Assembly (NCBI GenBank): GCA_017645645.1
Contig: JAGCOB010000013.1
Location: forward strand, 1 to 55,828
Origin: Prevotella sp.
GTDB lineage: Bacteria > Bacteroidota > Bacteroidia > Bacteroidales > Bacteroidaceae
Direction of reading: 5' to 3'
Length of the DNA stretch: 55,828 nt
How positions within the stretch are numbered: the first letter of the stretch is position 1; every line of letters begins with the position of its first letter. The position numbers and the translations under genes are program-made. Shown here piece by piece: positions 1 to 55,828 of this stretch. Under the pieces are notes generated by a model, which was not told where the DNA came from, did not search any database, and worked only from the letters and a program-made list of their open reading frames with translations.

Positions 1-561
1 CATCCTCAACAGTTCCTCGGCATGGATGAACGTGATCTTCTCCGGCAGGAAAGGCTTGATCTGCGGATACGTCTCACAAGTGAGGTACTCCGTACGACGG
101 ATAGCGGCATAGATACGCTCCACCACATTCTTCAGATAGGCAACAGTACGCTGCTCCTTTGTGATGACAGCCTCCCAGTCCCACTGGTCGACATACAGGG
201 AATGGAGGTTATCCAATTCCTCATCCGCCCGGATAGCATTCATATCCGTATAGACACCATAGCCCGGTTCTATCTGATACTCCGCCAAGGAGAGGCGCTT
301 CCACTTCGCCAGGGAGTGAACAACCTCCGCACGGGCATCACCAAGGTCCTTAATAGGGAATGTCACAGCACGCTCCACCCCGTTCAGGTCGTCATTGATA
401 CCCAGTCCTTTCAAGACAAACAAAGGAGCTGTCACACGGCGAAGACGTAACTCTGTCGATATATTCTGTTGGAAAAACTCCTTAATCAGTTTGATACCCT
501 GCTCCGTCTGTTTCATATCGAGCAGGGACTGGTAGTCGATTGGTTTAATCAGTTGACTCAT
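1..561 (-). CDS. asnA: Aspartate--ammonia ligase (AsnA), 5' part, cut by window edge
   Basis: Ammonia-dependent asparagine synthetase of the class II aminoacyl-tRNA-synthetase fold, making cytoplasmic asparagine from aspartate, ATP and ammonia. The frame is open for 187 codons from an ATG at 561 and leaves the window, so roughly the C-terminal 150 residues of a family about 340 long are missing. The start MSQLIKPIDYQSLLDMK and the segments GYGIYTDMNAIRADEE and LYVDQWDWE match AsnA. A TACCTTTG box at 625-618 on the minus strand, about 57 bases before the ATG, is the likely promoter. The upstream neighbour is tRNA-Arg, transcribed away from it. Family assignment is firm; nothing can be said about the C-terminal half. 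Confidence 0.93.
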   Translation of the reverse strand, partial: MSQLIKPIDYQSLLDMKQTEQGIKLIKEFFQQNISTELRLRRVTAPLFVLKGLGINDDLNGVERAVTFPIKDLGDARAEVVHSLAKWKRLSLAEYQIEPGYGVYTDMNAIRADEELDNLHSLYVDQWDWEAVITKEQRTVAYLKNVVERIYAAIRRTEYLTCETYPQIKPFLPEKITFIHAEELLRM

Positions 562-617
562 CTCGTATATTTACTATTTGACAATTTACAATTTACTTTA
601 TTCTACTTTTTTGCGTG

Positions 618-625
618 CAAAGGTA
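618..625 (-). promoter_or_regulatory. -7 box of asnA promoter
   Basis: The minus-strand octamer TACCTTTG fits the Bacteroidetes TAnnTTTG -7 element. It lies about 57 bases upstream of the asnA ATG and gives a leader of about 50 nt. Confidence 0.6.
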
Positions 626-720
626 CTACTTTTAAACTAATCTGCAAGAATAAAACCAAAATATTTTGCAAAATGACAGTAATTTCTCTCATTTCCTATC
701 ATTTTGCATCCAATGACACA

Positions 721-770
721 GGTTAGCGGTTAGAGGTTATAGGTTATAGGTTAAAGGTTATAGGTTATAG
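721..770. repeat. Degenerate short tandem repeat, unit GGTTATA(G)
   Basis: About six imperfect copies of a 7-8 bp unit (GGTTAGC, GGTTAGA, GGTTATA and similar) lie between the divergent asnA and tRNA-Arg promoters. Apart from this and the two promoters, the gap 562-848 shows nothing else recognisable. Confidence 0.8.
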
Positions 771-830
771 CGTAATCATTAAAAGATAAAAAAAATCATT
801 TTTCATCTTCCATTTTTCAATTAAAAGTAG

Positions 831-838
831 TACCTTTG
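831..838 (+). promoter_or_regulatory. -7 box of tRNA-Arg promoter
   Basis: TACCTTTG lies 10 bases before the mature tRNA-Arg 5' end. It is probably also the promoter of the downstream accessory operon, because no second box is visible before the gene at 949. Confidence 0.65.
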
Positions 839-848
839 CAAACGTTTT

Positions 849-922
849 GGTCCCGTAGCTCAGCTGAATAGAGCGTCAGATTCCGGTTCTGAAGGTCTTG
901 GGTTTGAATCCCAACGGGATCA
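849..922 (+). tRNA. tRNA-Arg (anticodon CCG)
   Basis: A full cloverleaf can be folded. The acceptor is GGTCCCG with CGGGATC (one G-U pair), the D arm is GCTC/GAGC, the anticodon stem is TCAGA/TCTGA around the loop TTCCGGT, and the T arm is TTGGG/CCCAA. The anticodon CCG reads arginine CGG. The 3' CCA is not encoded. The next reading frame starts 26 bases downstream. Confidence 0.95.
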
Positions 923-935
923 CTATTATATTAGT

Positions 936-942
936 AAGGAGG
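936..942 (+). promoter_or_regulatory. Strong Shine-Dalgarno AAGGAGG deciding the BKACE gene start
   Basis: A perfect AAGGAGG six bases before ATG 949. Neighbouring genes in this window generally lack such a site. It fixes the start downstream of the tRNA rather than at the upstream TTG at 898. Confidence 0.75.
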
Positions 943-948
943 ATACCT

Positions 949-1776
949 ATGAGAAAAATTATTGTGACCGTGGCACCTGTCTGTCACGTTGGCAAGGAGA
1001 TTCCTGCCGAATGCAAAAACCCGCTCACGCCAGAGGAGATAGCCGAAGACACCATCAACTGTTACAAAGCAGGAGCCTGTGAGGTACACCTCCATACCCG
1101 TGATTTGCAAGGTAATCCCACTTTTGAACTGGACGTGTTCCGCCAAACCATTGGACTGATCCGTAAAGAGACGGATATGATCATCCAAGGATCAACGGGC
1201 GGACTGTCAACCCTTTCCCTTGCCCAGCGGTGTGTCAGTCTTGACGTTCCAGAAGTAGAGGTCGCCTCCCTGAACATGGGCAGTGTGAACTTCGGGGAGA
1301 CGGTATATGTCAACACCATGCCTGACCTGCGCTACTGGGCAAAACGGTTGGACGAGACCAATACCGTCCCTGAGATGGAACTTTTCGACCTGAGTCATGT
1401 GGAATGCGCCACTCGTCTTGCCGACGAGGGAGTCATCCACCGTCCCCTGCATTATAATTTCTGTGTGGGACCCGGCAACTCCTCGAACCTTTCCGCCACC
1501 GGACGTAACCTCGCCATGCTGACCAGTCTGATGGAGCCTGGCACCTCCTGGGGTATCACCCATGACTCGATGAAAGACTTCTCCATCCTGGCCTGTGCCA
1601 TCGGCATGGGAGCATCTGTCGTACGTGTCGGTTTTGAGGACAGTTTCTATTATGCACCAGGCAAACGTGCCCATACCAATGCAGAACTCGTGGAGAAACT
1701 CGTTGCCCTTATCCGCATGATGGGGTGTGAACCAGCCACCCCTGCAGAAGCAAGGGAAATGCAACATATCAAGTAA
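949..1776 (+). CDS. BKACE-family beta-keto acid cleavage enzyme (DUF849, Kce-like)
   Basis: A 275-residue TIM-barrel protein of the BKACE (DUF849) family, whose members condense a beta-keto acid with acetyl-CoA to give acetoacetate and a new acyl-CoA. The metal-binding EVHLHTRD (His47, His49), the N-terminal ITVAPxG-like strand and the late VGFED (the Glu ligand) are present, and length is normal. I chose ATG 949 because a strong AAGGAGG lies six bases upstream (936-942); the frame is open further up, but that part overlaps tRNA-Arg. It is the first gene of a four-gene set, and the next gene starts within two bases of its stop. Substrate is unknown: family members act on 3-keto-5-aminohexanoate, dehydrocarnitine, 3-oxoadipate and others. 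The strong Shine-Dalgarno is unusual for this phylum. Confidence 0.88.
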   Translation: MRKIIVTVAPVCHVGKEIPAECKNPLTPEEIAEDTINCYKAGACEVHLHTRDLQGNPTFELDVFRQTIGLIRKETDMIIQGSTGGLSTLSLAQRCVSLDVPEVEVASLNMGSVNFGETVYVNTMPDLRYWAKRLDETNTVPEMELFDLSHVECATRLADEGVIHRPLHYNFCVGPGNSSNLSATGRNLAMLTSLMEPGTSWGITHDSMKDFSILACAIGMGASVVRVGFEDSFYYAPGKRAHTNAELVEKLVALIRMMGCEPATPAEAREMQHIK

Positions 1777-1777
1777 G

Positions 1778-2983
1778 ATGGAAGAAGTAAGATGGAAGAT
1801 GGTTGTCTTAGACGACGACCCCACAGGAATCCAGACAGTACATGGATGTCTGCTTGTCACCCAATGGGATGAGGAACATGTACGGCTGGGCTTTGAGGAC
1901 GCAGCACCTTTCTTCTATATCCTGACCAATACCCGGGCAATGACCCGTGAAGAGGCTGCCCGTGTTACAAGGGAAGCTATGGAGACCGTGGTAAGAGTCA
2001 ACGAGCATTTCGGTTACCGTCTCATCATTGTCAGTAGGAGTGACTCCTGTCTGCGTGGACATTTCCCTTTGGAAACCGATGTGATGCGTACTGTACTGCA
2101 TGAACATGGGGAGACCGTATTCCACCAAACACCGTTCTGTCCTGCCTTTATTGAGGCGGGACGCATTACAATAGACGGGATCCATTATATGAAAGACGGT
2201 GGGAAATTGATTCCCGTCAGTGATACCGAGTTTGCCCGCGATAACGTATTCGCCTATCACACCAGTGTGCTGACAGACTATATCCGTGAGAAAGGAGCAG
2301 ACCCCGACGACTATATCATCGTGAATGCACAGGGCTATGACGAGTTACGAGCCTTTGCCAAGACGATTCTCTGTGAGGAGTCCACTGAACATGTCATCAT
2401 CCGGAGCAGTTCGTCACTCCCCAAGGCTATTGCGGGAATCCCCGACAAGCCGTTACTTGACCGTTCCATCCTGAAACAAGCAAGTGTGGGTTGTTTTGTC
2501 GTGGGTAGTCATGTCAAGAAGACCACCTTGCAACTAGAACAACTGTTACAAGCTGAAGGCACCTGTGCCATTGAAGTAGATGTACAACGTATCTTAGATG
2601 ATGCAGAGGCATTGGCCCTGGAGACGACAGACACCATCCGACAGATCGTGGAGAACCACTTGACACCCGTCGTCTATACCTCCCGTCAGGAAATCCGACT
2701 GGACGATGCCAACCAGCGTCAGCATTTAGGACAGCAAGTCTCAGACTTCCTGGTTGACATCGTACGTAACCTGCCCTTCACCCCTTCCTACCTCGTAGGA
2801 AAAGGAGGTATCACCTCCCACGATATCCTGACCAAGGGACTGGGCATCAAAACGGCTCGTGTACTGGGACAGATTATCAATAGTGTGCCCTGTGTGATGG
2901 CACACGATTTTCCTTATATTATTTTCCCCGGCAATGTGGGCAATGAAAGATCGCTCAGAGATGTCTATGAGAAGTTAGCATGA
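1778..2983 (+). CDS. Four-carbon acid sugar kinase family protein (DUF1537/OtnK-like)
   Basis: A kinase of the DUF1537 family, which phosphorylates four-carbon acid sugars such as erythronate, threonate or 3-oxo-isoapionate with ATP. Family marks are the N-terminal MVVLDDDPTGIQTVHG, the SRSDSCLRGHFPLE segment and the C-terminal nucleotide-binding VGKGGITSHDILTKGLG. About 401 residues from ATG 1778, near the family's usual 400-430; ATG 1799 is an equally plausible start and leaves the first strand intact. It follows the BKACE gene directly and overlaps the next gene by four bases, so it is co-translated with it. Family assignment is strong; the true substrate is unknown and need not be a tetronate. 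Confidence 0.87.
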   Translation: MEEVRWKMVVLDDDPTGIQTVHGCLLVTQWDEEHVRLGFEDAAPFFYILTNTRAMTREEAARVTREAMETVVRVNEHFGYRLIIVSRSDSCLRGHFPLETDVMRTVLHEHGETVFHQTPFCPAFIEAGRITIDGIHYMKDGGKLIPVSDTEFARDNVFAYHTSVLTDYIREKGADPDDYIIVNAQGYDELRAFAKTILCEESTEHVIIRSSSSLPKAIAGIPDKPLLDRSILKQASVGCFVVGSHVKKTTLQLEQLLQAEGTCAIEVDVQRILDDAEALALETTDTIRQIVENHLTPVVYTSRQEIRLDDANQRQHLGQQVSDFLVDIVRNLPFTPSYLVGKGGITSHDILTKGLGIKTARVLGQIINSVPCVMAHDFPYIIFPGNVGNERSLRDVYEKLA

Positions 2984-3978
2984 AGCAGAATATGAAGCAA
3001 TGGGTGGCTGACACCATCCAACAGAAAGAGGTAACAGCAGTGCCTGTGATGACCCATCCGGGCATCGAACTGAACGGACATACGGTAAGGGAGGCTGTGA
3101 GTAATGGCAAGGTACATGCCGAGGCAGTGACCAAACTGGCAAGAACGTACAAATGTGCGGCAGCCTGTACCATCATGGACCTGACCACGGAGGCAGAAGC
3201 CTTCGGAGCAGAGATCGCCTTCTCAGATATTGCCGTACCAGCTGTTATCGGTCATATCCTGACCGATGTCAAGAGCATCCATGACCTACAGGTGCCATCC
3301 CTCAAGACTGGTCGTATCCCCCAGTATCTGAAAGCCAATCTGTTGGCTGCAAGAGCCATTCAGGACCGTCCTGTATTCAGCGGATGCATCGGTCCCTTCT
3401 CCCTGGCAGGAAGACTCTATGACATGTCAGAGATCATGGTACTGATCTATGAGCATCCAGAGGCTGCCCATACCTTATTAGAAAAATGTACGGAGTTTAT
3501 CGGGAAATACTGTCTGGCACTGAAGCAAACCGGTGCCAATGGAGTGATGATGGCGGAACCTGCCGCCGGACTGTTGTCCAATGACGACTGCATGACATTC
3601 TCCTCGCAATATGTCAAGCGTATCGTGGAGAAAGTGCAAGATGAAAACTTTATCGTCATTCTTCATAATTGCGGTAATACGGGACACTGTACCAAGGCGA
3701 TGGTTGCAACAGGTGCCGCAGCCTACCATTTCGGTAACAAATGCCAGATGGAGGAGGTCATCAAGGAGGTACCTCCTACGGCTCTTGCCATGGGGAACAT
3801 CGACCCCGTCTCCCTATTCAAGGATGGTACCCCAGAAGAGATGAGACAGGCAGTAGGTAACCTGTTGGAAAAGATGAGGAACTATCCGAATTTCGTCCTC
3901 TCCAGCGGTTGTGACACCCCACCCCATACGCCCCTCGCTAATATTGACGCTTTCTTTGACGCTATCACGACCAGGTGA
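2980..3978 (+). CDS. UroD-like / MtaA-type corrinoid methyltransferase with zinc motif
   Basis: A 332-residue protein of the uroporphyrinogen decarboxylase superfamily, closest in pattern to methylcobamide:thiol methyltransferases (MtaA/MtbA). The zinc triad of that subgroup is present: His229-x-Cys231 in LHNCGNTG and Cys311 in SSGCDTPPHTPLANI. True UroD enzymes lack this His-x-Cys...Cys set, so heme synthesis is unlikely. It should move a methyl group between a corrinoid protein and a thiol, or prepare a methylated substrate for the corrinoid. It overlaps its neighbours by four bases on each side. The only corrinoid protein in the window is the fusion encoded at 4643-7474, the likely partner. 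A second ATG at 2992 is possible. Confidence 0.82.
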   Translation: MKQNMKQWVADTIQQKEVTAVPVMTHPGIELNGHTVREAVSNGKVHAEAVTKLARTYKCAAACTIMDLTTEAEAFGAEIAFSDIAVPAVIGHILTDVKSIHDLQVPSLKTGRIPQYLKANLLAARAIQDRPVFSGCIGPFSLAGRLYDMSEIMVLIYEHPEAAHTLLEKCTEFIGKYCLALKQTGANGVMMAEPAAGLLSNDDCMTFSSQYVKRIVEKVQDENFIVILHNCGNTGHCTKAMVATGAAAYHFGNKCQMEEVIKEVPPTALAMGNIDPVSLFKDGTPEEMRQAVGNLLEKMRNYPNFVLSSGCDTPPHTPLANIDAFFDAITTR

Positions 3979-4628
3979 CACAGAAAATACTGACATACGA
4001 AGAACTTGGAATCACAGATGCCGACCTCTATGAGCAGATGGGCTATCATGGTCTGTTGCCTGATGAAAAGACACAAGCGGAAGCGGCTGCCATCATCCGT
4101 CATGTACGTACCATCATCCGTCCCCAATTCTGTTTCTTCGTGGCCCGTGAGCTACCTGCCTTTGACATGGGGAGAATCATCCTGCGACAATTAAGGGACA
4201 GTGAGGCATACGCCCTGTTTATCTGTACTGCCGGTCAGTTGTTTGAACAATACCAACAGCAGTTAAAGACTGAAGGTGACATGGTACGTATATTCATCGC
4301 CGATGCCTTAGGCAGTGTGATTGCCGAGAAATGCGCTGACAAGATGGAGGAGAGCCTGCAGGAGTCGATTGACAAACTGGGGTGGAAACATACCAATCGC
4401 TTCTCACCAGGATACTGCGGATGGCATGTGTCCCAACAGCAACTACTCTTTTCTTTGTTTGAGGGAAAGACATGCGGTGTCACACTGACAGACTCATCAC
4501 TGATGGTCCCCATTAAGAGTGTCAGCGGCATCATCGGTATAGGTGAAAAAGTCCGCAGATTAGACTATACCTGCGGACTCTGTGATTTTAAACAATGCTA
4601 TAAGCGGAAAAAGGCTGTTAGCCCTTAG
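3975..4628 (+). CDS. Stand-alone methionine-synthase activation domain protein
   Basis: A 217-residue protein matching the C-terminal reactivation domain of cobalamin-dependent methionine synthase, which binds S-adenosylmethionine and helps re-methylate oxidised cob(II)alamin. The signature segments are RFSPGYCGW (142-150) and SLMVPIKSVSGI (175-186), in the expected order and spacing. The protein ends with a Cys-x2-Cys-x4-Cys motif (Cys200, 203, 208), as in other stand-alone members and unlike MetH itself. It starts at a GTG overlapping the previous stop by four bases (GTGA). It is the last gene of the plus-strand set and faces the gene for the corrinoid fusion, which has no activation domain; the two probably work together. 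Confidence 0.85.
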   Translation: MTQKILTYEELGITDADLYEQMGYHGLLPDEKTQAEAAAIIRHVRTIIRPQFCFFVARELPAFDMGRIILRQLRDSEAYALFICTAGQLFEQYQQQLKTEGDMVRIFIADALGSVIAEKCADKMEESLQESIDKLGWKHTNRFSPGYCGWHVSQQQLLFSLFEGKTCGVTLTDSSLMVPIKSVSGIIGIGEKVRRLDYTCGLCDFKQCYKRKKAVSP

Positions 4629-4646
4629 CTTTTAGCTATTAGCTAT
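4625..4646. repeat. Short tandem repeat TTAGCT(A) between convergent genes
   Basis: Imperfect copies of TTAGCTA/TTAGCTT fill the 14-bp gap between the two convergent gene sets and run slightly into both gene ends. It has weak hairpin potential (TTAGCT/AGCTAA). No proper terminator is seen here. Confidence 0.6.
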
Positions 4647-7474
4647 AATTTCCCAAGTAGTTGTTTGGCGACTGTCACTGCCGAGTTGGCATTGTCACTA
4701 TAGCCATCGGCACCTATCTCATCAGCAAAGCCCTGTGTGACAGGGGCTCCACCCACCATCACCTTCACCCGATCACGGATACCTGCCTTTTCCAGGGCAT
4801 CTATCACCTCCTTCATATAACCCATGGTCGTTGTGAGCAATGCCGACATACAGAGAATGTCAGGCTGGTTCTCCTTGACAGCTTCGATAAATCGGTCGGC
4901 AGAGACATCAATACCGATGTTCACCACTTCAAAGCCACAACCCTCCAACATCGAGGCCACCAGGTTCTTACCGATATCATGCAGGTCGCCTTTCACCGTC
5001 CCTATCACCACCTTACCCATCGAAGTAGAAGCATTACCGGCAAGCATGGGCTTCAACAATTCCAACGCTGCCTTCATAGCACGTCCTGCCATTAACAACT
5101 GAGGGACGAAAGCCTTGCCATCCTGGAAGCGCTGTCCCACCTCCCCCATGGCACGGATCATCTGACCGTTAATCAGATCCTGTGGGGCAATATTCTGGGC
5201 AATGGCCTCTCGAGTGGCAGAGGCAGCTTCCTCACTCTTGCCATCGAGGATGGCTTGGAAGAGACGGTCAGCGGGAGTTGCGGGGGAAGGTGTAGTTTCT
5301 ATAGGAGCTATAGGTACTATAGGAACTATAGGGGTTATAGTTTGGGAAGTAGTTAGGGGCGAGAGGAAGAGTCCGGGAATAGGTTCAATGGCCTGAGCCA
5401 TCATTCGGATATGTGCATCGGTAGTGCCACAACATCCTCCCAGGATATTCAGGCAATGGTTCTCTAGCAGAGGCCAGAGATCAGCCACCAGACTCTCGGG
5501 CGACTTCTGATACCGTCCATTACTATCAGGCATGCCTGCATTGGGATAGAGGCTCACCTTCAGACCCATTGATGCCAGTTGACACACAAGAGGTGTCATC
5601 TTGGGAACATCTGCCACGCAGTTGATACCGATAGAAAAAAGGTCGTCTTTATGGAGGTGAGCAATAAAATCGATGATACTCTGTCCCAGCATGTTATGTC
5701 CATCGGGAGTGGCTACGGAGAAACTGAGCATGAGGGGCAGAGAAGGAGCCACCTCCCTGGCGACCTTTATGGCAATCTCCGCAATGCGGACATCGAAGAT
5801 TGTCTCAATCAGCAGAGCATCCACCCCTCCATCCACTAATGCCTGTATCTGTTCATGATAAGCTTCTTTCAGAGCGGTAGCAAATTTTTCTCTGTTCTCA
5901 TCCCCTTCCTCACTTATAAAAGTGCGACTAGTAGGACCGATACTGCCTGCCACAAAGCGCGGCTTGTCCGAGGAGGAAAACGCATCGGCACACTCACGGG
6001 CCAGACGGGCTGCAGCAAGGTTGATTTCCCTGCCATATTCTGCCAAGCCATAGTCGCCCAAGGAGATACGCTGGGCATTGAACGTATTCGTCTCAATGAT
6101 ATCAGAACCTGCCTCAAGGTATTTCCGATGGATATCACGGATTACAGATGGACAGGTCAGCGAGAGCACATCATTACAGCCTTTCAAATCATAGGGATGT
6201 CCTGCAAACAGACTCCCCCGAAAATCCTCTTCACGAAGTTGACACTGCTGGATCATCGTACCCATGGCACCATCAAGGAGAAGGATCCTTTTGAATGGAG
6301 TACGGAGCATAGAGCATGGAGCATTTGCAACCTCTGTCCTACGCTCTTCACGCTCCACTATCCGGATGATTTCCTCCACTTCACGGTCAGCCTCATCTTT
6401 GTTTTGATATTCCTCGATGATACGCATGGCCTGTTCCACCTCCCGTTCATTGTGGAAGTCCATCTCCAAGTGTACGCCATCACCACCGATATGATCGAGC
6501 AGGGGTTTCAATTCGTCGAGGGTCACCCAACAAGCCATGATGCTCTTTCCTGCGTCAAGAATCCTCCTGTAGAGGTCATACCACTTGGGAGAGCCACCCT
6601 GAGGTTCACCGACACCAGGTGTCCACTGGATGGCATTCAGTTCCTTGATTTCCAGCAAAGCATCAAGATGGTGCATGGCCCCCACTCCGTCAAGATGATA
6701 CAAGGTATAGTCTATCTTCTGACACTGTTCACGGATGAACGGCTGTACAAAGCGCCGGTAGTCATCCACACTGATCATTGTCGAAATATCACTCTGCAGT
6801 TTCGACATCTTACCTGGTGCCCAACTGGAGAAATAACAGAACGCCATCTCATCACCCTCGCGGATAATGTCATACAATTCGTCGAACACCTGGAAATAGA
6901 TATCGTTGATCTGTTGCATCTGGTGTTCAAGTACCTCAGGCTGCATCACGGTGTCAAGCAACACCTTATCCGTACCCTTTATAGCCGCCAACACATCGAG
7001 GCCCTCCATCAGGTCGGGCATGCCCACATAATAATGTCCCTGAGCCTTCGCTTTGCAAGCCCGTAACAGTTCTTTATGCAGGAGATAGTTCGGATGGTTA
7101 GGGTCGAACACGATATCATCGGTATAGTTGGGATTGGGATGGATCCAGATCGTATCCTCTCCACCTTCGAACACACCACCCAGGATAGCAGCCAGAGAGC
7201 CAGGTCCCAACTGGGTATTGGCTACCGGCAACATATCCGCCATCAGGGAGGAATGTGCCACGTACCAGTCTAAGTATTCTGCACGCCACTGGGGGTCGAA
7301 CCATTTCTGATTCAAGTCCTTTGGAGGCTTTGGTGCCGGTATATCGGCATGAGGAGTCACCCCTTCCTGGAAATGCTCCCACATATTCAGGACAATACCT
7401 TTATGATTCCACCAGTCGACATATCTGCGCTTGGTCTCTTCCAGATTCGGTTTCCATGTATTCATCATAATCAT
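4643..7474 (-). CDS. Fusion: UroD-like methyltransferase + homocysteine S-methyltransferase + corrinoid (B12) domain
   Basis: A 943-residue three-part enzyme. Residues 1-360 are a UroD-like methyltransferase without the His-x-Cys zinc pair (YHLDGVGAMHH occupies that place). Residues 396-695 are a homocysteine methyltransferase like that of MetH, with LLDGAMGTMIQQ and the zinc ligands Cys619 (GINC) and Cys681-Cys682 (GGCCGT). After a Pro/Ile-rich linker (708-732) come a B12 cap helix domain (733-812) and a B12 Rossmann domain (820-943) with the base-off motif D830-L-H-D-I-G835, His832 being the cobalt ligand. MetH's folate-binding and activation domains are absent. Inference: methyl groups from an unknown donor pass to cobalt at the UroD module and then to homocysteine, giving methionine without methyl-folate. 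Start codons at 7474, 7468 or 7465 are possible. Downstream of the MFS gene (gap 8 bp). Confidence 0.88.
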   Translation of the reverse strand: MIMMNTWKPNLEETKRRYVDWWNHKGIVLNMWEHFQEGVTPHADIPAPKPPKDLNQKWFDPQWRAEYLDWYVAHSSLMADMLPVANTQLGPGSLAAILGGVFEGGEDTIWIHPNPNYTDDIVFDPNHPNYLLHKELLRACKAKAQGHYYVGMPDLMEGLDVLAAIKGTDKVLLDTVMQPEVLEHQMQQINDIYFQVFDELYDIIREGDEMAFCYFSSWAPGKMSKLQSDISTMISVDDYRRFVQPFIREQCQKIDYTLYHLDGVGAMHHLDALLEIKELNAIQWTPGVGEPQGGSPKWYDLYRRILDAGKSIMACWVTLDELKPLLDHIGGDGVHLEMDFHNEREVEQAMRIIEEYQNKDEADREVEEIIRIVEREERRTEVANAPCSMLRTPFKRILLLDGAMGTMIQQCQLREEDFRGSLFAGHPYDLKGCNDVLSLTCPSVIRDIHRKYLEAGSDIIETNTFNAQRISLGDYGLAEYGREINLAAARLARECADAFSSSDKPRFVAGSIGPTSRTFISEEGDENREKFATALKEAYHEQIQALVDGGVDALLIETIFDVRIAEIAIKVAREVAPSLPLMLSFSVATPDGHNMLGQSIIDFIAHLHKDDLFSIGINCVADVPKMTPLVCQLASMGLKVSLYPNAGMPDSNGRYQKSPESLVADLWPLLENHCLNILGGCCGTTDAHIRMMAQAIEPIPGLFLSPLTTSQTITPIVPIVPIAPIETTPSPATPADRLFQAILDGKSEEAASATREAIAQNIAPQDLINGQMIRAMGEVGQRFQDGKAFVPQLLMAGRAMKAALELLKPMLAGNASTSMGKVVIGTVKGDLHDIGKNLVASMLEGCGFEVVNIGIDVSADRFIEAVKENQPDILCMSALLTTTMGYMKEVIDALEKAGIRDRVKVMVGGAPVTQGFADEIGADGYSDNANSAVTVAKQLLGKL
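5298..5340. repeat. 9-bp in-frame tandem repeat in the linker of the methyltransferase fusion
   Basis: Four to five copies of CCTATAGNN (minus strand) encode successive Pro-Ile-Val/Ala/Glu triplets in the linker between the homocysteine methyltransferase and B12 domains. The same core (CTATAGG) forms the intergenic repeat at 8692-8729. Confidence 0.85.
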
Positions 7475-7482
7475 TTACAGAT

Positions 7483-8691
7483 TTACGTTTTGATGATTGG
7501 CTTTTCGGGATTGATAAAAGCAAAAAGTACGGCACTCACCAGAAGCATCACGGCAATCATGTACAGGGGCAGATTATAGTTGCCAGACTGCTGCACCAGT
7601 TCACCAAAAAAGATACCACAGCAGAAGCCTCCGATATTACCTGCCGTATTCATAGCCCCACTAATGGTACCGGCATGACGCTTACCTAAGTCGATGCATA
7701 ATGCCCATGCCGAAGGCAACATTAAATCGAAGATACCAAAACAAAGGGACAAAAACACAAATACTGCCATCTTGCCGGGAATGAATGCCGCCAAGAACAT
7801 ACAGACTGCTGACACCGTCAACGAGGTGGAGCCCAATGCCTTGCGACCTATCTTGATACCATACTTCTGTGTGAGTTTGTCTGTCAGGTGCCCTCCGGCA
7901 ATATTACCAATCATACTCATGATAAAGGGAACAGCGACAGCATAGGTCAGTTCTGTCTTGTCAAAGCCCCTGCCCAGTTCCATAAAGGTAGGAAACCAAG
8001 AGAAGAAAAACCACGACCCAAAGGCATAGAAGAAATACATGCCACAGATAAGCCAGAACTGTCTATTACCGAAAAGAAGACTCCAACTCAGGCTTGTTTC
8101 TCTAGATTCTATAGATACTCTAAAATCACCAGAGTCACTAGAGTCCCTGTAATACCAATACCATATCACTGCCCATACCACTCCCAAGGCTCCCAAGAGA
8201 TAGAAGGCAGCACGCCAGCCTACCCACATCATCACGGGTATCACCACAAAAGGAGTGAGGGCACCGCCCATACGACTGGCCGCCCATACATAGCCCTGTG
8301 CCTTGCCTACCTCGCTCTTCTCAAACCAGCGACTAATCACTCCTGTGGAACAGGGTGACGAACCAGCCTCACCGATACCGAACATAAAACGGATTACCAG
8401 CAGTGATGCCAATCCTCCTGCCAGACCTGTAAAGGCGGTGAATGCAGACCACCATAACACGATAGCGGCGAGTATCTTCCGATGTCCAAAATGATCACCC
8501 AGTGCACCCATCGGAATCTGCATCAGTCCATAACTGAGGATAAAAGCACTCTGTACCCATCCCCATTGCGACGGACTCAATTCCAGGTCGTGCATGATGC
8601 TCGACCCCGCTACACTGATATTGATACGGTCCAGAAAGGTCACCATGCCCAGAATGACGAGCATAGCAAGGATTACATTCTTTCTTTTCAT
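7483..8691 (-). CDS. MFS transporter, anion:cation symporter (ACS) type
   Basis: A 402-residue inner-membrane carrier with twelve predicted helices. The first-helix motif FLDRINISVAGS and the loop GALGDHFGHRK mark the ACS branch of the major facilitator superfamily, whose members (hexuronate, glucarate, tartrate, phthalate carriers) import organic acids with a cation. The central loop after helix 6 holds a 9-bp in-frame repeat coding for Asp/Glu-Ser-x triplets. It lies between the racemase-like and fusion genes on the same strand, so it probably brings in the substrate of this block. Substrate is not deducible from sequence. Confidence 0.85.
   Translation of the reverse strand: MKRKNVILAMLVILGMVTFLDRINISVAGSSIMHDLELSPSQWGWVQSAFILSYGLMQIPMGALGDHFGHRKILAAIVLWWSAFTAFTGLAGGLASLLVIRFMFGIGEAGSSPCSTGVISRWFEKSEVGKAQGYVWAASRMGGALTPFVVIPVMMWVGWRAAFYLLGALGVVWAVIWYWYYRDSSDSGDFRVSIESRETSLSWSLLFGNRQFWLICGMYFFYAFGSWFFFSWFPTFMELGRGFDKTELTYAVAVPFIMSMIGNIAGGHLTDKLTQKYGIKIGRKALGSTSLTVSAVCMFLAAFIPGKMAVFVFLSLCFGIFDLMLPSAWALCIDLGKRHAGTISGAMNTAGNIGGFCCGIFFGELVQQSGNYNLPLYMIAVMLLVSAVLFAFINPEKPIIKT
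8101..8150. repeat. 9-bp in-frame tandem repeat in the central loop of the MFS carrier
   Basis: Read on the minus strand, about five three-codon units of the type GACTCTAGT, GACTCTGGT, GATTTTAGA, GTATCTATA, GAATCTAGA encode the acidic/serine loop between the two six-helix halves. Confidence 0.75.
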
Positions 8692-8729
8692 AGATTGATA
8701 GGGGCTATAAGGACTATAGGAGCTATAGA
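8692..8729. repeat. Short tandem repeat GGACTATA/GGAGCTATA in intergenic gap
   Basis: Three to four degenerate copies of a 9-bp CTATAGGNN unit lie between the racemase-like gene and the MFS gene, running slightly into the end of the former. The core is the same as in the coding repeat at 5298-5340. Confidence 0.7.
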
Positions 8730-9382
8730 CCCAGGAATTTTCTCAATCCCTTGACACCAAGAACAGGACTGCTGAGTACGGGCATCCCCGTCAGTTCAGA
8801 CAGATGCCGCTCCATCCGGGCCATCGAACCCTGAGCCAGCACAAACATATCCACTTGTGAGGCAATACGCTGTGCCGCCTCAGCAATCAAGCGGTCATGG
8901 GTCTCCCCGTCCCCACTCTGTCCTGCCGCAAAGGCACCGTCGGCAAGTCCTTCTACCAGCGTCACCTCTCTGCCAGCCTTCTTAGCCTCATTGAGCAACA
9001 ACCTGCAGGTGGGATCAAGTGTCGTAGGCAAAGTAGATATCACACCAATACGATTGTAGTTCCTGACAGCCTCAGCCGCCATGGGCTGGTCAATACGGAA
9101 CACGGGAATACGGGCATACGTGTTCCCATAGTCTGCGATGTCACCTACTGACGAGCAGGTATTGAACACCACATCGGCCCCTGCGTCTGCTGCCGCATTG
9201 TAATACGACAGCAGCCTGCGTCTCACTGCCGGTGTCACTGCATTATTAGCAATCACCTCTTTAATGAGTGAGGAGTCAGCGATATGGTTGACCTCCACCT
9301 CTGGCAAATACTCCTTGAAAATCCCTGTCAACGGCTCCACTAAAGCCATTGCCGTATGTACACACATTACTCTTTTCTTCAT
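8723..9382 (-). CDS. Asp/Glu/hydantoin racemase superfamily protein lacking the second cysteine
   Basis: A 219-residue protein of the aspartate/glutamate/hydantoin racemase fold, normally a two-cysteine enzyme working by proton transfer at an acidic carbon. The first catalytic cysteine is present (Cys76 in FNTCSSVGD). The second, usually in a GCTH-type segment, is replaced: FVLAQGSMARM has no Cys. One-cysteine relatives include arylmalonate decarboxylase, so decarboxylation or another carbanion reaction is possible instead of racemisation. It is the first gene of the minus-strand set with its own promoter box at 9420-9413. Family is clear, activity is not. Confidence 0.82.
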   Translation of the reverse strand: MKKRVMCVHTAMALVEPLTGIFKEYLPEVEVNHIADSSLIKEVIANNAVTPAVRRRLLSYYNAAADAGADVVFNTCSSVGDIADYGNTYARIPVFRIDQPMAAEAVRNYNRIGVISTLPTTLDPTCRLLLNEAKKAGREVTLVEGLADGAFAAGQSGDGETHDRLIAEAAQRIASQVDMFVLAQGSMARMERHLSELTGMPVLSSPVLGVKGLRKFLGL

Positions 9383-9412
9383 TGTTTTAGCATTTTAGTC
9401 CAATAGTTTGTG

Positions 9413-9420
9413 CAAAGATA
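9413..9420 (-). promoter_or_regulatory. -7 box of the racemase-MFS-fusion operon
   Basis: TATCTTTG on the minus strand, about 30 bases before ATG 9382. It lies back to back with the pepT box at 9434-9441, only 13 bases apart, so the two promoters probably compete or are co-regulated. Confidence 0.65.
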
Positions 9421-9433
9421 AGAAAAAAAATCG

Positions 9434-9441
9434 TATCTTTG
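9434..9441 (+). promoter_or_regulatory. -7 box of pepT promoter
   Basis: TATCTTTG 25 bases before the pepT ATG (9467), divergent from the promoter of the accessory operon. Confidence 0.65.
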
Positions 9442-9466
9442 CACACAATAATTAAAAATTAAACAA

Positions 9467-10690
9467 ATGAATATTACAGAAAGATTTCTGAACTACACAA
9501 AATTTGACACTCAATCGGCTGAGGACAGTGATAGTGTGCCCAGTACCTCAAAACAACTGATTTTCGCAGAATATCTGAAAAAAGAGTTGGAACATGAAGG
9601 CTTGGATGACGTAGAACTGGATGAGAAAGGCTATCTCTATGCCACCCTGAAGGCAAACACCAAAGGAGACATTCCCACGATCGGTTTTATCTCCCATTAC
9701 GACACCAGTCCCGACTGTTCTGGAGCTGATATCAAACCACAGATTATTCACAACTATGACGGATTGGACATCCTGTTGTCAGAGGGTATTATCAGTAGTC
9801 CGAATAAATTCCCGGAACTGTTGCAGCATATAGGCGAGGACCTAATTGTCACCGACGGAACAACCCTGTTAGGTGCTGACGACAAAGCCGGCATTGCCGA
9901 GATTGTGCAGGCAATGGTGTATTTACAGGAACACAAGGAGATCAAGCACGGAAACATCCGCATCGCCTTTAATCCCGATGAGGAGATTGGTATGGGTGCC
10001 CATCATTTCGACGTGGAAAAGTTCAATTGCGAATGGGCCTATACCATGGACGGCGGGGATATTGGAGAACTAGAGTTTGAGAACTTCAACGCTGCTTCCG
10101 CCAAGATTCATTTCAAGGGTGTCAGTGTGCATCCTGGCTATGCCAAGGACAAGATGGTGAATGCCAACCTGCTTGCCATGGAGTTTGCAGCCATGTTGCC
10201 ACCCAACGAGACCCCTGAGACTACAGAAGGCTATCAGGGCTTCTACCACCTGATAGGGCTTCAGGGAAATGTAGAGAAAGCTACTCTCTCCTATATCATC
10301 CGTGACCATGACCGCGACCGTTTTGAGGACCGTAAGCGATTCATTGAGAATTGCGTGGAAACAATGAACGGGAAATACGGAGAAGATACCGTCACTGCTG
10401 AGATCAAGGACCAATATTATAATATGAAGGAGAAAATAGACCCTCAGATGCATGTCATCGACCTTGTGTTGCGTGCCATGCAAGAGACAGGTGTCGCCCC
10501 GAAAGTAAAACCCATCCGTGGCGGTACTGACGGGGCCCAGCTCTCTTTCAGAGGACTTCCTTGTCCCAATATCTTCGCCGGCGGTGTGAATTTCCACGGA
10601 CCTTATGAGTTCGTTTCCATCCAGTCGATGGAGAAAGCCATGGAGGTCATCGTCAAGATCTGCGAACTTGTCGGCAGTTATAACGCATAA
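9467..10690 (+). CDS. pepT: Peptidase T (tripeptide aminopeptidase)
   Basis: A 407-residue cytoplasmic M20-family zinc aminopeptidase that removes the N-terminal residue of tripeptides. The start [17 protein letters not shown] and the metal segments [11 protein letters not shown] (His77, Asp79), [12 protein letters not shown] and [14 protein letters not shown] are those of PepT, and the length is typical (405-410). The C-terminal [23 protein letters not shown] is also conserved. It is followed after 26 bases by the antiporter gene. Confident assignment. Confidence 0.97.
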
Positions 10691-10716
10691 TGTTCAATTC
10701 TCATTTTTCAATTTGA

Positions 10717-12978
10717 ATGGCAGAACTCCCCGACCTTATCAATGACCTTGCCCTGATCCTCGTATCGGCAGGTATCGTAACCATCATCTTCAAGAGACTC
10801 AAGCAACCGTTGGTATTAGGCTATATTGTGGCAGGTTTCCTGGTGAGTCCCCACATGCCCTATACCGCCTCTGTCGCCGATATGGACAGTATCCACCTAT
10901 GGGCAGATATCGGTGTGATGTTCCTGTTGTTCTCGTTAGGACTCGATTTCTCGTTTAAGAAGATCCTGAAAATGGGAGCCTCACCCATTATCTCCACTAT
11001 TACCATTATCTTCTTCATGTCCCTATTGGGTGTCCTGGTCGGTCGACTCTTCGGGTGGGGAAAGATGGACTGTATCTTCCTAGGCGGTATGCTCGCCATG
11101 AGTTCCACCACCATTATCTATAAGGCTTTTGATGACTTGGGACTGCGTCAGCAGCAGTTTGCAGGACTGGTGATGAGTGTACTGATATTGGAGGATATCC
11201 TTGCCATCGTGATGATGGTGATGCTGAGTGCCATCGCCAGTGGCAACAACCCTGACAGTGGACAGATGATCGGTTCTATCGTCAAGATAGGCTTCTTTCT
11301 GGTATTATGGCTGGTTGTCGGTATCTTTGCCGTCCCTGCTCTTCTACGTAAGGTACGCAGCTTAATCAATGCCGAGGTACTACTTGTAGTCTCCCTGGGA
11401 CTCTGCTGTGCCATGGCGGTCTTCTCCACCAAGGTAGGTTTCTCCTCTGCTTTCGGTGCTTTCATCATGGGCAGTATCCTTGCCGAGACCATTGAGGCGG
11501 AACGTATTGAGAGACTGGTAGAGCCTGTGAAAAATTTATTCGGTGCCATCTTCTTTGTCTCTGTCGGTATGTTGGTAGACCCCAAAATCCTGGTGGATTA
11601 TGCCCTACCGATTATCTCATTGGTCCTAACCATCTTGATCGGACAGAGCATTTTCGGCTCCTTTGCCTTCATGTTAGGCGGTGAGTCCCTCAGAGCTGCC
11701 ATGCGATGCGGATTCTCCATGGCACAGATTGGTGAGTTCTCTTTCATCATCGCCTCTTTGGGACTGTCACTAGGTGTGATTAGCGACTTCCTCTATCCAG
11801 TGGTGGTTGCCGTTTCTGTCATCACGACCTTCCTGACTCCCTATATGATTCGTCTGGCGACACCAGCCTATAACAGTATCGAACATCGACTGCCAAAGCA
11901 ACTCATCAAGTTGTTAAATCACCTGTCGATGAGTCACCCGAACACCAATCAGCAGAGTAAATGGAAGCGACTGCTTACCCAGATGACGGTGAACACCCTC
12001 ATCTACTCCATCCTCTCTGCCGCCATGATTACCGTGATGTTCACCTTCGTACTGCCTGTTGTCCGTAAGATGCTTCCAGGATGGGAACTCCACTGGTATG
12101 CCAATGCCATTACTGGAGTTCTGACAATCCTGTTCATTGCTCCCTTCCTGCGTGCCATGGTGATGAAGAAGAACCGCAGTGAGGAGTGGAAAGCATTATG
12201 GGCAGAGAGTAATGTCAACCACCTGCCATTACTGTTTACCATCCTCATACGTGTGGCTATAGCGGTAGGTTTCATTTTCTATATCTGTCATTTTCTGACA
12301 CGTTTCTCCAATGCGCTGATCATCACTATCGGTGTGATAGCTGTTGGTCTGATGGTCGTTTCCCGGACTATTAAACAACGTAGCATCAAACTAGAGCGGC
12401 TGTTTATCCTAAACCTCCGATCCCGTGACATCGCAGCACAGGTACATGGCAAGAAACGCCCCCTCTATGAGGGCAAACTACTCGACCGTGATATTCATAT
12501 CGCTGTCTTCGACGTACCCATGGACACCATGTGGATGGGAAGTTCCCTGAGACAGTTGAACTTCGGACAGAAATACGGCATCCATATCACCAGCATCCTC
12601 CGTGCTAACCATCGTCTAAACATCCCTGACGGTGAATATGTCCTCTACCCTGGCGACAAATTGGAGGTCATTGGCAGTGACGAGCAGTTAAGCAAGTTCA
12701 AGGAGGCAGTGGAGAAAGAAGTCTTTGGAGAGGACATCAATCTAGAAGATCGTGAGATGAAACTGCGTCAGATGATTATCGGCAGTGACAGTCCTCTGGT
12801 TGGCAAGAGCCTGATAGAAAGCGGCATCCGCGACCTGTACAGTTGTATGGTCGTCGGTTTGGAGGAAGGAAAGGAGAACCTCTCTCCTGTCAGTCCACGC
12901 CGGAAATTTCAAGATGGCGACATCATCTGGATTGTAGGAGAAGAGGAAGCCCTACAGGCCTTGCTCACCGATAATTAA
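10717..12978 (+). CDS. CPA2-family cation:proton antiporter with tandem RCK_C (TrkA_C) domains
   Basis: A 753-residue membrane protein. Residues 1-395 are a Na+/H+ exchanger-type CPA2 domain with about twelve helices (KQPLVLGYIVAGFLVSP, SSTTIIYKAFDDLG, AQIGEFSFIIASLGLS). Residues 425-570 add some five further membrane helices not found in classical KefB/KefC. Two tandem RCK_C modules follow (about 590-672 and 680-753; MGSSLRQL and VGKSLIESGIR begin them), without an RCK_N nucleotide-binding domain. It probably exchanges K+ or Na+ for protons under control of a ligand bound to the RCK_C pair. The stop overlaps the stop of the convergent LptD-like gene by four bases. Ion and ligand are unknown. 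Confidence 0.85.
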   Translation: MAELPDLINDLALILVSAGIVTIIFKRLKQPLVLGYIVAGFLVSPHMPYTASVADMDSIHLWADIGVMFLLFSLGLDFSFKKILKMGASPIISTITIIFFMSLLGVLVGRLFGWGKMDCIFLGGMLAMSSTTIIYKAFDDLGLRQQQFAGLVMSVLILEDILAIVMMVMLSAIASGNNPDSGQMIGSIVKIGFFLVLWLVVGIFAVPALLRKVRSLINAEVLLVVSLGLCCAMAVFSTKVGFSSAFGAFIMGSILAETIEAERIERLVEPVKNLFGAIFFVSVGMLVDPKILVDYALPIISLVLTILIGQSIFGSFAFMLGGESLRAAMRCGFSMAQIGEFSFIIASLGLSLGVISDFLYPVVVAVSVITTFLTPYMIRLATPAYNSIEHRLPKQLIKLLNHLSMSHPNTNQQSKWKRLLTQMTVNTLIYSILSAAMITVMFTFVLPVVRKMLPGWELHWYANAITGVLTILFIAPFLRAMVMKKNRSEEWKALWAESNVNHLPLLFTILIRVAIAVGFIFYICHFLTRFSNALIITIGVIAVGLMVVSRTIKQRSIKLERLFILNLRSRDIAAQVHGKKRPLYEGKLLDRDIHIAVFDVPMDTMWMGSSLRQLNFGQKYGIHITSILRANHRLNIPDGEYVLYPGDKLEVIGSDEQLSKFKEAVEKEVFGEDINLEDREMKLRQMIIGSDSPLVGKSLIESGIRDLYSCMVVGLEEGKENLSPVSPRRKFQDGDIIWIVGEEEALQALLTDN

Positions 12979-15818
12979 TACCACTGAACGGAATTGGAAT
13001 AACTGCTGCGCTTATCATACTTCAAGGCATCGGTAAGCGTGGCAGCATTGCATCGGAAGGAGAAATTATAACTGGTATATGGTGCCAGCACCACCTGGCA
13101 TGACATATTGAAACAATGGAGGTCACGGGAGAGAGAGGCCGTAGTCATCGAGATCTTATGCCTCTCGAAGTCATAACCACTGGAGAAAGAGATATTCCAA
13201 CCGTCAGAAATACGCACATTACCACTAAAATTGAGGGTTTGCGTAAATTTATAGGGATATCGCATCTTGTCGTAGTTAAAAGAGCCTCCAGTATTCTCAC
13301 GCACAGAGATACCATAGCCAATACTCAGCGACCAAGGGACGTTGAACAACATATAACCATCCTCGTCCGTCTCTGCCTTACCGGCTTTCTCCCTCTCGGC
13401 ACCATGTTTTCCTGCCTCCATCTTATCATCGATATTCGTCTCCACACCAGAGTCGTAGGCATCATCATTCTTGTTCTTGTCTGAGTCTTTCTTTTTGACT
13501 TTCTCACCTCTCAACCATTTAAAGAAGCCTGCTACCTTCTTGTTATCAAGCGTGTACGAGAGATTCTGTGACATTCCCTGGAAACGTCCAAAACGTCCCC
13601 TGCTATACTCTGTATGGTTACCGATATAGGGCTGGCCTGTCTTTTCATCAATATCATAGGCATAGGTAGCAAAAACAGCACTCAGATTCAGGGTATAGCT
13701 CTTTGAGAGCTTCAATCGCAGACGGGTTGACAGATCACTCCACGGATGATAGTCGGTAGCAAAATTATACGACATCGAGGCTCCCAGCTCATCAATAATA
13801 CTGATTTTCTTGAATCCCGTAGAGTCATCATCGCTGCGGATCTTCATCTCAATATTATTTGAGATATCCATATTGATACTTCCTGTCTTACCCTTTCCTG
13901 GTACTCCGAAGAGAGAGCCCTGATAAGGCGAATATTCCACCAGCGTCACATTTCCTTCGGCATCGGTCTTCTGATAGGTATCATAATAACCATAGCGAGA
14001 GGCACCAAAATCCGGAGCATAACTGAAACTGACTGAAGGGGTAAACACATGGCGTATGGCCTGTATCTTATCACCGAATATCTTCCTGCTGGGGATATAG
14101 AAACCATAGAGCTTGGTGGATGCTGACAGACTGAAACTCCAGTTATAGACATTATAGAAACCTTGTATAGTATCCACCACCTCTTTCTGGTCATCCTCAT
14201 CCCATGAGCGTTTGTATTTCTGCGTATACATACGATCGGTGATATTGAGCGACGGGGTCAGGTTCAAGTATCCGAACAAGGTAAAATTACCACTGATGGG
14301 GATATTATGCTGCATTCCGTTACGCCAGTCTTTGGTCAGACTTGACTTAAACAGCTTGTCCTCCTTCGTCGTAATGGAGTTACTCAGGTGACCGGTATAA
14401 CTCATCGAGATCTTCTCGTACCAGCGTTCCTTGCCTGCAGCATGCTTACGCTTGAAGGGATAGAAACGGGAGATAGAGATATTCAGGTCTGGCAGGGTCA
14501 CTGATAACGTCGAGTCACGCATGTTCTGGTTGAGGTTGAATGTCGAACTCAACGACATACCGATACTGGAGAATGTCGTGCTCCAGTTGACTGAACTGGT
14601 ACGCGTCGACTGTGTCATCGCCTGTGGATTATACATCGAAGACAGGTTGTTACGCTCATAACTGGTAGTGGCAAAGTTGACACTTGCCGACAATGATGAG
14701 TACGGATTCGCCTTTGAGTCCTGACGATGGCTCCATTGTACCTTGAAACTCGTCTGTTTCGTGTAATCAGGCATGTTCTTATCCCCCGTCACCGTATTCT
14801 GGAAACTGGCAAAGATCGAACCACCATATCTATAGCGCTTACGGTAGTTGGAGGCGACAGAGACACCCCACGAGCCCTTGGTATATATCTCACCGATGAG
14901 TTTCAAATCCCATTTGTCATTGATGGCGAAATAGTAACCGCCATCACGCAGATAAAAACCACGGGAGGTCTCGTCGCCATAGGTCGGCATGATAAAACCA
15001 CTGGTATATTTCTTCGAGAACGGGAAAAAGCCATAGGGAATGGCAAAAGGCAACGGCACATCAGCCACCACCAGATAGGCAGGACCGAACACGACGTCTT
15101 TACCTGGGCGCACCTTAGCCCTCGACAGGGCGATATAGAAATCAGGATGGGGTTCGTCACAGGTCGTATATCGTCCATGTTGCAGGAACAGTTCTCCATT
15201 CTCATTGCGTTTTGAGAGTTCCGACACCATAAAACCATCGTCCTGCTGAGTATAGACATTTTGTATCAGACCCTTCTTCGTCTTGAAATTGAAGGCCATC
15301 GTGTCACTCTCATAGGTATCGTTGCCCATTTTGAATATAGGGGTACCGAACTTCGTCCCACTCGAGTCACGGGACCCGGTGGCATGTACGAGACTGGAGT
15401 CCATCTGCATATATATCTGGTCGCTCTGCAGGTCCATATCCTGGTATCTCACTTGAGCAGCACCAAACAGTCGTGCAATACCTGCTCCCCCCTCATAGGT
15501 CATCGAATCTCTGGCAGAGTACTCAACAGGAGCATCGATACCATTCTTGCGTTGTCGGTTAAGGCTGTCGGCATGCAGGGAGTCGTCTATCGCCTTATTA
15601 TGCTTGAAAATAGCAAGCTGCAAAGAGTCCATTTTCGTGGTATCCACAGAAGATGGAAGAGGTAAGACGGAAGAGGCAATAGCCGTGTCTTTCTCTATAG
15701 AGTCAACAGCCACGGAATCCTTGCTCTTCTCCTCTATAGAAAAGCGCATACGATGCATCCCCGCCATCACAAAAGTAAGGACGAAGAGCCATACAAAAAT
15801 GAGCGTTTTTTTTCTCAC
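12975..15818 (-). CDS. LptD/OstA-like outer-membrane LPS assembly protein
   Basis: An outer-membrane beta-barrel of about 947 residues with an N-terminal OstA-type jellyroll (GAAQVRYQDMDLQSDQIYMQ, then YESDTMAFNFKTKKG) and the LptD core (FGPAYLVVADVPLPFAIPYGFFP, SGFIMPTYGDE). It should insert lipopolysaccharide into the outer leaflet. I prefer the GTG at 15818: it begins VRKKTLIFVWLF, a good signal peptide, while the frame's upstream TTG at 15854 would put 12 odd residues before it and would span a TACCTTTG box (15831-15824). An internal Lys/Glu-rich stretch (about residues 805-850) interrupts the barrel and is probably an exposed loop. Downstream of the ABC exporter gene on the same strand. 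Confidence 0.82.
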   Translation of the reverse strand: MRKKTLIFVWLFVLTFVMAGMHRMRFSIEEKSKDSVAVDSIEKDTAIASSVLPLPSSVDTTKMDSLQLAIFKHNKAIDDSLHADSLNRQRKNGIDAPVEYSARDSMTYEGGAGIARLFGAAQVRYQDMDLQSDQIYMQMDSSLVHATGSRDSSGTKFGTPIFKMGNDTYESDTMAFNFKTKKGLIQNVYTQQDDGFMVSELSKRNENGELFLQHGRYTTCDEPHPDFYIALSRAKVRPGKDVVFGPAYLVVADVPLPFAIPYGFFPFSKKYTSGFIMPTYGDETSRGFYLRDGGYYFAINDKWDLKLIGEIYTKGSWGVSVASNYRKRYRYGGSIFASFQNTVTGDKNMPDYTKQTSFKVQWSHRQDSKANPYSSLSASVNFATTSYERNNLSSMYNPQAMTQSTRTSSVNWSTTFSSIGMSLSSTFNLNQNMRDSTLSVTLPDLNISISRFYPFKRKHAAGKERWYEKISMSYTGHLSNSITTKEDKLFKSSLTKDWRNGMQHNIPISGNFTLFGYLNLTPSLNITDRMYTQKYKRSWDEDDQKEVVDTIQGFYNVYNWSFSLSASTKLYGFYIPSRKIFGDKIQAIRHVFTPSVSFSYAPDFGASRYGYYDTYQKTDAEGNVTLVEYSPYQGSLFGVPGKGKTGSINMDISNNIEMKIRSDDDSTGFKKISIIDELGASMSYNFATDYHPWSDLSTRLRLKLSKSYTLNLSAVFATYAYDIDEKTGQPYIGNHTEYSRGRFGRFQGMSQNLSYTLDNKKVAGFFKWLRGEKVKKKDSDKNKNDDAYDSGVETNIDDKMEAGKHGAEREKAGKAETDEDGYMLFNVPWSLSIGYGISVRENTGGSFNYDKMRYPYKFTQTLNFSGNVRISDGWNISFSSGYDFERHKISMTTASLSRDLHCFNMSCQVVLAPYTSYNFSFRCNAATLTDALKYDKRSSYSNSVQWY

Positions 15819-15823
15819 GGCTG

Positions 15824-15831
15824 CAAAGGTA
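15824..15831 (-). promoter_or_regulatory. Possible -7 box just before lptD-like start
   Basis: TACCTTTG ends five bases before the GTG at 15818. If it is used, the transcript would be leaderless or nearly so. It could be chance sequence inside an operon. Confidence 0.35.
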
Positions 15832-15858
15832 GTGTAATTTGGGCGAAATGCCAAATTT

Positions 15859-17481
15859 TTAAAGCAAAATTACGTCATCACAATGCTCAGTGACCACAGT
15901 GCGATGAGTGATGAAGAGCATGGTCTTCTGGGGATTGGCGGCAAAAAGGCGGTGGTAAAGTTCCTGTTCTGTCTGTCCGTCGAGTGAACTGCTTATCTCA
16001 TCAAGCAGAAGAATCGATCCAGGGCGCAATAGTCCACGAGCTATAGCGATACGCTGTGCCTGTCCTTCACTCAGTCCACTACCCCGTTCCCCGAGTACCG
16101 TATCCAACCCCGTAGGCATGTCCTTCACAAAGTCCGCACATGCCGTATGCAGCACTTCCCACAACTCGTCGTCTGTAGCATCAGGTTTTGCCAGTTGGAG
16201 GTTATAACGGATACTGCCACTCATCAGGGTATTCCCCTGCGGTACAAACACAAAATCCTGTCGTGTATTGGCACTGACAGGTTCTTCTCCGTCTTTCCCA
16301 TAGAGACAGATACTACCACTGGTAGGTTGAAGGAAACCGAGCAGCAAACGGAACAGGGTCGTTTTGCCGATACCAGTCTCTCCCATGATGGCAGTTTTAC
16401 TGCCAGCCTTGAAATCATGCGTAAACCCGTCGATAACGAGGCGGTCGCCTTTGGCATACTGGAACGAGACGTTATCCATGCGGATACCCATCATTTTCTT
16501 TGTCTGCAGTCTCTCCTCCATCTGTTTCTCCTGTTTCACATTCGTCAGTTCCTCCAAGCGGTCGATACTTGCCGTAGCATGGATCACTCCCGGAATCATA
16601 TTCAACAACTGGAGAATAGGGTGCTGAATCATGCCGACCAGTTGCAGAAAGGAGGTCATCACGCCAAATGTGATGGTACCGTTACGCAATCCGATACCCC
16701 CCCATACAAATGCCAGCAAGTAGCCCAGGCCAAACGCCAATCCCATCACCAGGCGTGTCACCACCGTAAAACGGGTACGGCGCATCACATTACCGCGAAG
16801 CCGTTGCTGCATGGAATCAAGTCGTCCTGTCACCCATTGTTCACTGCCTAAGGAACGTAGAACGGCATTATACTCCATCCCCTCCTGTACCTGCATCTGT
16901 ATGCGGCTCTCATCCTGTCGGATATCCAGTGTCATCTGGCGCAACCGACGTGCGACAAGTTTTCCAAACACAATAGCCAGCGGTGTCAGTAACAGCAACG
17001 CCCAAGCCAGTAATGCGTCAAACCACCGCATCAAAAGAAAGGCTCCACAGAGTTGTATCACGGTAATCGACATCTGAGGTATCGTGTCTGTCGTCACGGT
17101 ACTCACTGTCTCAATATCCTTGGCAAGACGAGAGGTAACATCACCAGAGTGAAGTGTCTTCTCATCGTAAAGTTGTCGACGGAACAGGCTGCTGAAGATT
17201 TGGAGCCGGATGGTGTTCGTCTGACGCACCCCCGCTGTTGTCGTCATAAAAAAGAAGACCTGTCGGAGGCACACACCCCCTACCACCGTCATGACCAGGA
17301 CTGATACAATTTTCAGCACATCGTCATCAGAGCCTGTACGGATGGTCACATCAATGAACACGCGACTGAGCCATACCATCAACAGACCGAGTCCGACCTG
17401 TGCGGTACCTATCATTATGCGTATCACCGTATTCATACGGATGCCACGCATATGTTGCCATAGCCACGTTACGTATTTCAT
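15859..17481 (-). CDS. ABC exporter (fused membrane and ATPase domains)
   Basis: A 540-residue half transporter: six-helix membrane domain (residues 1-300) and ATPase (about 325-540) with Walker A GETGIGKTTL, signature LSEGQAQRIAIARG and Walker B ILLLDEISSSLDG. No N-terminal C39 peptidase domain is present, so it does not itself cut leader peptides. It probably works as a homodimer exporting a peptide or lipid. It overlaps the PqqD-like gene by four bases and ends a five-gene set with an HPr-kinase-like protein and a signal-peptidase-like protein, which suggests a modified peptide as cargo. The lptD-like gene follows, so lipid export cannot be excluded. Confidence 0.85.
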   Translation of the reverse strand: MKYVTWLWQHMRGIRMNTVIRIMIGTAQVGLGLLMVWLSRVFIDVTIRTGSDDDVLKIVSVLVMTVVGGVCLRQVFFFMTTTAGVRQTNTIRLQIFSSLFRRQLYDEKTLHSGDVTSRLAKDIETVSTVTTDTIPQMSITVIQLCGAFLLMRWFDALLAWALLLLTPLAIVFGKLVARRLRQMTLDIRQDESRIQMQVQEGMEYNAVLRSLGSEQWVTGRLDSMQQRLRGNVMRRTRFTVVTRLVMGLAFGLGYLLAFVWGGIGLRNGTITFGVMTSFLQLVGMIQHPILQLLNMIPGVIHATASIDRLEELTNVKQEKQMEERLQTKKMMGIRMDNVSFQYAKGDRLVIDGFTHDFKAGSKTAIMGETGIGKTTLFRLLLGFLQPTSGSICLYGKDGEEPVSANTRQDFVFVPQGNTLMSGSIRYNLQLAKPDATDDELWEVLHTACADFVKDMPTGLDTVLGERGSGLSEGQAQRIAIARGLLRPGSILLLDEISSSLDGQTEQELYHRLFAANPQKTMLFITHRTVVTEHCDDVILL

Positions 17482-17747
17482 TCAACGACGCCTTCTTGTT
17501 GCCACTTACCAACCATCTCGGCTACATCCTTACGAGCCTGCTCAGCAGTTACATCATATTCCTCGCAGAGCTTGTCAGCAAGAGCCTCAACGGTAAAGTC
17601 ACCCATCGCTTCAGCCTGTCGCCAAATCCATGCCGCTGTCTCATTCAACGCCAACAAACGTCCGAAATTGACAGCACCAAGTCCTTCACCTACTATCACA
17701 TGCTCGCCACACACATCGCGCAGCACAAATCCTTTCTTCTGTCTCAT
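17478..17747 (-). CDS. PqqD-family peptide-binding protein (RRE-like)
   Basis: An 89-residue protein of the PqqD family, the small winged-helix fold (RiPP recognition element) that holds leader peptides during modification. Seen: ALNETAAWIWRQAEAMGDFTVEALADKLCEEYDVTAEQARKDV broken into the usual NETA-x-x-IW segment (residues about 34-42) and the following helix pair. It starts three bases after the stop of the protease gene and overlaps the exporter by four bases, so it is strictly co-translated. No radical SAM or other classical RiPP enzyme is adjacent; a stand-alone PqqD usually presents a substrate to a partner. Confidence 0.82.
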   Translation of the reverse strand: MRQKKGFVLRDVCGEHVIVGEGLGAVNFGRLLALNETAAWIWRQAEAMGDFTVEALADKLCEEYDVTAEQARKDVAEMVGKWQQEGVVE

Positions 17748-17750
17748 ATA

Positions 17751-18191
17751 TCAACTCTTTAATCTTGCTACTCTTCTATAGGCTCCCAATATATACCTTC
17801 TGACGGGAAGCAGTCGCCACCAAACTCTGACAGCTAACATACGTTGTCTGGTATACAAGGCATGTTGTCGTCCGTCAGCACTAACCACATGGGTGGCTCT
17901 TGCCTTGACATCACCAAGGGCGCAGTGTTCGACACCCACGGAATTCCCGTCGCCCATCAGGACAACCTGACTACCTTCTATACGGATGATACGATGCACC
18001 ACATAACGGCATCCCTCCACCCAGGCGAGTACCACATCACCCACCTGAGGCTGGCAGGGTTTCTCCAAGATGACACTTTCCTTACCGCCGATAATAAAAG
18101 GCAGCATACTATTTCCCTTGACGGGAAAGGTGACACTCATCCCCTCCTCGACCAGTCGGATTGCCTCTTGTATGATAATCTCGTCCGTCAT
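17751..18191 (-). CDS. S24/S26 (SipW-like) signal-peptidase-type serine protease
   Basis: A 146-residue protein with the signal peptidase boxes of the SipW/ER type: box B GNSMLPF with Ser28, box D VVHRII with His66 in place of the bacterial Lys, and box E MGDGNS (Asp81). The N-terminal membrane anchor of ordinary signal peptidases is missing; the basic, hydrophobic C-terminus (about 115-146) could bind the membrane. Probably a processing protease for the cargo of the neighbouring exporter rather than the housekeeping signal peptidase. Overlaps the upstream HPr-kinase-like gene by four bases. Confidence 0.8.
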   Translation of the reverse strand: MTDEIIIQEAIRLVEEGMSVTFPVKGNSMLPFIIGGKESVILEKPCQPQVGDVVLAWVEGCRYVVHRIIRIEGSQVVLMGDGNSVGVEHCALGDVKARATHVVSADGRQHALYTRQRMLAVRVWWRLLPVRRYILGAYRRVARLKS

Positions 18192-19054
18192 CGCCTCGTT
18201 ACAGTTTCACTGCAAACCCTTGCCGCCTCCTCGTCAGGCAGACACTCCAGATGCCAGACCGGAATCGTCTGTGCAAGTGCATTTTCCGTCTGATGTAGTC
18301 CATCGGCAATCTGCACGTCCCATCGTTTTCCACTGATACTGGGCACCAGCGAGGCATACGCCTCTATCCCCTTCAGACGACGAATCTTATTATATGGTGC
18401 CTGACTCAACAGGACGATAGCGCCCAGCGGCACACTCACATTCCGATAACAAGGAGTCTTACCACTCCAAGGACTCCCATAGACACAGGCTGTCCCATCC
18501 GGGAATACCCGCACTACAGGATTGTCGTCGTTAACCAACTCACTGTCATTGATATATCGGAGCCATAACCTGGCATGGGTACTCTTACCCGTTCCGCTCT
18601 TGCCTAGGAACATATAGCCTTGTCCTTCGTAACTCACAATAGCGGAATGAAACAAGACCGTTCCTCTGGCAGCAGTCGCCAGCGCATAAAGGACCATGAG
18701 AGCATTATCTATCGCCATCTTGCGTGATGAGTTTGTTACGAAAAGGCTACCAGCATGGTAATGGTCTGAGCATACCAGCCATCCTGCGGTCTTTCGTTGC
18801 CAACAGAACTCAAACACAGAATCACCGTCAGCAGTCTTCCCACAGATGATTTCCTGTCCTTCCTCTTCTTGTCGCAGTTCCTCGGCATAGCATACAGGTC
18901 CGCCATCCTGCACCGTCAGGGAGAAAACACACTCGTCGGCTTCCATCTCTTGACAGACAAATGGTTCATAGTTCTCCATGAGTCCAAAGTCTTCCGTCTC
19001 CGCCGTCAAACTAAACAAATGTCCGGCAACTTTGTAATACTTTGTCATTTTCAC
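18188..19054 (-). CDS. HPr-kinase/PEP-carboxykinase-like P-loop protein
   Basis: A 288-residue protein with an HprK-type ATP-binding half: GKSGTGKST at 151-158 and LVNDDNPV with Asp176-Asp177 as the metal site. The N-terminal 130 residues (YYKVAGHLFSLTAE and onwards) are an uncharacterised domain often seen in front of such kinases in peptide-modification loci. True HPr kinase is unlikely because the HPr-binding region and usual length are absent and Bacteroidales use PTS little. Homologues of this fold phosphorylate lasso peptides. Adjacent to protease, PqqD-like and exporter genes. Family is clear; substrate is inferred only. Confidence 0.78.
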   Translation of the reverse strand: MKMTKYYKVAGHLFSLTAETEDFGLMENYEPFVCQEMEADECVFSLTVQDGGPVCYAEELRQEEEGQEIICGKTADGDSVFEFCWQRKTAGWLVCSDHYHAGSLFVTNSSRKMAIDNALMVLYALATAARGTVLFHSAIVSYEGQGYMFLGKSGTGKSTHARLWLRYINDSELVNDDNPVVRVFPDGTACVYGSPWSGKTPCYRNVSVPLGAIVLLSQAPYNKIRRLKGIEAYASLVPSISGKRWDVQIADGLHQTENALAQTIPVWHLECLPDEEAARVCSETVTRR

Positions 19055-19549
19055 TTACTCAAACTTTTCTGCCCATGACAGGAATATCTTCACACCCTCT
19101 GCCCCGAATTTCTCCAGCGACTGGGCAGTCTCCAGAACGGTACGGACATGGTCGGGGTTGGATTTGGAATAAAACTTGTCGGCATAGCAGATAATCTGTT
19201 CCTCCAGCGTTTCCGGCTCATAGCCCGGCAATCCTGTCCCTGTATGACACTCGGCAACCCTGGCATGACGGGGAAAGCCTTCTGCACGAAGAAGCTCACC
19301 ACCTATGGGACCGTGTTTGATATAGGGCTCCGTGCCATGACATAAGATAGAGGGAGCATCACAACGGAAGATGCCGATATCATGGAGCATGGCAGCTTCC
19401 TCCAGGAACTGACGGTCGACAGGCAATTCCCTATGATGGTCACAAATATCCAAAGCACGGTCGGCAACTTGCCGACTGTGCTTTAGCAGTAAACGACGCA
19501 AAGCGCTGTCCTGCGGATAATATTGATCAATAATCGCCTGATAGTCCAT
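19055..19549 (-). CDS. HD-domain phosphohydrolase
   Basis: A 164-residue cytoplasmic HD-domain protein. The metal ligands are seen in LLKHSRQVADRALDI, AAMLHDIGIF and later ICYADKFYSK. Members hydrolyse nucleotide-type phosphate esters; no closer substrate can be given. Its stop lies directly against the start of the HPr-kinase-like gene, so it heads that operon. 21 bp, filled with a TTAGCTA-type repeat, separate it from the oadA-like gene upstream, so read-through from oadA is possible. Confidence 0.8.
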   Translation of the reverse strand: MDYQAIIDQYYPQDSALRRLLLKHSRQVADRALDICDHHRELPVDRQFLEEAAMLHDIGIFRCDAPSILCHGTEPYIKHGPIGGELLRAEGFPRHARVAECHTGTGLPGYEPETLEEQIICYADKFYSKSNPDHVRTVLETAQSLEKFGAEGVKIFLSWAEKFE

Positions 19550-19554
19550 AATAG

Positions 19555-19582
19555 GCTTAGCTATTGGCCTTTAGCTATTAGC
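19555..19582. repeat. Short tandem repeat TTAGCTATTGGCC between oadA-like and HD genes
   Basis: Copies of TTAGCTATT(GGC) in the 21-bp gap, extending into the stop-codon region of the oadA-like gene. Same family as at 4625-4646, 29787-29820 and 30390-30428. Confidence 0.6.
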
Positions 19583-21346
19583 ACGTTCTATCCAAGCGAG
19601 GTTGTCACCACGACGGACCTTGCTTCCTGACTTGGCACTCACCTCAACGAGCTTACCACCGAGTGCCGCAGGTATCGGGACAATCTCGCCCCACGGAGCC
19701 TGAATATAACAGAAGGTGTCACCCTCCTTATACTGCTGTCCGATAAACGGCTCAAGACAAGGCTCACAGGCACCGTCGCCAGAGAACTCATAATAGACCT
19801 GTCCGGCAATAGGAGCCGTAAGAGGATCCGCCTTAGCATGTTTGAAGGCAGCCAGTTCTGCGGGAGAAAGCTTGGTACCGAGTTTGGCATCCTTCGCCTT
19901 CTGCAGGTCGGCAAGGAAATTCTTCTTCGCCATACCACTCTTATAATTACGATACTGCTCGGGGTGCATGGCGAGTTCAAAGAGTTCCTCGTCATCCTGT
20001 CCGTATTCCCAGCCATTTTCGTCCATCTCCTTACGGAAAGCAGGCAGGGCATTCTCCAACAGGGTATGCGGATCGACATCCGTGAACTCCTTGCCTTGCT
20101 TCTTTGCCAATTCCTTCAACTCGGGAGCAATCTCACCAGGAATCTTGCCGCTCTTGCCAAGAATCATACCCCACATAGCATCGTCCATCATGGCATAACG
20201 TCCCTTACCCTGCTCGATGGTCAAAAGATTCATCAGCGCGATGTTCTTGGTATACTGTGAGAACGGGGTCACCAATGGGGGATAACCAACCTTGGGCCAT
20301 ACATACTCCACCTCATTAAAGAGTTTCACGAGCATATCGTCTGTCGAAAGCTCCGGCTCTCCCTTCTTCGCACGACTCTTGTTGATGACACTGTGGATGC
20401 CACCAAGGTCAGCCATCATCGAACCCATCATACCGCCAGGAAGTCCGCAACCTAACAGCAGGCTGGACATGTGCTTATTGGCAGGATTGATGAAGTAACC
20501 GAGCCAGTCGTCAATGAACTCCTGCGTCAAGGTACGAGCCTGCATATAGGCATTCATATTGATATCCTCCACTTCGAATCCCTCATTCTTCAGCATCGAC
20601 TGTACGGAGATGATATCAGGATGTACCTTACCCCAGCTGAGTGGCTCAATAGCGGTATCAATGATGTCCGCTCCATTATTGCAGACTTCCAGAATGGAAG
20701 CCATCGACAGACCGGGACCAGAATGTCCATGATACTGGATGATGACATCGGGGTGCTTCGTCTTGATACTCTTCGTCAGGGCACCCAACAAGGCAGGTTG
20801 TCCGATACCAGCCATATCCTTCAGACAGATTTCCTCTGCACCAGCGGCAATCACCTCGTCGGCAATGGCACTGTAATACTCAACGGTATGTACAGGAGAA
20901 GTGGTGATACACAGGGTAGCCTGCGGAATCATACCAGCCTCCTTCGCCCACTTGATACTGGGGATAATATTGCGAGTGTCATTCAGTCCACAGAAAATAC
21001 GGGGGATATCCACACCCTGTGCCTTCTTCACCTTATACATTAAAGCACGGACATCGTCAGGAACAGGATACATACGGATAGCATTAAGACCGCGGTCCAA
21101 CATGTGTGTCTGAATACCTACCTCATTGAAGGGTTTACAGAAAGCACGAACGGCAGGGTTGGGATTCTCACCAGCCAACAGGTTGACCTGTTCGAAAGCA
21201 CCGCCATTAGTTTCCACACGGGCAAAACACCCCATGTCGATAATTACTGGAGCAATACGCTCCAACTGATCCTTACGGGGTTGGAATTTACCACTTGACT
21301 GCCACATGTCACGATAGACAAGACTGAATTTTATTTTCTTTTTCAT
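19571..21346 (-). CDS. OadA-like carboxyltransferase with degenerate biotinyl domain
   Basis: A 591-residue protein built like oxaloacetate decarboxylase alpha or pyruvate carboxylase subunit B: a carboxyltransferase TIM barrel (RDMWQSSGK, QTHMLDRGLNAIRMYP, FCGLNDTRN, CLKDMAGIG with the Lys, YHGHSGPG), the conserved carboxylase domain, and a C-terminal biotinyl-like fold. The biotin-accepting Met-Lys-Met is absent: where EAMKM is expected the protein has IQAPWGEIVPIP (about residues 548-559). It may therefore use biotin on a separate carrier protein, or have another role. First gene after its own promoter box (21378-21371). Annotation as a carboxylase subunit is likely, but whether the C-terminal domain acts is unclear. 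Confidence 0.82.
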   Translation of the reverse strand: MKKKIKFSLVYRDMWQSSGKFQPRKDQLERIAPVIIDMGCFARVETNGGAFEQVNLLAGENPNPAVRAFCKPFNEVGIQTHMLDRGLNAIRMYPVPDDVRALMYKVKKAQGVDIPRIFCGLNDTRNIIPSIKWAKEAGMIPQATLCITTSPVHTVEYYSAIADEVIAAGAEEICLKDMAGIGQPALLGALTKSIKTKHPDVIIQYHGHSGPGLSMASILEVCNNGADIIDTAIEPLSWGKVHPDIISVQSMLKNEGFEVEDINMNAYMQARTLTQEFIDDWLGYFINPANKHMSSLLLGCGLPGGMMGSMMADLGGIHSVINKSRAKKGEPELSTDDMLVKLFNEVEYVWPKVGYPPLVTPFSQYTKNIALMNLLTIEQGKGRYAMMDDAMWGMILGKSGKIPGEIAPELKELAKKQGKEFTDVDPHTLLENALPAFRKEMDENGWEYGQDDEELFELAMHPEQYRNYKSGMAKKNFLADLQKAKDAKLGTKLSPAELAAFKHAKADPLTAPIAGQVYYEFSGDGACEPCLEPFIGQQYKEGDTFCYIQAPWGEIVPIPAALGGKLVEVSAKSGSKVRRGDNLAWIERANS

Positions 21347-21370
21347 AGATGATGATTGTTAATACTTTTG

Positions 21371-21378
21371 CAAAGATA
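21371..21378 (-). promoter_or_regulatory. -7 box of oadA-like gene
   Basis: TATCTTTG on the minus strand, 25 bases before ATG 21346; divergent from the box at 21423-21430. Confidence 0.65.
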
Positions 21379-21422
21379 CGAAATAATTGAGAATTGACCA
21401 TTGATAATTGATAATTATTTTC

Positions 21423-21430
21423 TATCTTTG
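21423..21430 (+). promoter_or_regulatory. -7 box of lipoprotein gene
   Basis: TATCTTTG 17 bases before ATG 21448. The leader would be about 10 nt. Confidence 0.65.
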
Positions 21431-21447
21431 CGCAAAATTTACAATTT

Positions 21448-22206
21448 ATGAAGAAAGCGATATCTTTATTAGCAATGGCACTGCTATTGATGGCATGCGG
21501 ACAGAAACAGCCTCCAAAAGACAGACAGGAGGGAGCTATTGTCGCCTATCATAACGAACCTGGCGATTCTACCATCTACGGACTTTCCTGTGATGGAAGT
21601 ACAGACTCTGTCTTAATACTACTTCCCTATTCCGGAGAAGACCCTGATACCTTTTACATCTTCCAGGCACGACAGAATCATCAAGTCTTCGGCCGTCCTC
21701 ATATTGGGGATGAACTTGCTGTCATCCTCAACCCGGAAGACAAGCAGGAAGTACTGATGCTCATCAACCTTGAGCGCCTGAAAGGGAAATGGTGCTATCA
21801 AGTCACACCCACCTTCCGTCACTTCAGTGATACAACCTCAGACATCCAACGTAAGAGAATGATAGAACGGATCCCTGACTCTGTCAGGCAGAAAATGATG
21901 GCACCCCGCGAATACGGTATCCAACTGAAACAAGGAAACACTGCCCAGTCTATCGGAGAGAGAAGGAACAACACATCTGATGACATGAGTCCTGTCGAAT
22001 ATCCGAAGATGAAAAGATATACAGGATGGAGACTTTATAACGGCAGACTTATCCTGGTAACTGACTCCCTACGCCTGCCTAACGGGAAGAAAGGAAAACC
22101 GGAACAAGATACGGCAGACATCCTGCAACTACGCAAAGACACCCTCGTGCTCCAATTTAAAGATCACGAGCAGAAATACTACCGCAAAGTGGAGGAGAAC
22201 CTTTAA
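21448..22206 (+). CDS. Lipoprotein of unknown function
   Basis: A 252-residue protein with a lipoprotein signal (MKKAISLLAMALLLMACG, lipobox LMAC, Cys17), so it is anchored in the outer or inner membrane. The mature part begins with a small strand-rich domain (residues 28-120; GAIVAYHNEPGDSTIYGL, then DTFYIFQARQ...GRPHIGDELAVILN) that resembles domains of other Bacteroidales lipoproteins but which I cannot name. The second half holds KMKRYTGWRLYNGRLILV. It stands alone, convergent with queF, whose stop is eight bases away. Function unknown. Confidence 0.8.
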   Translation: MKKAISLLAMALLLMACGQKQPPKDRQEGAIVAYHNEPGDSTIYGLSCDGSTDSVLILLPYSGEDPDTFYIFQARQNHQVFGRPHIGDELAVILNPEDKQEVLMLINLERLKGKWCYQVTPTFRHFSDTTSDIQRKRMIERIPDSVRQKMMAPREYGIQLKQGNTAQSIGERRNNTSDDMSPVEYPKMKRYTGWRLYNGRLILVTDSLRLPNGKKGKPEQDTADILQLRKDTLVLQFKDHEQKYYRKVEENL

Positions 22207-22213
22207 GCGATAA

Positions 22214-22675
22214 TTAGAGGAACTGATGGCTGAGCATTCGTTGTTCAGCCATTTTTTTGTATGGAGTACCTGGCATTCCGTAATTGGCATAGGGATAGAT
22301 GGAGATGCCGCCACGCGGGGTAAACAATCCTACCACCTCTATATATTTTGGCTGCATCAGCTTCACCAAGTCCTTCATGATGATATTAACACAGTCCTCA
22401 TGGAAGTCGCCATGGTTACGGAAGGAGAAGAGATAGAGCTTCAGACTCTTCGACTCTACCATGCGCTCGGCAGGAATATACATGATCTTAATCTCCGCAA
22501 AGTCCGGCTGTCCCGTGATAGGACAGAGCGACGTGAACTCAGGACAATTGAACTGCACCCAATAGTCGTTGTCCTTATGCTTGTTCTCAAAGGTTTCCAA
22601 CACCTCCGGTGCATAGTCCATCTTATACTCGGTCTTCTTGCCCAGTTGCTTCAAATGGTCCTGTTCTCTGTTCAT
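22214..22675 (-). CDS. queF: NADPH-dependent 7-cyano-7-deazaguanine reductase
   Basis: A 153-residue tunnelling-fold enzyme that reduces preQ0 to preQ1 in queuosine synthesis. The catalytic Cys51 and Asp58 lie in [13 protein letters not shown], the QueF motif ESKSLK is at 74-79, and Glu93 in HGDFHEDC binds substrate. The length is that of the short (YkvM) type. No other queuosine gene is adjacent. A perfect inverted repeat sits just after its promoter box. Confidence 0.96.
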
Positions 22676-22703
22676 AGTTTCTTGAGTTTAAATATATTAC
22701 TTA

Positions 22704-22718
22704 GCCATCTTTGATGGC
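22704..22718. repeat. Perfect inverted repeat at queF transcript start
   Basis: GCCATC-TTT-GATGGC, a six-base perfect stem with a three-base centre, directly downstream of the queF -7 box. It could be an operator or a 5' mRNA hairpin. It does not match a preQ1 riboswitch. Confidence 0.55.
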
Positions 22719-22725
22719 AAAGTTA
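22718..22725 (-). promoter_or_regulatory. -7 box of queF promoter
   Basis: TAACTTTG on the minus strand, about 43 bases before ATG 22675. Confidence 0.6.
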
Positions 22726-22775
22726 CGAAAAAATGAGTGAAATACCAAATACTTGTTGTTATTTTACGTTATTTG

Positions 22776-22807
22776 TTTGGCTTTTCAAATATCTTTGTGT
22801 ATCTTTG
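22776..22807 (+). promoter_or_regulatory. Tandem -7 boxes before metacaspase gene
   Basis: TATCTTTG occurs twice, at 22790-22797 and 22800-22807. TTTG at 22776-22779 is exactly 20 bases before the second copy, the best Bacteroidetes spacing. Two start points ten bases apart are possible. Confidence 0.65.
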
Positions 22808-22833
22808 GACTCGAAACATGAATATTATTACAC

Positions 22834-24222
22834 ATGATGAAAATGATGAAGAGATATCTAACAGCTATATTATACATGATTTCTGCCACGATAGCGTGGG
22901 CTGCCGACGATGTAGACACAAGGATTCCTGTGAGCAATGAGGTGAAGGACAAGACCTTTGTACTGATTATCTGCAATGAAAACTACAAACACGAAGAGAG
23001 TGTGCCCTTTGCTCAGAACGACGGAGAAACGTTTGCAGTATATTGTGAGAAGACGTTAGGTATACCTAATAAAAATATTAAGTTGCTGACAGATGCCACC
23101 CTCAATGATATGAACCATGAGTTTGAGTGGCTGTCTAAAATTGTACAGGCTTATGAGGGAGAAGCGGAAGTAATAGTGTATTATAGTGGTCATGGAATGC
23201 CCGACGAAGATTCTAAAGAAGCCTACCTTTTACCAATAGACGGTTACAGTTCATCGCCCAATAGTGGTTTGTGTACCAAGGATATGTATAAGTTATTGGG
23301 GGAGATGAATTCTCAACGCACCTTGGTATTTCTCGATGCTTGTTTCAGTGGTGCTAAAAGAGACGGTACGATGATGAAAACAAGTCGTGGCGTGGCTATC
23401 AAAGCCAAGAAAGAACCCGTAAAGGGTAATATGGTGGTGTTCTCAGCAGCTCAAGGAGGTGAGACGGCCTATCCGTATAATAGCAAACGGCATGGCATGT
23501 TTACCTTCTTCGTTCTCGATAAGCTACAAGAATCAGGAGGAAACACTACCCTTGGTGAGTTGAGCGACTATGTTATCAAACAAGTAAAACAGAACTCCAT
23601 ACGTGAGAATGACAAGAGTCAGACTCCTAATGTGACGGCTGCAGCCAGCGTCGGTGATTGGCGTTCATGGACATTTGCTAGATCGCCTGCCAAGGGGTAT
23701 GAGCAGAGGACTCCTTCGAAGCCCAAGAAACAATCTGTTAATAAAAACAACGGAAAACTCATAGACCGTCCTGACAAAGTACAACCTACGGCTCCTATGG
23801 GTGGTACACTTAACTACACAATGCCAGAGTATACTATTGAAGGTGCTGGCACAGGAGTTCAAGGAACATATCTCGTGAAGGTGACGATGATGGCTAAGAA
23901 AGCCAATACTGTGACAGATCAGGATCTTTTACGCTGTGCCATTCATGGCATTCTCTTCCGTGGGTTTACGAGTACAGAGAACCGCCAGCATCAGCGTCCT
24001 TTGACAGGAAGTGCACTCAACGAACAGCAATATGCTGACTTCTATAACGGTTTCTTCCAACAGTCATATCAGCAGTACGGACAGGCAGTGTCTTCCTCCC
24101 GTTCCGTCACGAAGGTTGGAAAAGAGTATAAAATTACCTCTGTTGTCAGCGTCACAAAAGACCAATTGCGTAAAGACCTGACACAACAGGGTGTGTTGAA
24201 AGGATTAGCAAATGGATTTTGA
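22834..24222 (+). CDS. Secreted caspase-family (metacaspase-like) cysteine protease
   Basis: A 462-residue protein with a signal peptide (MMKMMKRYLTAILYMISATIA broken before AWAADD). A caspase/peptidase C14 domain spans about 38-275 and carries the dyad His120 (YYSGHGMPDE) and Cys170 (FLDACFSGAKR), typical of metacaspases cutting after Arg or Lys. A proline/lysine-rich linker (about 285-320) leads to a C-terminal domain (325-462) I cannot name. Secretion places it in the periplasm or outside. The next gene starts within a few bases of its stop and encodes another secreted protein, a likely partner. Protease fold is firm, target unknown. Confidence 0.87.
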   Translation: MMKMMKRYLTAILYMISATIAWAADDVDTRIPVSNEVKDKTFVLIICNENYKHEESVPFAQNDGETFAVYCEKTLGIPNKNIKLLTDATLNDMNHEFEWLSKIVQAYEGEAEVIVYYSGHGMPDEDSKEAYLLPIDGYSSSPNSGLCTKDMYKLLGEMNSQRTLVFLDACFSGAKRDGTMMKTSRGVAIKAKKEPVKGNMVVFSAAQGGETAYPYNSKRHGMFTFFVLDKLQESGGNTTLGELSDYVIKQVKQNSIRENDKSQTPNVTAAASVGDWRSWTFARSPAKGYEQRTPSKPKKQSVNKNNGKLIDRPDKVQPTAPMGGTLNYTMPEYTIEGAGTGVQGTYLVKVTMMAKKANTVTDQDLLRCAIHGILFRGFTSTENRQHQRPLTGSALNEQQYADFYNGFFQQSYQQYGQAVSSSRSVTKVGKEYKITSVVSVTKDQLRKDLTQQGVLKGLANGF

Positions 24223-24224
24223 TA

Positions 24225-25094
24225 ATGAGTGATATGAGAAACAATGTATTAAGCACAAGGATGGTAAGGTATCTGTTACTTCTGTGCCTCTTCTTCTCCC
24301 CCTTACACCTGTCTGCCCAGGCCAAGCGTCCTACCCTGATGGTGATACCTGCCGACTCATGGTGCAAGGCCAATGGATACATGAAGTATGAAGAAGGTAA
24401 ATCAGTACCTGACTTCGAACAAGCTTGGACAGGCGACCAAGACTTGACAGCTGTCATCTCCAAGATTGGTGAGCTTATGGCTGAACGTGAGTTTCCGCTT
24501 AAGGACATGTCACAATCACTAAAGGATATAAGTACCATACGTGCTGACATTCTCATGGAAGTAGGATGGAAAGTCAACCAGATGGGGCCTAAATGTTCTG
24601 TCACCTATACACTGAGGGGTGTTGATGCATATACCCACAAGCAGGTGGCTGCCGGCAGTGGTACCGGTAAGATGTCATTCTCAGCAGAGATTCCTGTATT
24701 GCTTGAAGAGGCAGTATTGGAGCGCATGGATAACTTCACCGATCAGTTGCAGGCTCATTTCGACGACCTGCTCACTAATGGCAGGGAGGTACGTGTAGAT
24801 GTTCTGGCAGAAGGAAGTATTGCTCTCGACAAGGTGTTTGACGGCAAAGAACTGACGGATATCATTGAGGAATGGATGGCTATTAATACCGTTGAGCATC
24901 GTTATAACCTCAGTGATGCCACAGAGACGAAGATGGTATTCGAACAGGTACGCATCCCCCTCTATGCTGACAATGGTATGGCTATGGATACCCGTCGTTT
25001 CGCCATGGGGCTCCGCCAGTCATTATCCAGCTTTGGTATCTCCTCCAAGATAAAAACCCAAGGTCTTGGTTACGCCACGTTAGTTATAGAGTAA
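24225..25094 (+). CDS. Secreted protein of unknown function (DUF6175-like), metacaspase partner
   Basis: About 289 residues with an N-terminal signal peptide (VRYLLLLCLFFSPLHLSAQ). The start is taken as ATG 24225, two bases after the metacaspase stop; ATG 24234 or an upstream TTG at 24219 are alternatives. Seen: LMVIPADSWCKANGYM, an alpha/beta body, and a conserved-looking end LRQSLSSFGISSKIKTQGLGYATLVIE in pieces. I think it belongs to the Bacteroidales DUF6175 family, recalled rather than searched. Translational coupling to the metacaspase suggests a shared job, such as an inhibitor, substrate or scaffold, but nothing in the sequence decides this. Confidence 0.72.
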   Translation: MSDMRNNVLSTRMVRYLLLLCLFFSPLHLSAQAKRPTLMVIPADSWCKANGYMKYEEGKSVPDFEQAWTGDQDLTAVISKIGELMAEREFPLKDMSQSLKDISTIRADILMEVGWKVNQMGPKCSVTYTLRGVDAYTHKQVAAGSGTGKMSFSAEIPVLLEEAVLERMDNFTDQLQAHFDDLLTNGREVRVDVLAEGSIALDKVFDGKELTDIIEEWMAINTVEHRYNLSDATETKMVFEQVRIPLYADNGMAMDTRRFAMGLRQSLSSFGISSKIKTQGLGYATLVIE

Positions 25095-25099
25095 AAACA

Positions 25100-25137
25100 A
25101 GAAGCCCCCTTCTTTTTCAGAGAGAGGCTTCTTTGAT
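25100..25137. terminator. Bidirectional terminator
   Basis: Stem AAGAAGCC (25100-25107) with GGCTTCTT (25127-25134), flanked by A-rich and T-rich runs, between the convergent genes ending at 25094 and 25140. Confidence 0.7.
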
Positions 25138-25139
25138 TA

Positions 25140-26399
25140 TTATTTCATTTCCCTTATCAGCATGCCAGGGTAGAAGTCACCACCACGGACTTTCACGAAT
25201 GTTGTGAAGCCGAGGTCTGCACCTTTTGCATTTTCCTCTTTAGCCATATAACGATTGTCCCAGATCATATCTTTCTGGGGTTTAATGACACCGACACGTT
25301 TGTATTCTACATGTCCCTTCTCATCCTCAACCGTCTCCAAAACCTCATAGCGACTGTCCTCTGTAATACCTTCCTTCTTGCCAATCTCACAAGTGATGGG
25401 ATCAGTACTCAGAAGAGGTGCTTTTACCTTAAAAGGTTCGAAGTTCTTCTGCAGGTTAGCAACATTTTCATCAAACGCTCTCTGACAAGCCTTACGCACC
25501 ATTATCTGAGGTTTCGACTCATTGACACCAGCAAAAGAGATATCCTTTCCACTACTCTCCTGCATTCCTAAATATACTAGTGAGAATTTCCCCCTATTGT
25601 TCTCAAAAGCCTCTTTCTTTGACTCGTCTTTACTCTCTGTATAGACATTGTTATACCAGAAAGACGAGATTTCTTCATCCCACACTAATTGGTACAGATA
25701 AGTCTTTATCTTGACATTAAACCCTTTATAGCTGGCTATTAAGTCGCCCAAATCCTTTTCTTCTAATGCATTGGTGTTTCCTTGCAGGAGAGCAGCTCCC
25801 TTTGATACTGCACTAATGGCACCTCCAATAACAGAAGAACCTCTACTCTTGTCAATATATCGGATATCGTTGATTAAGACGAAGGTACTGCCTATCAATT
25901 CTTCGCCTGCATCCATCAGCAAAGCATCTTTTCTTACAGAAAGAGCAGCTAGACGCTTATCAACCTCGGAGGCATTGTTATAACCTCTCTCCTGAACGAG
26001 TTCCATATTACAGATACCATCGCCTTTTTTACGTTGAAACCATTTGGCAACCAGACGACTTGCAATATGTTGTCTTTGGAGGAAGAAATCAAAGTCATTC
26101 ATATCTTCCCTCTTCGACGAACCATTCACCACGAACCCTTTATGGTCGTCAATTCCTTTCTGCTTCAGTTTTTCCTCAGTGGTATAGAAAACTTTCTTGC
26201 CCAGTCCATGGTCATTATACTTATCAGGTACGGGCATCTCATCGAAAGCCTTCTCTATTTCCTGTTCAAACTGCAAAGAACGGTGTCCTATCATCAAGGA
26301 ATAGATAGACCCTCTTCGATAGAGAAACAGGGAGTCTCCTGTCTGCGCAATACAGGCAGGAGACACCATAAATAATATAGCGCAAAGAATTATTCTCAT
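25140..26399 (-). CDS. Secreted protein of unknown function
   Basis: A 419-residue protein with a signal peptide (MRIILCAILFMVSPACIAQ). The body mixes helices and strands; features include FVLINDIRYIDKSRGSS (about 172-188), a small Gly/Ala stretch VIGGAISAVSKGAALLQG and a C-terminal domain ending VKVRGGDFYPGMLIREM. No family that I recognise. It lies ten bases downstream of another secreted unknown (26410-27312) on the same strand and convergent with the metacaspase pair, so the four secreted products form a local group. Confidence 0.72.
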   Translation of the reverse strand: MRIILCAILFMVSPACIAQTGDSLFLYRRGSIYSLMIGHRSLQFEQEIEKAFDEMPVPDKYNDHGLGKKVFYTTEEKLKQKGIDDHKGFVVNGSSKREDMNDFDFFLQRQHIASRLVAKWFQRKKGDGICNMELVQERGYNNASEVDKRLAALSVRKDALLMDAGEELIGSTFVLINDIRYIDKSRGSSVIGGAISAVSKGAALLQGNTNALEEKDLGDLIASYKGFNVKIKTYLYQLVWDEEISSFWYNNVYTESKDESKKEAFENNRGKFSLVYLGMQESSGKDISFAGVNESKPQIMVRKACQRAFDENVANLQKNFEPFKVKAPLLSTDPITCEIGKKEGITEDSRYEVLETVEDEKGHVEYKRVGVIKPQKDMIWDNRYMAKEENAKGADLGFTTFVKVRGGDFYPGMLIREMK

Positions 26400-26409
26400 C
26401 CTTTAGCAC

Positions 26410-27312
26410 TTAGAAGTCCCATTCTTCAGAAAGATTATCGTAGATCTTTGCTTCATTCTCTGGAGTCTCTTTCCATAAGCCCTTCTTCATCATGTACTTC
26501 TTGTTCTCCTCCAACATCTTAATGAACTTCTTGGGTTCCTTGTCTGCATCGATAATCTTGATATCAGAAGGAACCTCAAATTCTGAGTCGTCAACTTTTC
26601 TTGGTGTGATGGACTTTATGATGGTGGATACAGAAATGTCGACGTCAAGGTTAATCATTTCATTAGTTGTCTGCGAGAGTGTGTTGATTGTGCATTTCAA
26701 AGGTATGCCCTTTACGCCAGGGAGAACCTCTGTGTCAACGCTGGGGAGGTCAGGATCCTGACAAATAGCAAATTCATTATGTATGTTCATCACCATCTTT
26801 GTTCCTGCTGAGTCTGTGGTCTGCTGGTATCTTACCTTGTAAACATCGCACTTACGTCCCAGAATTGTCATGGTCTCACCCGTCTTTTCTACTTCACCCT
26901 TACGCATTTCCTCCAATTGCTGTTTATTTTGGCTTATGGATGTTGTACCACCAGTGTATCCTTTCTTAATATAAGGGAAATAAGTTACCGTTGAAATTTT
27001 GTCACCATTAATTGTGGTAATCATTATACTGTTGTTATAAGACATCTCAGTTCGAGACTTATTTCCCTTATTAATAACTTTCATGTCATATGCTCCAATG
27101 TAGTTGTTAGGGTTATTGTCTATATATCTCTTCATAATGCTTTTGGCAATCATCTTTGCCATAACATTCTTCGTGAGAACTTTCGACTTCATTTTATTTA
27201 CCTGACTAACTCTTGATACTGACTCACCCTCAAAGGTATTCGCTGTCTGTGCATTTAAAGTTCCTAAGCCAAAGATGATTGACATTAGGACAAACATTAT
27301 CATTTTCTTCAT
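26410..27312 (-). CDS. Secreted protein of unknown function, possibly DUF4412-like
   Basis: A 300-residue protein with a signal peptide ending in LGTLNAQ. The middle (about 85-205) has the layout of Bacteroidetes periplasmic domains that track a coloured or modified ligand: TEMSYNNSIMITTINGDKIS and ETMTILGRKCDVYKVRY, resembling DUF4412. The C-terminal part is charged and helical (EPKKFIKMLEENKKY). An upstream box TATTTTTG at 27364-27357 is the likely promoter. Co-directional with 25140-26399. Function unknown and family guess weak. Confidence 0.7.
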   Translation of the reverse strand: MKKMIMFVLMSIIFGLGTLNAQTANTFEGESVSRVSQVNKMKSKVLTKNVMAKMIAKSIMKRYIDNNPNNYIGAYDMKVINKGNKSRTEMSYNNSIMITTINGDKISTVTYFPYIKKGYTGGTTSISQNKQQLEEMRKGEVEKTGETMTILGRKCDVYKVRYQQTTDSAGTKMVMNIHNEFAICQDPDLPSVDTEVLPGVKGIPLKCTINTLSQTTNEMINLDVDISVSTIIKSITPRKVDDSEFEVPSDIKIIDADKEPKKFIKMLEENKKYMMKKGLWKETPENEAKIYDNLSEEWDF

Positions 27313-27356
27313 AATTTAAGTTTTAATGTTATTAAAAAATTATGTTAGTAGTTTTG

Positions 27357-27364
27357 CAAAAATA
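27357..27364 (-). promoter_or_regulatory. Possible -7 box for the secreted-protein pair
   Basis: TATTTTTG on the minus strand, 44 bases before ATG 27312. The rest of the gap 27313-27523 is AT-rich with nothing else evident. Confidence 0.45.
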
Positions 27365-27523
27365 GTAAATAGATTAAAAACATGCAACTATAGAGCGTTA
27401 AAAAATGCAATATCGGTATATTTTGTGGTTAAAAAGACAAATAACTAACTGATCCTATTTATTTAAAGATTTTAGGGGGAGTAGTTTTTTTACAATACAT
27501 TTGCAATATTGGATAATAATATA

Positions 27524-27531
27524 TATCTTTG
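27524..27531 (+). promoter_or_regulatory. -7 box of TlpA-like gene
   Basis: TATCTTTG 24 bases before ATG 27556. It overlaps the upstream TTG of the open frame, showing that TTG is not the start. Confidence 0.65.
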
Positions 27532-27555
27532 CACAAAATAATATATTTAAGGTAT

Positions 27556-28395
27556 ATGAAAAAACTATTTACTATCGTATTCATGGTCATCGCCATGACC
27601 ACACAGGCACAAAACCATATCGATCCCTATCAGCCTCTGATGGATGCCCTTGACGCACAAGGTGAGAAGATCATGAAGGAGTTCAAGGCTATCCAGGAGA
27701 AAGACCCCAATGGTGAACTCCCTGAGAGCAAGGCTATGGCAAAAATCCTGTCCGACCGTCTGGACTCGCTAGGTGAAGAACAGTTGAAACTCATCAGGGA
27801 GATTATCCGCGATAACCGCGACAACGACCTGCCTGTCAAGTATATCAAGGATGCCATGTATCAGTTAAGTTACGAAGACCTGAAAGCCGCCCTTGACCCC
27901 AAGACATCCTACTACTATCATCCCGACCTGGAGATTCCCAAGAAGCTGCTTGCCGGCTACGAGAAGCGCAAGCCAGGCATTCTTTTCCATGACCTGGAGA
28001 TGAATACCCCTAATGACGAGACGGTGAAGTTAAGCCAGTGGGTCGGCAAAGGCAACTACGTACTTGTCGACTTCTGGGCATCCTGGTGCGGTCCCTGTCG
28101 CCGTGAGATGCCCTTTGTAATAGCTGCCTATGAACAATACCATGCCAAGGGCTTCGATGTGGTAGGTGTCTCCTTCGACCAGAAAAAGAGTTCATGGGTG
28201 GCTGCCATCCAACAGTTAGGCATGAGATGGCCGCAGATGAGTGACCTAAAGGGATGGAAATGCGCTGCCGCCGGACTATACGGCATCAGCAGCATCCCCT
28301 CCAACGTCCTCGTCGACCCTACTGGCAAAATCATCGCCATGGACCTCCGTGGCGAGAAACTCATCAATAAGTTAAAGGAAATCTACGGAAAATAA
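27556..28395 (+). CDS. TlpA/ResA-like thioredoxin-fold thiol:disulfide protein, secreted
   Basis: A 279-residue periplasmic protein: signal peptide (MKKLFTIVFMVIAMTTQAQ), a helical N-terminal region of about 115 residues rich in charged residues (KAIQEKDPNGELPESKAMA), then a thioredoxin domain (about 140-279) with the redox motif WCGPC in DFWASWCGPCRREMP and the cis-proline in SSIPSNVLVDPTGKI. It should reduce or oxidise cysteines of exported proteins. ATG 27556 follows the promoter box. It is not in an operon; the antiporter gene downstream is convergent. Fold is sure, partner unknown. Confidence 0.9.
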   Translation: MKKLFTIVFMVIAMTTQAQNHIDPYQPLMDALDAQGEKIMKEFKAIQEKDPNGELPESKAMAKILSDRLDSLGEEQLKLIREIIRDNRDNDLPVKYIKDAMYQLSYEDLKAALDPKTSYYYHPDLEIPKKLLAGYEKRKPGILFHDLEMNTPNDETVKLSQWVGKGNYVLVDFWASWCGPCRREMPFVIAAYEQYHAKGFDVVGVSFDQKKSSWVAAIQQLGMRWPQMSDLKGWKCAAAGLYGISSIPSNVLVDPTGKIIAMDLRGEKLINKLKEIYGK

Positions 28396-28411
28396 AAGGA
28401 AATTCCTTTTT
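28394..28411. terminator. Weak palindromic terminator
   Basis: AAAAGGAAATTCCTTTTT can form a short A/T-rich hairpin with a T run, between convergent genes. Weak. Confidence 0.35.
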
Positions 28412-28419
28412 GTTTTCTG

Positions 28420-29352
28420 TTAAACGTTACTCAGTAACCAACCGAGATAGACGAGATAGGCACCGAGCAAGAGGGCACCCTCCCAACGCTCCACAGTATA
28501 ACGGGTATACGAAAACAACCACACGAGGGCTACCGAGCCCAGCATCATACTCATATCCACGATGGTGATGCCGTGTATCTGCATGGGACTGATGACTGCC
28601 GTCGTTCCTAATATCAACAGGATATTGAAGACGTTAGAGCCAATGACATTGCCAATGGCGATGGCCGACTGTCCTTTTCGGGCCGCCACGACACTGGTGG
28701 CGAGTTCCGGCAAAGAAGTACCGCCAGCCACGATGGTCAGACCAACCACACCCTCGCTGATGCCCAGAGAATAGGCGACACGAGAAGCAGAGTCGACGAA
28801 GACGTTACTGCCTACGATGAGAAGGGTAAGGCCCAATAGAAGATATAGTGTAGAACGGAGCATGGAGAGTGGAGAGTTTGCTACCACCGTTGTGGATTGG
28901 GAGGATTTGGCAGTCTTGATACCATAGTATAGGAAGGCTGCGAAGCCTATGAGGAGGAGGATGCCGTCAAGGCGACTCAGGAAGGAGTCGAAGGCGATGA
29001 GGATCAAGAGGACGGAGGCGGCTACGGAGAAGGGAATATCCTTCTTTACCGTATTCCTACTGATGGTCATGGGCGCCACCATAGCGGCACAGCCGACTAT
29101 CAGCATGGCGTTCATCGTATTCGAGCCGACGACATTACCCATTGCCATGTCAGGAGTCCCTTTCAATGCCGACACCAGACTCACAAAGAGTTCCGGGGCT
29201 GAAGTGCCTGCCGCCACAACGGTCAGACCGATGATGATCTCAGGGATATTCATGCGACGGGCCAGGGCTGAGGCTCCCTCTGTCAGACGGTCGGCACCGC
29301 CTAACACCATTGCTACACCTATTATTATTAATATTATATCAAGGAGCATCAT
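28420..29352 (-). CDS. Calcium/sodium antiporter (CaCA family, YrbG-like)
   Basis: A 310-residue inner-membrane protein with two homologous halves. Each has the alpha-repeat motif: IGLTVVAAGTSAPELFVSL (about 43-61) with GNVVGSNTMN, and VGLTIVAGGTSLPELATSV with GNVIGSNVFN. Acidic Glu residues in the PEL segments bind the ions. It exports Ca2+ in exchange for Na+ or H+. It is the last gene of the minus-strand run from L25. Length is normal for YrbG relatives. Confidence 0.92.
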   Translation of the reverse strand: MMLLDIILIIIGVAMVLGGADRLTEGASALARRMNIPEIIIGLTVVAAGTSAPELFVSLVSALKGTPDMAMGNVVGSNTMNAMLIVGCAAMVAPMTISRNTVKKDIPFSVAASVLLILIAFDSFLSRLDGILLLIGFAAFLYYGIKTAKSSQSTTVVANSPLSMLRSTLYLLLGLTLLIVGSNVFVDSASRVAYSLGISEGVVGLTIVAGGTSLPELATSVVAARKGQSAIAIGNVIGSNVFNILLILGTTAVISPMQIHGITIVDMSMMLGSVALVWLFSYTRYTVERWEGALLLGAYLVYLGWLLSNV

Positions 29353-29370
29353 TTGAAATCAGGATTTACA

Positions 29371-29784
29371 CTATTCTTCTTCCCAGTCAAAGTCATCAAA
29401 ACCTTCCAAGGCAGGACCAACAAACTCATCAAGGGCACGACGTTCCTTCTTCGTAGGACGACCAGTACCACGGGCACGGTTGACGAAACCGCTGATACGG
29501 TTCATCTCCAACAGTTCATACTGGTCGGCAGACGTGACATTCTCGTAGACCTCTGGAATCAGCTTTGCCCCTACCCTTTGCTCGATGGTCTTCAGAATCT
29601 TGAAGGAATAGGTCACAGGGGGCTTGCGGACACTGACGACCTCGCCAACTTTCACCATGCGGGAGGGCTTGACGTTCATGCCGTTCATTGTCACACGACC
29701 ATTCTTGATGGCATCGACGGCAATACTGCGTGTCTTGAAGATACGCGCTGCCCACAACCATTTGTCTATCCGAGCTTCATTCAT
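29371..29784 (-). CDS. S4-domain RNA-binding protein (Hsp15/HslR-like)
   Basis: A 137-residue protein with an N-terminal S4 RNA-binding domain: ARIDKWLWAARIFKTRSIAVDAIKNGRVTMNGMNVKPS in pieces, then KVGEVVSVRK. Hsp15 homologues bind stalled 50S subunits carrying nascent chains. The tail is acidic (FDDFDWEEE). It overlaps pth by eight bases, a sensible partner because peptidyl-tRNA hydrolase also acts on stalled products. Confidence 0.9.
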   Translation of the reverse strand: MNEARIDKWLWAARIFKTRSIAVDAIKNGRVTMNGMNVKPSRMVKVGEVVSVRKPPVTYSFKILKTIEQRVGAKLIPEVYENVTSADQYELLEMNRISGFVNRARGTGRPTKKERRALDEFVGPALEGFDDFDWEEE

Positions 29785-30391
29785 CGGCCTTTGGTTTTTG
29801 GCTATTAGCTGTTGGTTTAGACCCTTTCCCCAACTTATTATACTGATTCATGGTGAAGTCGATACCTGTCAGGACAAAGCTCTTGATGATATCCACACCT
29901 ATGTTGACAGCAGGCTGGAGCCGTTCCAGTTCTTCGGACGAGAAGCGGCCGAGAACATGGTCAATCTGGGCACCAACAGGATAATCATTGCCGATACCCA
30001 TGCGGAGACGGGCATAATCCTGTCCGATGAGCTGCTGAATATGTCCCAAGCCATTATGACCACCATTAGAACCACTTGCTTTCAGGCGGAACTGTCCCAA
30101 CGGTAAAGCTACATCATCGCTGATGACCAACAGACGGCTCTGGTCGATATTCTCCTTGTTCAGCCAATAACGTACCGCATTACCACTCAGGTTCATATAG
30201 GTAGACGGTTTGAGGAGAACCACCTTACGACCTTTGAGAGTTGTCTCGCCAATAAAGCCGTAACGCTTGTCCTCAAAAGAAATATTGGACGCCTTCGCAA
30301 AAGCGTCCAATACCATAAATCCCGTATTGTGGCGGGTCATGTCATACTCGTCGCCGACGTTACCCAGACCAACAATTAAGTATTTGTCCAT
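29777..30391 (-). CDS. pth: Peptidyl-tRNA hydrolase
   Basis: A 204-residue cytoplasmic enzyme that frees tRNA from dropped-off peptidyl-tRNA. The signature VGLGNVGDEYDMTRHNTGF holds Asn11 and catalytic His21, and LKPSTYMNLSGNAV, LVISDDVALPLG and GSNGGHNGLG (substrate loop) follow. The C-terminus is slightly long and ends in Lys/Ser-rich residues encoded by a TTAGC-type repeat. Downstream of L25 by a 36-bp gap, again filled with repeat. Confidence 0.97.
   Translation of the reverse strand: MDKYLIVGLGNVGDEYDMTRHNTGFMVLDAFAKASNISFEDKRYGFIGETTLKGRKVVLLKPSTYMNLSGNAVRYWLNKENIDQSRLLVISDDVALPLGQFRLKASGSNGGHNGLGHIQQLIGQDYARLRMGIGNDYPVGAQIDHVLGRFSSEELERLQPAVNIGVDIIKSFVLTGIDFTMNQYNKLGKGSKPTANSQKPKADE
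29787..29820. repeat. Short tandem repeat at the pth 3' end
   Basis: Degenerate copies of TTGGCTATTAGC/TTTGGTTT over the overlap of pth and the S4 gene. In pth it encodes the terminal ANSQKPK-type residues. Confidence 0.55.
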
Positions 30392-30428
30392 GCTATTGGC
30401 TGTTAGCAGTTAGCTATGAACTAGCAAT
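30390..30428. repeat. Short tandem repeat between L25 and pth
   Basis: Copies of the units GCTATTGGCT, GTTAGCAGTTAGC and TAGCAA fill the 36-bp gap. Confidence 0.6.
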
Positions 30429-31030
30429 TACTGGGCAGCCTCCTCTGCAGTTGCTGCCGAACGAGAAGCACGTGTAGTCTTAACAGAACATACGATAACC
30501 TCCTTCGGAGTAGCAATCTCAAGACCCTCGAAGCTCAGTGAGCCTACCTTGATGCTCTTGCCGAGCTCCAGTGTGGTAACGTCGATCTCAAGAACCTCAG
30601 GAATATTCTTATAAGGAGCTGTCACATTGATCTTACGGATCTGCAACTGGAGTTTACCACCATCACGTACACCCTGAGCGTGACCAACAATCTTCACAGG
30701 AATACCCACGGTGATGTTTTTGGTCTCATTCACCTCGTAGAAATCTGCATGCAGCACAGCATCCGTTGTGGGGTGGAACTGGAGTTCTTTGATGATAGCC
30801 TTGTGCTCCTTGCCGTCAATATTGATATTGACAACATATACATGCGGAGAATAAACTACCTTACGGAGCTCCGACATAGGAACAAAGAAAGAGAATGCCT
30901 CGGGAAGTCCCTTCTCATCTTTCTTCTCACCATACAGATTACAGGGAATCAGACCCTCCTTGCGAAGCAACTTAGAGGCTTTCTTGCCTGTCTCGGTGCG
31001 CTTCTGACCGTTTACACTAATTTCTCTCAT
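30428..31030 (-). CDS. rplY: 50S ribosomal protein L25/general stress protein Ctc
   Basis: A 200-residue 5S rRNA-binding ribosomal protein of the long Ctc type: L25 domain (residues 1-95; MREISVNGQKRTETGKKASK, then LHADFYEV) plus the C-terminal beta domain (about 96-185). Its tail is Ala-rich (SRSAATAEEAAQ). Promoter box TAATTTTG at 31111-31104 gives a leader of about 65 nt, divergent from nusB. Confidence 0.95.
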   Translation of the reverse strand: MREISVNGQKRTETGKKASKLLRKEGLIPCNLYGEKKDEKGLPEAFSFFVPMSELRKVVYSPHVYVVNINIDGKEHKAIIKELQFHPTTDAVLHADFYEVNETKNITVGIPVKIVGHAQGVRDGGKLQLQIRKINVTAPYKNIPEVLEIDVTTLELGKSIKVGSLSFEGLEIATPKEVIVCSVKTTRASRSAATAEEAAQ

Positions 31031-31103
31031 AATAAAATTGTGTTACTCTAAATTAAGTTAAACTTATGCTTAATTCACCATCACACGATGCGAAAAGCGG
31101 CTG

Positions 31104-31111
31104 CAAAATTA
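31104..31111 (-). promoter_or_regulatory. -7 box of L25 promoter
   Basis: TAATTTTG on the minus strand, about 74 bases before the L25 ATG. Confidence 0.55.
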
Positions 31112-31165
31112 CAAAAAAAACTTCAACCGTACAAAAAAATCGTCAAATTTATGGGTTCAGGAACA

Positions 31166-31200
31166 TTTTTTTCACTTTTCACTCTTCACTTTTCACTTTA
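31166..31200. repeat. Short tandem repeat TTTTCAC(TC)
   Basis: Four imperfect copies of TTCACTTT/TTCACTCT directly upstream of the nusB promoter box. Confidence 0.6.
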
Positions 31201-31205
31201 TTTCG

Positions 31206-31213
31206 TATCTTTG
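31206..31213 (+). promoter_or_regulatory. -7 box of nusB operon
   Basis: TATCTTTG 39 bases before ATG 31253. Confidence 0.65.
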
Positions 31214-31252
31214 CAGTTGATAAGCGTATCAAACTAGCTATTCAAGAAAGAT

Positions 31253-32191
31253 ATGATAAATCGTGAGCTCATCAGAATCAAGGTAGTCCAATTAACCTAT
31301 GCGTACTATCAAAACGGGAACAAGAACATTGAGACGGCGGAGAAAGAACTACTCTTCAGCCTCTCAAAAGCGTATGACCTTTACAACTACCTGTTAGCAC
31401 TCATCGTCGGAATTACCCGTGAATCACGCCGACATCTGGAAGTGGCTCAGTCAAGGGCCAAACGCGAAGGTACGGAGATGCCTTCACAGAAATTCGCCTA
31501 CAACCGCTTTGCCATGCAAGTGGAGGAGAATAAAATGTTGAATGACTTCATGGAGAGTAAGAAACTTAACTGGGACGACGAGCCGGAGTTCCTGAAGAGT
31601 ATCTATACCCAGATTACGGATAGTCAGATATACAAGGAGTATATGGAGTCAGCAGAAGACAATTACGACGCTGACCGCGAGTTATGGCGCAAACTCTACC
31701 GGACCCTTATCCAGGACAATGCCAACCTTGAGGCGCTGTTGGAGGAACAGAGTCTCTACTGGAACGACGACAAGGAGGTGGTGGACACCTTCGTCCTCAA
31801 GACCATCAAACGTTTTGATGAAAGGAATCAGTCGAAACAGGAGCTATTGCCGGAGTACGACAACGAAGAGGACAAGGAATATGCCCGAAAATTGTTCCGT
31901 GCCACCATTATGAATGCAGATGAATACCAGCATTTTATGAGCGAGGCTTCACGCAACTGGGATTTCTCCCGTCTGGCCTATATGGATATCATCATCATGC
32001 AGATAGCCATCGCGGAGATGATGACCTTCCCCAGTATTCCCATCAGTGTGACCATCAATGAGTTTGTGGAGATAGCCAAGCTCTACTCCACCCCACGCAG
32101 CGGAGGATATATCAACGGTATGCTCGACACCATTGCCCACCATCTGATAGAAAGCGGAAGACTTATGAAGCGGATGGAAGAGAGGGAATAA
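31253..32191 (+). CDS. nusB: Transcription antitermination factor NusB (long Bacteroidetes form)
   Basis: A 312-residue protein whose C-terminal 130 residues are the NusB fold (LFRATIMNADEYQHFM, DIIIMQIAIAEMMTFPSIPISVTINEFVEIAKLYS, GGYINGMLDTIAHHL). The N-terminal 180 residues are an all-helical extension, beginning MINRELIRIKVVQLTYAYY, a degenerate NusB-like start. This doubled length is usual in Bacteroidetes, against about 140 elsewhere. It acts with NusA, NusE and NusG in rRNA antitermination. First gene of a five-gene set. Confidence 0.94.
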   Translation: MINRELIRIKVVQLTYAYYQNGNKNIETAEKELLFSLSKAYDLYNYLLALIVGITRESRRHLEVAQSRAKREGTEMPSQKFAYNRFAMQVEENKMLNDFMESKKLNWDDEPEFLKSIYTQITDSQIYKEYMESAEDNYDADRELWRKLYRTLIQDNANLEALLEEQSLYWNDDKEVVDTFVLKTIKRFDERNQSKQELLPEYDNEEDKEYARKLFRATIMNADEYQHFMSEASRNWDFSRLAYMDIIIMQIAIAEMMTFPSIPISVTINEFVEIAKLYSTPRSGGYINGMLDTIAHHLIESGRLMKRMEERE

Positions 32192-32197
32192 TGACGA

Positions 32198-32232
32198 ACG
32201 GTATAACGGTATAACGGTATGACGGTATAACG
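32198..32232. repeat. 8-bp tandem repeat ACGGTATA between nusB and yajC
   Basis: Four nearly perfect copies of ACGGTATA in the 69-bp gap after the nusB stop; one has a G for the last A. Confidence 0.9.
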
Positions 32233-32260
32233 AAAATAAAATAATAAACAAAATAAAAAA

Positions 32261-32587
32261 ATGACAGAAATGATTCTCGCTGCACAAGCCGCACAAGGTG
32301 GCGGCGGCAGCATGACCAGTTTTATTATTATGATGGTGGCTATCTTTGCCATCATGTATTTCTTTATGATTAAGCCTCAGCAGAAGCGCCAGAAGGAAAT
32401 CCAGAATTTCCAAAATTCCCTGACGGAAGGCACTAATGTTGTCACGGGCGGTGGTATCTACGGCGTTGTCAAGAAGATTGACCTTGCTAGTGGAGTTATC
32501 GAAGTGAAAATTGCTGACGGTGTAATTATCCGTGTGGACAAAGGCTCTGTATTCAAAGACATGGCAAGTACCCCTGCGCAGAAATAA
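32261..32587 (+). CDS. yajC: Preprotein translocase subunit YajC
   Basis: A 108-residue inner-membrane protein with one N-terminal helix (MTSFIIMMVAIFAIMYFFMI) followed by IKPQQKRQKE and a small cytoplasmic domain (EGTNVVTGGGIYGVVKKID). It associates with SecDF. The order nusB-yajC-ybbR is common in Bacteroidales. Confidence 0.96.
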   Translation: MTEMILAAQAAQGGGGSMTSFIIMMVAIFAIMYFFMIKPQQKRQKEIQNFQNSLTEGTNVVTGGGIYGVVKKIDLASGVIEVKIADGVIIRVDKGSVFKDMASTPAQK

Positions 32588-32603
32588 CAAGAGATAAGAG
32601 GAC

Positions 32604-33572
32604 ATGCCACACTTCGCCAAGTACATCAGACACTTCTTGTTCAACCAAACGAGCAAGGAGGTTTTGGTTTTTCTGTTCTTCCTCATTCTGTCAGGAGTCT
32701 TCTGGATTATCCTGACCCTCAACGAGGCCTATGAGCGGGAAATCAAGGTTACTGTGCATATCAAAGGCATTCCGAAGAATGTGGTGCTTACCTCTAACGA
32801 GATTGACACCCTGCGTGTCATTGTCCGAGATAAAGGATGGATTCTCCTGAGATATCTCTATGAGAAAAACAGGAACATTAATATCACATTTAAGAATTAC
32901 GACCGTGGCAACGGCTATGGCAATACCTCTTCATCAGATATCAAACGACTGATTGTCCAGCAACTGGAGATGTCATCCACCGTCATTTCCGTCAAACCCG
33001 ATAAGATGGAGTTCTTCTATAATAACGGAGAGCGCAAGCGTGTTCCTGTCAGATGGACGGGTCGCGTCATTCCCGAACAGTTATACTTCATCTCACATGT
33101 ACAGTACTGGCCTGACAGCGTTGATGTATATGCCTCCAAGGAGAAACTGGACAGTATCCGTACCGTGTATACAGAGCCATTGAACTATGTCGGTTTCCGT
33201 GATACGCTGATCATCAACAGCAAATTGTCACACCAGAAAAACATGAAGGTCGTCCCCGACCAGATTCGTATGGGTTTCTTTACCGACGTGCTAACAGAAG
33301 AGAGTATGGACGGTATTCCTATCAAGGCCATTAATATGCCGGAAGGAAAAGTGCTGCGTACTTTCCCGCCCAAGGTAAAAGTACATTTCATCACGGGTGT
33401 CAGTCTGTTTCGTAAGCTACGTGCCGAGGACTTTTCGGTCATTGCCGATTATAATGAGATCAGCCTGAATCCCTCAGAAAAATGTAACATCTACCTAAAG
33501 ACTATCCCTCATGGTATCAGCAGGGCTACACTGGATCTCAAACAAGTGGACTATCTGATTGAAGAGGAGTAA
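32604..33572 (+). CDS. YbbR-like domain protein
   Basis: A 322-residue protein with one N-terminal membrane helix (VLVFLFFLILSGVFWIIL) and periplasmic YbbR-like beta repeats (VHIKGIPKNVVLTSNEIDTLRV and RVPVRWTGRVIPEQLYFI in pieces). In Firmicutes YbbR regulates the c-di-AMP cyclase; here only the location is clear. Its 3' end is followed after 10 bases by coaE. Confidence 0.85.
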   Translation: MPHFAKYIRHFLFNQTSKEVLVFLFFLILSGVFWIILTLNEAYEREIKVTVHIKGIPKNVVLTSNEIDTLRVIVRDKGWILLRYLYEKNRNINITFKNYDRGNGYGNTSSSDIKRLIVQQLEMSSTVISVKPDKMEFFYNNGERKRVPVRWTGRVIPEQLYFISHVQYWPDSVDVYASKEKLDSIRTVYTEPLNYVGFRDTLIINSKLSHQKNMKVVPDQIRMGFFTDVLTEESMDGIPIKAINMPEGKVLRTFPPKVKVHFITGVSLFRKLRAEDFSVIADYNEISLNPSEKCNIYLKTIPHGISRATLDLKQVDYLIEEE

Positions 33573-33582
33573 AGAGTTTAGA

Positions 33583-34149
33583 ATGAAGATAGGAATTACG
33601 GGAGGAATCGGGTCTGGCAAGAGTTTTGTCTGCAAACGACTAAAGAAGCAGGGCATTGAAGTCTATGACTGTGACGCTGCCGCAAAGCGACTTATCCGCA
33701 CCTCCCCTATTATATATAAGGAGTTAACGGAACTAATTGGACCAGACACTTATATCAACGGAAAACTCAACAAGGCGGCTGTCGCCCAGTTTCTGCTACA
33801 GAGTGAAGAGAATACGAAAGCGATTGATACCATTGTACATCCTGCCGTCTTTCATGACTTCGAGAATAGTGGTATGCAATGGATGGAAAGTGCCATCTTG
33901 TATGAATCAGGCATCTACCGCCTAGTCGACAAGGTCATTGTGGTCACAGCACCTGAGGAGCTACGTATCCAACGGGTTATGAACCGCGACCATATCACCC
34001 GTGAGAAAGTACTCCAGTGGATGCAGCGGCAATGGTCACAAGAGGAAGTCAAAAGCCATGCCGACTATGAGATCGTCAATGACGGGAAAGCAGATATCGA
34101 TCAGCAGATTGAGGATTTCCTACATCGTCATAACGTCATAACGAAATAA
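33583..34149 (+). CDS. coaE: Dephospho-CoA kinase
   Basis: A 188-residue enzyme for the last step of coenzyme A synthesis. P-loop GGIGSGKS at residues 6-13, then YDCDAAAKRLI, a LID region with RNRDHITREK-like sequence and a C-terminal helix. ATG 33583 gives the canonical MKIGITGG; the frame is open upstream to a TTG inside the YbbR gene, which I reject. Length is slightly short of the usual 195-205. Confidence 0.95.
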   Translation: MKIGITGGIGSGKSFVCKRLKKQGIEVYDCDAAAKRLIRTSPIIYKELTELIGPDTYINGKLNKAAVAQFLLQSEENTKAIDTIVHPAVFHDFENSGMQWMESAILYESGIYRLVDKVIVVTAPEELRIQRVMNRDHITREKVLQWMQRQWSQEEVKSHADYEIVNDGKADIDQQIEDFLHRHNVITK

Positions 34150-34160
34150 TGTAATAACAA
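34125..34160. repeat. Short tandem repeat ATAACG(TC)
   Basis: Copies of CATAACGT, CATAACGA and TAATAAC cover the last codons of coaE and the following gap. Confidence 0.55.
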
Positions 34161-34175
34161 AAAAGAATAAAGAAA

Positions 34176-34613
34176 ATGAAACAGACTATTTTAGCCATCT
34201 CTGGGAAACCAGGACTTTACAAACTCGTATCACGTGCCAAGAACAGTCTAATTGTCGAGGCACTCGACGGAACAGGCAAACGCATTCCAGCCTTTGGTAC
34301 GGACCGAATCACCTCTCTCGCCGACATCGCCATGTTCACAGAGACAGAGGATGTTCCCTTGATGAAAGTACTTGCCGCCTTGCGTGATCTGGAAAAAGGC
34401 AAGGCTTCGAGCCTCGATTATAAGAAGGCGTCTCCTCAGGAGTTGCACGATTATTTCAGCAAGGTACTTCCTGACTGGGATCAAGAGCGTGTACAGAACA
34501 GTCATATCAAGAAACTCATCCAATGGTACAATATCCTCGTCGAAGCAGGCATCACTGACTTCGAGGAAGAGATGGCACCGACGGAGGGAGACAATGTTGA
34601 TGACAGGAGTTAA
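34176..34613 (+). CDS. DUF5606 domain protein
   Basis: A 145-residue cytoplasmic protein of a Bacteroidetes-specific family. It begins MKQTILAISGKPGLYKLVS, a small barrel domain (residues 1-55), followed by a helical part with PQELHDYFSKVLPDWDQERV and IKKLIQWYNIL, and an acidic tail. No function is known to me. Last gene of the nusB set, ended by a strong terminator. Confidence 0.88.
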   Translation: MKQTILAISGKPGLYKLVSRAKNSLIVEALDGTGKRIPAFGTDRITSLADIAMFTETEDVPLMKVLAALRDLEKGKASSLDYKKASPQELHDYFSKVLPDWDQERVQNSHIKKLIQWYNILVEAGITDFEEEMAPTEGDNVDDRS

Positions 34614-34625
34614 GAGTTAAGAAGT

Positions 34626-34656
34626 AAAAAGGCACTCAACGTTGAGTGCCTTTTAT
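34626..34656. terminator. Strong bidirectional terminator
   Basis: A perfect 20-base palindrome, GGCACTCAAC/GTTGAGTGCC (34631-34650), with A-run before and T-run after, between convergent genes. Confidence 0.92.
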
Positions 34657-34661
34657 TCTTC

Positions 34662-37586
34662 TTAGAATCTGCCCGGTCTACCGAAGCCACCACCAAAGCG
34701 ACCGCCACCAGGACCACCAAAGCCTCCACGACTGTTACGACTGCCACCAGGACCACCAGGGCCACCAAATCCGCCACGTCCGGCACGTCCGCCAAAAATA
34801 TTCGTACGATAGATGACGTGTAGCATTGCATAGTTGGTAATGGCATTGTATTCCGTATCACTGCGCTCAATAGCCGAGAGAACACTGCTGATGGTAGACT
34901 GTTGATGCAGAATATCGTAGAACTGAAGCGAAAGTGTCAGGGCGTTGCCTTTAAGGAAGCTATGCGACAACTGAGCATTCCATATCAGCTCATTGGTATT
35001 CATAGAACTGTCATTATAACCACGACGACTCTGCATATTCATGTTCGTTGACAATGCTGTTCCCCACGGAGCCGTGATACCAATCATACCACCATACGAG
35101 AACTGCCAAGTATCAAGGTTATTGTTCTCCTGCAATTCACTGCGCTTTCTATTATAATTCAATGCACCATTCAACTCAACCTCAAACCACTCATTGCGGT
35201 AACTGAGAGCCAAGCGCTCACCAATACCCAACGACTTGGTGACACTCTCCTGAGAGGTCTTCACATCACCGACACTGACAAAGGCGACATTGTGGCTATA
35301 ATTGAGATTCGTCGATGTATTCAAATTAAAATATGCAGCGGAGTCGAGCGCTGTGCTGAACATCAGGAAGAGGTTACCGTTCCAGTTACCATTGATGTTC
35401 TCCGGTCTCGTCTCAGTCTTACCTGTCTTCTCGTCAATCAATGTAGTCTTGTTGCTGACCGAGTTACTGGTCATCGAGAAGTGCAGGAAAGCACCAATAG
35501 ACTGCTGGTGTTTCTGGAAGTAGTCGTTATAGTTCAGGCGGAAGTTATGGGTAAACGAAGGCTTCAGTCCAGGATTACCCCTGCGGATAGCCAACGGGTC
35601 ACTATCATCTATAATATCCAACAGATCGCTGATAGACGGCTGACGACTATTAGCACGATAGTTGAAGCGCAACTGGCTGACCTGAGATTTCTTCCAGCGG
35701 AAGTCAAGTGAAGGTGCTATATTTGTCACCGTACGTACAGTGTCGGCATGTACTCCCTGATAGTCCTGAAGATAATGTGACTTCTGTGGAACCACCTGGA
35801 AGCCTACATTGAAAGTATAGGAGTCACGGATAATTCGCAGCATCACCTCTGCCGTATGCGTATGGTTCTTATATTCTGAGAAACGACTCTGCTTCTCATC
35901 AAGATAAGTCTCCAAAGGATATTCCAGACGCTCCAGATATTTGTCCCATCCACGGAATGCAGGAGTCAGACCAGAAAAATCTGTATCCAACAAATCATAA
36001 GTCTGGCGGTCGCTTTTCTGGTAATTGTATCCATATGTATAACTGAACTGCAGGTAAGTACGGCGCATGATCGGCTCACTATAACTGAAACGGGCACTAT
36101 AGTTGTAATCAGTTGTCGGTGTGACATTCCAGCGGTTGGTTTGGTAGGACGAACTCGTAGACAACAACTCAACGATATTGTTTGTGAGTGACTTGCTCAT
36201 ACCCTCGCTCCAGCTACCGTTTAACTGAACAGTAATATTACGACCAAAACTATTCAGTTTTCTATTAAACTGCAGCATACCTCCTACATTCTTCGTGTCA
36301 CTATAGCTGATACCATTCTGTATCTGGTAGTTCTTAACATGTATGGGATCTATCTTTGCAATCTCTTCCAAGGGGTCTGTCACATACTGATAGGGGTTCT
36401 CGTCGAAGGTAGCATTCTCACCTGTCTGTTTGCTGTCATTGCTGTTATAGCGGAAATAAGGACGGAACATGATGTTCGTCATAGAGTCAGGCGTCCATTC
36501 CAGTCGCATCTGAGCGTTCCATGCGTTCGAACGGGTGTAGTTCTGATTCCTGCTATTAGTATACTGTGAGACGGTCGAACTAAAGAAGGTCTCAGCGTTT
36601 TTCTTTGAGAAAATGTCACCATCAGAATGATTCCAGCGCACACTTCCGTCAAAAATCAGCTTTCCTTTTTTCTCATAGTTAAAGTTCAAACCGACCATTT
36701 TCGTAGCATTCAGTCCCTGGCGACCCAGCCCCCAACGACCACCGCCGCCACCGAAACCCATGTCATTTACGTTGTTGGCATTTGCCATCAGCATGACTTT
36801 CGTGTTATCCTTCATCAATCCGTTAAATGTACGACCGGCATATCTTTTACGGGTACCAATACCAATGTCGTTATTGGTCATAAAACCTCTGTTCATACCT
36901 GGTTTGACACCAAAGTCAAGCACCGTTTGCTCTTCTCCATCCTCAATACCACTGACACGGGATAAGTCACTTTGCTGATCATATGCTTTGATACGGTCAA
37001 TGATATTGGTAGGAAGATTCTTCATGGCTGTCTTTGTATCACCCGTCATAAATTCCTTACCATCTACAAGGATTTTCTTCACCTCCTTACCGTTAATCTT
37101 GATGGTACCGTCGTCACTGACTTCAGCACCAGGCAGACGTCTCACCAGTTCTTCTACCACAGAACCTTCCGGTGTACGGAAAGCAGCAGCATTATATACA
37201 AAAGTATCAGCTTTCAGAGTCACTTTAGCAGCACGTCCTGTCACTGTAGCACCCTGCAACATGATGGCATCCGGTTCTAGTTTGATGGTGCCCATAGAGA
37301 CATCCTTGTCACTCGTCACCTTCACATTCTTTGTATAAGACTTGAAACCCACACAGGTCACCTGAACGATATAATTACCTGCCGCAGGAGCCTTGACCTT
37401 GAAAACACCGTCCAAGTCTGTCAAAGAACCTGTCACCATCGTACTATCCGTTTTCAACAAACGAACGGTAGTCTGGGCAACTGGCTCCTGAGAATCACTC
37501 TCTATCACCTTACCTGTGATACTTCGTTGTGCCACTGCCTGCATTACCGATACAGACAGAATTATGAATAGATATAACTTCTTCAT
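34662..37586 (-). CDS. Outer-membrane beta-barrel (TonB-receptor-like) with glycine-rich tail
   Basis: A 974-residue outer-membrane protein: signal peptide (MKKLYLFIILSVSVMQAVAQ), carboxypeptidase-D-like regulatory domain (about 22-105; GKVIESDSQEPVAQTTVRLL), a plug-like region (about 115-230; GSVVEELVRRLPGAEVSDDG) and a long barrel. It resembles SusC-like or OMP_b-brl_3 barrels, with no SusD partner adjacent. Unusually, the barrel does not end the protein: a tail of about 45 residues made of GGFGGPGG and GGRFGGGFG units follows, lacking a terminal aromatic beta-signal except Phe974. A shorter glycine run (FGGGGGRWGLG) lies near residue 280. Substrate unknown. Confidence 0.88.
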   Translation of the reverse strand: MKKLYLFIILSVSVMQAVAQRSITGKVIESDSQEPVAQTTVRLLKTDSTMVTGSLTDLDGVFKVKAPAAGNYIVQVTCVGFKSYTKNVKVTSDKDVSMGTIKLEPDAIMLQGATVTGRAAKVTLKADTFVYNAAAFRTPEGSVVEELVRRLPGAEVSDDGTIKINGKEVKKILVDGKEFMTGDTKTAMKNLPTNIIDRIKAYDQQSDLSRVSGIEDGEEQTVLDFGVKPGMNRGFMTNNDIGIGTRKRYAGRTFNGLMKDNTKVMLMANANNVNDMGFGGGGGRWGLGRQGLNATKMVGLNFNYEKKGKLIFDGSVRWNHSDGDIFSKKNAETFFSSTVSQYTNSRNQNYTRSNAWNAQMRLEWTPDSMTNIMFRPYFRYNSNDSKQTGENATFDENPYQYVTDPLEEIAKIDPIHVKNYQIQNGISYSDTKNVGGMLQFNRKLNSFGRNITVQLNGSWSEGMSKSLTNNIVELLSTSSSYQTNRWNVTPTTDYNYSARFSYSEPIMRRTYLQFSYTYGYNYQKSDRQTYDLLDTDFSGLTPAFRGWDKYLERLEYPLETYLDEKQSRFSEYKNHTHTAEVMLRIIRDSYTFNVGFQVVPQKSHYLQDYQGVHADTVRTVTNIAPSLDFRWKKSQVSQLRFNYRANSRQPSISDLLDIIDDSDPLAIRRGNPGLKPSFTHNFRLNYNDYFQKHQQSIGAFLHFSMTSNSVSNKTTLIDEKTGKTETRPENINGNWNGNLFLMFSTALDSAAYFNLNTSTNLNYSHNVAFVSVGDVKTSQESVTKSLGIGERLALSYRNEWFEVELNGALNYNRKRSELQENNNLDTWQFSYGGMIGITAPWGTALSTNMNMQSRRGYNDSSMNTNELIWNAQLSHSFLKGNALTLSLQFYDILHQQSTISSVLSAIERSDTEYNAITNYAMLHVIYRTNIFGGRAGRGGFGGPGGPGGSRNSRGGFGGPGGGRFGGGFGRPGRF

Positions 37587-37707
37587 CTTTTACGTTGATT
37601 ATGTCTTTTTGACGCCACAGAAAAGAAAAAGTTTAAATCTCTTACACAAAAAAATGTCTTTTTTACAATTAATCGGACTTTTATATTTGTATTTACAAAT
37701 TTTATAG

Positions 37708-37715
37708 TAATTTTG
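37708..37715 (+). promoter_or_regulatory. -7 box of aroB promoter
   Basis: TAATTTTG 9 bases before ATG 37725, which leaves almost no leader. Confidence 0.55.
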
Positions 37716-37724
37716 CAGCCGCAA

Positions 37725-38789
37725 ATGGAACAACAAAAGGTTATCATCTCTGAGAATCTGTGTGAAACGTTTAGTCAAGCCGTGGGGGAATGTGCCCACG
37801 ACCACTTATTGGTGCTCGTCGATGAGACCACCAAAAACTGTTGTTTACCAGTCATTAGCGACTTTGAACATATGCAACAGGCACAAGTCATTTGCATCGG
37901 AGCTACGGATACTCACAAAAATCTAGACTCTCTCTCCCATGTGTGGAGTGAGATGCAACGCTTAGGAGCCACCCGTCATTCGCTGATAATCAACCTCGGA
38001 GGTGGTATGGTGACAGATTTGGGCGGATTCGCAGCCTCCACTTTCAAGCGCGGTATTCCTTATATTAATATACCCACCACCCTACTCTCAATGGTTGATG
38101 CCAGTGTGGGCGGTAAAACAGGTATCAATTTCGGAGGTTTAAAAAATGAAATTGGGGTGTTCAATAATGCCCGTTGTGTTATTCTCGACACCATCTTCCT
38201 GCGTACTTTGGATAAGGAGAATATCCTCTCTGGCTATGCGGAGATGCTCAAGCACGCCTTAATCAGCAATGAAAAGAATTGGGCAGAATTATTAAATCTA
38301 GATATCCTAGACAACCTAGATCATCTGGACAATCTAGACAAACTCTCCTCTCTCCTGGCCGACAGTGTTGCCGTCAAACAGCGTATTGTGACTGAGGACC
38401 CGACGGAGAAAGGTCTCCGCAAGGCATTAAACCTAGGACATACAGCAGGACATGCCTTTGAGTCACTGGCACTAAAAAGACGGCCTATTCTTCACGGCTA
38501 TGCCGTCGCCTATGGGTTGGTGGTAGAACTCTACCTCTCTTGTGTGAAAACCGGATTCCCCCAAGATAAGATGCGACAGACTGTTTCATTTATCAAGGAA
38601 CATTATGGCCGGATGGCGATTACCTGCGACGACTATCCCTATCTGTTGGAACTGATGCACCATGACAAGAAAAATCAGGGCAACGACATTAACTTCACAC
38701 TATTGGGCAATATCGGAGACATCCGTATCAACCAGACAGCCACAGAGGAGGATATCAAGGATGCGTTGGATTTTTACAGGGAGTTCTAA
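37725..38789 (+). CDS. aroB: 3-dehydroquinate synthase
   Basis: A 354-residue NAD- and zinc-dependent enzyme of the shikimate pathway. Seen: LGGGMVTDLGGFAASTFKRG, INIPTTLLSMVDASVGGKTGIN, and the zinc ligands in LSGYAEMLKHAL, LNLGHTAGHAFE and ILHGYAVAYG. ATG 37725 is chosen because the upstream TTG lies inside the promoter box. An insertion encoded by a five-copy 9-bp repeat (Leu-Asp-x triplets) sits near residues 191-206, between the metal-ligand segments, without breaking the frame. Confidence 0.95.
   Translation: MEQQKVIISENLCETFSQAVGECAHDHLLVLVDETTKNCCLPVISDFEHMQQAQVICIGATDTHKNLDSLSHVWSEMQRLGATRHSLIINLGGGMVTDLGGFAASTFKRGIPYINIPTTLLSMVDASVGGKTGINFGGLKNEIGVFNNARCVILDTIFLRTLDKENILSGYAEMLKHALISNEKNWAELLNLDILDNLDHLDNLDKLSSLLADSVAVKQRIVTEDPTEKGLRKALNLGHTAGHAFESLALKRRPILHGYAVAYGLVVELYLSCVKTGFPQDKMRQTVSFIKEHYGRMAITCDDYPYLLELMHHDKKNQGNDINFTLLGNIGDIRINQTATEEDIKDALDFYREF
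38297..38341. repeat. 9-bp in-frame tandem repeat inside aroB
   Basis: Five copies of (T/C)CTAGANNN-type units give LDI-LDN-LDH-LDN-LDK. Each unit is exactly three codons. Confidence 0.9.
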
Positions 38790-38838
38790 TCCCTGATAAT
38801 GACATACTACTACCTATTTAGATTGCTAACAACCGAAG

Positions 38839-38880
38839 GTGGGATATGTCCGTGAGGATATGTCCCACTTATATTTTTTA
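38839..38880 (+). terminator. Terminator of aroB
   Basis: A 13-pair stem with two wobble pairs, GTGGGATATGTCC (38839-38851) and GGATATGTCCCAC (38856-38868), loop GTGA, followed by a T-rich run. Confidence 0.78.
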
Positions 38881-38911
38881 TCATTTTTCTTGGTATATCA
38901 GATTTTTGTAT

Positions 38912-38919
38912 TATCTTTG
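38912..38919 (+). promoter_or_regulatory. -7 box of UDP-glucuronate decarboxylase gene
   Basis: TATCTTTG 29 bases before ATG 38949. Confidence 0.65.
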
Positions 38920-38948
38920 CAATATCATTATAATTACTACAAACAACT

Positions 38949-39890
38949 ATGAAGAAAATCTTGATAACCGGCGGAGCTGGATTCATTGGCTCCCACCTTT
39001 GTGAGCGACTGGTCAACGAAGGTCATGATGTTATTTGCCTTGATAACTTCTACAGCGGCTCGAAAGAGAATGTGTGGCACCTGATTGGCAGACCTAATTT
39101 CGAATTGGTACGCCATGATGTCATCAATCCCTACTGGGCTGAAGTGGATGAGATTTATAACCTCGCCTGTCCAGCCTCTCCCATCTATTACCAGAACGAC
39201 CCAATTCAGACGACCAAGACCAGTGTCTTCGGAGCTTACCATATGCTGGGACTTGCCCGTCGTACCAAAGCGAAGATCCTTCAGTCATCAACCAGTGAGG
39301 TCTATGGTGACCCTAATGTACACCCACAGCCTGAGTCTTATTGGGGCAATGTAAACCCCATCGGTCTACGTTCCTGCTACGATGAAGGAAAACGCTGTGC
39401 TGAGACCCTTTTCTTCGATTACCACCGTCTCCACAAAGTGCGTGCCAAGGTTATCCGTATCTTCAACACCTACGGTCCCCGTATGGCCGTCAACGACGGT
39501 CGTGTAGTCTCCAATTTCGTCGTCCAGGCATTGCGCGGTGAAGACCTGACGATCTATGGTGACGGACAACAGACCCGTTCGTTCCAGTATGTGAGCGACC
39601 TCATCGAGGGTATGATGCGCATGATGGAAACTCCAGACGATTTCACAGGACCTGTCAATCTAGGTAACCCGGGTGAGTTCACGATGCTCGAACTGGCAGA
39701 GAAGGTGATTCAGAAGATCGGTGGCAAGAGTAAGATTGTATTCCGTCCACTTCCCAGTGACGATCCCAAGATGCGCCGTCCTGATATCAGTGTCGCCAAG
39801 AAGGAATTGAACTGGGAGCCTAAGGTTCCTTTGGATGAGGGTCTTGACCATATCATTGCCTATTTCCGTGAATATCTAGGTAAGCATTAA
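38949..39890 (+). CDS. UDP-glucuronate decarboxylase (UXS-type SDR)
   Basis: A 313-residue NAD-dependent extended short-chain dehydrogenase. N-terminal [14 protein letters not shown] binds NAD; the catalytic set is [10 protein letters not shown] and [11 protein letters not shown] (Tyr-x3-Lys). [11 protein letters not shown] and the end [18 protein letters not shown] are typical of UDP-xylose synthases, not of GalE. It makes UDP-xylose from UDP-glucuronate, presumably for surface polysaccharide. It stands alone between terminators. Confidence 0.93.
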
Positions 39891-39895
39891 AATAC

Positions 39896-39926
39896 AAAAA
39901 AGCCACCAAATTTGGTGGCTTTTTAT
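39896..39926. terminator. Strong bidirectional terminator
   Basis: A perfect 20-base palindrome AGCCACCAAA/TTTGGTGGCT (39901-39920) flanked by A and T runs, between the convergent uxs-like and guaA genes. Confidence 0.93.
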
Positions 39927-39937
39927 GTTTCGTATAT

Positions 39938-41482
39938 CTATTCCCATTCTATCGTTGCGGGCGGCTTTGACGAGATATCATAGCAGACGCGGTTAACACC
40001 ACGTACTTTATTGATAATTTCGTTGCTGACTTTTGCCAAGAAGTCGTAAGGCAGGTGTGCCCAGTCGGCTGTCATCGCATCCGTAGAAGTAACGGCACGA
40101 AGGGCAACAGGATTCTCGTAAGTACGCTCATCGCCCATCACACCCACGCTGCGAACAGGACTCAGCAGGATAGCACCAGCCTGCCATACCTTATTATATA
40201 AGGTCTCACCATCGGTATCCACATACTCGCGCAAGCCACGAATATATATATCGTCAGCATCTTGTAAGACACGAACCTTCTCTGGTGTGATGTCACCTAA
40301 GATACGGACAGCCAAACCAGGACCAGGGAACGGATGACGTGTAATCAGATGTTCAGGCATTCCTAACTGACGACCTACACGACGCACCTCATCCTTGAAC
40401 AACCATTTCAGTGGTTCACAAAGTTGCAGGTTCATTTCCTTAGGCAGTCCGCCCACGTTATGATGACTCTTGATAACCTTACCCGTAATATTCAGTGACT
40501 CGATACGATCGGGATAGATCGTACCCTGTGCCAACCAACGCGCATCGGTAATCTTCCTTGCCTCGGCATTAAACACCTCCACGAAATCACGACCGATAAT
40601 CTTACGCTTCTGTTCCGGCTCCGTCACGCCGGCAAGGTCACTGAAGAACTTCTCGCTGGCATCGACACCAATCACATTCAGACCTAACACCTTGTAGTCC
40701 TCCATCACCTGCGTGAACTCATTCTTACGCAGCATGCCATGATCGACAAAGATACAAGTAAGGTTCTTACCGATGGCTTTGTTGAGTAACACAGCAGCAA
40801 CAGAAGAGTCAACACCACCTGACAAGCCGAGGATGACACGATCGTTACCTACCTGTTTCTTCAACTCCTTCACTGTGGTCTCAACAAACGAGGCTGCACT
40901 CCAGTCTTGTTTAGAGCCGCAGATGTCCACCACGAAGTTCTTCAACAGTTGCGCGCCCTGCGAGGTATGATATACTTCCGGATGGAACTGTACTGCCCAG
41001 ATGGGTTGTTCCACAGAAGCAAAGGCGGCGTTCTTCACATCCTTAGTGGATCCGATCACCTCAAAGCCCTCAGGGATGGCAGTGATGGTATCACCATGCG
41101 ACATCCATACCTGCGAGCCTCTATCGAAACCCTTAAACAAAGGATTGTAGAGATTGATGGTCTCCAAGTGGGCACGTCCGTACTCACGACTGTCAGCCTT
41201 CTCTACTTTACCACCAAGGGTATGCGAGATAAACTGCGCACCATAGCAGATGCCCAACACAGGAAGTCTGCCCACAAACTGATTGAGGTCTACCTTAAAC
41301 GCCTCAGGGTCATGGACACTGTAGGGCGAGCCACTCAGAATGACACCAATCACGGAAGGGTCGTCCTTCGGAAACTTGTTGTAAGGCAGAATCTCACAGA
41401 AGGTGTCCAACTCACGTACACGACGACCTATCAACTGTGTCGTCTGGGAGCCGAAATCCAATATGATTATTTTCTGTTGCAT
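39938..41482 (-). CDS. guaA: GMP synthase (glutamine-hydrolysing)
   Basis: A 514-residue enzyme making GMP from XMP, ATP and glutamine. The class I glutamine amidotransferase domain (1-190) has the nucleophile in LGICYGAQ and the His-Glu pair in VQFHPEVYH; the ATP pyrophosphatase domain has the P-loop GLSGGVDSS; the dimerisation domain ends [15 protein letters not shown]. Its start lies nine bases after the murU stop, so it shares that transcript. Confidence 0.98.
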
Positions 41483-41491
41483 TTTGATTGA

Positions 41492-42223
41492 TTATATATT
41501 ACTTATAAATTTCTCTGCTTCATCAAGGGTCTCGAGTTTGCCCACATCCATCAAGCGCAGGTCTGTCTGCTCATAACCCATAATCTTCGCACGGTCACAG
41601 TGCTGGAGATAGAAGTCCATGATGGGGAACTTTTCAGGATAGCCCTCCATCTGTGCAAACAATGAGGGATGGAACACATGAATGCCACTGAAGGCAAGAC
41701 GGTGATACTTAGGTATTTCTATATCAGGATAGGGCGACTTCACCTCTCCTGTCTCGATATTCGTCCATCCAACCAAACGCACAGCCTCATCGAAGAGCAG
41801 GTAACGCTTGGTCTGACGCTGACTCACCAACAGCAATGCCTCAGCTCTTTGTGCCTTGTCATACAAGGCGGCAAGGTCGATATTACTCAGGATATCCACA
41901 TTGTGTATCAGGATAGGACTGTCGGCATCGAAAAGCAGAGCCGCTTTCTTGATTCCCCCACCCGTCTCCAACAGTTGTTCACGCTCGTCACTGATACGGA
42001 TATCGAGTCCGAAGTTGTCATTGGCATGAAGATAATCGATAATCTGATCGGCAAAGTGATGCACATTGACCACGATACGCTCGAAACCAGCACCCTTGAG
42101 TTTCATGATGACATGCCACAGCAACGGTTGACCTGCCACAGGTACCAATGCCTTCGGCATCGTGTCCGTCAACGGCTTCAACCGTGTCCCTAACCCTGCT
42201 GCAAAGATCATTGCCTGCTTCAT
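41492..42223 (-). CDS. murU: MurU-like sugar-1-phosphate uridylyltransferase
   Basis: A 243-residue nucleotidyltransferase: N-terminal MIFAAGLGTRLKPLTDTMPKALVPVAG binds the nucleotide (in pieces GLGTRLKPLT, PKALVPV), then LETGGGIKKA and IHNVDIL. This is the pattern of N-acetylmuramate-1-phosphate uridylyltransferase of the cell-wall recycling bypass. It overlaps the AmgK-like gene by four bases, which strengthens this choice over glucose-1-phosphate enzymes. Symbol by context, not by test. Confidence 0.85.
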   Translation of the reverse strand: MKQAMIFAAGLGTRLKPLTDTMPKALVPVAGQPLLWHVIMKLKGAGFERIVVNVHHFADQIIDYLHANDNFGLDIRISDEREQLLETGGGIKKAALLFDADSPILIHNVDILSNIDLAALYDKAQRAEALLLVSQRQTKRYLLFDEAVRLVGWTNIETGEVKSPYPDIEIPKYHRLAFSGIHVFHPSLFAQMEGYPEKFPIMDFYLQHCDRAKIMGYEQTDLRLMDVGKLETLDEAEKFISNI

Positions 42224-43752
42224 CGTGCTTCCAATGTTTGCGTGATACCTTGTTCACGGTGACAGATACGCACCTCGATACCGAACTTCTGATGGATATG
42301 CTCGGCCAAATGCTGGGCGGAATAAACGCTGCGATGCTGGCCGCCTGTACAACCGAAGGAGAACATCAAAGACGTAAAACCGCGTTGGATATAACGGCGT
42401 ACATGTGCATCGGCAAGTTTATAGACGGAGTCGAGGAAGGTCAGTATCTCTCCGTCGTCCTCCAAGAAACGAATAACAGGCTCATCCAGTCCCGTCAGTT
42501 GCTTGTACGGCTCATAACGTCCCGGATTATGCGTCGAACGACAGTCGAACACATAACCGCCGCCATTGCCACTCTCATCCTCAGGAATACCCTTGAGATA
42601 GGAGAAGCTATAGACCTTCACTACCAGCGGTCCTTGTGCATCGTATTTGGAGAACGTGGCAGGACCATCCTGCGGATGGGGTTTATAAGGGTTATGGTCT
42701 GTCGTCTTGAAACCGTCTGCACGACTTGCCGTCGTCTCAATCTGCCGAAATTGCGGCAATTCCGTCAACTGACGCAGCAGTGATGTCAGATAGGGATAAG
42801 GGAAATTGCTGACCTCCAGTAATTCCCACAGATTTTGGATAGCAGGAGGAATAGACGTAAGGAAATGCTGCTTACGCTCGAAATAACCTCTAAAGCCGTA
42901 GGCGCCCAATACCTGCAGGATGCGGAACAGGACGAAAAGTGACAGACGTGCCACGAAATGATGGGGTGTAGGCACTTCCGTAAACTGTTTCAGGGCATGA
43001 TAGTATTCATACACCAGTTCACGACGTAGCTTATAGGGATACTTCGCCGATGCCTGCCAGAGGAAAGAGGCTAGATCGTAATAATAGGGACCTTTGCGTC
43101 CGCCTTGAAAGTCGATGAAATAGGGTTTACCATCTCCGTCCAGCATCACATTCCGAGCCTGGAAATCACGATAGAGGAAGGCATCACACTTCTCTGCCGT
43201 CAGGTCTTTGGCCAACAAGCGAAAATCTGCTTCTAATTTCAACTCATGGAAGTCCAGCTCTGTAGCCTTCAGGAAACAATACTTAAAGTAATTGAGATCA
43301 AAGAGTACAGAATCCACATTAAATTCCGCCTGCGGATAACAATTGGAGAAGTCCAGTTCCCTTGCTCCCCGTATCTGGATATTTGGCAACTCACGGATGG
43401 TGCGTTTCAGCAGTTCCTGCTCTTTCAGCGTATAGCGACCACCTGCCTCACGACCACCTCGGATGGCATCAAACAAAGACACCGAGCCGAGATCTGTCTG
43501 TAAATAACGTAATTCATCGTCACTGACAGCCAACAGATGCGGTACGGGCAATTGACGCTTGGTGAAATGCTGACACAGATAGATAAAGGCATGATTCTCG
43601 TCACGACTAGTTCCGATAACACCTACTACCGTCGTTCCATCCTGAGCCGTCATCCGATAATAGACACGGTTACTGCCTGCCACGGGCAACTGCTCCGTCA
43701 TTGTAGGCTCCGCTCCGCTCCACTCCTTATATAACTTAATTAACTGGTGCAT
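42220..43752 (-). CDS. AmgK-like sugar kinase fused to RapZ C-terminal domain
   Basis: A 510-residue fusion. Residues 1 to about 325 are an aminoglycoside-phosphotransferase-type kinase (FLYRDFQARNVMLDG with the catalytic Asp, YFIDFQGGRKGPYYYDLAS for metal), like AmgK, which phosphorylates N-acetylmuramate at C1. Residues about 345-510 are the RapZ C-terminal domain (VKVYSFSYLKGIPED, FDCRSTHNPGRY, SFGCTGGQHRSVYSAQ), the part that in E. coli binds glucosamine-6-phosphate. ATG 43752 is chosen because the upstream TTG at 43785 is before the promoter box TAACTTTG (43768-43761). Co-translated with murU. Confidence 0.87.
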   Translation of the reverse strand: MHQLIKLYKEWSGAEPTMTEQLPVAGSNRVYYRMTAQDGTTVVGVIGTSRDENHAFIYLCQHFTKRQLPVPHLLAVSDDELRYLQTDLGSVSLFDAIRGGREAGGRYTLKEQELLKRTIRELPNIQIRGARELDFSNCYPQAEFNVDSVLFDLNYFKYCFLKATELDFHELKLEADFRLLAKDLTAEKCDAFLYRDFQARNVMLDGDGKPYFIDFQGGRKGPYYYDLASFLWQASAKYPYKLRRELVYEYYHALKQFTEVPTPHHFVARLSLFVLFRILQVLGAYGFRGYFERKQHFLTSIPPAIQNLWELLEVSNFPYPYLTSLLRQLTELPQFRQIETTASRADGFKTTDHNPYKPHPQDGPATFSKYDAQGPLVVKVYSFSYLKGIPEDESGNGGGYVFDCRSTHNPGRYEPYKQLTGLDEPVIRFLEDDGEILTFLDSVYKLADAHVRRYIQRGFTSLMFSFGCTGGQHRSVYSAQHLAEHIHQKFGIEVRICHREQGITQTLEAR

Positions 43753-43760
43753 ACTGGGTA

Positions 43761-43768
43761 CAAAGTTA
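43761..43768 (-). promoter_or_regulatory. -7 box of amgK-rapZ/murU/guaA operon
   Basis: TAACTTTG on the minus strand, 8 bases before ATG 43752, so the mRNA would be nearly leaderless. Confidence 0.55.
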
Positions 43769-43817
43769 CGAAAAGTCGAGCACAAAACAAAAAAAACTCG
43801 TTTCTTTTTTGGGACAT

Positions 43818-43952
43818 AAAAAAAACCGATTGTCTCACGACATCCGGTTTTTAAAACAAACTACTTAAAAACTAATCTACTAAAACAAATCAAAAAAATA
43901 TCTTTATTTTGCTAAATCCAATATTAACTATATCAAAGGTTTTATCCTTTTG
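43818..43952 (-). ncRNA. Candidate small RNA with own promoter and terminator
   Basis: The 320-bp gene-free stretch 43786-44106 holds a complete minus-strand transcription unit. It has a near-ideal promoter (TTTG, 20 bases, TATCTTTG at 43966-43959), an AT-rich body of about 100 nt without a usable reading frame, and a terminator hairpin (ACCG..TGTC/GACA..CGGT with loop, 43852-43822) followed by eight U. The predicted RNA is about 135 nt. No match to a named RNA family is claimed. Confidence 0.6.
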
Positions 43953-43958
43953 ACGTTG

Positions 43959-43990
43959 CAAAGATAGAATGTTTAAAAATACAATGCAAA
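43959..43990 (-). promoter_or_regulatory. Full -33/-7 promoter of the candidate small RNA
   Basis: On the minus strand TTTG (43990-43987), 20 bases, TATCTTTG (43966-43959). Confidence 0.75.
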
Positions 43991-44035
43991 TTTTTTTGTG
44001 TAAAATTGGCACATAAATTGATTTAAATCAATAAA

Positions 44036-44085
44036 GGGAATCGGGTTAAGACCCAATTCCCTGATTTTTGGCAACTTGAGGTTGC
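44036..44085 (-). terminator. Two hairpins downstream of the fucose-isomerase-like gene
   Basis: GCAAC/GTTGC (44071-44085) and GGGAAT..GGGT/ACCC..ATTCCC (44036-44061) with a T-rich run after the second on the minus strand. Probably the terminator separating this gene from the small RNA. Confidence 0.55.
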
Positions 44086-44106
44086 AAAATGCCTATCAAA
44101 ATCGCT

Positions 44107-45603
44107 TTATGCGAAAGGATTCTCTGTGGGATAGAAATCACCCTTCGGGAAGTTGTAGTCGATCTCGTCCACGGGGATGCCCATGTACTTGAGAACCTCC
44201 CACAGGTACTTGCCCTGATGACCGAACATGACGGCGCAGTGGTGTGGGTAGTGCTTCTCGATGAGAACGTGACGATAGAAGCGGCTCATGTTCTTGATAC
44301 CGAAAATACCGATAGAACCGAATGAACGGGTAGCTACAGGAATAACCTCGCCCTGAGCGATGTAAGCGCGAAGCTTGGTGTCGGCTGTTGACTGCAGACG
44401 ATAAACAGTAGCCAAACCAGGCTGGATGTCACCCTCGAGGGTACCGTTGGTAACCTCAACAGGCAGAGCGCGGGCCATGATGCGCTGGAAGCACATCTGG
44501 CAGTTGCAAACCTTACTAGAAGCAGTATTACCACAATGGAAGCCCATGAAGATTTCCTTCTCGGTATAGCTGTCGCAAGCGAACTTCTTGCCCTTGATGC
44601 TCTCCTCGAACATATCCTGAGGAACGGTGTTGTTGATGTCGAGCAGGGTAACGGCATCCTGAGAGATGCAGGTTCCAATGTACTCTGACAGAGCGCCATA
44701 GATGTCAACCTCGCAAGCTACGGGGATGCCACGGGCGGTCAGACGGCTGTTCACATAGCAGGGAACGAAACCGAACATGGTCTGGAAAGCAGGCCAGCAC
44801 TTGTTAGCCATAGCCACGAACTGACGAGAGCCCTTGTGAGCCTCAATCCAGTCGGTCAGCGTCAACTCATACTGGGCAAGCTTAGGCAGCACCTGAGGAA
44901 TCTTGTTGCCGTGACCGAGCTCAGCAGCCATATCCTTCACAACGTCGTCGATACGTGGATCGCCCTGGTGCTTCTGGAAAGCCTCAAGCAGGTCGAGTTC
45001 TGAGTTCTCCTCAATCTCAACATCGAGATCATACAGAGCACGGATAGGAGCATTACAAGCCAGAAAGTTGTTAGGACGGGGACCGAAGCTGATAATCTTC
45101 AGATTCTGCAGACCGACGATGGCACGTGCGATGGGCAGGAACTCATGAATCATCTCAGCACACTGGGCAGCGTCGCCAACGGGCTCCTCAGGAATGTAAG
45201 CACGGGTCTTACGCAGAGAAAGAGCCTGGCTGGCATTCAGCATACCGCAGTAAGCATCTCCACGACCGTCAATCAGGTCCTTCTGAGTCTCCTCAGCAGC
45301 AGCAATAAACATAGAAGGACCCTTGAACCAGTCGGCAATCATAGTTTCGGAAATCTCAGGACCGAAGTTGCCAAGATAAACGCACAGTGCGTTACAGCCG
45401 GCCTTCTCGATGTCAGCGAGAGCCTGCTGAGCATGAATCTCACTCTCAACGATACAGATAGGACACTCGTAAATGCCTTCCTTACCGAACTTCTTCTCAT
45501 ACTCAGCGATAACAGCCTTACGACGGTTAACAGCCAATGACTCGGGGAAACAGTCGCGACTTACGGCGACAATACCGATCTTAATTACAGGTACATTTTT
45601 CAT
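44107..45603 (-). CDS. L-fucose/L-arabinose isomerase family protein
   Basis: A 498-residue protein of the fucose/arabinose isomerase superfamily. The N-terminal Rossmann-like domains begin KIGIVAVSRDCFPESLA and contain CLYLGNFGPE-type sequence (LCVYLGNFGPE); the C-terminal part has CEVDIYGALSEYIG, the metal-site Glu/Asp in LLDINNT, and MGFHCGNT with the conserved His. It interconverts an aldose and its ketose, the exact sugar being uncertain. No other sugar genes are adjacent. It has its own promoter (45655-45648). Confidence 0.85.
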   Translation of the reverse strand: MKNVPVIKIGIVAVSRDCFPESLAVNRRKAVIAEYEKKFGKEGIYECPICIVESEIHAQQALADIEKAGCNALCVYLGNFGPEISETMIADWFKGPSMFIAAAEETQKDLIDGRGDAYCGMLNASQALSLRKTRAYIPEEPVGDAAQCAEMIHEFLPIARAIVGLQNLKIISFGPRPNNFLACNAPIRALYDLDVEIEENSELDLLEAFQKHQGDPRIDDVVKDMAAELGHGNKIPQVLPKLAQYELTLTDWIEAHKGSRQFVAMANKCWPAFQTMFGFVPCYVNSRLTARGIPVACEVDIYGALSEYIGTCISQDAVTLLDINNTVPQDMFEESIKGKKFACDSYTEKEIFMGFHCGNTASSKVCNCQMCFQRIMARALPVEVTNGTLEGDIQPGLATVYRLQSTADTKLRAYIAQGEVIPVATRSFGSIGIFGIKNMSRFYRHVLIEKHYPHHCAVMFGHQGKYLWEVLKYMGIPVDEIDYNFPKGDFYPTENPFA

Positions 45604-45647
45604 ACTAATAATTTATTTTATAAAGTAATATTTAGTCAGATTGGCTA

Positions 45648-45655
45648 CAAAGATA
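45648..45655 (-). promoter_or_regulatory. -7 box of the fucose-isomerase-like gene
   Basis: TATCTTTG on the minus strand, 44 bases before ATG 45603. Confidence 0.6.
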
Positions 45656-45730
45656 CAAAATAAAGTGGAAAGTAATGCATGAAAGACGCATTTTTTTTGT
45701 TTTTTTATTTTAACAGACCCACAGACAACA

Positions 45731-45760
45731 AAAATAGCCTGCCACGACGGGCAGGCTATC
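45731..45760 (-). terminator. Terminator of groESL
   Basis: A perfect ten-base stem ATAGCCTGCC/GGCAGGCTAT (45734-45743 and 45750-45759), followed on the minus strand by a U run, 27 bases after the groEL stop. Confidence 0.92.
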
Positions 45761-45785
45761 CTTCCTTAAACATTCTTTTACCTAT

Positions 45786-47470
<1,685 letters not shown>

Positions 47471-47471
47471 T

Positions 47472-47744
47472 TTATTTTTCAATAACTGCAAGAACGTCAG
47501 ACTGACGCATCATCAGATACTTCTCACCCTCAAACTCCAACTCGGTGCCACTGTACTTTCCATACAGCACTTCGTCGCCAGCCTTCAGGATCATCTCCTC
47601 ATCCTTCGTTCCCTGACCTACAGCCTTGATGGTTCCGTGCAGGGGTTTCTCCTTGGCAGTATCAGGAATGATGATACCACCGATCTTCTCTTCTGCCGGT
47701 GCAGGCAATACCAGCACACGGTCTCCTAATGGTTTAATGTTCAT
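47472..47744 (-). CDS. groES: Co-chaperonin GroES
   Basis: A 90-residue co-chaperonin: [20 protein letters not shown] start, mobile loop [16 protein letters not shown], and [21 protein letters not shown] in pieces. ATG 47744 gives the standard N-terminus; 27 extra upstream codons in the frame are not conserved-looking. No heat-shock promoter was recognised in the 135-bp gap to sppA. Confidence 0.98.
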
Positions 47745-47855
47745 AATACTTCTATTTTTATGTTTTATGTTAAACTTTCTGCTACGGAATATGCGAAAAA
47801 CGTGCCAATCTCTTCCAACTGACACTTTGGCAGAATTCGAAAAAATCCAAATAAA

Positions 47856-47887
47856 TTTGGTATTTTACTCGCTTATTTGTACCTTTG
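47856..47887 (+). promoter_or_regulatory. Full -33/-7 promoter of sppA
   Basis: TTTG at 47856-47859, 20 bases, TACCTTTG at 47880-47887; ATG 47915 follows 27 bases later. Confidence 0.75.
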
Positions 47888-47914
47888 CAAAATAGTATCA
47901 ATTACAAATAGGTT

Positions 47915-49687
47915 ATGAAAGATTTCATTAAGTATGTATTTGCCACCGTTACAGGCATTGTCGTTTTTACCCTCATTATGGGTATTCTGTTTGTTATTTC
48001 CCTTGTGGGATTAGCCGCCTCATCGGCTTCTACAGTGCCCGTAGAGAAGAACTCCGTCTTTACATTGTCACTTTCCGGACAAGTCAGTGAACGTTCGGGA
48101 AATGACATTATGAGTGAACTCGTCGGACAAGTCAGTGAGGATCTCGGACTGGACGATATTATCGCATCCATCAAGAAAGCAAAGGACAACGAAGACATTA
48201 AGGGTATTTATCTGGAGAGTGGGATGTTCTCTATCGACACCCCAGCCTCAGCCCATGCCATCCGTGAGGCGCTGCTCGACTTCAAGAAGAGCGGTAAATG
48301 GATTATCGCCTATGGTGACAGTTATACACAAAGTGCCTATTATATTTGTTCTGTTGCAGACAAGGTGTACCTAAATCCACAAGGAATGATCGACTGGCAT
48401 GGACTTGCCGCCAATCCTTATTTTATTAAAGACCTTCTTGCCAAATTCGGTGTGAAATACCAACTCTGCAAGGTGGGTAAGTACAAGAGTGCTCCTGAGA
48501 TGATGACTGCCGACGGAATGAGTGAACCTAACCGTGAACAGGTGACCGCCTACATGACAGGTATCTGGAATGTGATGCTGAAAGATGTTTCTGCAAGTCG
48601 TAAGATCTCCGTAGACTCCCTTAATGCCTATGCTGACCGTTTCGTCGCCCTTGCCAACCAACCCGACCTTGTTAAGATGAAGATGGTAGACAAACTGATA
48701 TACACCGATGAGGTAAAGGGCGAGATCAAGAAACTTTTGAAGATAGATGCTGATGATGACATCAAGCAGTTGTCCCTTTCCGACATGATCAACGTGAAAG
48801 GTGCTAAGGAAAAAGGTGAGGAGATTGCCGTCTACTACGCTTATGGTGACATTGTAGATTCTGAGACAGGAAGCCTGACCCAACAAGAACACTGCATCGT
48901 AGCCAATACAGTATGTAAGGACTTGGAGAAACTCGCTAACGATGAAGATGTGAAGGCTGTCGTTCTCCGTGTCAACTCTCCTGGCGGTTCTGCCTATGCC
49001 TCTGAGCAGATCTGGCATGCTGTCATGAACCTGAAGGCAAAGAAACCGGTTGTCGTATCCATGGGCGGCTATGCTGCCTCTGGAGGCTACTATATCAGTT
49101 GTGCTGCCAACTATATCTATTCTGAGCCCACCACTATTACAGGATCTATCGGTATCTTCGGTATGTTCCCCGATTTCAGCGGACTGTTGACCGACAAATT
49201 GGGTGTGAAATTCGATGAAGTGAAGACCAACAAGCACGCCGCCTTCGGTACGATTGCACGTCCGTTCAATGAAGAGGAGATGGCACTGCTCGATCAGTAT
49301 ATCGGTCGTGGCTATGAACTTTTCCGCAAGCGTGTCGCTGACGGACGCAAACTTTCTGTCGAAGCTGTTGAGGAAATTGCCCAAGGACGCGTTTGGCTAG
49401 GCAACGATGCACTGGGCATCAAACTCGTAGATGCCATCGGTTCACTTGACGACGCAGTCAAGAAGGCCGCCCAACTTGCCAAACTCAGTGAATACAAGAC
49501 AAACAATTATCCAGAACCTACTGATTGGTTCGAACAGTTGTTGAATCAGACCAACAAGAGCAGTTACCTTGACGAACAGTTGCGTGTCACACTGGGAGAG
49601 TACTATGAGCCATTCCGCTATATCAAGGCCATCAATAAACAGAGTGCCATCCAGGCTCGCCTGCCCTATTTCCTCTCTATAAAATAA
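47915..49687 (+). CDS. sppA: Signal peptide peptidase SppA, 67K type
   Basis: A 590-residue membrane-anchored serine protease that degrades leftover signal peptides. It has one N-terminal helix (ATVTGIVVFTLIMGILFVIS) and two tandem S49 domains. The catalytic Lys lies in KVGKYKSAPE (first half) and the Ser in MGGYAASGGYYIS (second half), as in the long SppA form. Followed after seven bases by lpxK. Confidence 0.96.
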   Translation: MKDFIKYVFATVTGIVVFTLIMGILFVISLVGLAASSASTVPVEKNSVFTLSLSGQVSERSGNDIMSELVGQVSEDLGLDDIIASIKKAKDNEDIKGIYLESGMFSIDTPASAHAIREALLDFKKSGKWIIAYGDSYTQSAYYICSVADKVYLNPQGMIDWHGLAANPYFIKDLLAKFGVKYQLCKVGKYKSAPEMMTADGMSEPNREQVTAYMTGIWNVMLKDVSASRKISVDSLNAYADRFVALANQPDLVKMKMVDKLIYTDEVKGEIKKLLKIDADDDIKQLSLSDMINVKGAKEKGEEIAVYYAYGDIVDSETGSLTQQEHCIVANTVCKDLEKLANDEDVKAVVLRVNSPGGSAYASEQIWHAVMNLKAKKPVVVSMGGYAASGGYYISCAANYIYSEPTTITGSIGIFGMFPDFSGLLTDKLGVKFDEVKTNKHAAFGTIARPFNEEEMALLDQYIGRGYELFRKRVADGRKLSVEAVEEIAQGRVWLGNDALGIKLVDAIGSLDDAVKKAAQLAKLSEYKTNNYPEPTDWFEQLLNQTNKSSYLDEQLRVTLGEYYEPFRYIKAINKQSAIQARLPYFLSIK

Positions 49688-49694
49688 ATAAGGT

Positions 49695-50873
49695 ATGCGC
49701 GTAGAAGGGGACTTCATTGTCATCAACAAGTGGTTGCTACCATTCAGTTGGCTCTATGGGCTTGGTGTCAAATTGCGAAACTTCGCATTTGAACTGGGCA
49801 TTCTGAAAAGTCGTTCCTTTGACGTGCCTGTCATCTCGGTAGGTAATATTACCGTCGGCGGCACTGGTAAGACACCTCATGTGGAATACCTGGCGAAACA
49901 CCTTAAAGACCTCTTCCATGTTGCTGTATTGAGCAGGGGGTATAAACGTAAGAGCAAGGGATTCATTCTGGCGAATGTCCAAACACCGATGACAGAAATT
50001 GGAGACGAACCCTATCAGATGAAACAGAAATTCCCCGATGTTACTGTCGCGGTGGACAAGAGCCGCTGCCACGGCATCGAGGAACTGATCAGCAAAGACA
50101 AGAGCTTGGATGTCATCCTGCTTGACGATGCCTTCCAGCACCGTTATGTCAAGCCTGGGGTTAATATTCTGTTGGTAGACTACCACCGACTGGTCATCTA
50201 CGACACACTGCTCCCTGCAGGACGACTGCGCGAGCCACTTGTCGCCAAAGACCGCGCCGATGTCGTCATTGTTACAAAATGTCCCAAGGACCTGAAACCG
50301 ATGGAGTTCCGCGTCATTACCAAGGCCATGCACCTCTATCCCTATCAGCAGCTGTATTTCACGACACTGGAATATGGTGAGTTAAAGCCGATCTTTGATT
50401 CAGGATATTCCGAAATATCCGGATTATCCAGGCTCCGAGACCACCACATCCTCCTGCTGACAGGCATCGCCTCGCCAGAGCAGATGACACATGACCTGTC
50501 ACCATTGGTCAAGGACATCACACCTCTGACCTTTGCAGATCATCACCATTTCAAGAGAAAGGACATCCAACTCATCAACGAGACCTTTGAACAACTCCCC
50601 CAACCTCGCTGCATCATTACCACAGAGAAAGACGCTACCCGTCTTTATGATACAGAGGGATTGAGCGAAGAGGTACGCAAGAACATCTATACCCTTCCTG
50701 TCAGCATTCGTTTTATGTTGGAACAGGAAGAAACGTTCAACCAATATATCATAGGCTATGTACGCAAGAATTCAAGAAACAGCATCCTGGCTAAGACAAA
50801 GGATGACCACAAGCCCAAAGACGGCAATCATCCTGGGGACAGGCCTCGGACAATTAGCTTCCGAAATAACTGA
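49695..50873 (+). CDS. lpxK: Tetraacyldisaccharide 4'-kinase LpxK
   Basis: A 392-residue inner-membrane-associated kinase of lipid A synthesis. P-loop GNITVGGTGKTP at about residues 51-62, then VLSRGYKRKSKG, DDAFQHRYVKPG and LLPAGRLREP. The C-terminal 39 codons overlap the PNP gene in another frame; they read YVRKNSRNSILAKTKD and end RTISFRNN. The long overlap suggests both frames are kept. Confidence 0.95.
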   Translation: MRVEGDFIVINKWLLPFSWLYGLGVKLRNFAFELGILKSRSFDVPVISVGNITVGGTGKTPHVEYLAKHLKDLFHVAVLSRGYKRKSKGFILANVQTPMTEIGDEPYQMKQKFPDVTVAVDKSRCHGIEELISKDKSLDVILLDDAFQHRYVKPGVNILLVDYHRLVIYDTLLPAGRLREPLVAKDRADVVIVTKCPKDLKPMEFRVITKAMHLYPYQQLYFTTLEYGELKPIFDSGYSEISGLSRLRDHHILLLTGIASPEQMTHDLSPLVKDITPLTFADHHHFKRKDIQLINETFEQLPQPRCIITTEKDATRLYDTEGLSEEVRKNIYTLPVSIRFMLEQEETFNQYIIGYVRKNSRNSILAKTKDDHKPKDGNHPGDRPRTISFRNN

Positions 50874-51630
50874 CAAGAAAGAGATTCCTTATACGGAAAT
50901 TCCTCATTTTCCTGTATCAACGGTGGAGGGACACAGCGGCAAGCTCATCTTCGGAAAGTTAGGAGGTGTTGATATCCTTGCCATGCAGGGACGCTTCCAT
51001 TTCTACGAAGGCTATTCCATGAAAGAAGTTACTTTCCCTGTACGTGTGATGTATGAGTTGGGCATCAAGACACTCTTTGTCAGCAATGCCGCAGGTGGTA
51101 TGAACCCGAAGTTTCAAATTGGTGACCTGATGATTATCACAGACCATATCAATTTCTTCCCTGAGCATCCGCTGCGTGGCAAGAACTTCCCAACAGGACC
51201 GCGTTTCCCGGACATGCACGAGACTTACGACAAGAAGTTGATCCAGTTAGCTGCAGACATCGCTCGTGAGAAGAAGATCCGTGTCACCTATGGTGTTTAT
51301 ATCGGCTTACAGGGACCTACCTTCGAGACACCTGCCGAATATCGGATGTATCACCTGTTGGGTGCCGATGCCGTCGGCATGTCTACCGTCCCCGAAGTCA
51401 TTGTCGCCCATCATTGCGGCATCCGTACTTTCGGCATCTCAGTCATCACTGACTTAGGAGGCTTCGACAAGCCTGTAGAAGTCAGTCATGAAGAAGTACA
51501 AGAGGCCGCTAATGCCGCCCAGCCGTTTATGACAGAGATCATGCGAGAGATGATCATCCGTTCGGAGAAGGTTGAGTCTCAAAAGAAAAAATCTTATAAC
51601 ACAGATCACCCGACAGAAGGATGGAAATAG
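50758..51630 (+). CDS. Purine nucleoside phosphorylase
   Basis: A 290-residue trimeric-type PNP cleaving guanosine and inosine with phosphate. Seen: MTTSPKTAIILGTGLGQLA, STVEGHSGKLIFG, QGRFHFYEGYSMKEVTFPVRV in pieces, SNAAGGMNP, ADAVGMSTVPEVIVA. ATG 50758 lies 116 bases inside lpxK, but the first residues (YARIQETASWLRQRM) belong to the fold's first helix, so the overlap is real. It ends ten bases inside thiL. Confidence 0.95.
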   Translation: MYARIQETASWLRQRMTTSPKTAIILGTGLGQLASEITDKKEIPYTEIPHFPVSTVEGHSGKLIFGKLGGVDILAMQGRFHFYEGYSMKEVTFPVRVMYELGIKTLFVSNAAGGMNPKFQIGDLMIITDHINFFPEHPLRGKNFPTGPRFPDMHETYDKKLIQLAADIAREKKIRVTYGVYIGLQGPTFETPAEYRMYHLLGADAVGMSTVPEVIVAHHCGIRTFGISVITDLGGFDKPVEVSHEEVQEAANAAQPFMTEIMREMIIRSEKVESQKKKSYNTDHPTEGWK

Positions 51631-52733
51631 CAAAATTAGGAGAGTTCGGACTCATTGACCGACTGACCAAGGATATCAAGCCACAGAATAAAGCCACCCA
51701 GTATGGCGTAGGCGACGACTGTGCCGTACTCCACTACCCCGACAGTGAAGTCTTGGTGACAACGGACATGTTGATGGAGGGTGTACATTTCGACCTTACC
51801 TATATCGACATGGAGCACTTAGGCTGGAAATCGGCAATGGTGAATATCAGTGACATCTTTGCGATGAACGGCATTCCTCGCCAACTTACCGTTAGTCTTG
51901 CCGTCAGCAAACGCTTCACCGTTGAGGACCTTGAACAGTTCTATCAGGGACTGCGTCTTGCCTGCGACAAATGGAATGTCGACATCGTGGGCGGCGATAC
52001 GACCTCGTCCTATACGGGTCTTGCCATTAGTATCACCTGCATTGGTGAGGCACGAAAGGAGGATATCGTCTATCGCAACGGTGCCAAAGAAACAGACCTT
52101 ATCTGTGTCAGTGGTGACCTCGGTGCCGCTTATATGGGACTACAATTATTGGAGCGTGAGAAGGCGGTGTACTATACCCAGGTGGACGAACTGCAAAAGA
52201 AGATTGCAGAGGCGAAAGCCGCTGGCGACAGCCAAAAACTCTCAACGCTCAACGCTCAACTCTCAACGATAGCGTCACCTGATTTTGCCGGCAAGGAGTA
52301 TCTCTTGCAGCGTCAGTTGAAGACGGAGGCTCGTGGCGACATCATCCAACGATTGCGCGAGGCGAATATCCGTCCCACAGCGATGATGGACATCAGCGAC
52401 GGACTGAGCAGCGAACTCATGCATATCTGTACGCAGAGTCATGTGGGTTGCCGTATCTTCGAGAAACAGATACCCATCGACTATCAGACGGCGGTGATGG
52501 CAGAGGAACTGAATATGAACGTCACGACGTGTGCACTGAACGGCGGCGAGGACTACGAACTGCTCTTTACTGTTCCTATCGGCGACCACGAAAAGATTGA
52601 GGCGATGGAGGACGTGAAGCTCATCGGACATATCACCAAGGAGAGTCTCGGACATATCCTCGTCACCCGTGACGACCAGGAATTTGAACTCAAGGCACAG
52701 GGGTGGAATCCGCTGAGCAGCGAGCACCATTAA
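51621..52733 (+). CDS. thiL: Thiamine-monophosphate kinase
   Basis: A 370-residue enzyme making thiamine diphosphate. Seen: GEFGLIDRLT start, GVGDDCAVL, VTTDMLMEGVHFDL, VNISDIFAMNG, VGGDTTSS and MMDISDGLSSELMHI. A short helix around residues 190-215 (AKAAGDSQKLSTLNAQLSTI) is partly encoded by a CTCAACG repeat; Bacteroidales ThiL proteins often vary here. Start overlaps the PNP stop. Confidence 0.95.
   Translation: MEIAKLGEFGLIDRLTKDIKPQNKATQYGVGDDCAVLHYPDSEVLVTTDMLMEGVHFDLTYIDMEHLGWKSAMVNISDIFAMNGIPRQLTVSLAVSKRFTVEDLEQFYQGLRLACDKWNVDIVGGDTTSSYTGLAISITCIGEARKEDIVYRNGAKETDLICVSGDLGAAYMGLQLLEREKAVYYTQVDELQKKIAEAKAAGDSQKLSTLNAQLSTIASPDFAGKEYLLQRQLKTEARGDIIQRLREANIRPTAMMDISDGLSSELMHICTQSHVGCRIFEKQIPIDYQTAVMAEELNMNVTTCALNGGEDYELLFTVPIGDHEKIEAMEDVKLIGHITKESLGHILVTRDDQEFELKAQGWNPLSSEHH
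52237..52269. repeat. 7-bp tandem repeat CTCAACG inside thiL
   Basis: Four copies, CTCAACG, CTCAACG, CTCAACT, CTCAACG, coding for part of KLSTLNAQLST. Confidence 0.85.
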
Positions 52734-52797
52734 ACAAAAATAACCCCACTGAAAAAAAATAATCCGCCAAAAGTTTGGTGGATTACTTTTTTTGTTG

Positions 52798-52805
52798 TAC
52801 CTTTG
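52798..52805 (+). promoter_or_regulatory. -7 box of tRNA-Phe promoter
   Basis: TACCTTTG 40 bases before the tRNA. Confidence 0.6.
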
Positions 52806-52845
52806 CACCCGCAAACGAAAGGATTGCAGTGATCTAAAAGAACAT

Positions 52846-52918
52846 GGTGCCTTAGCTCAGTTGGTAGAGCATCGGACTGAAAATCCGTGTGTCCCCGGTT
52901 CGATTCCTGGAGGTACCA
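52846..52918 (+). tRNA. tRNA-Phe (anticodon GAA)
   Basis: Acceptor GGTGCCT/AGGTACC, D arm GCTC/GAGC, anticodon loop CTGAAAA with GAA, T arm CCCGG/CCTGG. CCA is not encoded. The anticodon stem's first pair is a T-T mismatch. The gap 52734-53090 contains this gene, its promoter and a terminator. Confidence 0.95.
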
Positions 52919-52935
52919 CTCCTCCTTTCATTATG

Positions 52936-52976
52936 AGTCCCTGTCCAAGAGATTTCTCTTGCAGGGGCTTTTTTCT
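52936..52976 (+). terminator. Terminator after tRNA-Phe
   Basis: Stem AGTCCCTGTCCAAGAG with CTCTTGCAGGGGCT (one bulge), followed by a T run at 52969-52974. Confidence 0.75.
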
Positions 52977-53051
52977 TTTATATATTTGTTCCATAGAATG
53001 AAAAGTACTAAAAAATTCCGTAAACCTTGCGTGTTTCACCAAAATAGTTCG

Positions 53052-53059
53052 TATCTTTG
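53052..53059 (+). promoter_or_regulatory. -7 box of the cysteine-rich protein gene
   Basis: TATCTTTG 31 bases before ATG 53091. Confidence 0.65.
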
Positions 53060-53090
53060 CAACTGGAATATTCACTTAAACAAATTAGAT

Positions 53091-53426
53091 ATGAAGAAAG
53101 TTATTGTAAGTGCCATGATGATCATGGCTTTCCTGTGCTCCACTACAACGGTGAGCGCTCAGTCGGACAACAAGCCCAAGGCTAAGAAAGAATGCTGCGA
53201 CAAGAAAGCTGAGAAGAAAGCTGATTGCTGTAAGAAGGAGGCTGAAAAGAAAGCTGACTGCTGCAAGAAAGATGCTGAGAAGAAAGACTGCTGCAAGAAG
53301 AAGGCTGAGAAGGCTGGCTGTGGTGCAGACTGCAAGAAATGTACGGAGTGCAAGGCTACTTGTAGCGATACCAACTGCAAGGACTGCAAACACAAAGGAC
53401 AGTGTAAGAAGAACTGCAAGAAATAA
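53091..53426 (+). CDS. Secreted cysteine/lysine-rich repeat protein
   Basis: A 111-residue protein with a clear signal peptide (MKKVIVSAMMIMAFLCSTTT, cleavage near VSAQ at 21-24). The mature 87 residues hold 17 cysteines and are very lysine-rich. Four units of the form KKAEKKADCC place Cys-Cys pairs at 35-36, 46-47, 57-58 and 67-68, spaced 11, 11 and 10; then nine single cysteines at 77, 81, 84, 87, 91, 96, 99, 105 and 109 in CxxC- and CxxxC-like spacing. At DNA level the first part is a 33-bp tandem repeat. Such content suggests metal binding or dense disulfide bonding outside the cytoplasm. I know no named family. It has its own promoter and terminator. Confidence 0.85.
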   Translation: MKKVIVSAMMIMAFLCSTTTVSAQSDNKPKAKKECCDKKAEKKADCCKKEAEKKADCCKKDAEKKDCCKKKAEKAGCGADCKKCTECKATCSDTNCKDCKHKGQCKKNCKK

Positions 53427-53484
53427 TCTGTTGCTGAGTAGTCTCAGTATAGGATTACGACATTCAGAATTAAAAAACGTTAAA

Positions 53485-53529
53485 ACAATAAAGGTGTCCT
53501 GACTTCTGGGACATCTTTATTGTATTTTT
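53485..53529 (+). terminator. Terminator after the cysteine-rich gene
   Basis: A 15-pair stem with one wobble, ACAATAAAGGTGTCC (53485-53499) and GGACATCTTTATTGT (53509-53523), then a T run. It overlaps the next gene's promoter box. Confidence 0.8.
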
Positions 53530-53530
53530 G
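53523..53530 (+). promoter_or_regulatory. Possible -7 box of radical SAM gene
   Basis: TATTTTTG five bases before ATG 53536. If used, the mRNA is leaderless, or translation starts at Met7 (53554). Confidence 0.45.
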
Positions 53531-53535
53531 CACCC

Positions 53536-54825
53536 ATGCTGACAGAGAAGACGATGGAGAAATTGCGCATCCTGACGGAGTCGGCGAAGTACGATGTGTC
53601 GTGCTCGTCGAGTGGAACGGTGCGCAGCGGTAAGAAAGGAATGGTAGGCAACACCGTCGGGGGAATAGGTATCTGCCACTCTTTTGCCGATGACGGGCGA
53701 TGTATCTCACTGCTGAAGATCATGCTCACCAACTACTGCATGTACGACTGTGCCTACTGTGTCAACCGCCGTACAAACGACATCCAACGTGCTACCCTCT
53801 CCGTCTCGGAACTGGAGGAGATCACGATGGAGTTCTACCGTCGTAACTATATCGAAGGACTCTTCCTCAGCAGTGGTGTGGTGCGTAACCCCGACTATAC
53901 GATGGAGCGGTTGACTGCCATTGTCCGTGACCTCCGCACCATCCACCGCTTCAACGGCTATATCCATCTGAAGGCAATACCTGGCGCCTCGCAGGAGTTA
54001 CTTGCCGAGGCTGGACGCTATGCCGACCGTATGAGTGTGAATATCGAGATTCCCAAGGAGGAATCTCTGAAGGCACTGGCACCAGAGAAAGACCACCAGA
54101 GCGTGTTCCAGCCCATGCGTCTCATCCAACAGAGTTCGTTGGAAAACAAAGAGGAGCGTAAGAAGTTCCGTCATGCCCCCCGTTTCGTGCCAGCAGGGCA
54201 GTCGACCCAGATGATTGTGGGTGCCACCAACGAGACAGACAAGGACATCCTGCAGATGTCGTCGTTGCTCTATGGTCAGCCCACCATGCGCCGTGTCTAC
54301 TATTCCGGCTATATCAGTGTAAACACCTACGACAAGCGGCTGCCCATCCTCAAGCAGCCACCCCTGGTGCGTGAGAACCGTCTCTACCAAGCCGACTGGC
54401 TGTTGCGCTTTTATCACTTCGATGTCAACGAGATTGTAGATGATGCCCACAGCCATCTCGACCTTGACATTGACCCGAAGTTAGGATGGGCATTGCGTCA
54501 TCCTGAATACTTCCCTGTGGACATCAACCACGACGATTATGAACGTATCCTCCGGGTACCCGGCATCGGTACGAAGTCAGCATGGCTTATCGTCAACAGC
54601 CGCCGCTTCAACCGCCTCACGTCCTATCACTTAAAGAAGATGGGTGTCGTGATGAAGAAGGCTAAGTATTTCATTACCTGCGGTGAACTCACCAGCCAGT
54701 TCTCACAACCCGTTGTCGGCATCAACGAGCTGCACCCTGAACGCCTCCGTCCCCTACTCGTCTCGAAGGCACAACAAAAACGTACTGCCCAAGAGCAACA
54801 ACTCACCCTCGATTTCGAAGAATAA
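53536..54825 (+). CDS. Radical SAM protein, putative DNA modification/repair (TIGR03916-like)
   Basis: A 429-residue protein. The radical SAM cluster motif Cys-x3-Cys-x2-Cys is in NYCMYDCAYC (about residue 74-81), preceded by KYDVSCSSSGTVR, typical of this family. A C-terminal helix-hairpin-helix (ILRVPGIGTKSAWLIV, about 336-351) suggests DNA binding. The family is always paired with a DUF4130 protein, as here. Its reaction is not known. It starts at ATG 53536 or 53554. Confidence 0.9.
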   Translation: MLTEKTMEKLRILTESAKYDVSCSSSGTVRSGKKGMVGNTVGGIGICHSFADDGRCISLLKIMLTNYCMYDCAYCVNRRTNDIQRATLSVSELEEITMEFYRRNYIEGLFLSSGVVRNPDYTMERLTAIVRDLRTIHRFNGYIHLKAIPGASQELLAEAGRYADRMSVNIEIPKEESLKALAPEKDHQSVFQPMRLIQQSSLENKEERKKFRHAPRFVPAGQSTQMIVGATNETDKDILQMSSLLYGQPTMRRVYYSGYISVNTYDKRLPILKQPPLVRENRLYQADWLLRFYHFDVNEIVDDAHSHLDLDIDPKLGWALRHPEYFPVDINHDDYERILRVPGIGTKSAWLIVNSRRFNRLTSYHLKKMGVVMKKAKYFITCGELTSQFSQPVVGINELHPERLRPLLVSKAQQKRTAQEQQLTLDFEE

Positions 54826-54829
54826 TCCT

Positions 54830-55600
54830 ATGTTAGTATATACCTTCGACAACACCATGGACGGCATCTTGTCTGCCGTCTTCGATGCTTACTTCCGCCA
54901 TCAGCAGCCTGACATGCTGGTGAGCGAGGGCTCACAGTTGCCGCTGTTCTGCGAAGAGGTATGGCAAGTAGTGACAACAGAGGAAAAGGCGACAAGGGTA
55001 TGGACAGGACTCGAGAAACGACTGCCACGAGAAGCACTGCATCTCCTCATGGTGAGTTGGCAATCGGAGGAGAAAGACCTGCCGACTCCCCTCTTCCATT
55101 ATATCTATAAAGTGTTCGAAACAAAGGGCATCGAACGTAACTTCTCCGACCCTGACGTGCTGCATGTGACGAATACGGCACGGAGGGTAATGCACGAACA
55201 GTTGCGCATGAAACAGTTCATCCGCTTCCAGAAAGCGAAGGACGGCACCTATCTCGCTGTGGTATCACCCGATCATAACGTGCTGCCACTCATCACGAGT
55301 CATTTCCAAGACCGCTTCGGTGACCAGTCGTGGCTCATCTATGATGCGAAAAGGCATTATGGGTACTACTACGATGGGAATACCACTATACGCATCACTT
55401 TCGAAAACGAAACAGAGATTCCTTTTTCGTTAGAAGATGGCAAGCTCGATGCCGACGTGCTGAGTGAGAACGATCAACTGTTCCAAGAGTTATGGCGCAC
55501 CTACTTCAAGGCAGTATGTATCAAGGAGCGCATGAATCCCCGCAAGCAACTCAGCGACATGCCCCGCCGCTATTGGAAATACATGACCGAGAAGCAATAA
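54830..55600 (+). CDS. DUF4130 (TIGR03915-like) putative DNA metabolism protein
   Basis: A 256-residue partner of the radical SAM protein. Start MLVYTFDNTMDGILSAVFDAY, four bases after the previous stop; the frame is open further upstream inside that gene, which I reject. The middle RMKQFIRFQKAKDGTYLAVVSPDHNVLPLI in pieces and PRRYWKYM near the C-terminus are family marks. Some relatives are fused to uracil-DNA-glycosylase domains; none is present here. Function unknown. Confidence 0.9.
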   Translation: MLVYTFDNTMDGILSAVFDAYFRHQQPDMLVSEGSQLPLFCEEVWQVVTTEEKATRVWTGLEKRLPREALHLLMVSWQSEEKDLPTPLFHYIYKVFETKGIERNFSDPDVLHVTNTARRVMHEQLRMKQFIRFQKAKDGTYLAVVSPDHNVLPLITSHFQDRFGDQSWLIYDAKRHYGYYYDGNTTIRITFENETEIPFSLEDGKLDADVLSENDQLFQELWRTYFKAVCIKERMNPRKQLSDMPRRYWKYMTEKQ

Positions 55601-55607
55601 TCATTCC

Positions 55608-55726
55608 AATGCCTTCCAAGGGTCGTGCCGATATCTCCTATGGGGGTATAGGAATGCTTCCCATGAGTGATGGGAGATACCGGAATACCCCCATAACAGG
55701 CATCGGCATAAAGCATAGAAGGCATT
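55608..55726. repeat. Nested inverted-repeat element (large hairpin)
   Basis: Four nested stems around one centre: AATGCCTTC (55608-55616) with GAAGGCATT (55718-55726); TGCCGAT (55626-55632) with ATCGGCA (55702-55708); the perfect TATGGGGGTAT (55639-55649) with ATACCCCCATA (55685-55695); and TCCCAT (55659-55664) with ATGGGA (55670-55675). No coding potential. It follows the last gene directly. Confidence 0.8.
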
Positions 55727-55756
55727 CCTTTGTTTTGGAGGACAAATATGAATGGA

Positions 55757-55817
55757 GTTAGGCGGCAAATATCGACCCGATAGGCGGCACCAAACGCATG
55801 GATAGGTGCCGCCTAAC
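55757..55817. repeat. Second inverted repeat with internal direct repeat
   Basis: GTTAGGCGGCA (55757-55767) pairs with TGCCGCCTAAC (55807-55817). TAGGCGGCACC (55781-55791) also pairs perfectly with GGTGCCGCCTA (55805-55815), so the left arm occurs twice. It is cut off from its right flank by the window end; no T run is seen. Confidence 0.75.
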
Positions 55818-55828
55818 TATACGATTGG

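Follow-up and report, generated by a model that had tools for sequence, protein, structure and literature searches.

The question raised by this locus is whether seven adjacent genes in a 55,828-nucleotide stretch of Prevotella sp. DNA (hereafter, the window) form one pathway, and which methylated compound would feed it. A sequence-only reading had proposed that a methylated organic acid is imported, that its methyl group is passed via cobalt to homocysteine, and that the remaining acid is degraded by the neighboring enzymes. We compared the locus with its relatives, of which the best 80 of 111 were kept, and determined the co-occurrence of its genes across 299 genomes of the genus.

Methyl-transfer core and cassette in the window

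All seven genes of the sequence-only reading are present in the window as open reading frames with Pfam domains (Table 1). The source of the gene set is rumen Prevotella. The genes constitute two units: a methyl-transfer core (Fus, UroD2 and Act) and a separable cassette (BKACE, the DUF1537 kinase, the MFS carrier and the racemase homolog).

Table 1. Positions of the core and cassette genes, the domains of Fus and the adjoining tRNA gene in the window
Feature	Unit	Position	Strand	Remarks
tRNA-Arg (ccg)	outside the system	849..923	+	opens the interval of the sequence-only reading
BKACE (beta-keto acid cleavage enzyme homolog)	cassette	949..1776	+	PF05853, E 1.3e-72
DUF1537 kinase	cassette	1778..2983	+	PF07005 + PF17042; start codon picked by eye within its ORF
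UroD2, MtaA-like UroD-family methyltransferase with zinc triad	core	2980..3978	+	PF01208, E 1.1e-61
Act, separate MetH-type activation protein	core	3975..4628	+	PF02965, E 3.3e-14
Fus, 943-aa fusion of UroDN, homocysteine methyltransferase and corrinoid domain	core	4643..7474	-	
UroDN, proposed methyl-ether donor domain	Fus residues 5-365	6380..7462	-	UroD fold in predicted model
Homocysteine S-methyltransferase domain	Fus residues 398-696	5387..6283	-	PF02574, E 7.5e-83
Corrinoid domain	Fus residues 735-933	4676..5272	-	PF02607 + PF02310
MFS carrier, organic-anion (galactonate-like) kind	cassette	7483..8691	-	PF07690, E 5.3e-62
Asp/Glu racemase homolog with one of two cysteine sites	cassette	8723..9382	-	PF01177, E 9.4e-16

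The second methyltransferase of Fus, which serves the acceptor, is a homocysteine S-methyltransferase domain by its Pfam match, and the corrinoid carrier is related to MtgC/MtbC. All 81 aligned copies of Fus keep the corrinoid motif DLHDIG (DxHxxG), and 98% or more of these copies retain the zinc motifs GxNC and GGCCGT. A pterin-binding folate domain was not matched by Pfam anywhere in the protein at E 0.001. UroDN matches none of the Pfam or NCBIfam families scanned. No relation of this domain to UroD was detected by sequence with Pfam, NCBIfam or a PDB profile search (the last up to E 10); hhalign, with shallow profiles, also found none between UroDN and UroD. Membership of UroDN in the UroD superfamily is therefore suggested by the predicted fold only. 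MtaA-like zinc methyltransferases carry an HxC...C zinc triad, which is invariant in all 15 aligned UroD2 sequences, and UroD2 probably serves as another enzyme on the acceptor side.

Among the cassette proteins, BKACE scores 244.9 bits with PF05853 (cut-off 24.8) and keeps the HxH and GFED motifs in an alignment to 2y7d; the four NCBIfam models that match it all stay below their cut-offs. Both domains of the DUF1537 kinase, SBD_N and NBD_C, are above cut-off, and the MFS carrier reaches 219 bits with TIGR00893, below the cut-off of 395. Asp/Glu racemases have two active-site cysteines; the homolog in the window keeps one (NTCSS), lacks Cys at the other site (LAQGSMARME), and has no match among PDB sequences up to E 0.1.

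Distribution of the core and the cassette

Fus was found in 33 of the 35 genomes with BKACE, including all 32 with a full-length copy, which links the cassette to the core. This set takes in three fragmentary or broken BKACE copies (G035, G082 and G245) and leaves out G085, G141 and G286, which have 36-37% matches. The Fus set (at least 80 genomes) was compiled by hand from the matches listed; fragments at contig ends and two unfused copies (G054 and G160) are counted in it. All seven genes occur together in the window and in two further loci, L002 and L059. This co-occurrence speaks for a single pathway, in which the MFS carrier would import a methylated carboxylate, the core would demethylate it, and the DUF1537 kinase, the racemase homolog and BKACE would process the acid. 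However, 47 of the 80 Fus genomes among the matches listed lack BKACE, as do 7 of the 9 genomes outside the genus that carry the donor domain, and no core gene lies within the fetched stretch in 18 of 19 BKACE loci fetched from genomes of the genus. Moreover, by sequence similarity the donor domain appears about equally conserved in both contexts: UroDN similarity to the window copy is 0.99 in L002 and 0.93 in L059, which have the BKACE cassette, and 0.81-0.94 (most 0.88-0.94) in loci with GH141 and GH31. On these three observations we reject a pathway through BKACE as the main reading and regard it as very unlikely. The sequence-only reading held a single pathway improbable if the two gene sets never occurred together; they do occur together, but its linear scheme finds no support.

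The core and the cassette are more likely two modules for sugars of rhamnogalacturonan II (RG-II) than parts of one linear pathway. The BKACE cassette is probably a separate catabolic unit for an acidic RG-II sugar, and it probably co-occurs with Fus through RG-II.

Carbohydrate genes around the core and the proposed route

GH141, GH31 and a sodium symporter accompany the core in its relatives. Counts were made within each fetched stretch, and contig ends truncate some of these: at least one of the three partners was found in 46 of 80 Fus loci and all three in 29. In 27 of 80, none of the listed kinds of sugar-related gene is present, in some cases because the contigs end. In seven relatives the core sits between GH78 and GH141. 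In the window genome, the series GH106-SIAE-GH78-GH141-GH31-SSS is on contig 24, a different contig from that of the core; the core has changed position and stands here inside the BKACE cassette. The cluster is also present in the records of Prevotella sp. tf2-5, tc2-28 and Marseilla massiliensis An824.

At a threshold of E ≤ 1e-150, GH31 was counted in 74 of 80 Fus genomes among the matches listed vs 7 of 219 others (74 with both, 6 with Fus only, 7 with GH31 only and 212 with neither; Fisher 3.5e-54, with shared descent ignored). Five of the six Fus genomes without a GH31 match are 56-81% complete, and the sixth, G097, is 94% complete. The BT1020-type marker gene, which we take to have a role in RG-II, is likewise present in 74 of 80 Fus genomes among the matches listed. 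Within the 109 genomes positive for this marker, about 10 of them by shorter ORFs of 607-625 aa, the same test gave 69/5/7/28 (p 1.2e-14, shared descent again ignored).

Unfused UroDN (57-62%) was found in six loci from six other families. The symporter is present in all six, GH31 in four (the other two are contigs under 7 kb) and a GH141 homolog in three, and in four of the six the corrinoid protein, Act, homocysteine methyltransferase or UroD2 are encoded as separate genes. BKACE was found in none of these six genomes. With the donor domain outside the genus thus accompanied by GH31, the symporter and often GH141, the methylated organic acid formerly proposed as substrate is probably wrong. 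More distant homologs (L176-L178) adjoin RhaT-type transporters or GH106-like genes.

The core is quite likely a corrinoid-dependent sugar O-demethylase that takes the methyl group off 2-O-methyl-xylose, a rare plant sugar found in pectin, and uses it to convert homocysteine to methionine. We infer the substrate, the direction of methyl flow and every activity from the observed genes, domains, motifs, neighborhoods, co-occurrence and changed position of the core together with the predicted fold. Secreted GH141 would act on side chain A of RG-II and free the disaccharide 2-O-methyl-D-xylose-α1,3-L-fucose, which the sodium symporter would take up and cytosolic GH31 would cut. UroDN would then transfer the methyl group from 2-O-methyl-xylose to the corrinoid domain, where cobalt(I) would accept it, and the homocysteine methyltransferase domain would hand it on to homocysteine; the products would be methionine and free xylose. 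As in MetH, the inactive cobalt(II) state would be reversed by Act. According to the available part of PMC10154630, the GH141 enzyme BT1002 releases this disaccharide from RG-II. The GH141 neighbor matches BT1002 (5mqp) at E 1.5e-96 and appears to retain both catalytic Asp residues. The closest solved relative of the GH31 neighbor, 5f7c, is named only as an alpha-glucosidase, and GH31 would be the enzyme that cleaves the linkage within the disaccharide.

The demethylated sugar may be 2-O-methyl-xylose, 2-O-methyl-fucose or both. The methyl group could also come from 2-O-methyl-L-fucose of RG-II chain B or from methanol of methyl esters, with GH141, GH31 and the symporter adjoining the core merely as RG-II genes. 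A fucose isomerase gene adjoins Fus in five Prevotella loci as well as in G125 and G144, and the tracking of the RG-II marker by Fus also agrees with such a donor; since the disaccharide released by GH141 contains fucose too, the isomerase fits both readings. The persistence of the GH31 link within marker-positive genomes and the adjacency of GH31 and the symporter to unfused UroDN in other families stand against it, and we consider this source unlikely.

Methionine supply and comparison with known systems

Methionine genes were surveyed in 40 genomes, picked by hand and not at random, of which 23 carry Fus. In G060, G125 and G144 (98-99% complete), which may represent one lineage, no homocysteine methyltransferase other than Fus was found, and neither was MTHFR. 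Another homocysteine methyltransferase and MTHFR are present in 19 of the 23 Fus carriers, most of which therefore have a route besides Fus. MetE had no match in almost all of the 40 genomes (weak matches in two), thus its absence carries little weight. MetA was rejected as proof of methionine synthesis in the three genomes, as it is still present in 5 of 10 genomes that have neither MTHFR nor a full-length homocysteine methyltransferase.

The presence of Fus in near-complete genomes without MTHFR predicts that the methyl group of methionine has a source independent of folate, which is directly testable. Together with the conserved corrinoid and zinc motifs, it supports, at the level of sequence, the transfer from methyl donor via cobalt to homocysteine put forward earlier. 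Fus might instead be an auxiliary methyl-folate methionine synthase, its UroD-fold domain replacing the folate domain as in UroD-like MetE. Given the missing folate-domain match and the lack of MTHFR in three Fus genomes, we hold this to be highly improbable; it would also leave the tie to GH31, the symporter and RG-II genes unexplained.

Returning to sugar demethylation, we lean somewhat toward UroDN being a previously undescribed family of B12-dependent sugar O-demethylases that attack carbohydrate methyl ethers and supply the missing RG-II step, with at least one lineage (G060, G125 and G144) drawing its methionine methyl group from the plant cell wall in place of the folate pathway. If so, a gap in the known degradation of RG-II, the most complex pectin, would be closed, corrinoid demethylation would reach carbohydrates, and fiber breakdown would be tied to methionine supply and B12 need; the distant homologs L176-L178 would extend sugar O-demethylation to other methylated sugars. 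The clusters provide named candidate genes for the missing RG-II step and for methyl-ether removal.

Judged by titles and abstract beginnings, none of the open-licence papers among the matches listed was recognizably on corrinoid demethylation of methylated sugars. Like MetH, the core has homocysteine and corrinoid domains and an activation-domain homolog; unlike MetH, Fus has no folate-domain match and an added UroD-fold domain, its activation domain is a separate gene, and another homocysteine methyltransferase usually accompanies it. Corrinoid O-demethylases of acetogens and Desulfitobacterium transfer the ether methyl group to cobalt and then to the acceptor tetrahydrofolate. The core resembles these systems (for background, the available part of PMC3727330) in having a donor enzyme, a corrinoid carrier, an acceptor enzyme and a reactivation protein, and differs in its predicted sugar-ether donor, homocysteine acceptor, fusion of three parts and MetH-type reactivation protein. 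UroD2 shares its superfamily and zinc triad with MtaA/MtbA and the mlp-cluster methyltransferases (Kountz and Balskus; the text of PMC10418091 has no instance of carbohydrate, sugar or Bacteroid), but scores below the curated cut-off of the MtaA/CmuA model TIGR01463 (140.1 bits vs 235.4). Finally, in the available part of PMC7939467, Bacteroides thetaiotaomicron cleaves 21 of 22 RG-II linkages, leaving 2-O-Me-Xyl-α1,3-Fuc uncut so that the disaccharide accumulates. The genes near Fus (GH141, GH106, GH127, GH78 and BT1020-type) resemble the RG-II degradome of this species, as far as described in the available parts of PMC7939467, PMC10154630 and PMC12282258, to which the Fus-carrying bacteria add GH31, the symporter and the methyl-transfer core.

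Two gene units in the window

The sequence-only reading had joined seven genes into one pathway, in which a methylated organic acid would be demethylated via a corrinoid to form methionine. All seven are present in the window, which is contig 12 of a genome that is 64% complete (see table). The proposed chemistry was right, and an insertion place had been mistaken for a pathway: the genes form two units, a methyl core (Fus, UroD2 and Act) and a cassette (BKACE, DUF1537 kinase, MFS carrier and racemase homologue). Fus combines UroDN, a proposed methyl-ether donor domain of predicted UroD fold, with a homocysteine methyltransferase and a corrinoid domain. The window also encodes, at a distance from other sugar genes, a 498-aa protein that by eye resembles fucose/arabinose isomerases.

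Coordinates of features in the window and in other fetched loci
Locus	Feature	Position	Strand
Window	tRNA-Arg	849-923	
Window	BKACE	949-1776	+
Window	DUF1537 kinase	1778-2983	+
Window	UroD2	2980-3978	+
Window	Act, MetH-type activation protein	3975-4628	+
Window	Fus, 943-aa fusion	4643-7474	-
Window	MFS carrier	7483-8691	-
Window	Racemase homologue	8723-9382	-
Window	Isomerase-like protein	44107-45603	-
L056	MFS remnant, residues 368-402	8531-8645	
L056	BKACE remnant, residues 1-25	from 13145	
L169	Predicted oxidoreductase, 349 aa	10130-11179	
L170	Predicted oxidoreductase, 354 aa	8610-9674	
L176	Distant UroDN homologue	9243-10337	
L177	Distant UroDN homologue	6303-7403	
L178	Distant UroDN homologue	2768-3850	

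Fus-bearing loci were found in Prevotella and its relatives, mainly from the rumen. Among the best 80 of 111 related loci, Act occurs in 48 loci and UroD2 in 44, and the full cassette adjoins Fus only in L002 and L059. BKACE and DUF1537 lie ~6-8 kb off in L076, and short MFS and BKACE remnants flank the methyl core in L056, as if the cassette had decayed around it. No core gene occurs within the fetched stretch at 18 of 19 BKACE loci of the genus (L102-L120, including L102, a second, degraded copy in the window genome, and omitting L121, with a BKACE merely 36% identical); in L111, UroD2 and Act are inserted and Fus lies elsewhere in the same genome.

The single Fus found in the window genome lies within the BKACE cassette, between DUF1537 and MFS. 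In seven relatives (L005, L009, L012, L013, L062, L063, L070), a Fus-Act-UroD2 block lies between DUF5703-GH78 and GH141. Contig 24 of the window genome carries, in a row, GH106, a sialate-esterase-like gene, DUF5703-GH78, GH141, GH31 and an SSS symporter, with a BT1020-type gene ~20 kb away; DUF5703-GH78 and GH141 are separated by 3 bases, and the 40 kb read contain no core gene. The core changed position in the window genome; we can only infer the direction of the move.

Partners and putative substrate of the methyl core

GH141, GH31 and the SSS symporter are present in 40, 38 and 37 of the best 80 loci, respectively; further neighbours are GH127, GH106, GH78, BT1020-like enzymes, fucose isomerase and a DHDPS-type aldolase, and 27 of these 80 contain none of the listed partners within the fetched stretch. 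GH141 matches the characterised BT1002 (5mqp, E 1.5e-96) and, if chain and paper numbering are offset by five, keeps two Asp aligning with D523 and D564. The product of BT1002 is 2-O-methyl-D-xylose-α1,3-L-fucose (PMC10154630); Bacteroides thetaiotaomicron cuts 21 of 22 linkages of rhamnogalacturonan II (RG-II), the one exception being that of this disaccharide, which builds up uncut (PMC7939467). By eye, GH141 has a signal peptide and GH31, which matches 5f7c along nearly its full length, has no evident one. With a corrinoid methyltransferase encoded adjacent to a cytosolic α-glycosidase, an importer and a GH141 enzyme that is secreted, the route for the 2-O-methyl-xylose-fucose disaccharide would be complete.

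With kinship ignored throughout, among 299 genus genomes Fus is present in 80, GH31 in 81 and both in 74 (Fisher 3.5e-54); Fus and the BT1020-type propeller, which we take to be an RG-II marker, occur together in 74 (p 1.9e-35); and the 109 propeller-bearing genomes comprise 69 with Fus and GH31, 5 with Fus only, 7 with GH31 only and 28 with neither (p 1.2e-14).

UroDN matches were found in 15 of 393 genomes of the order, the window genome among them. Unfused UroDN genes (57-62% identity) occur in six genomes from six families (L169-L174), with a symporter in all six loci, GH31 in four (the other two are contigs of <7 kb) and a GH141 homologue in three; in four, separate genes encode at least one of corrinoid protein, Act, homocysteine methyltransferase and UroD2. 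The same unfused layout occurs inside the genus (L122, L123). Since the core parts are fused in some genomes and separate but clustered in others, there is good evidence that they act together.

The unfused clusters seen with UroD2 (L122, L171, L173) and those seen with a gene for homocysteine methyltransferase (L123, L169) did not overlap, which would fit UroD2 as an alternative enzyme on the acceptor side. Alike predicted oxidoreductases adjoin unfused UroDN in two families (L169, L170). Distant UroDN homologues (26-28%) adjoin GH106- and GH78-like genes in L176 and RhaT-type rhamnose transporters in L177 and L178, and are possibly demethylases for other methylated sugars.

Role of the BKACE cassette

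BKACE, canonical by motif, was found in 35 of the 299 genus genomes (three as fragments), of which 33 have Fus (p 1.4e-19, kinship ignored; the two exceptions are fragments) and 33 the BT1020-type marker. Among marker-positive genomes, BKACE is present in 32/74 with Fus versus 1/35 without (kinship ignored). Of the 9 UroDN genomes outside the genus, 2 have BKACE, and these belong to a single family, which has the fused form.

Cassette genes accompany a split transketolase and a fucose-isomerase-like protein in L113, L115 and L102, and in one or two of these also an FGGY kinase, DHDPS-type aldolase, symporter and iron alcohol dehydrogenase; Fus immediately follows a like transketolase and FGGY kinase set in L017 and L081. 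The split transketolase and sugar kinase are presumably reminiscent of the described apiose pathway, and to judge by these neighbours the cassette probably serves the catabolism of RG-II sugar acids. Its substrate may be aceric acid or Dha, both guesses of little confidence. In L102 (contig 8 of the window genome, 1-20000), the second BKACE copy (93%) is accompanied by an apparently frameshifted racemase gene and an incomplete one for MFS; genes for a split transketolase, a fucose-isomerase-like protein, a DHDPS-type protein and a symporter lie nearby.

Methionine as the predicted acceptor product

The acceptor domain of Fus is a homocysteine methyltransferase. We surveyed methionine genes in 40 hand-picked genomes, 23 with Fus; in 19 of these 23, MTHFR and a further homocysteine methyltransferase are present as well. 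Both are missing from the window genome (64% complete) and from G060, G125 and G144 (98-99%), which have an activation protein solely of the short Act type; MetE is absent from nearly all 40. MetA is present in G060, G125 and G144, and also in 5 of 10 genomes lacking MTHFR and a full-length homocysteine methyltransferase, and is thus no proof of methionine prototrophy in these three. Fus adjoins fucose isomerase in G125 and G144. What is new here is a predicted variant of corrinoid demethylation: its donor family lies outside Pfam, its predicted substrate is a sugar ether and its acceptor would be homocysteine.
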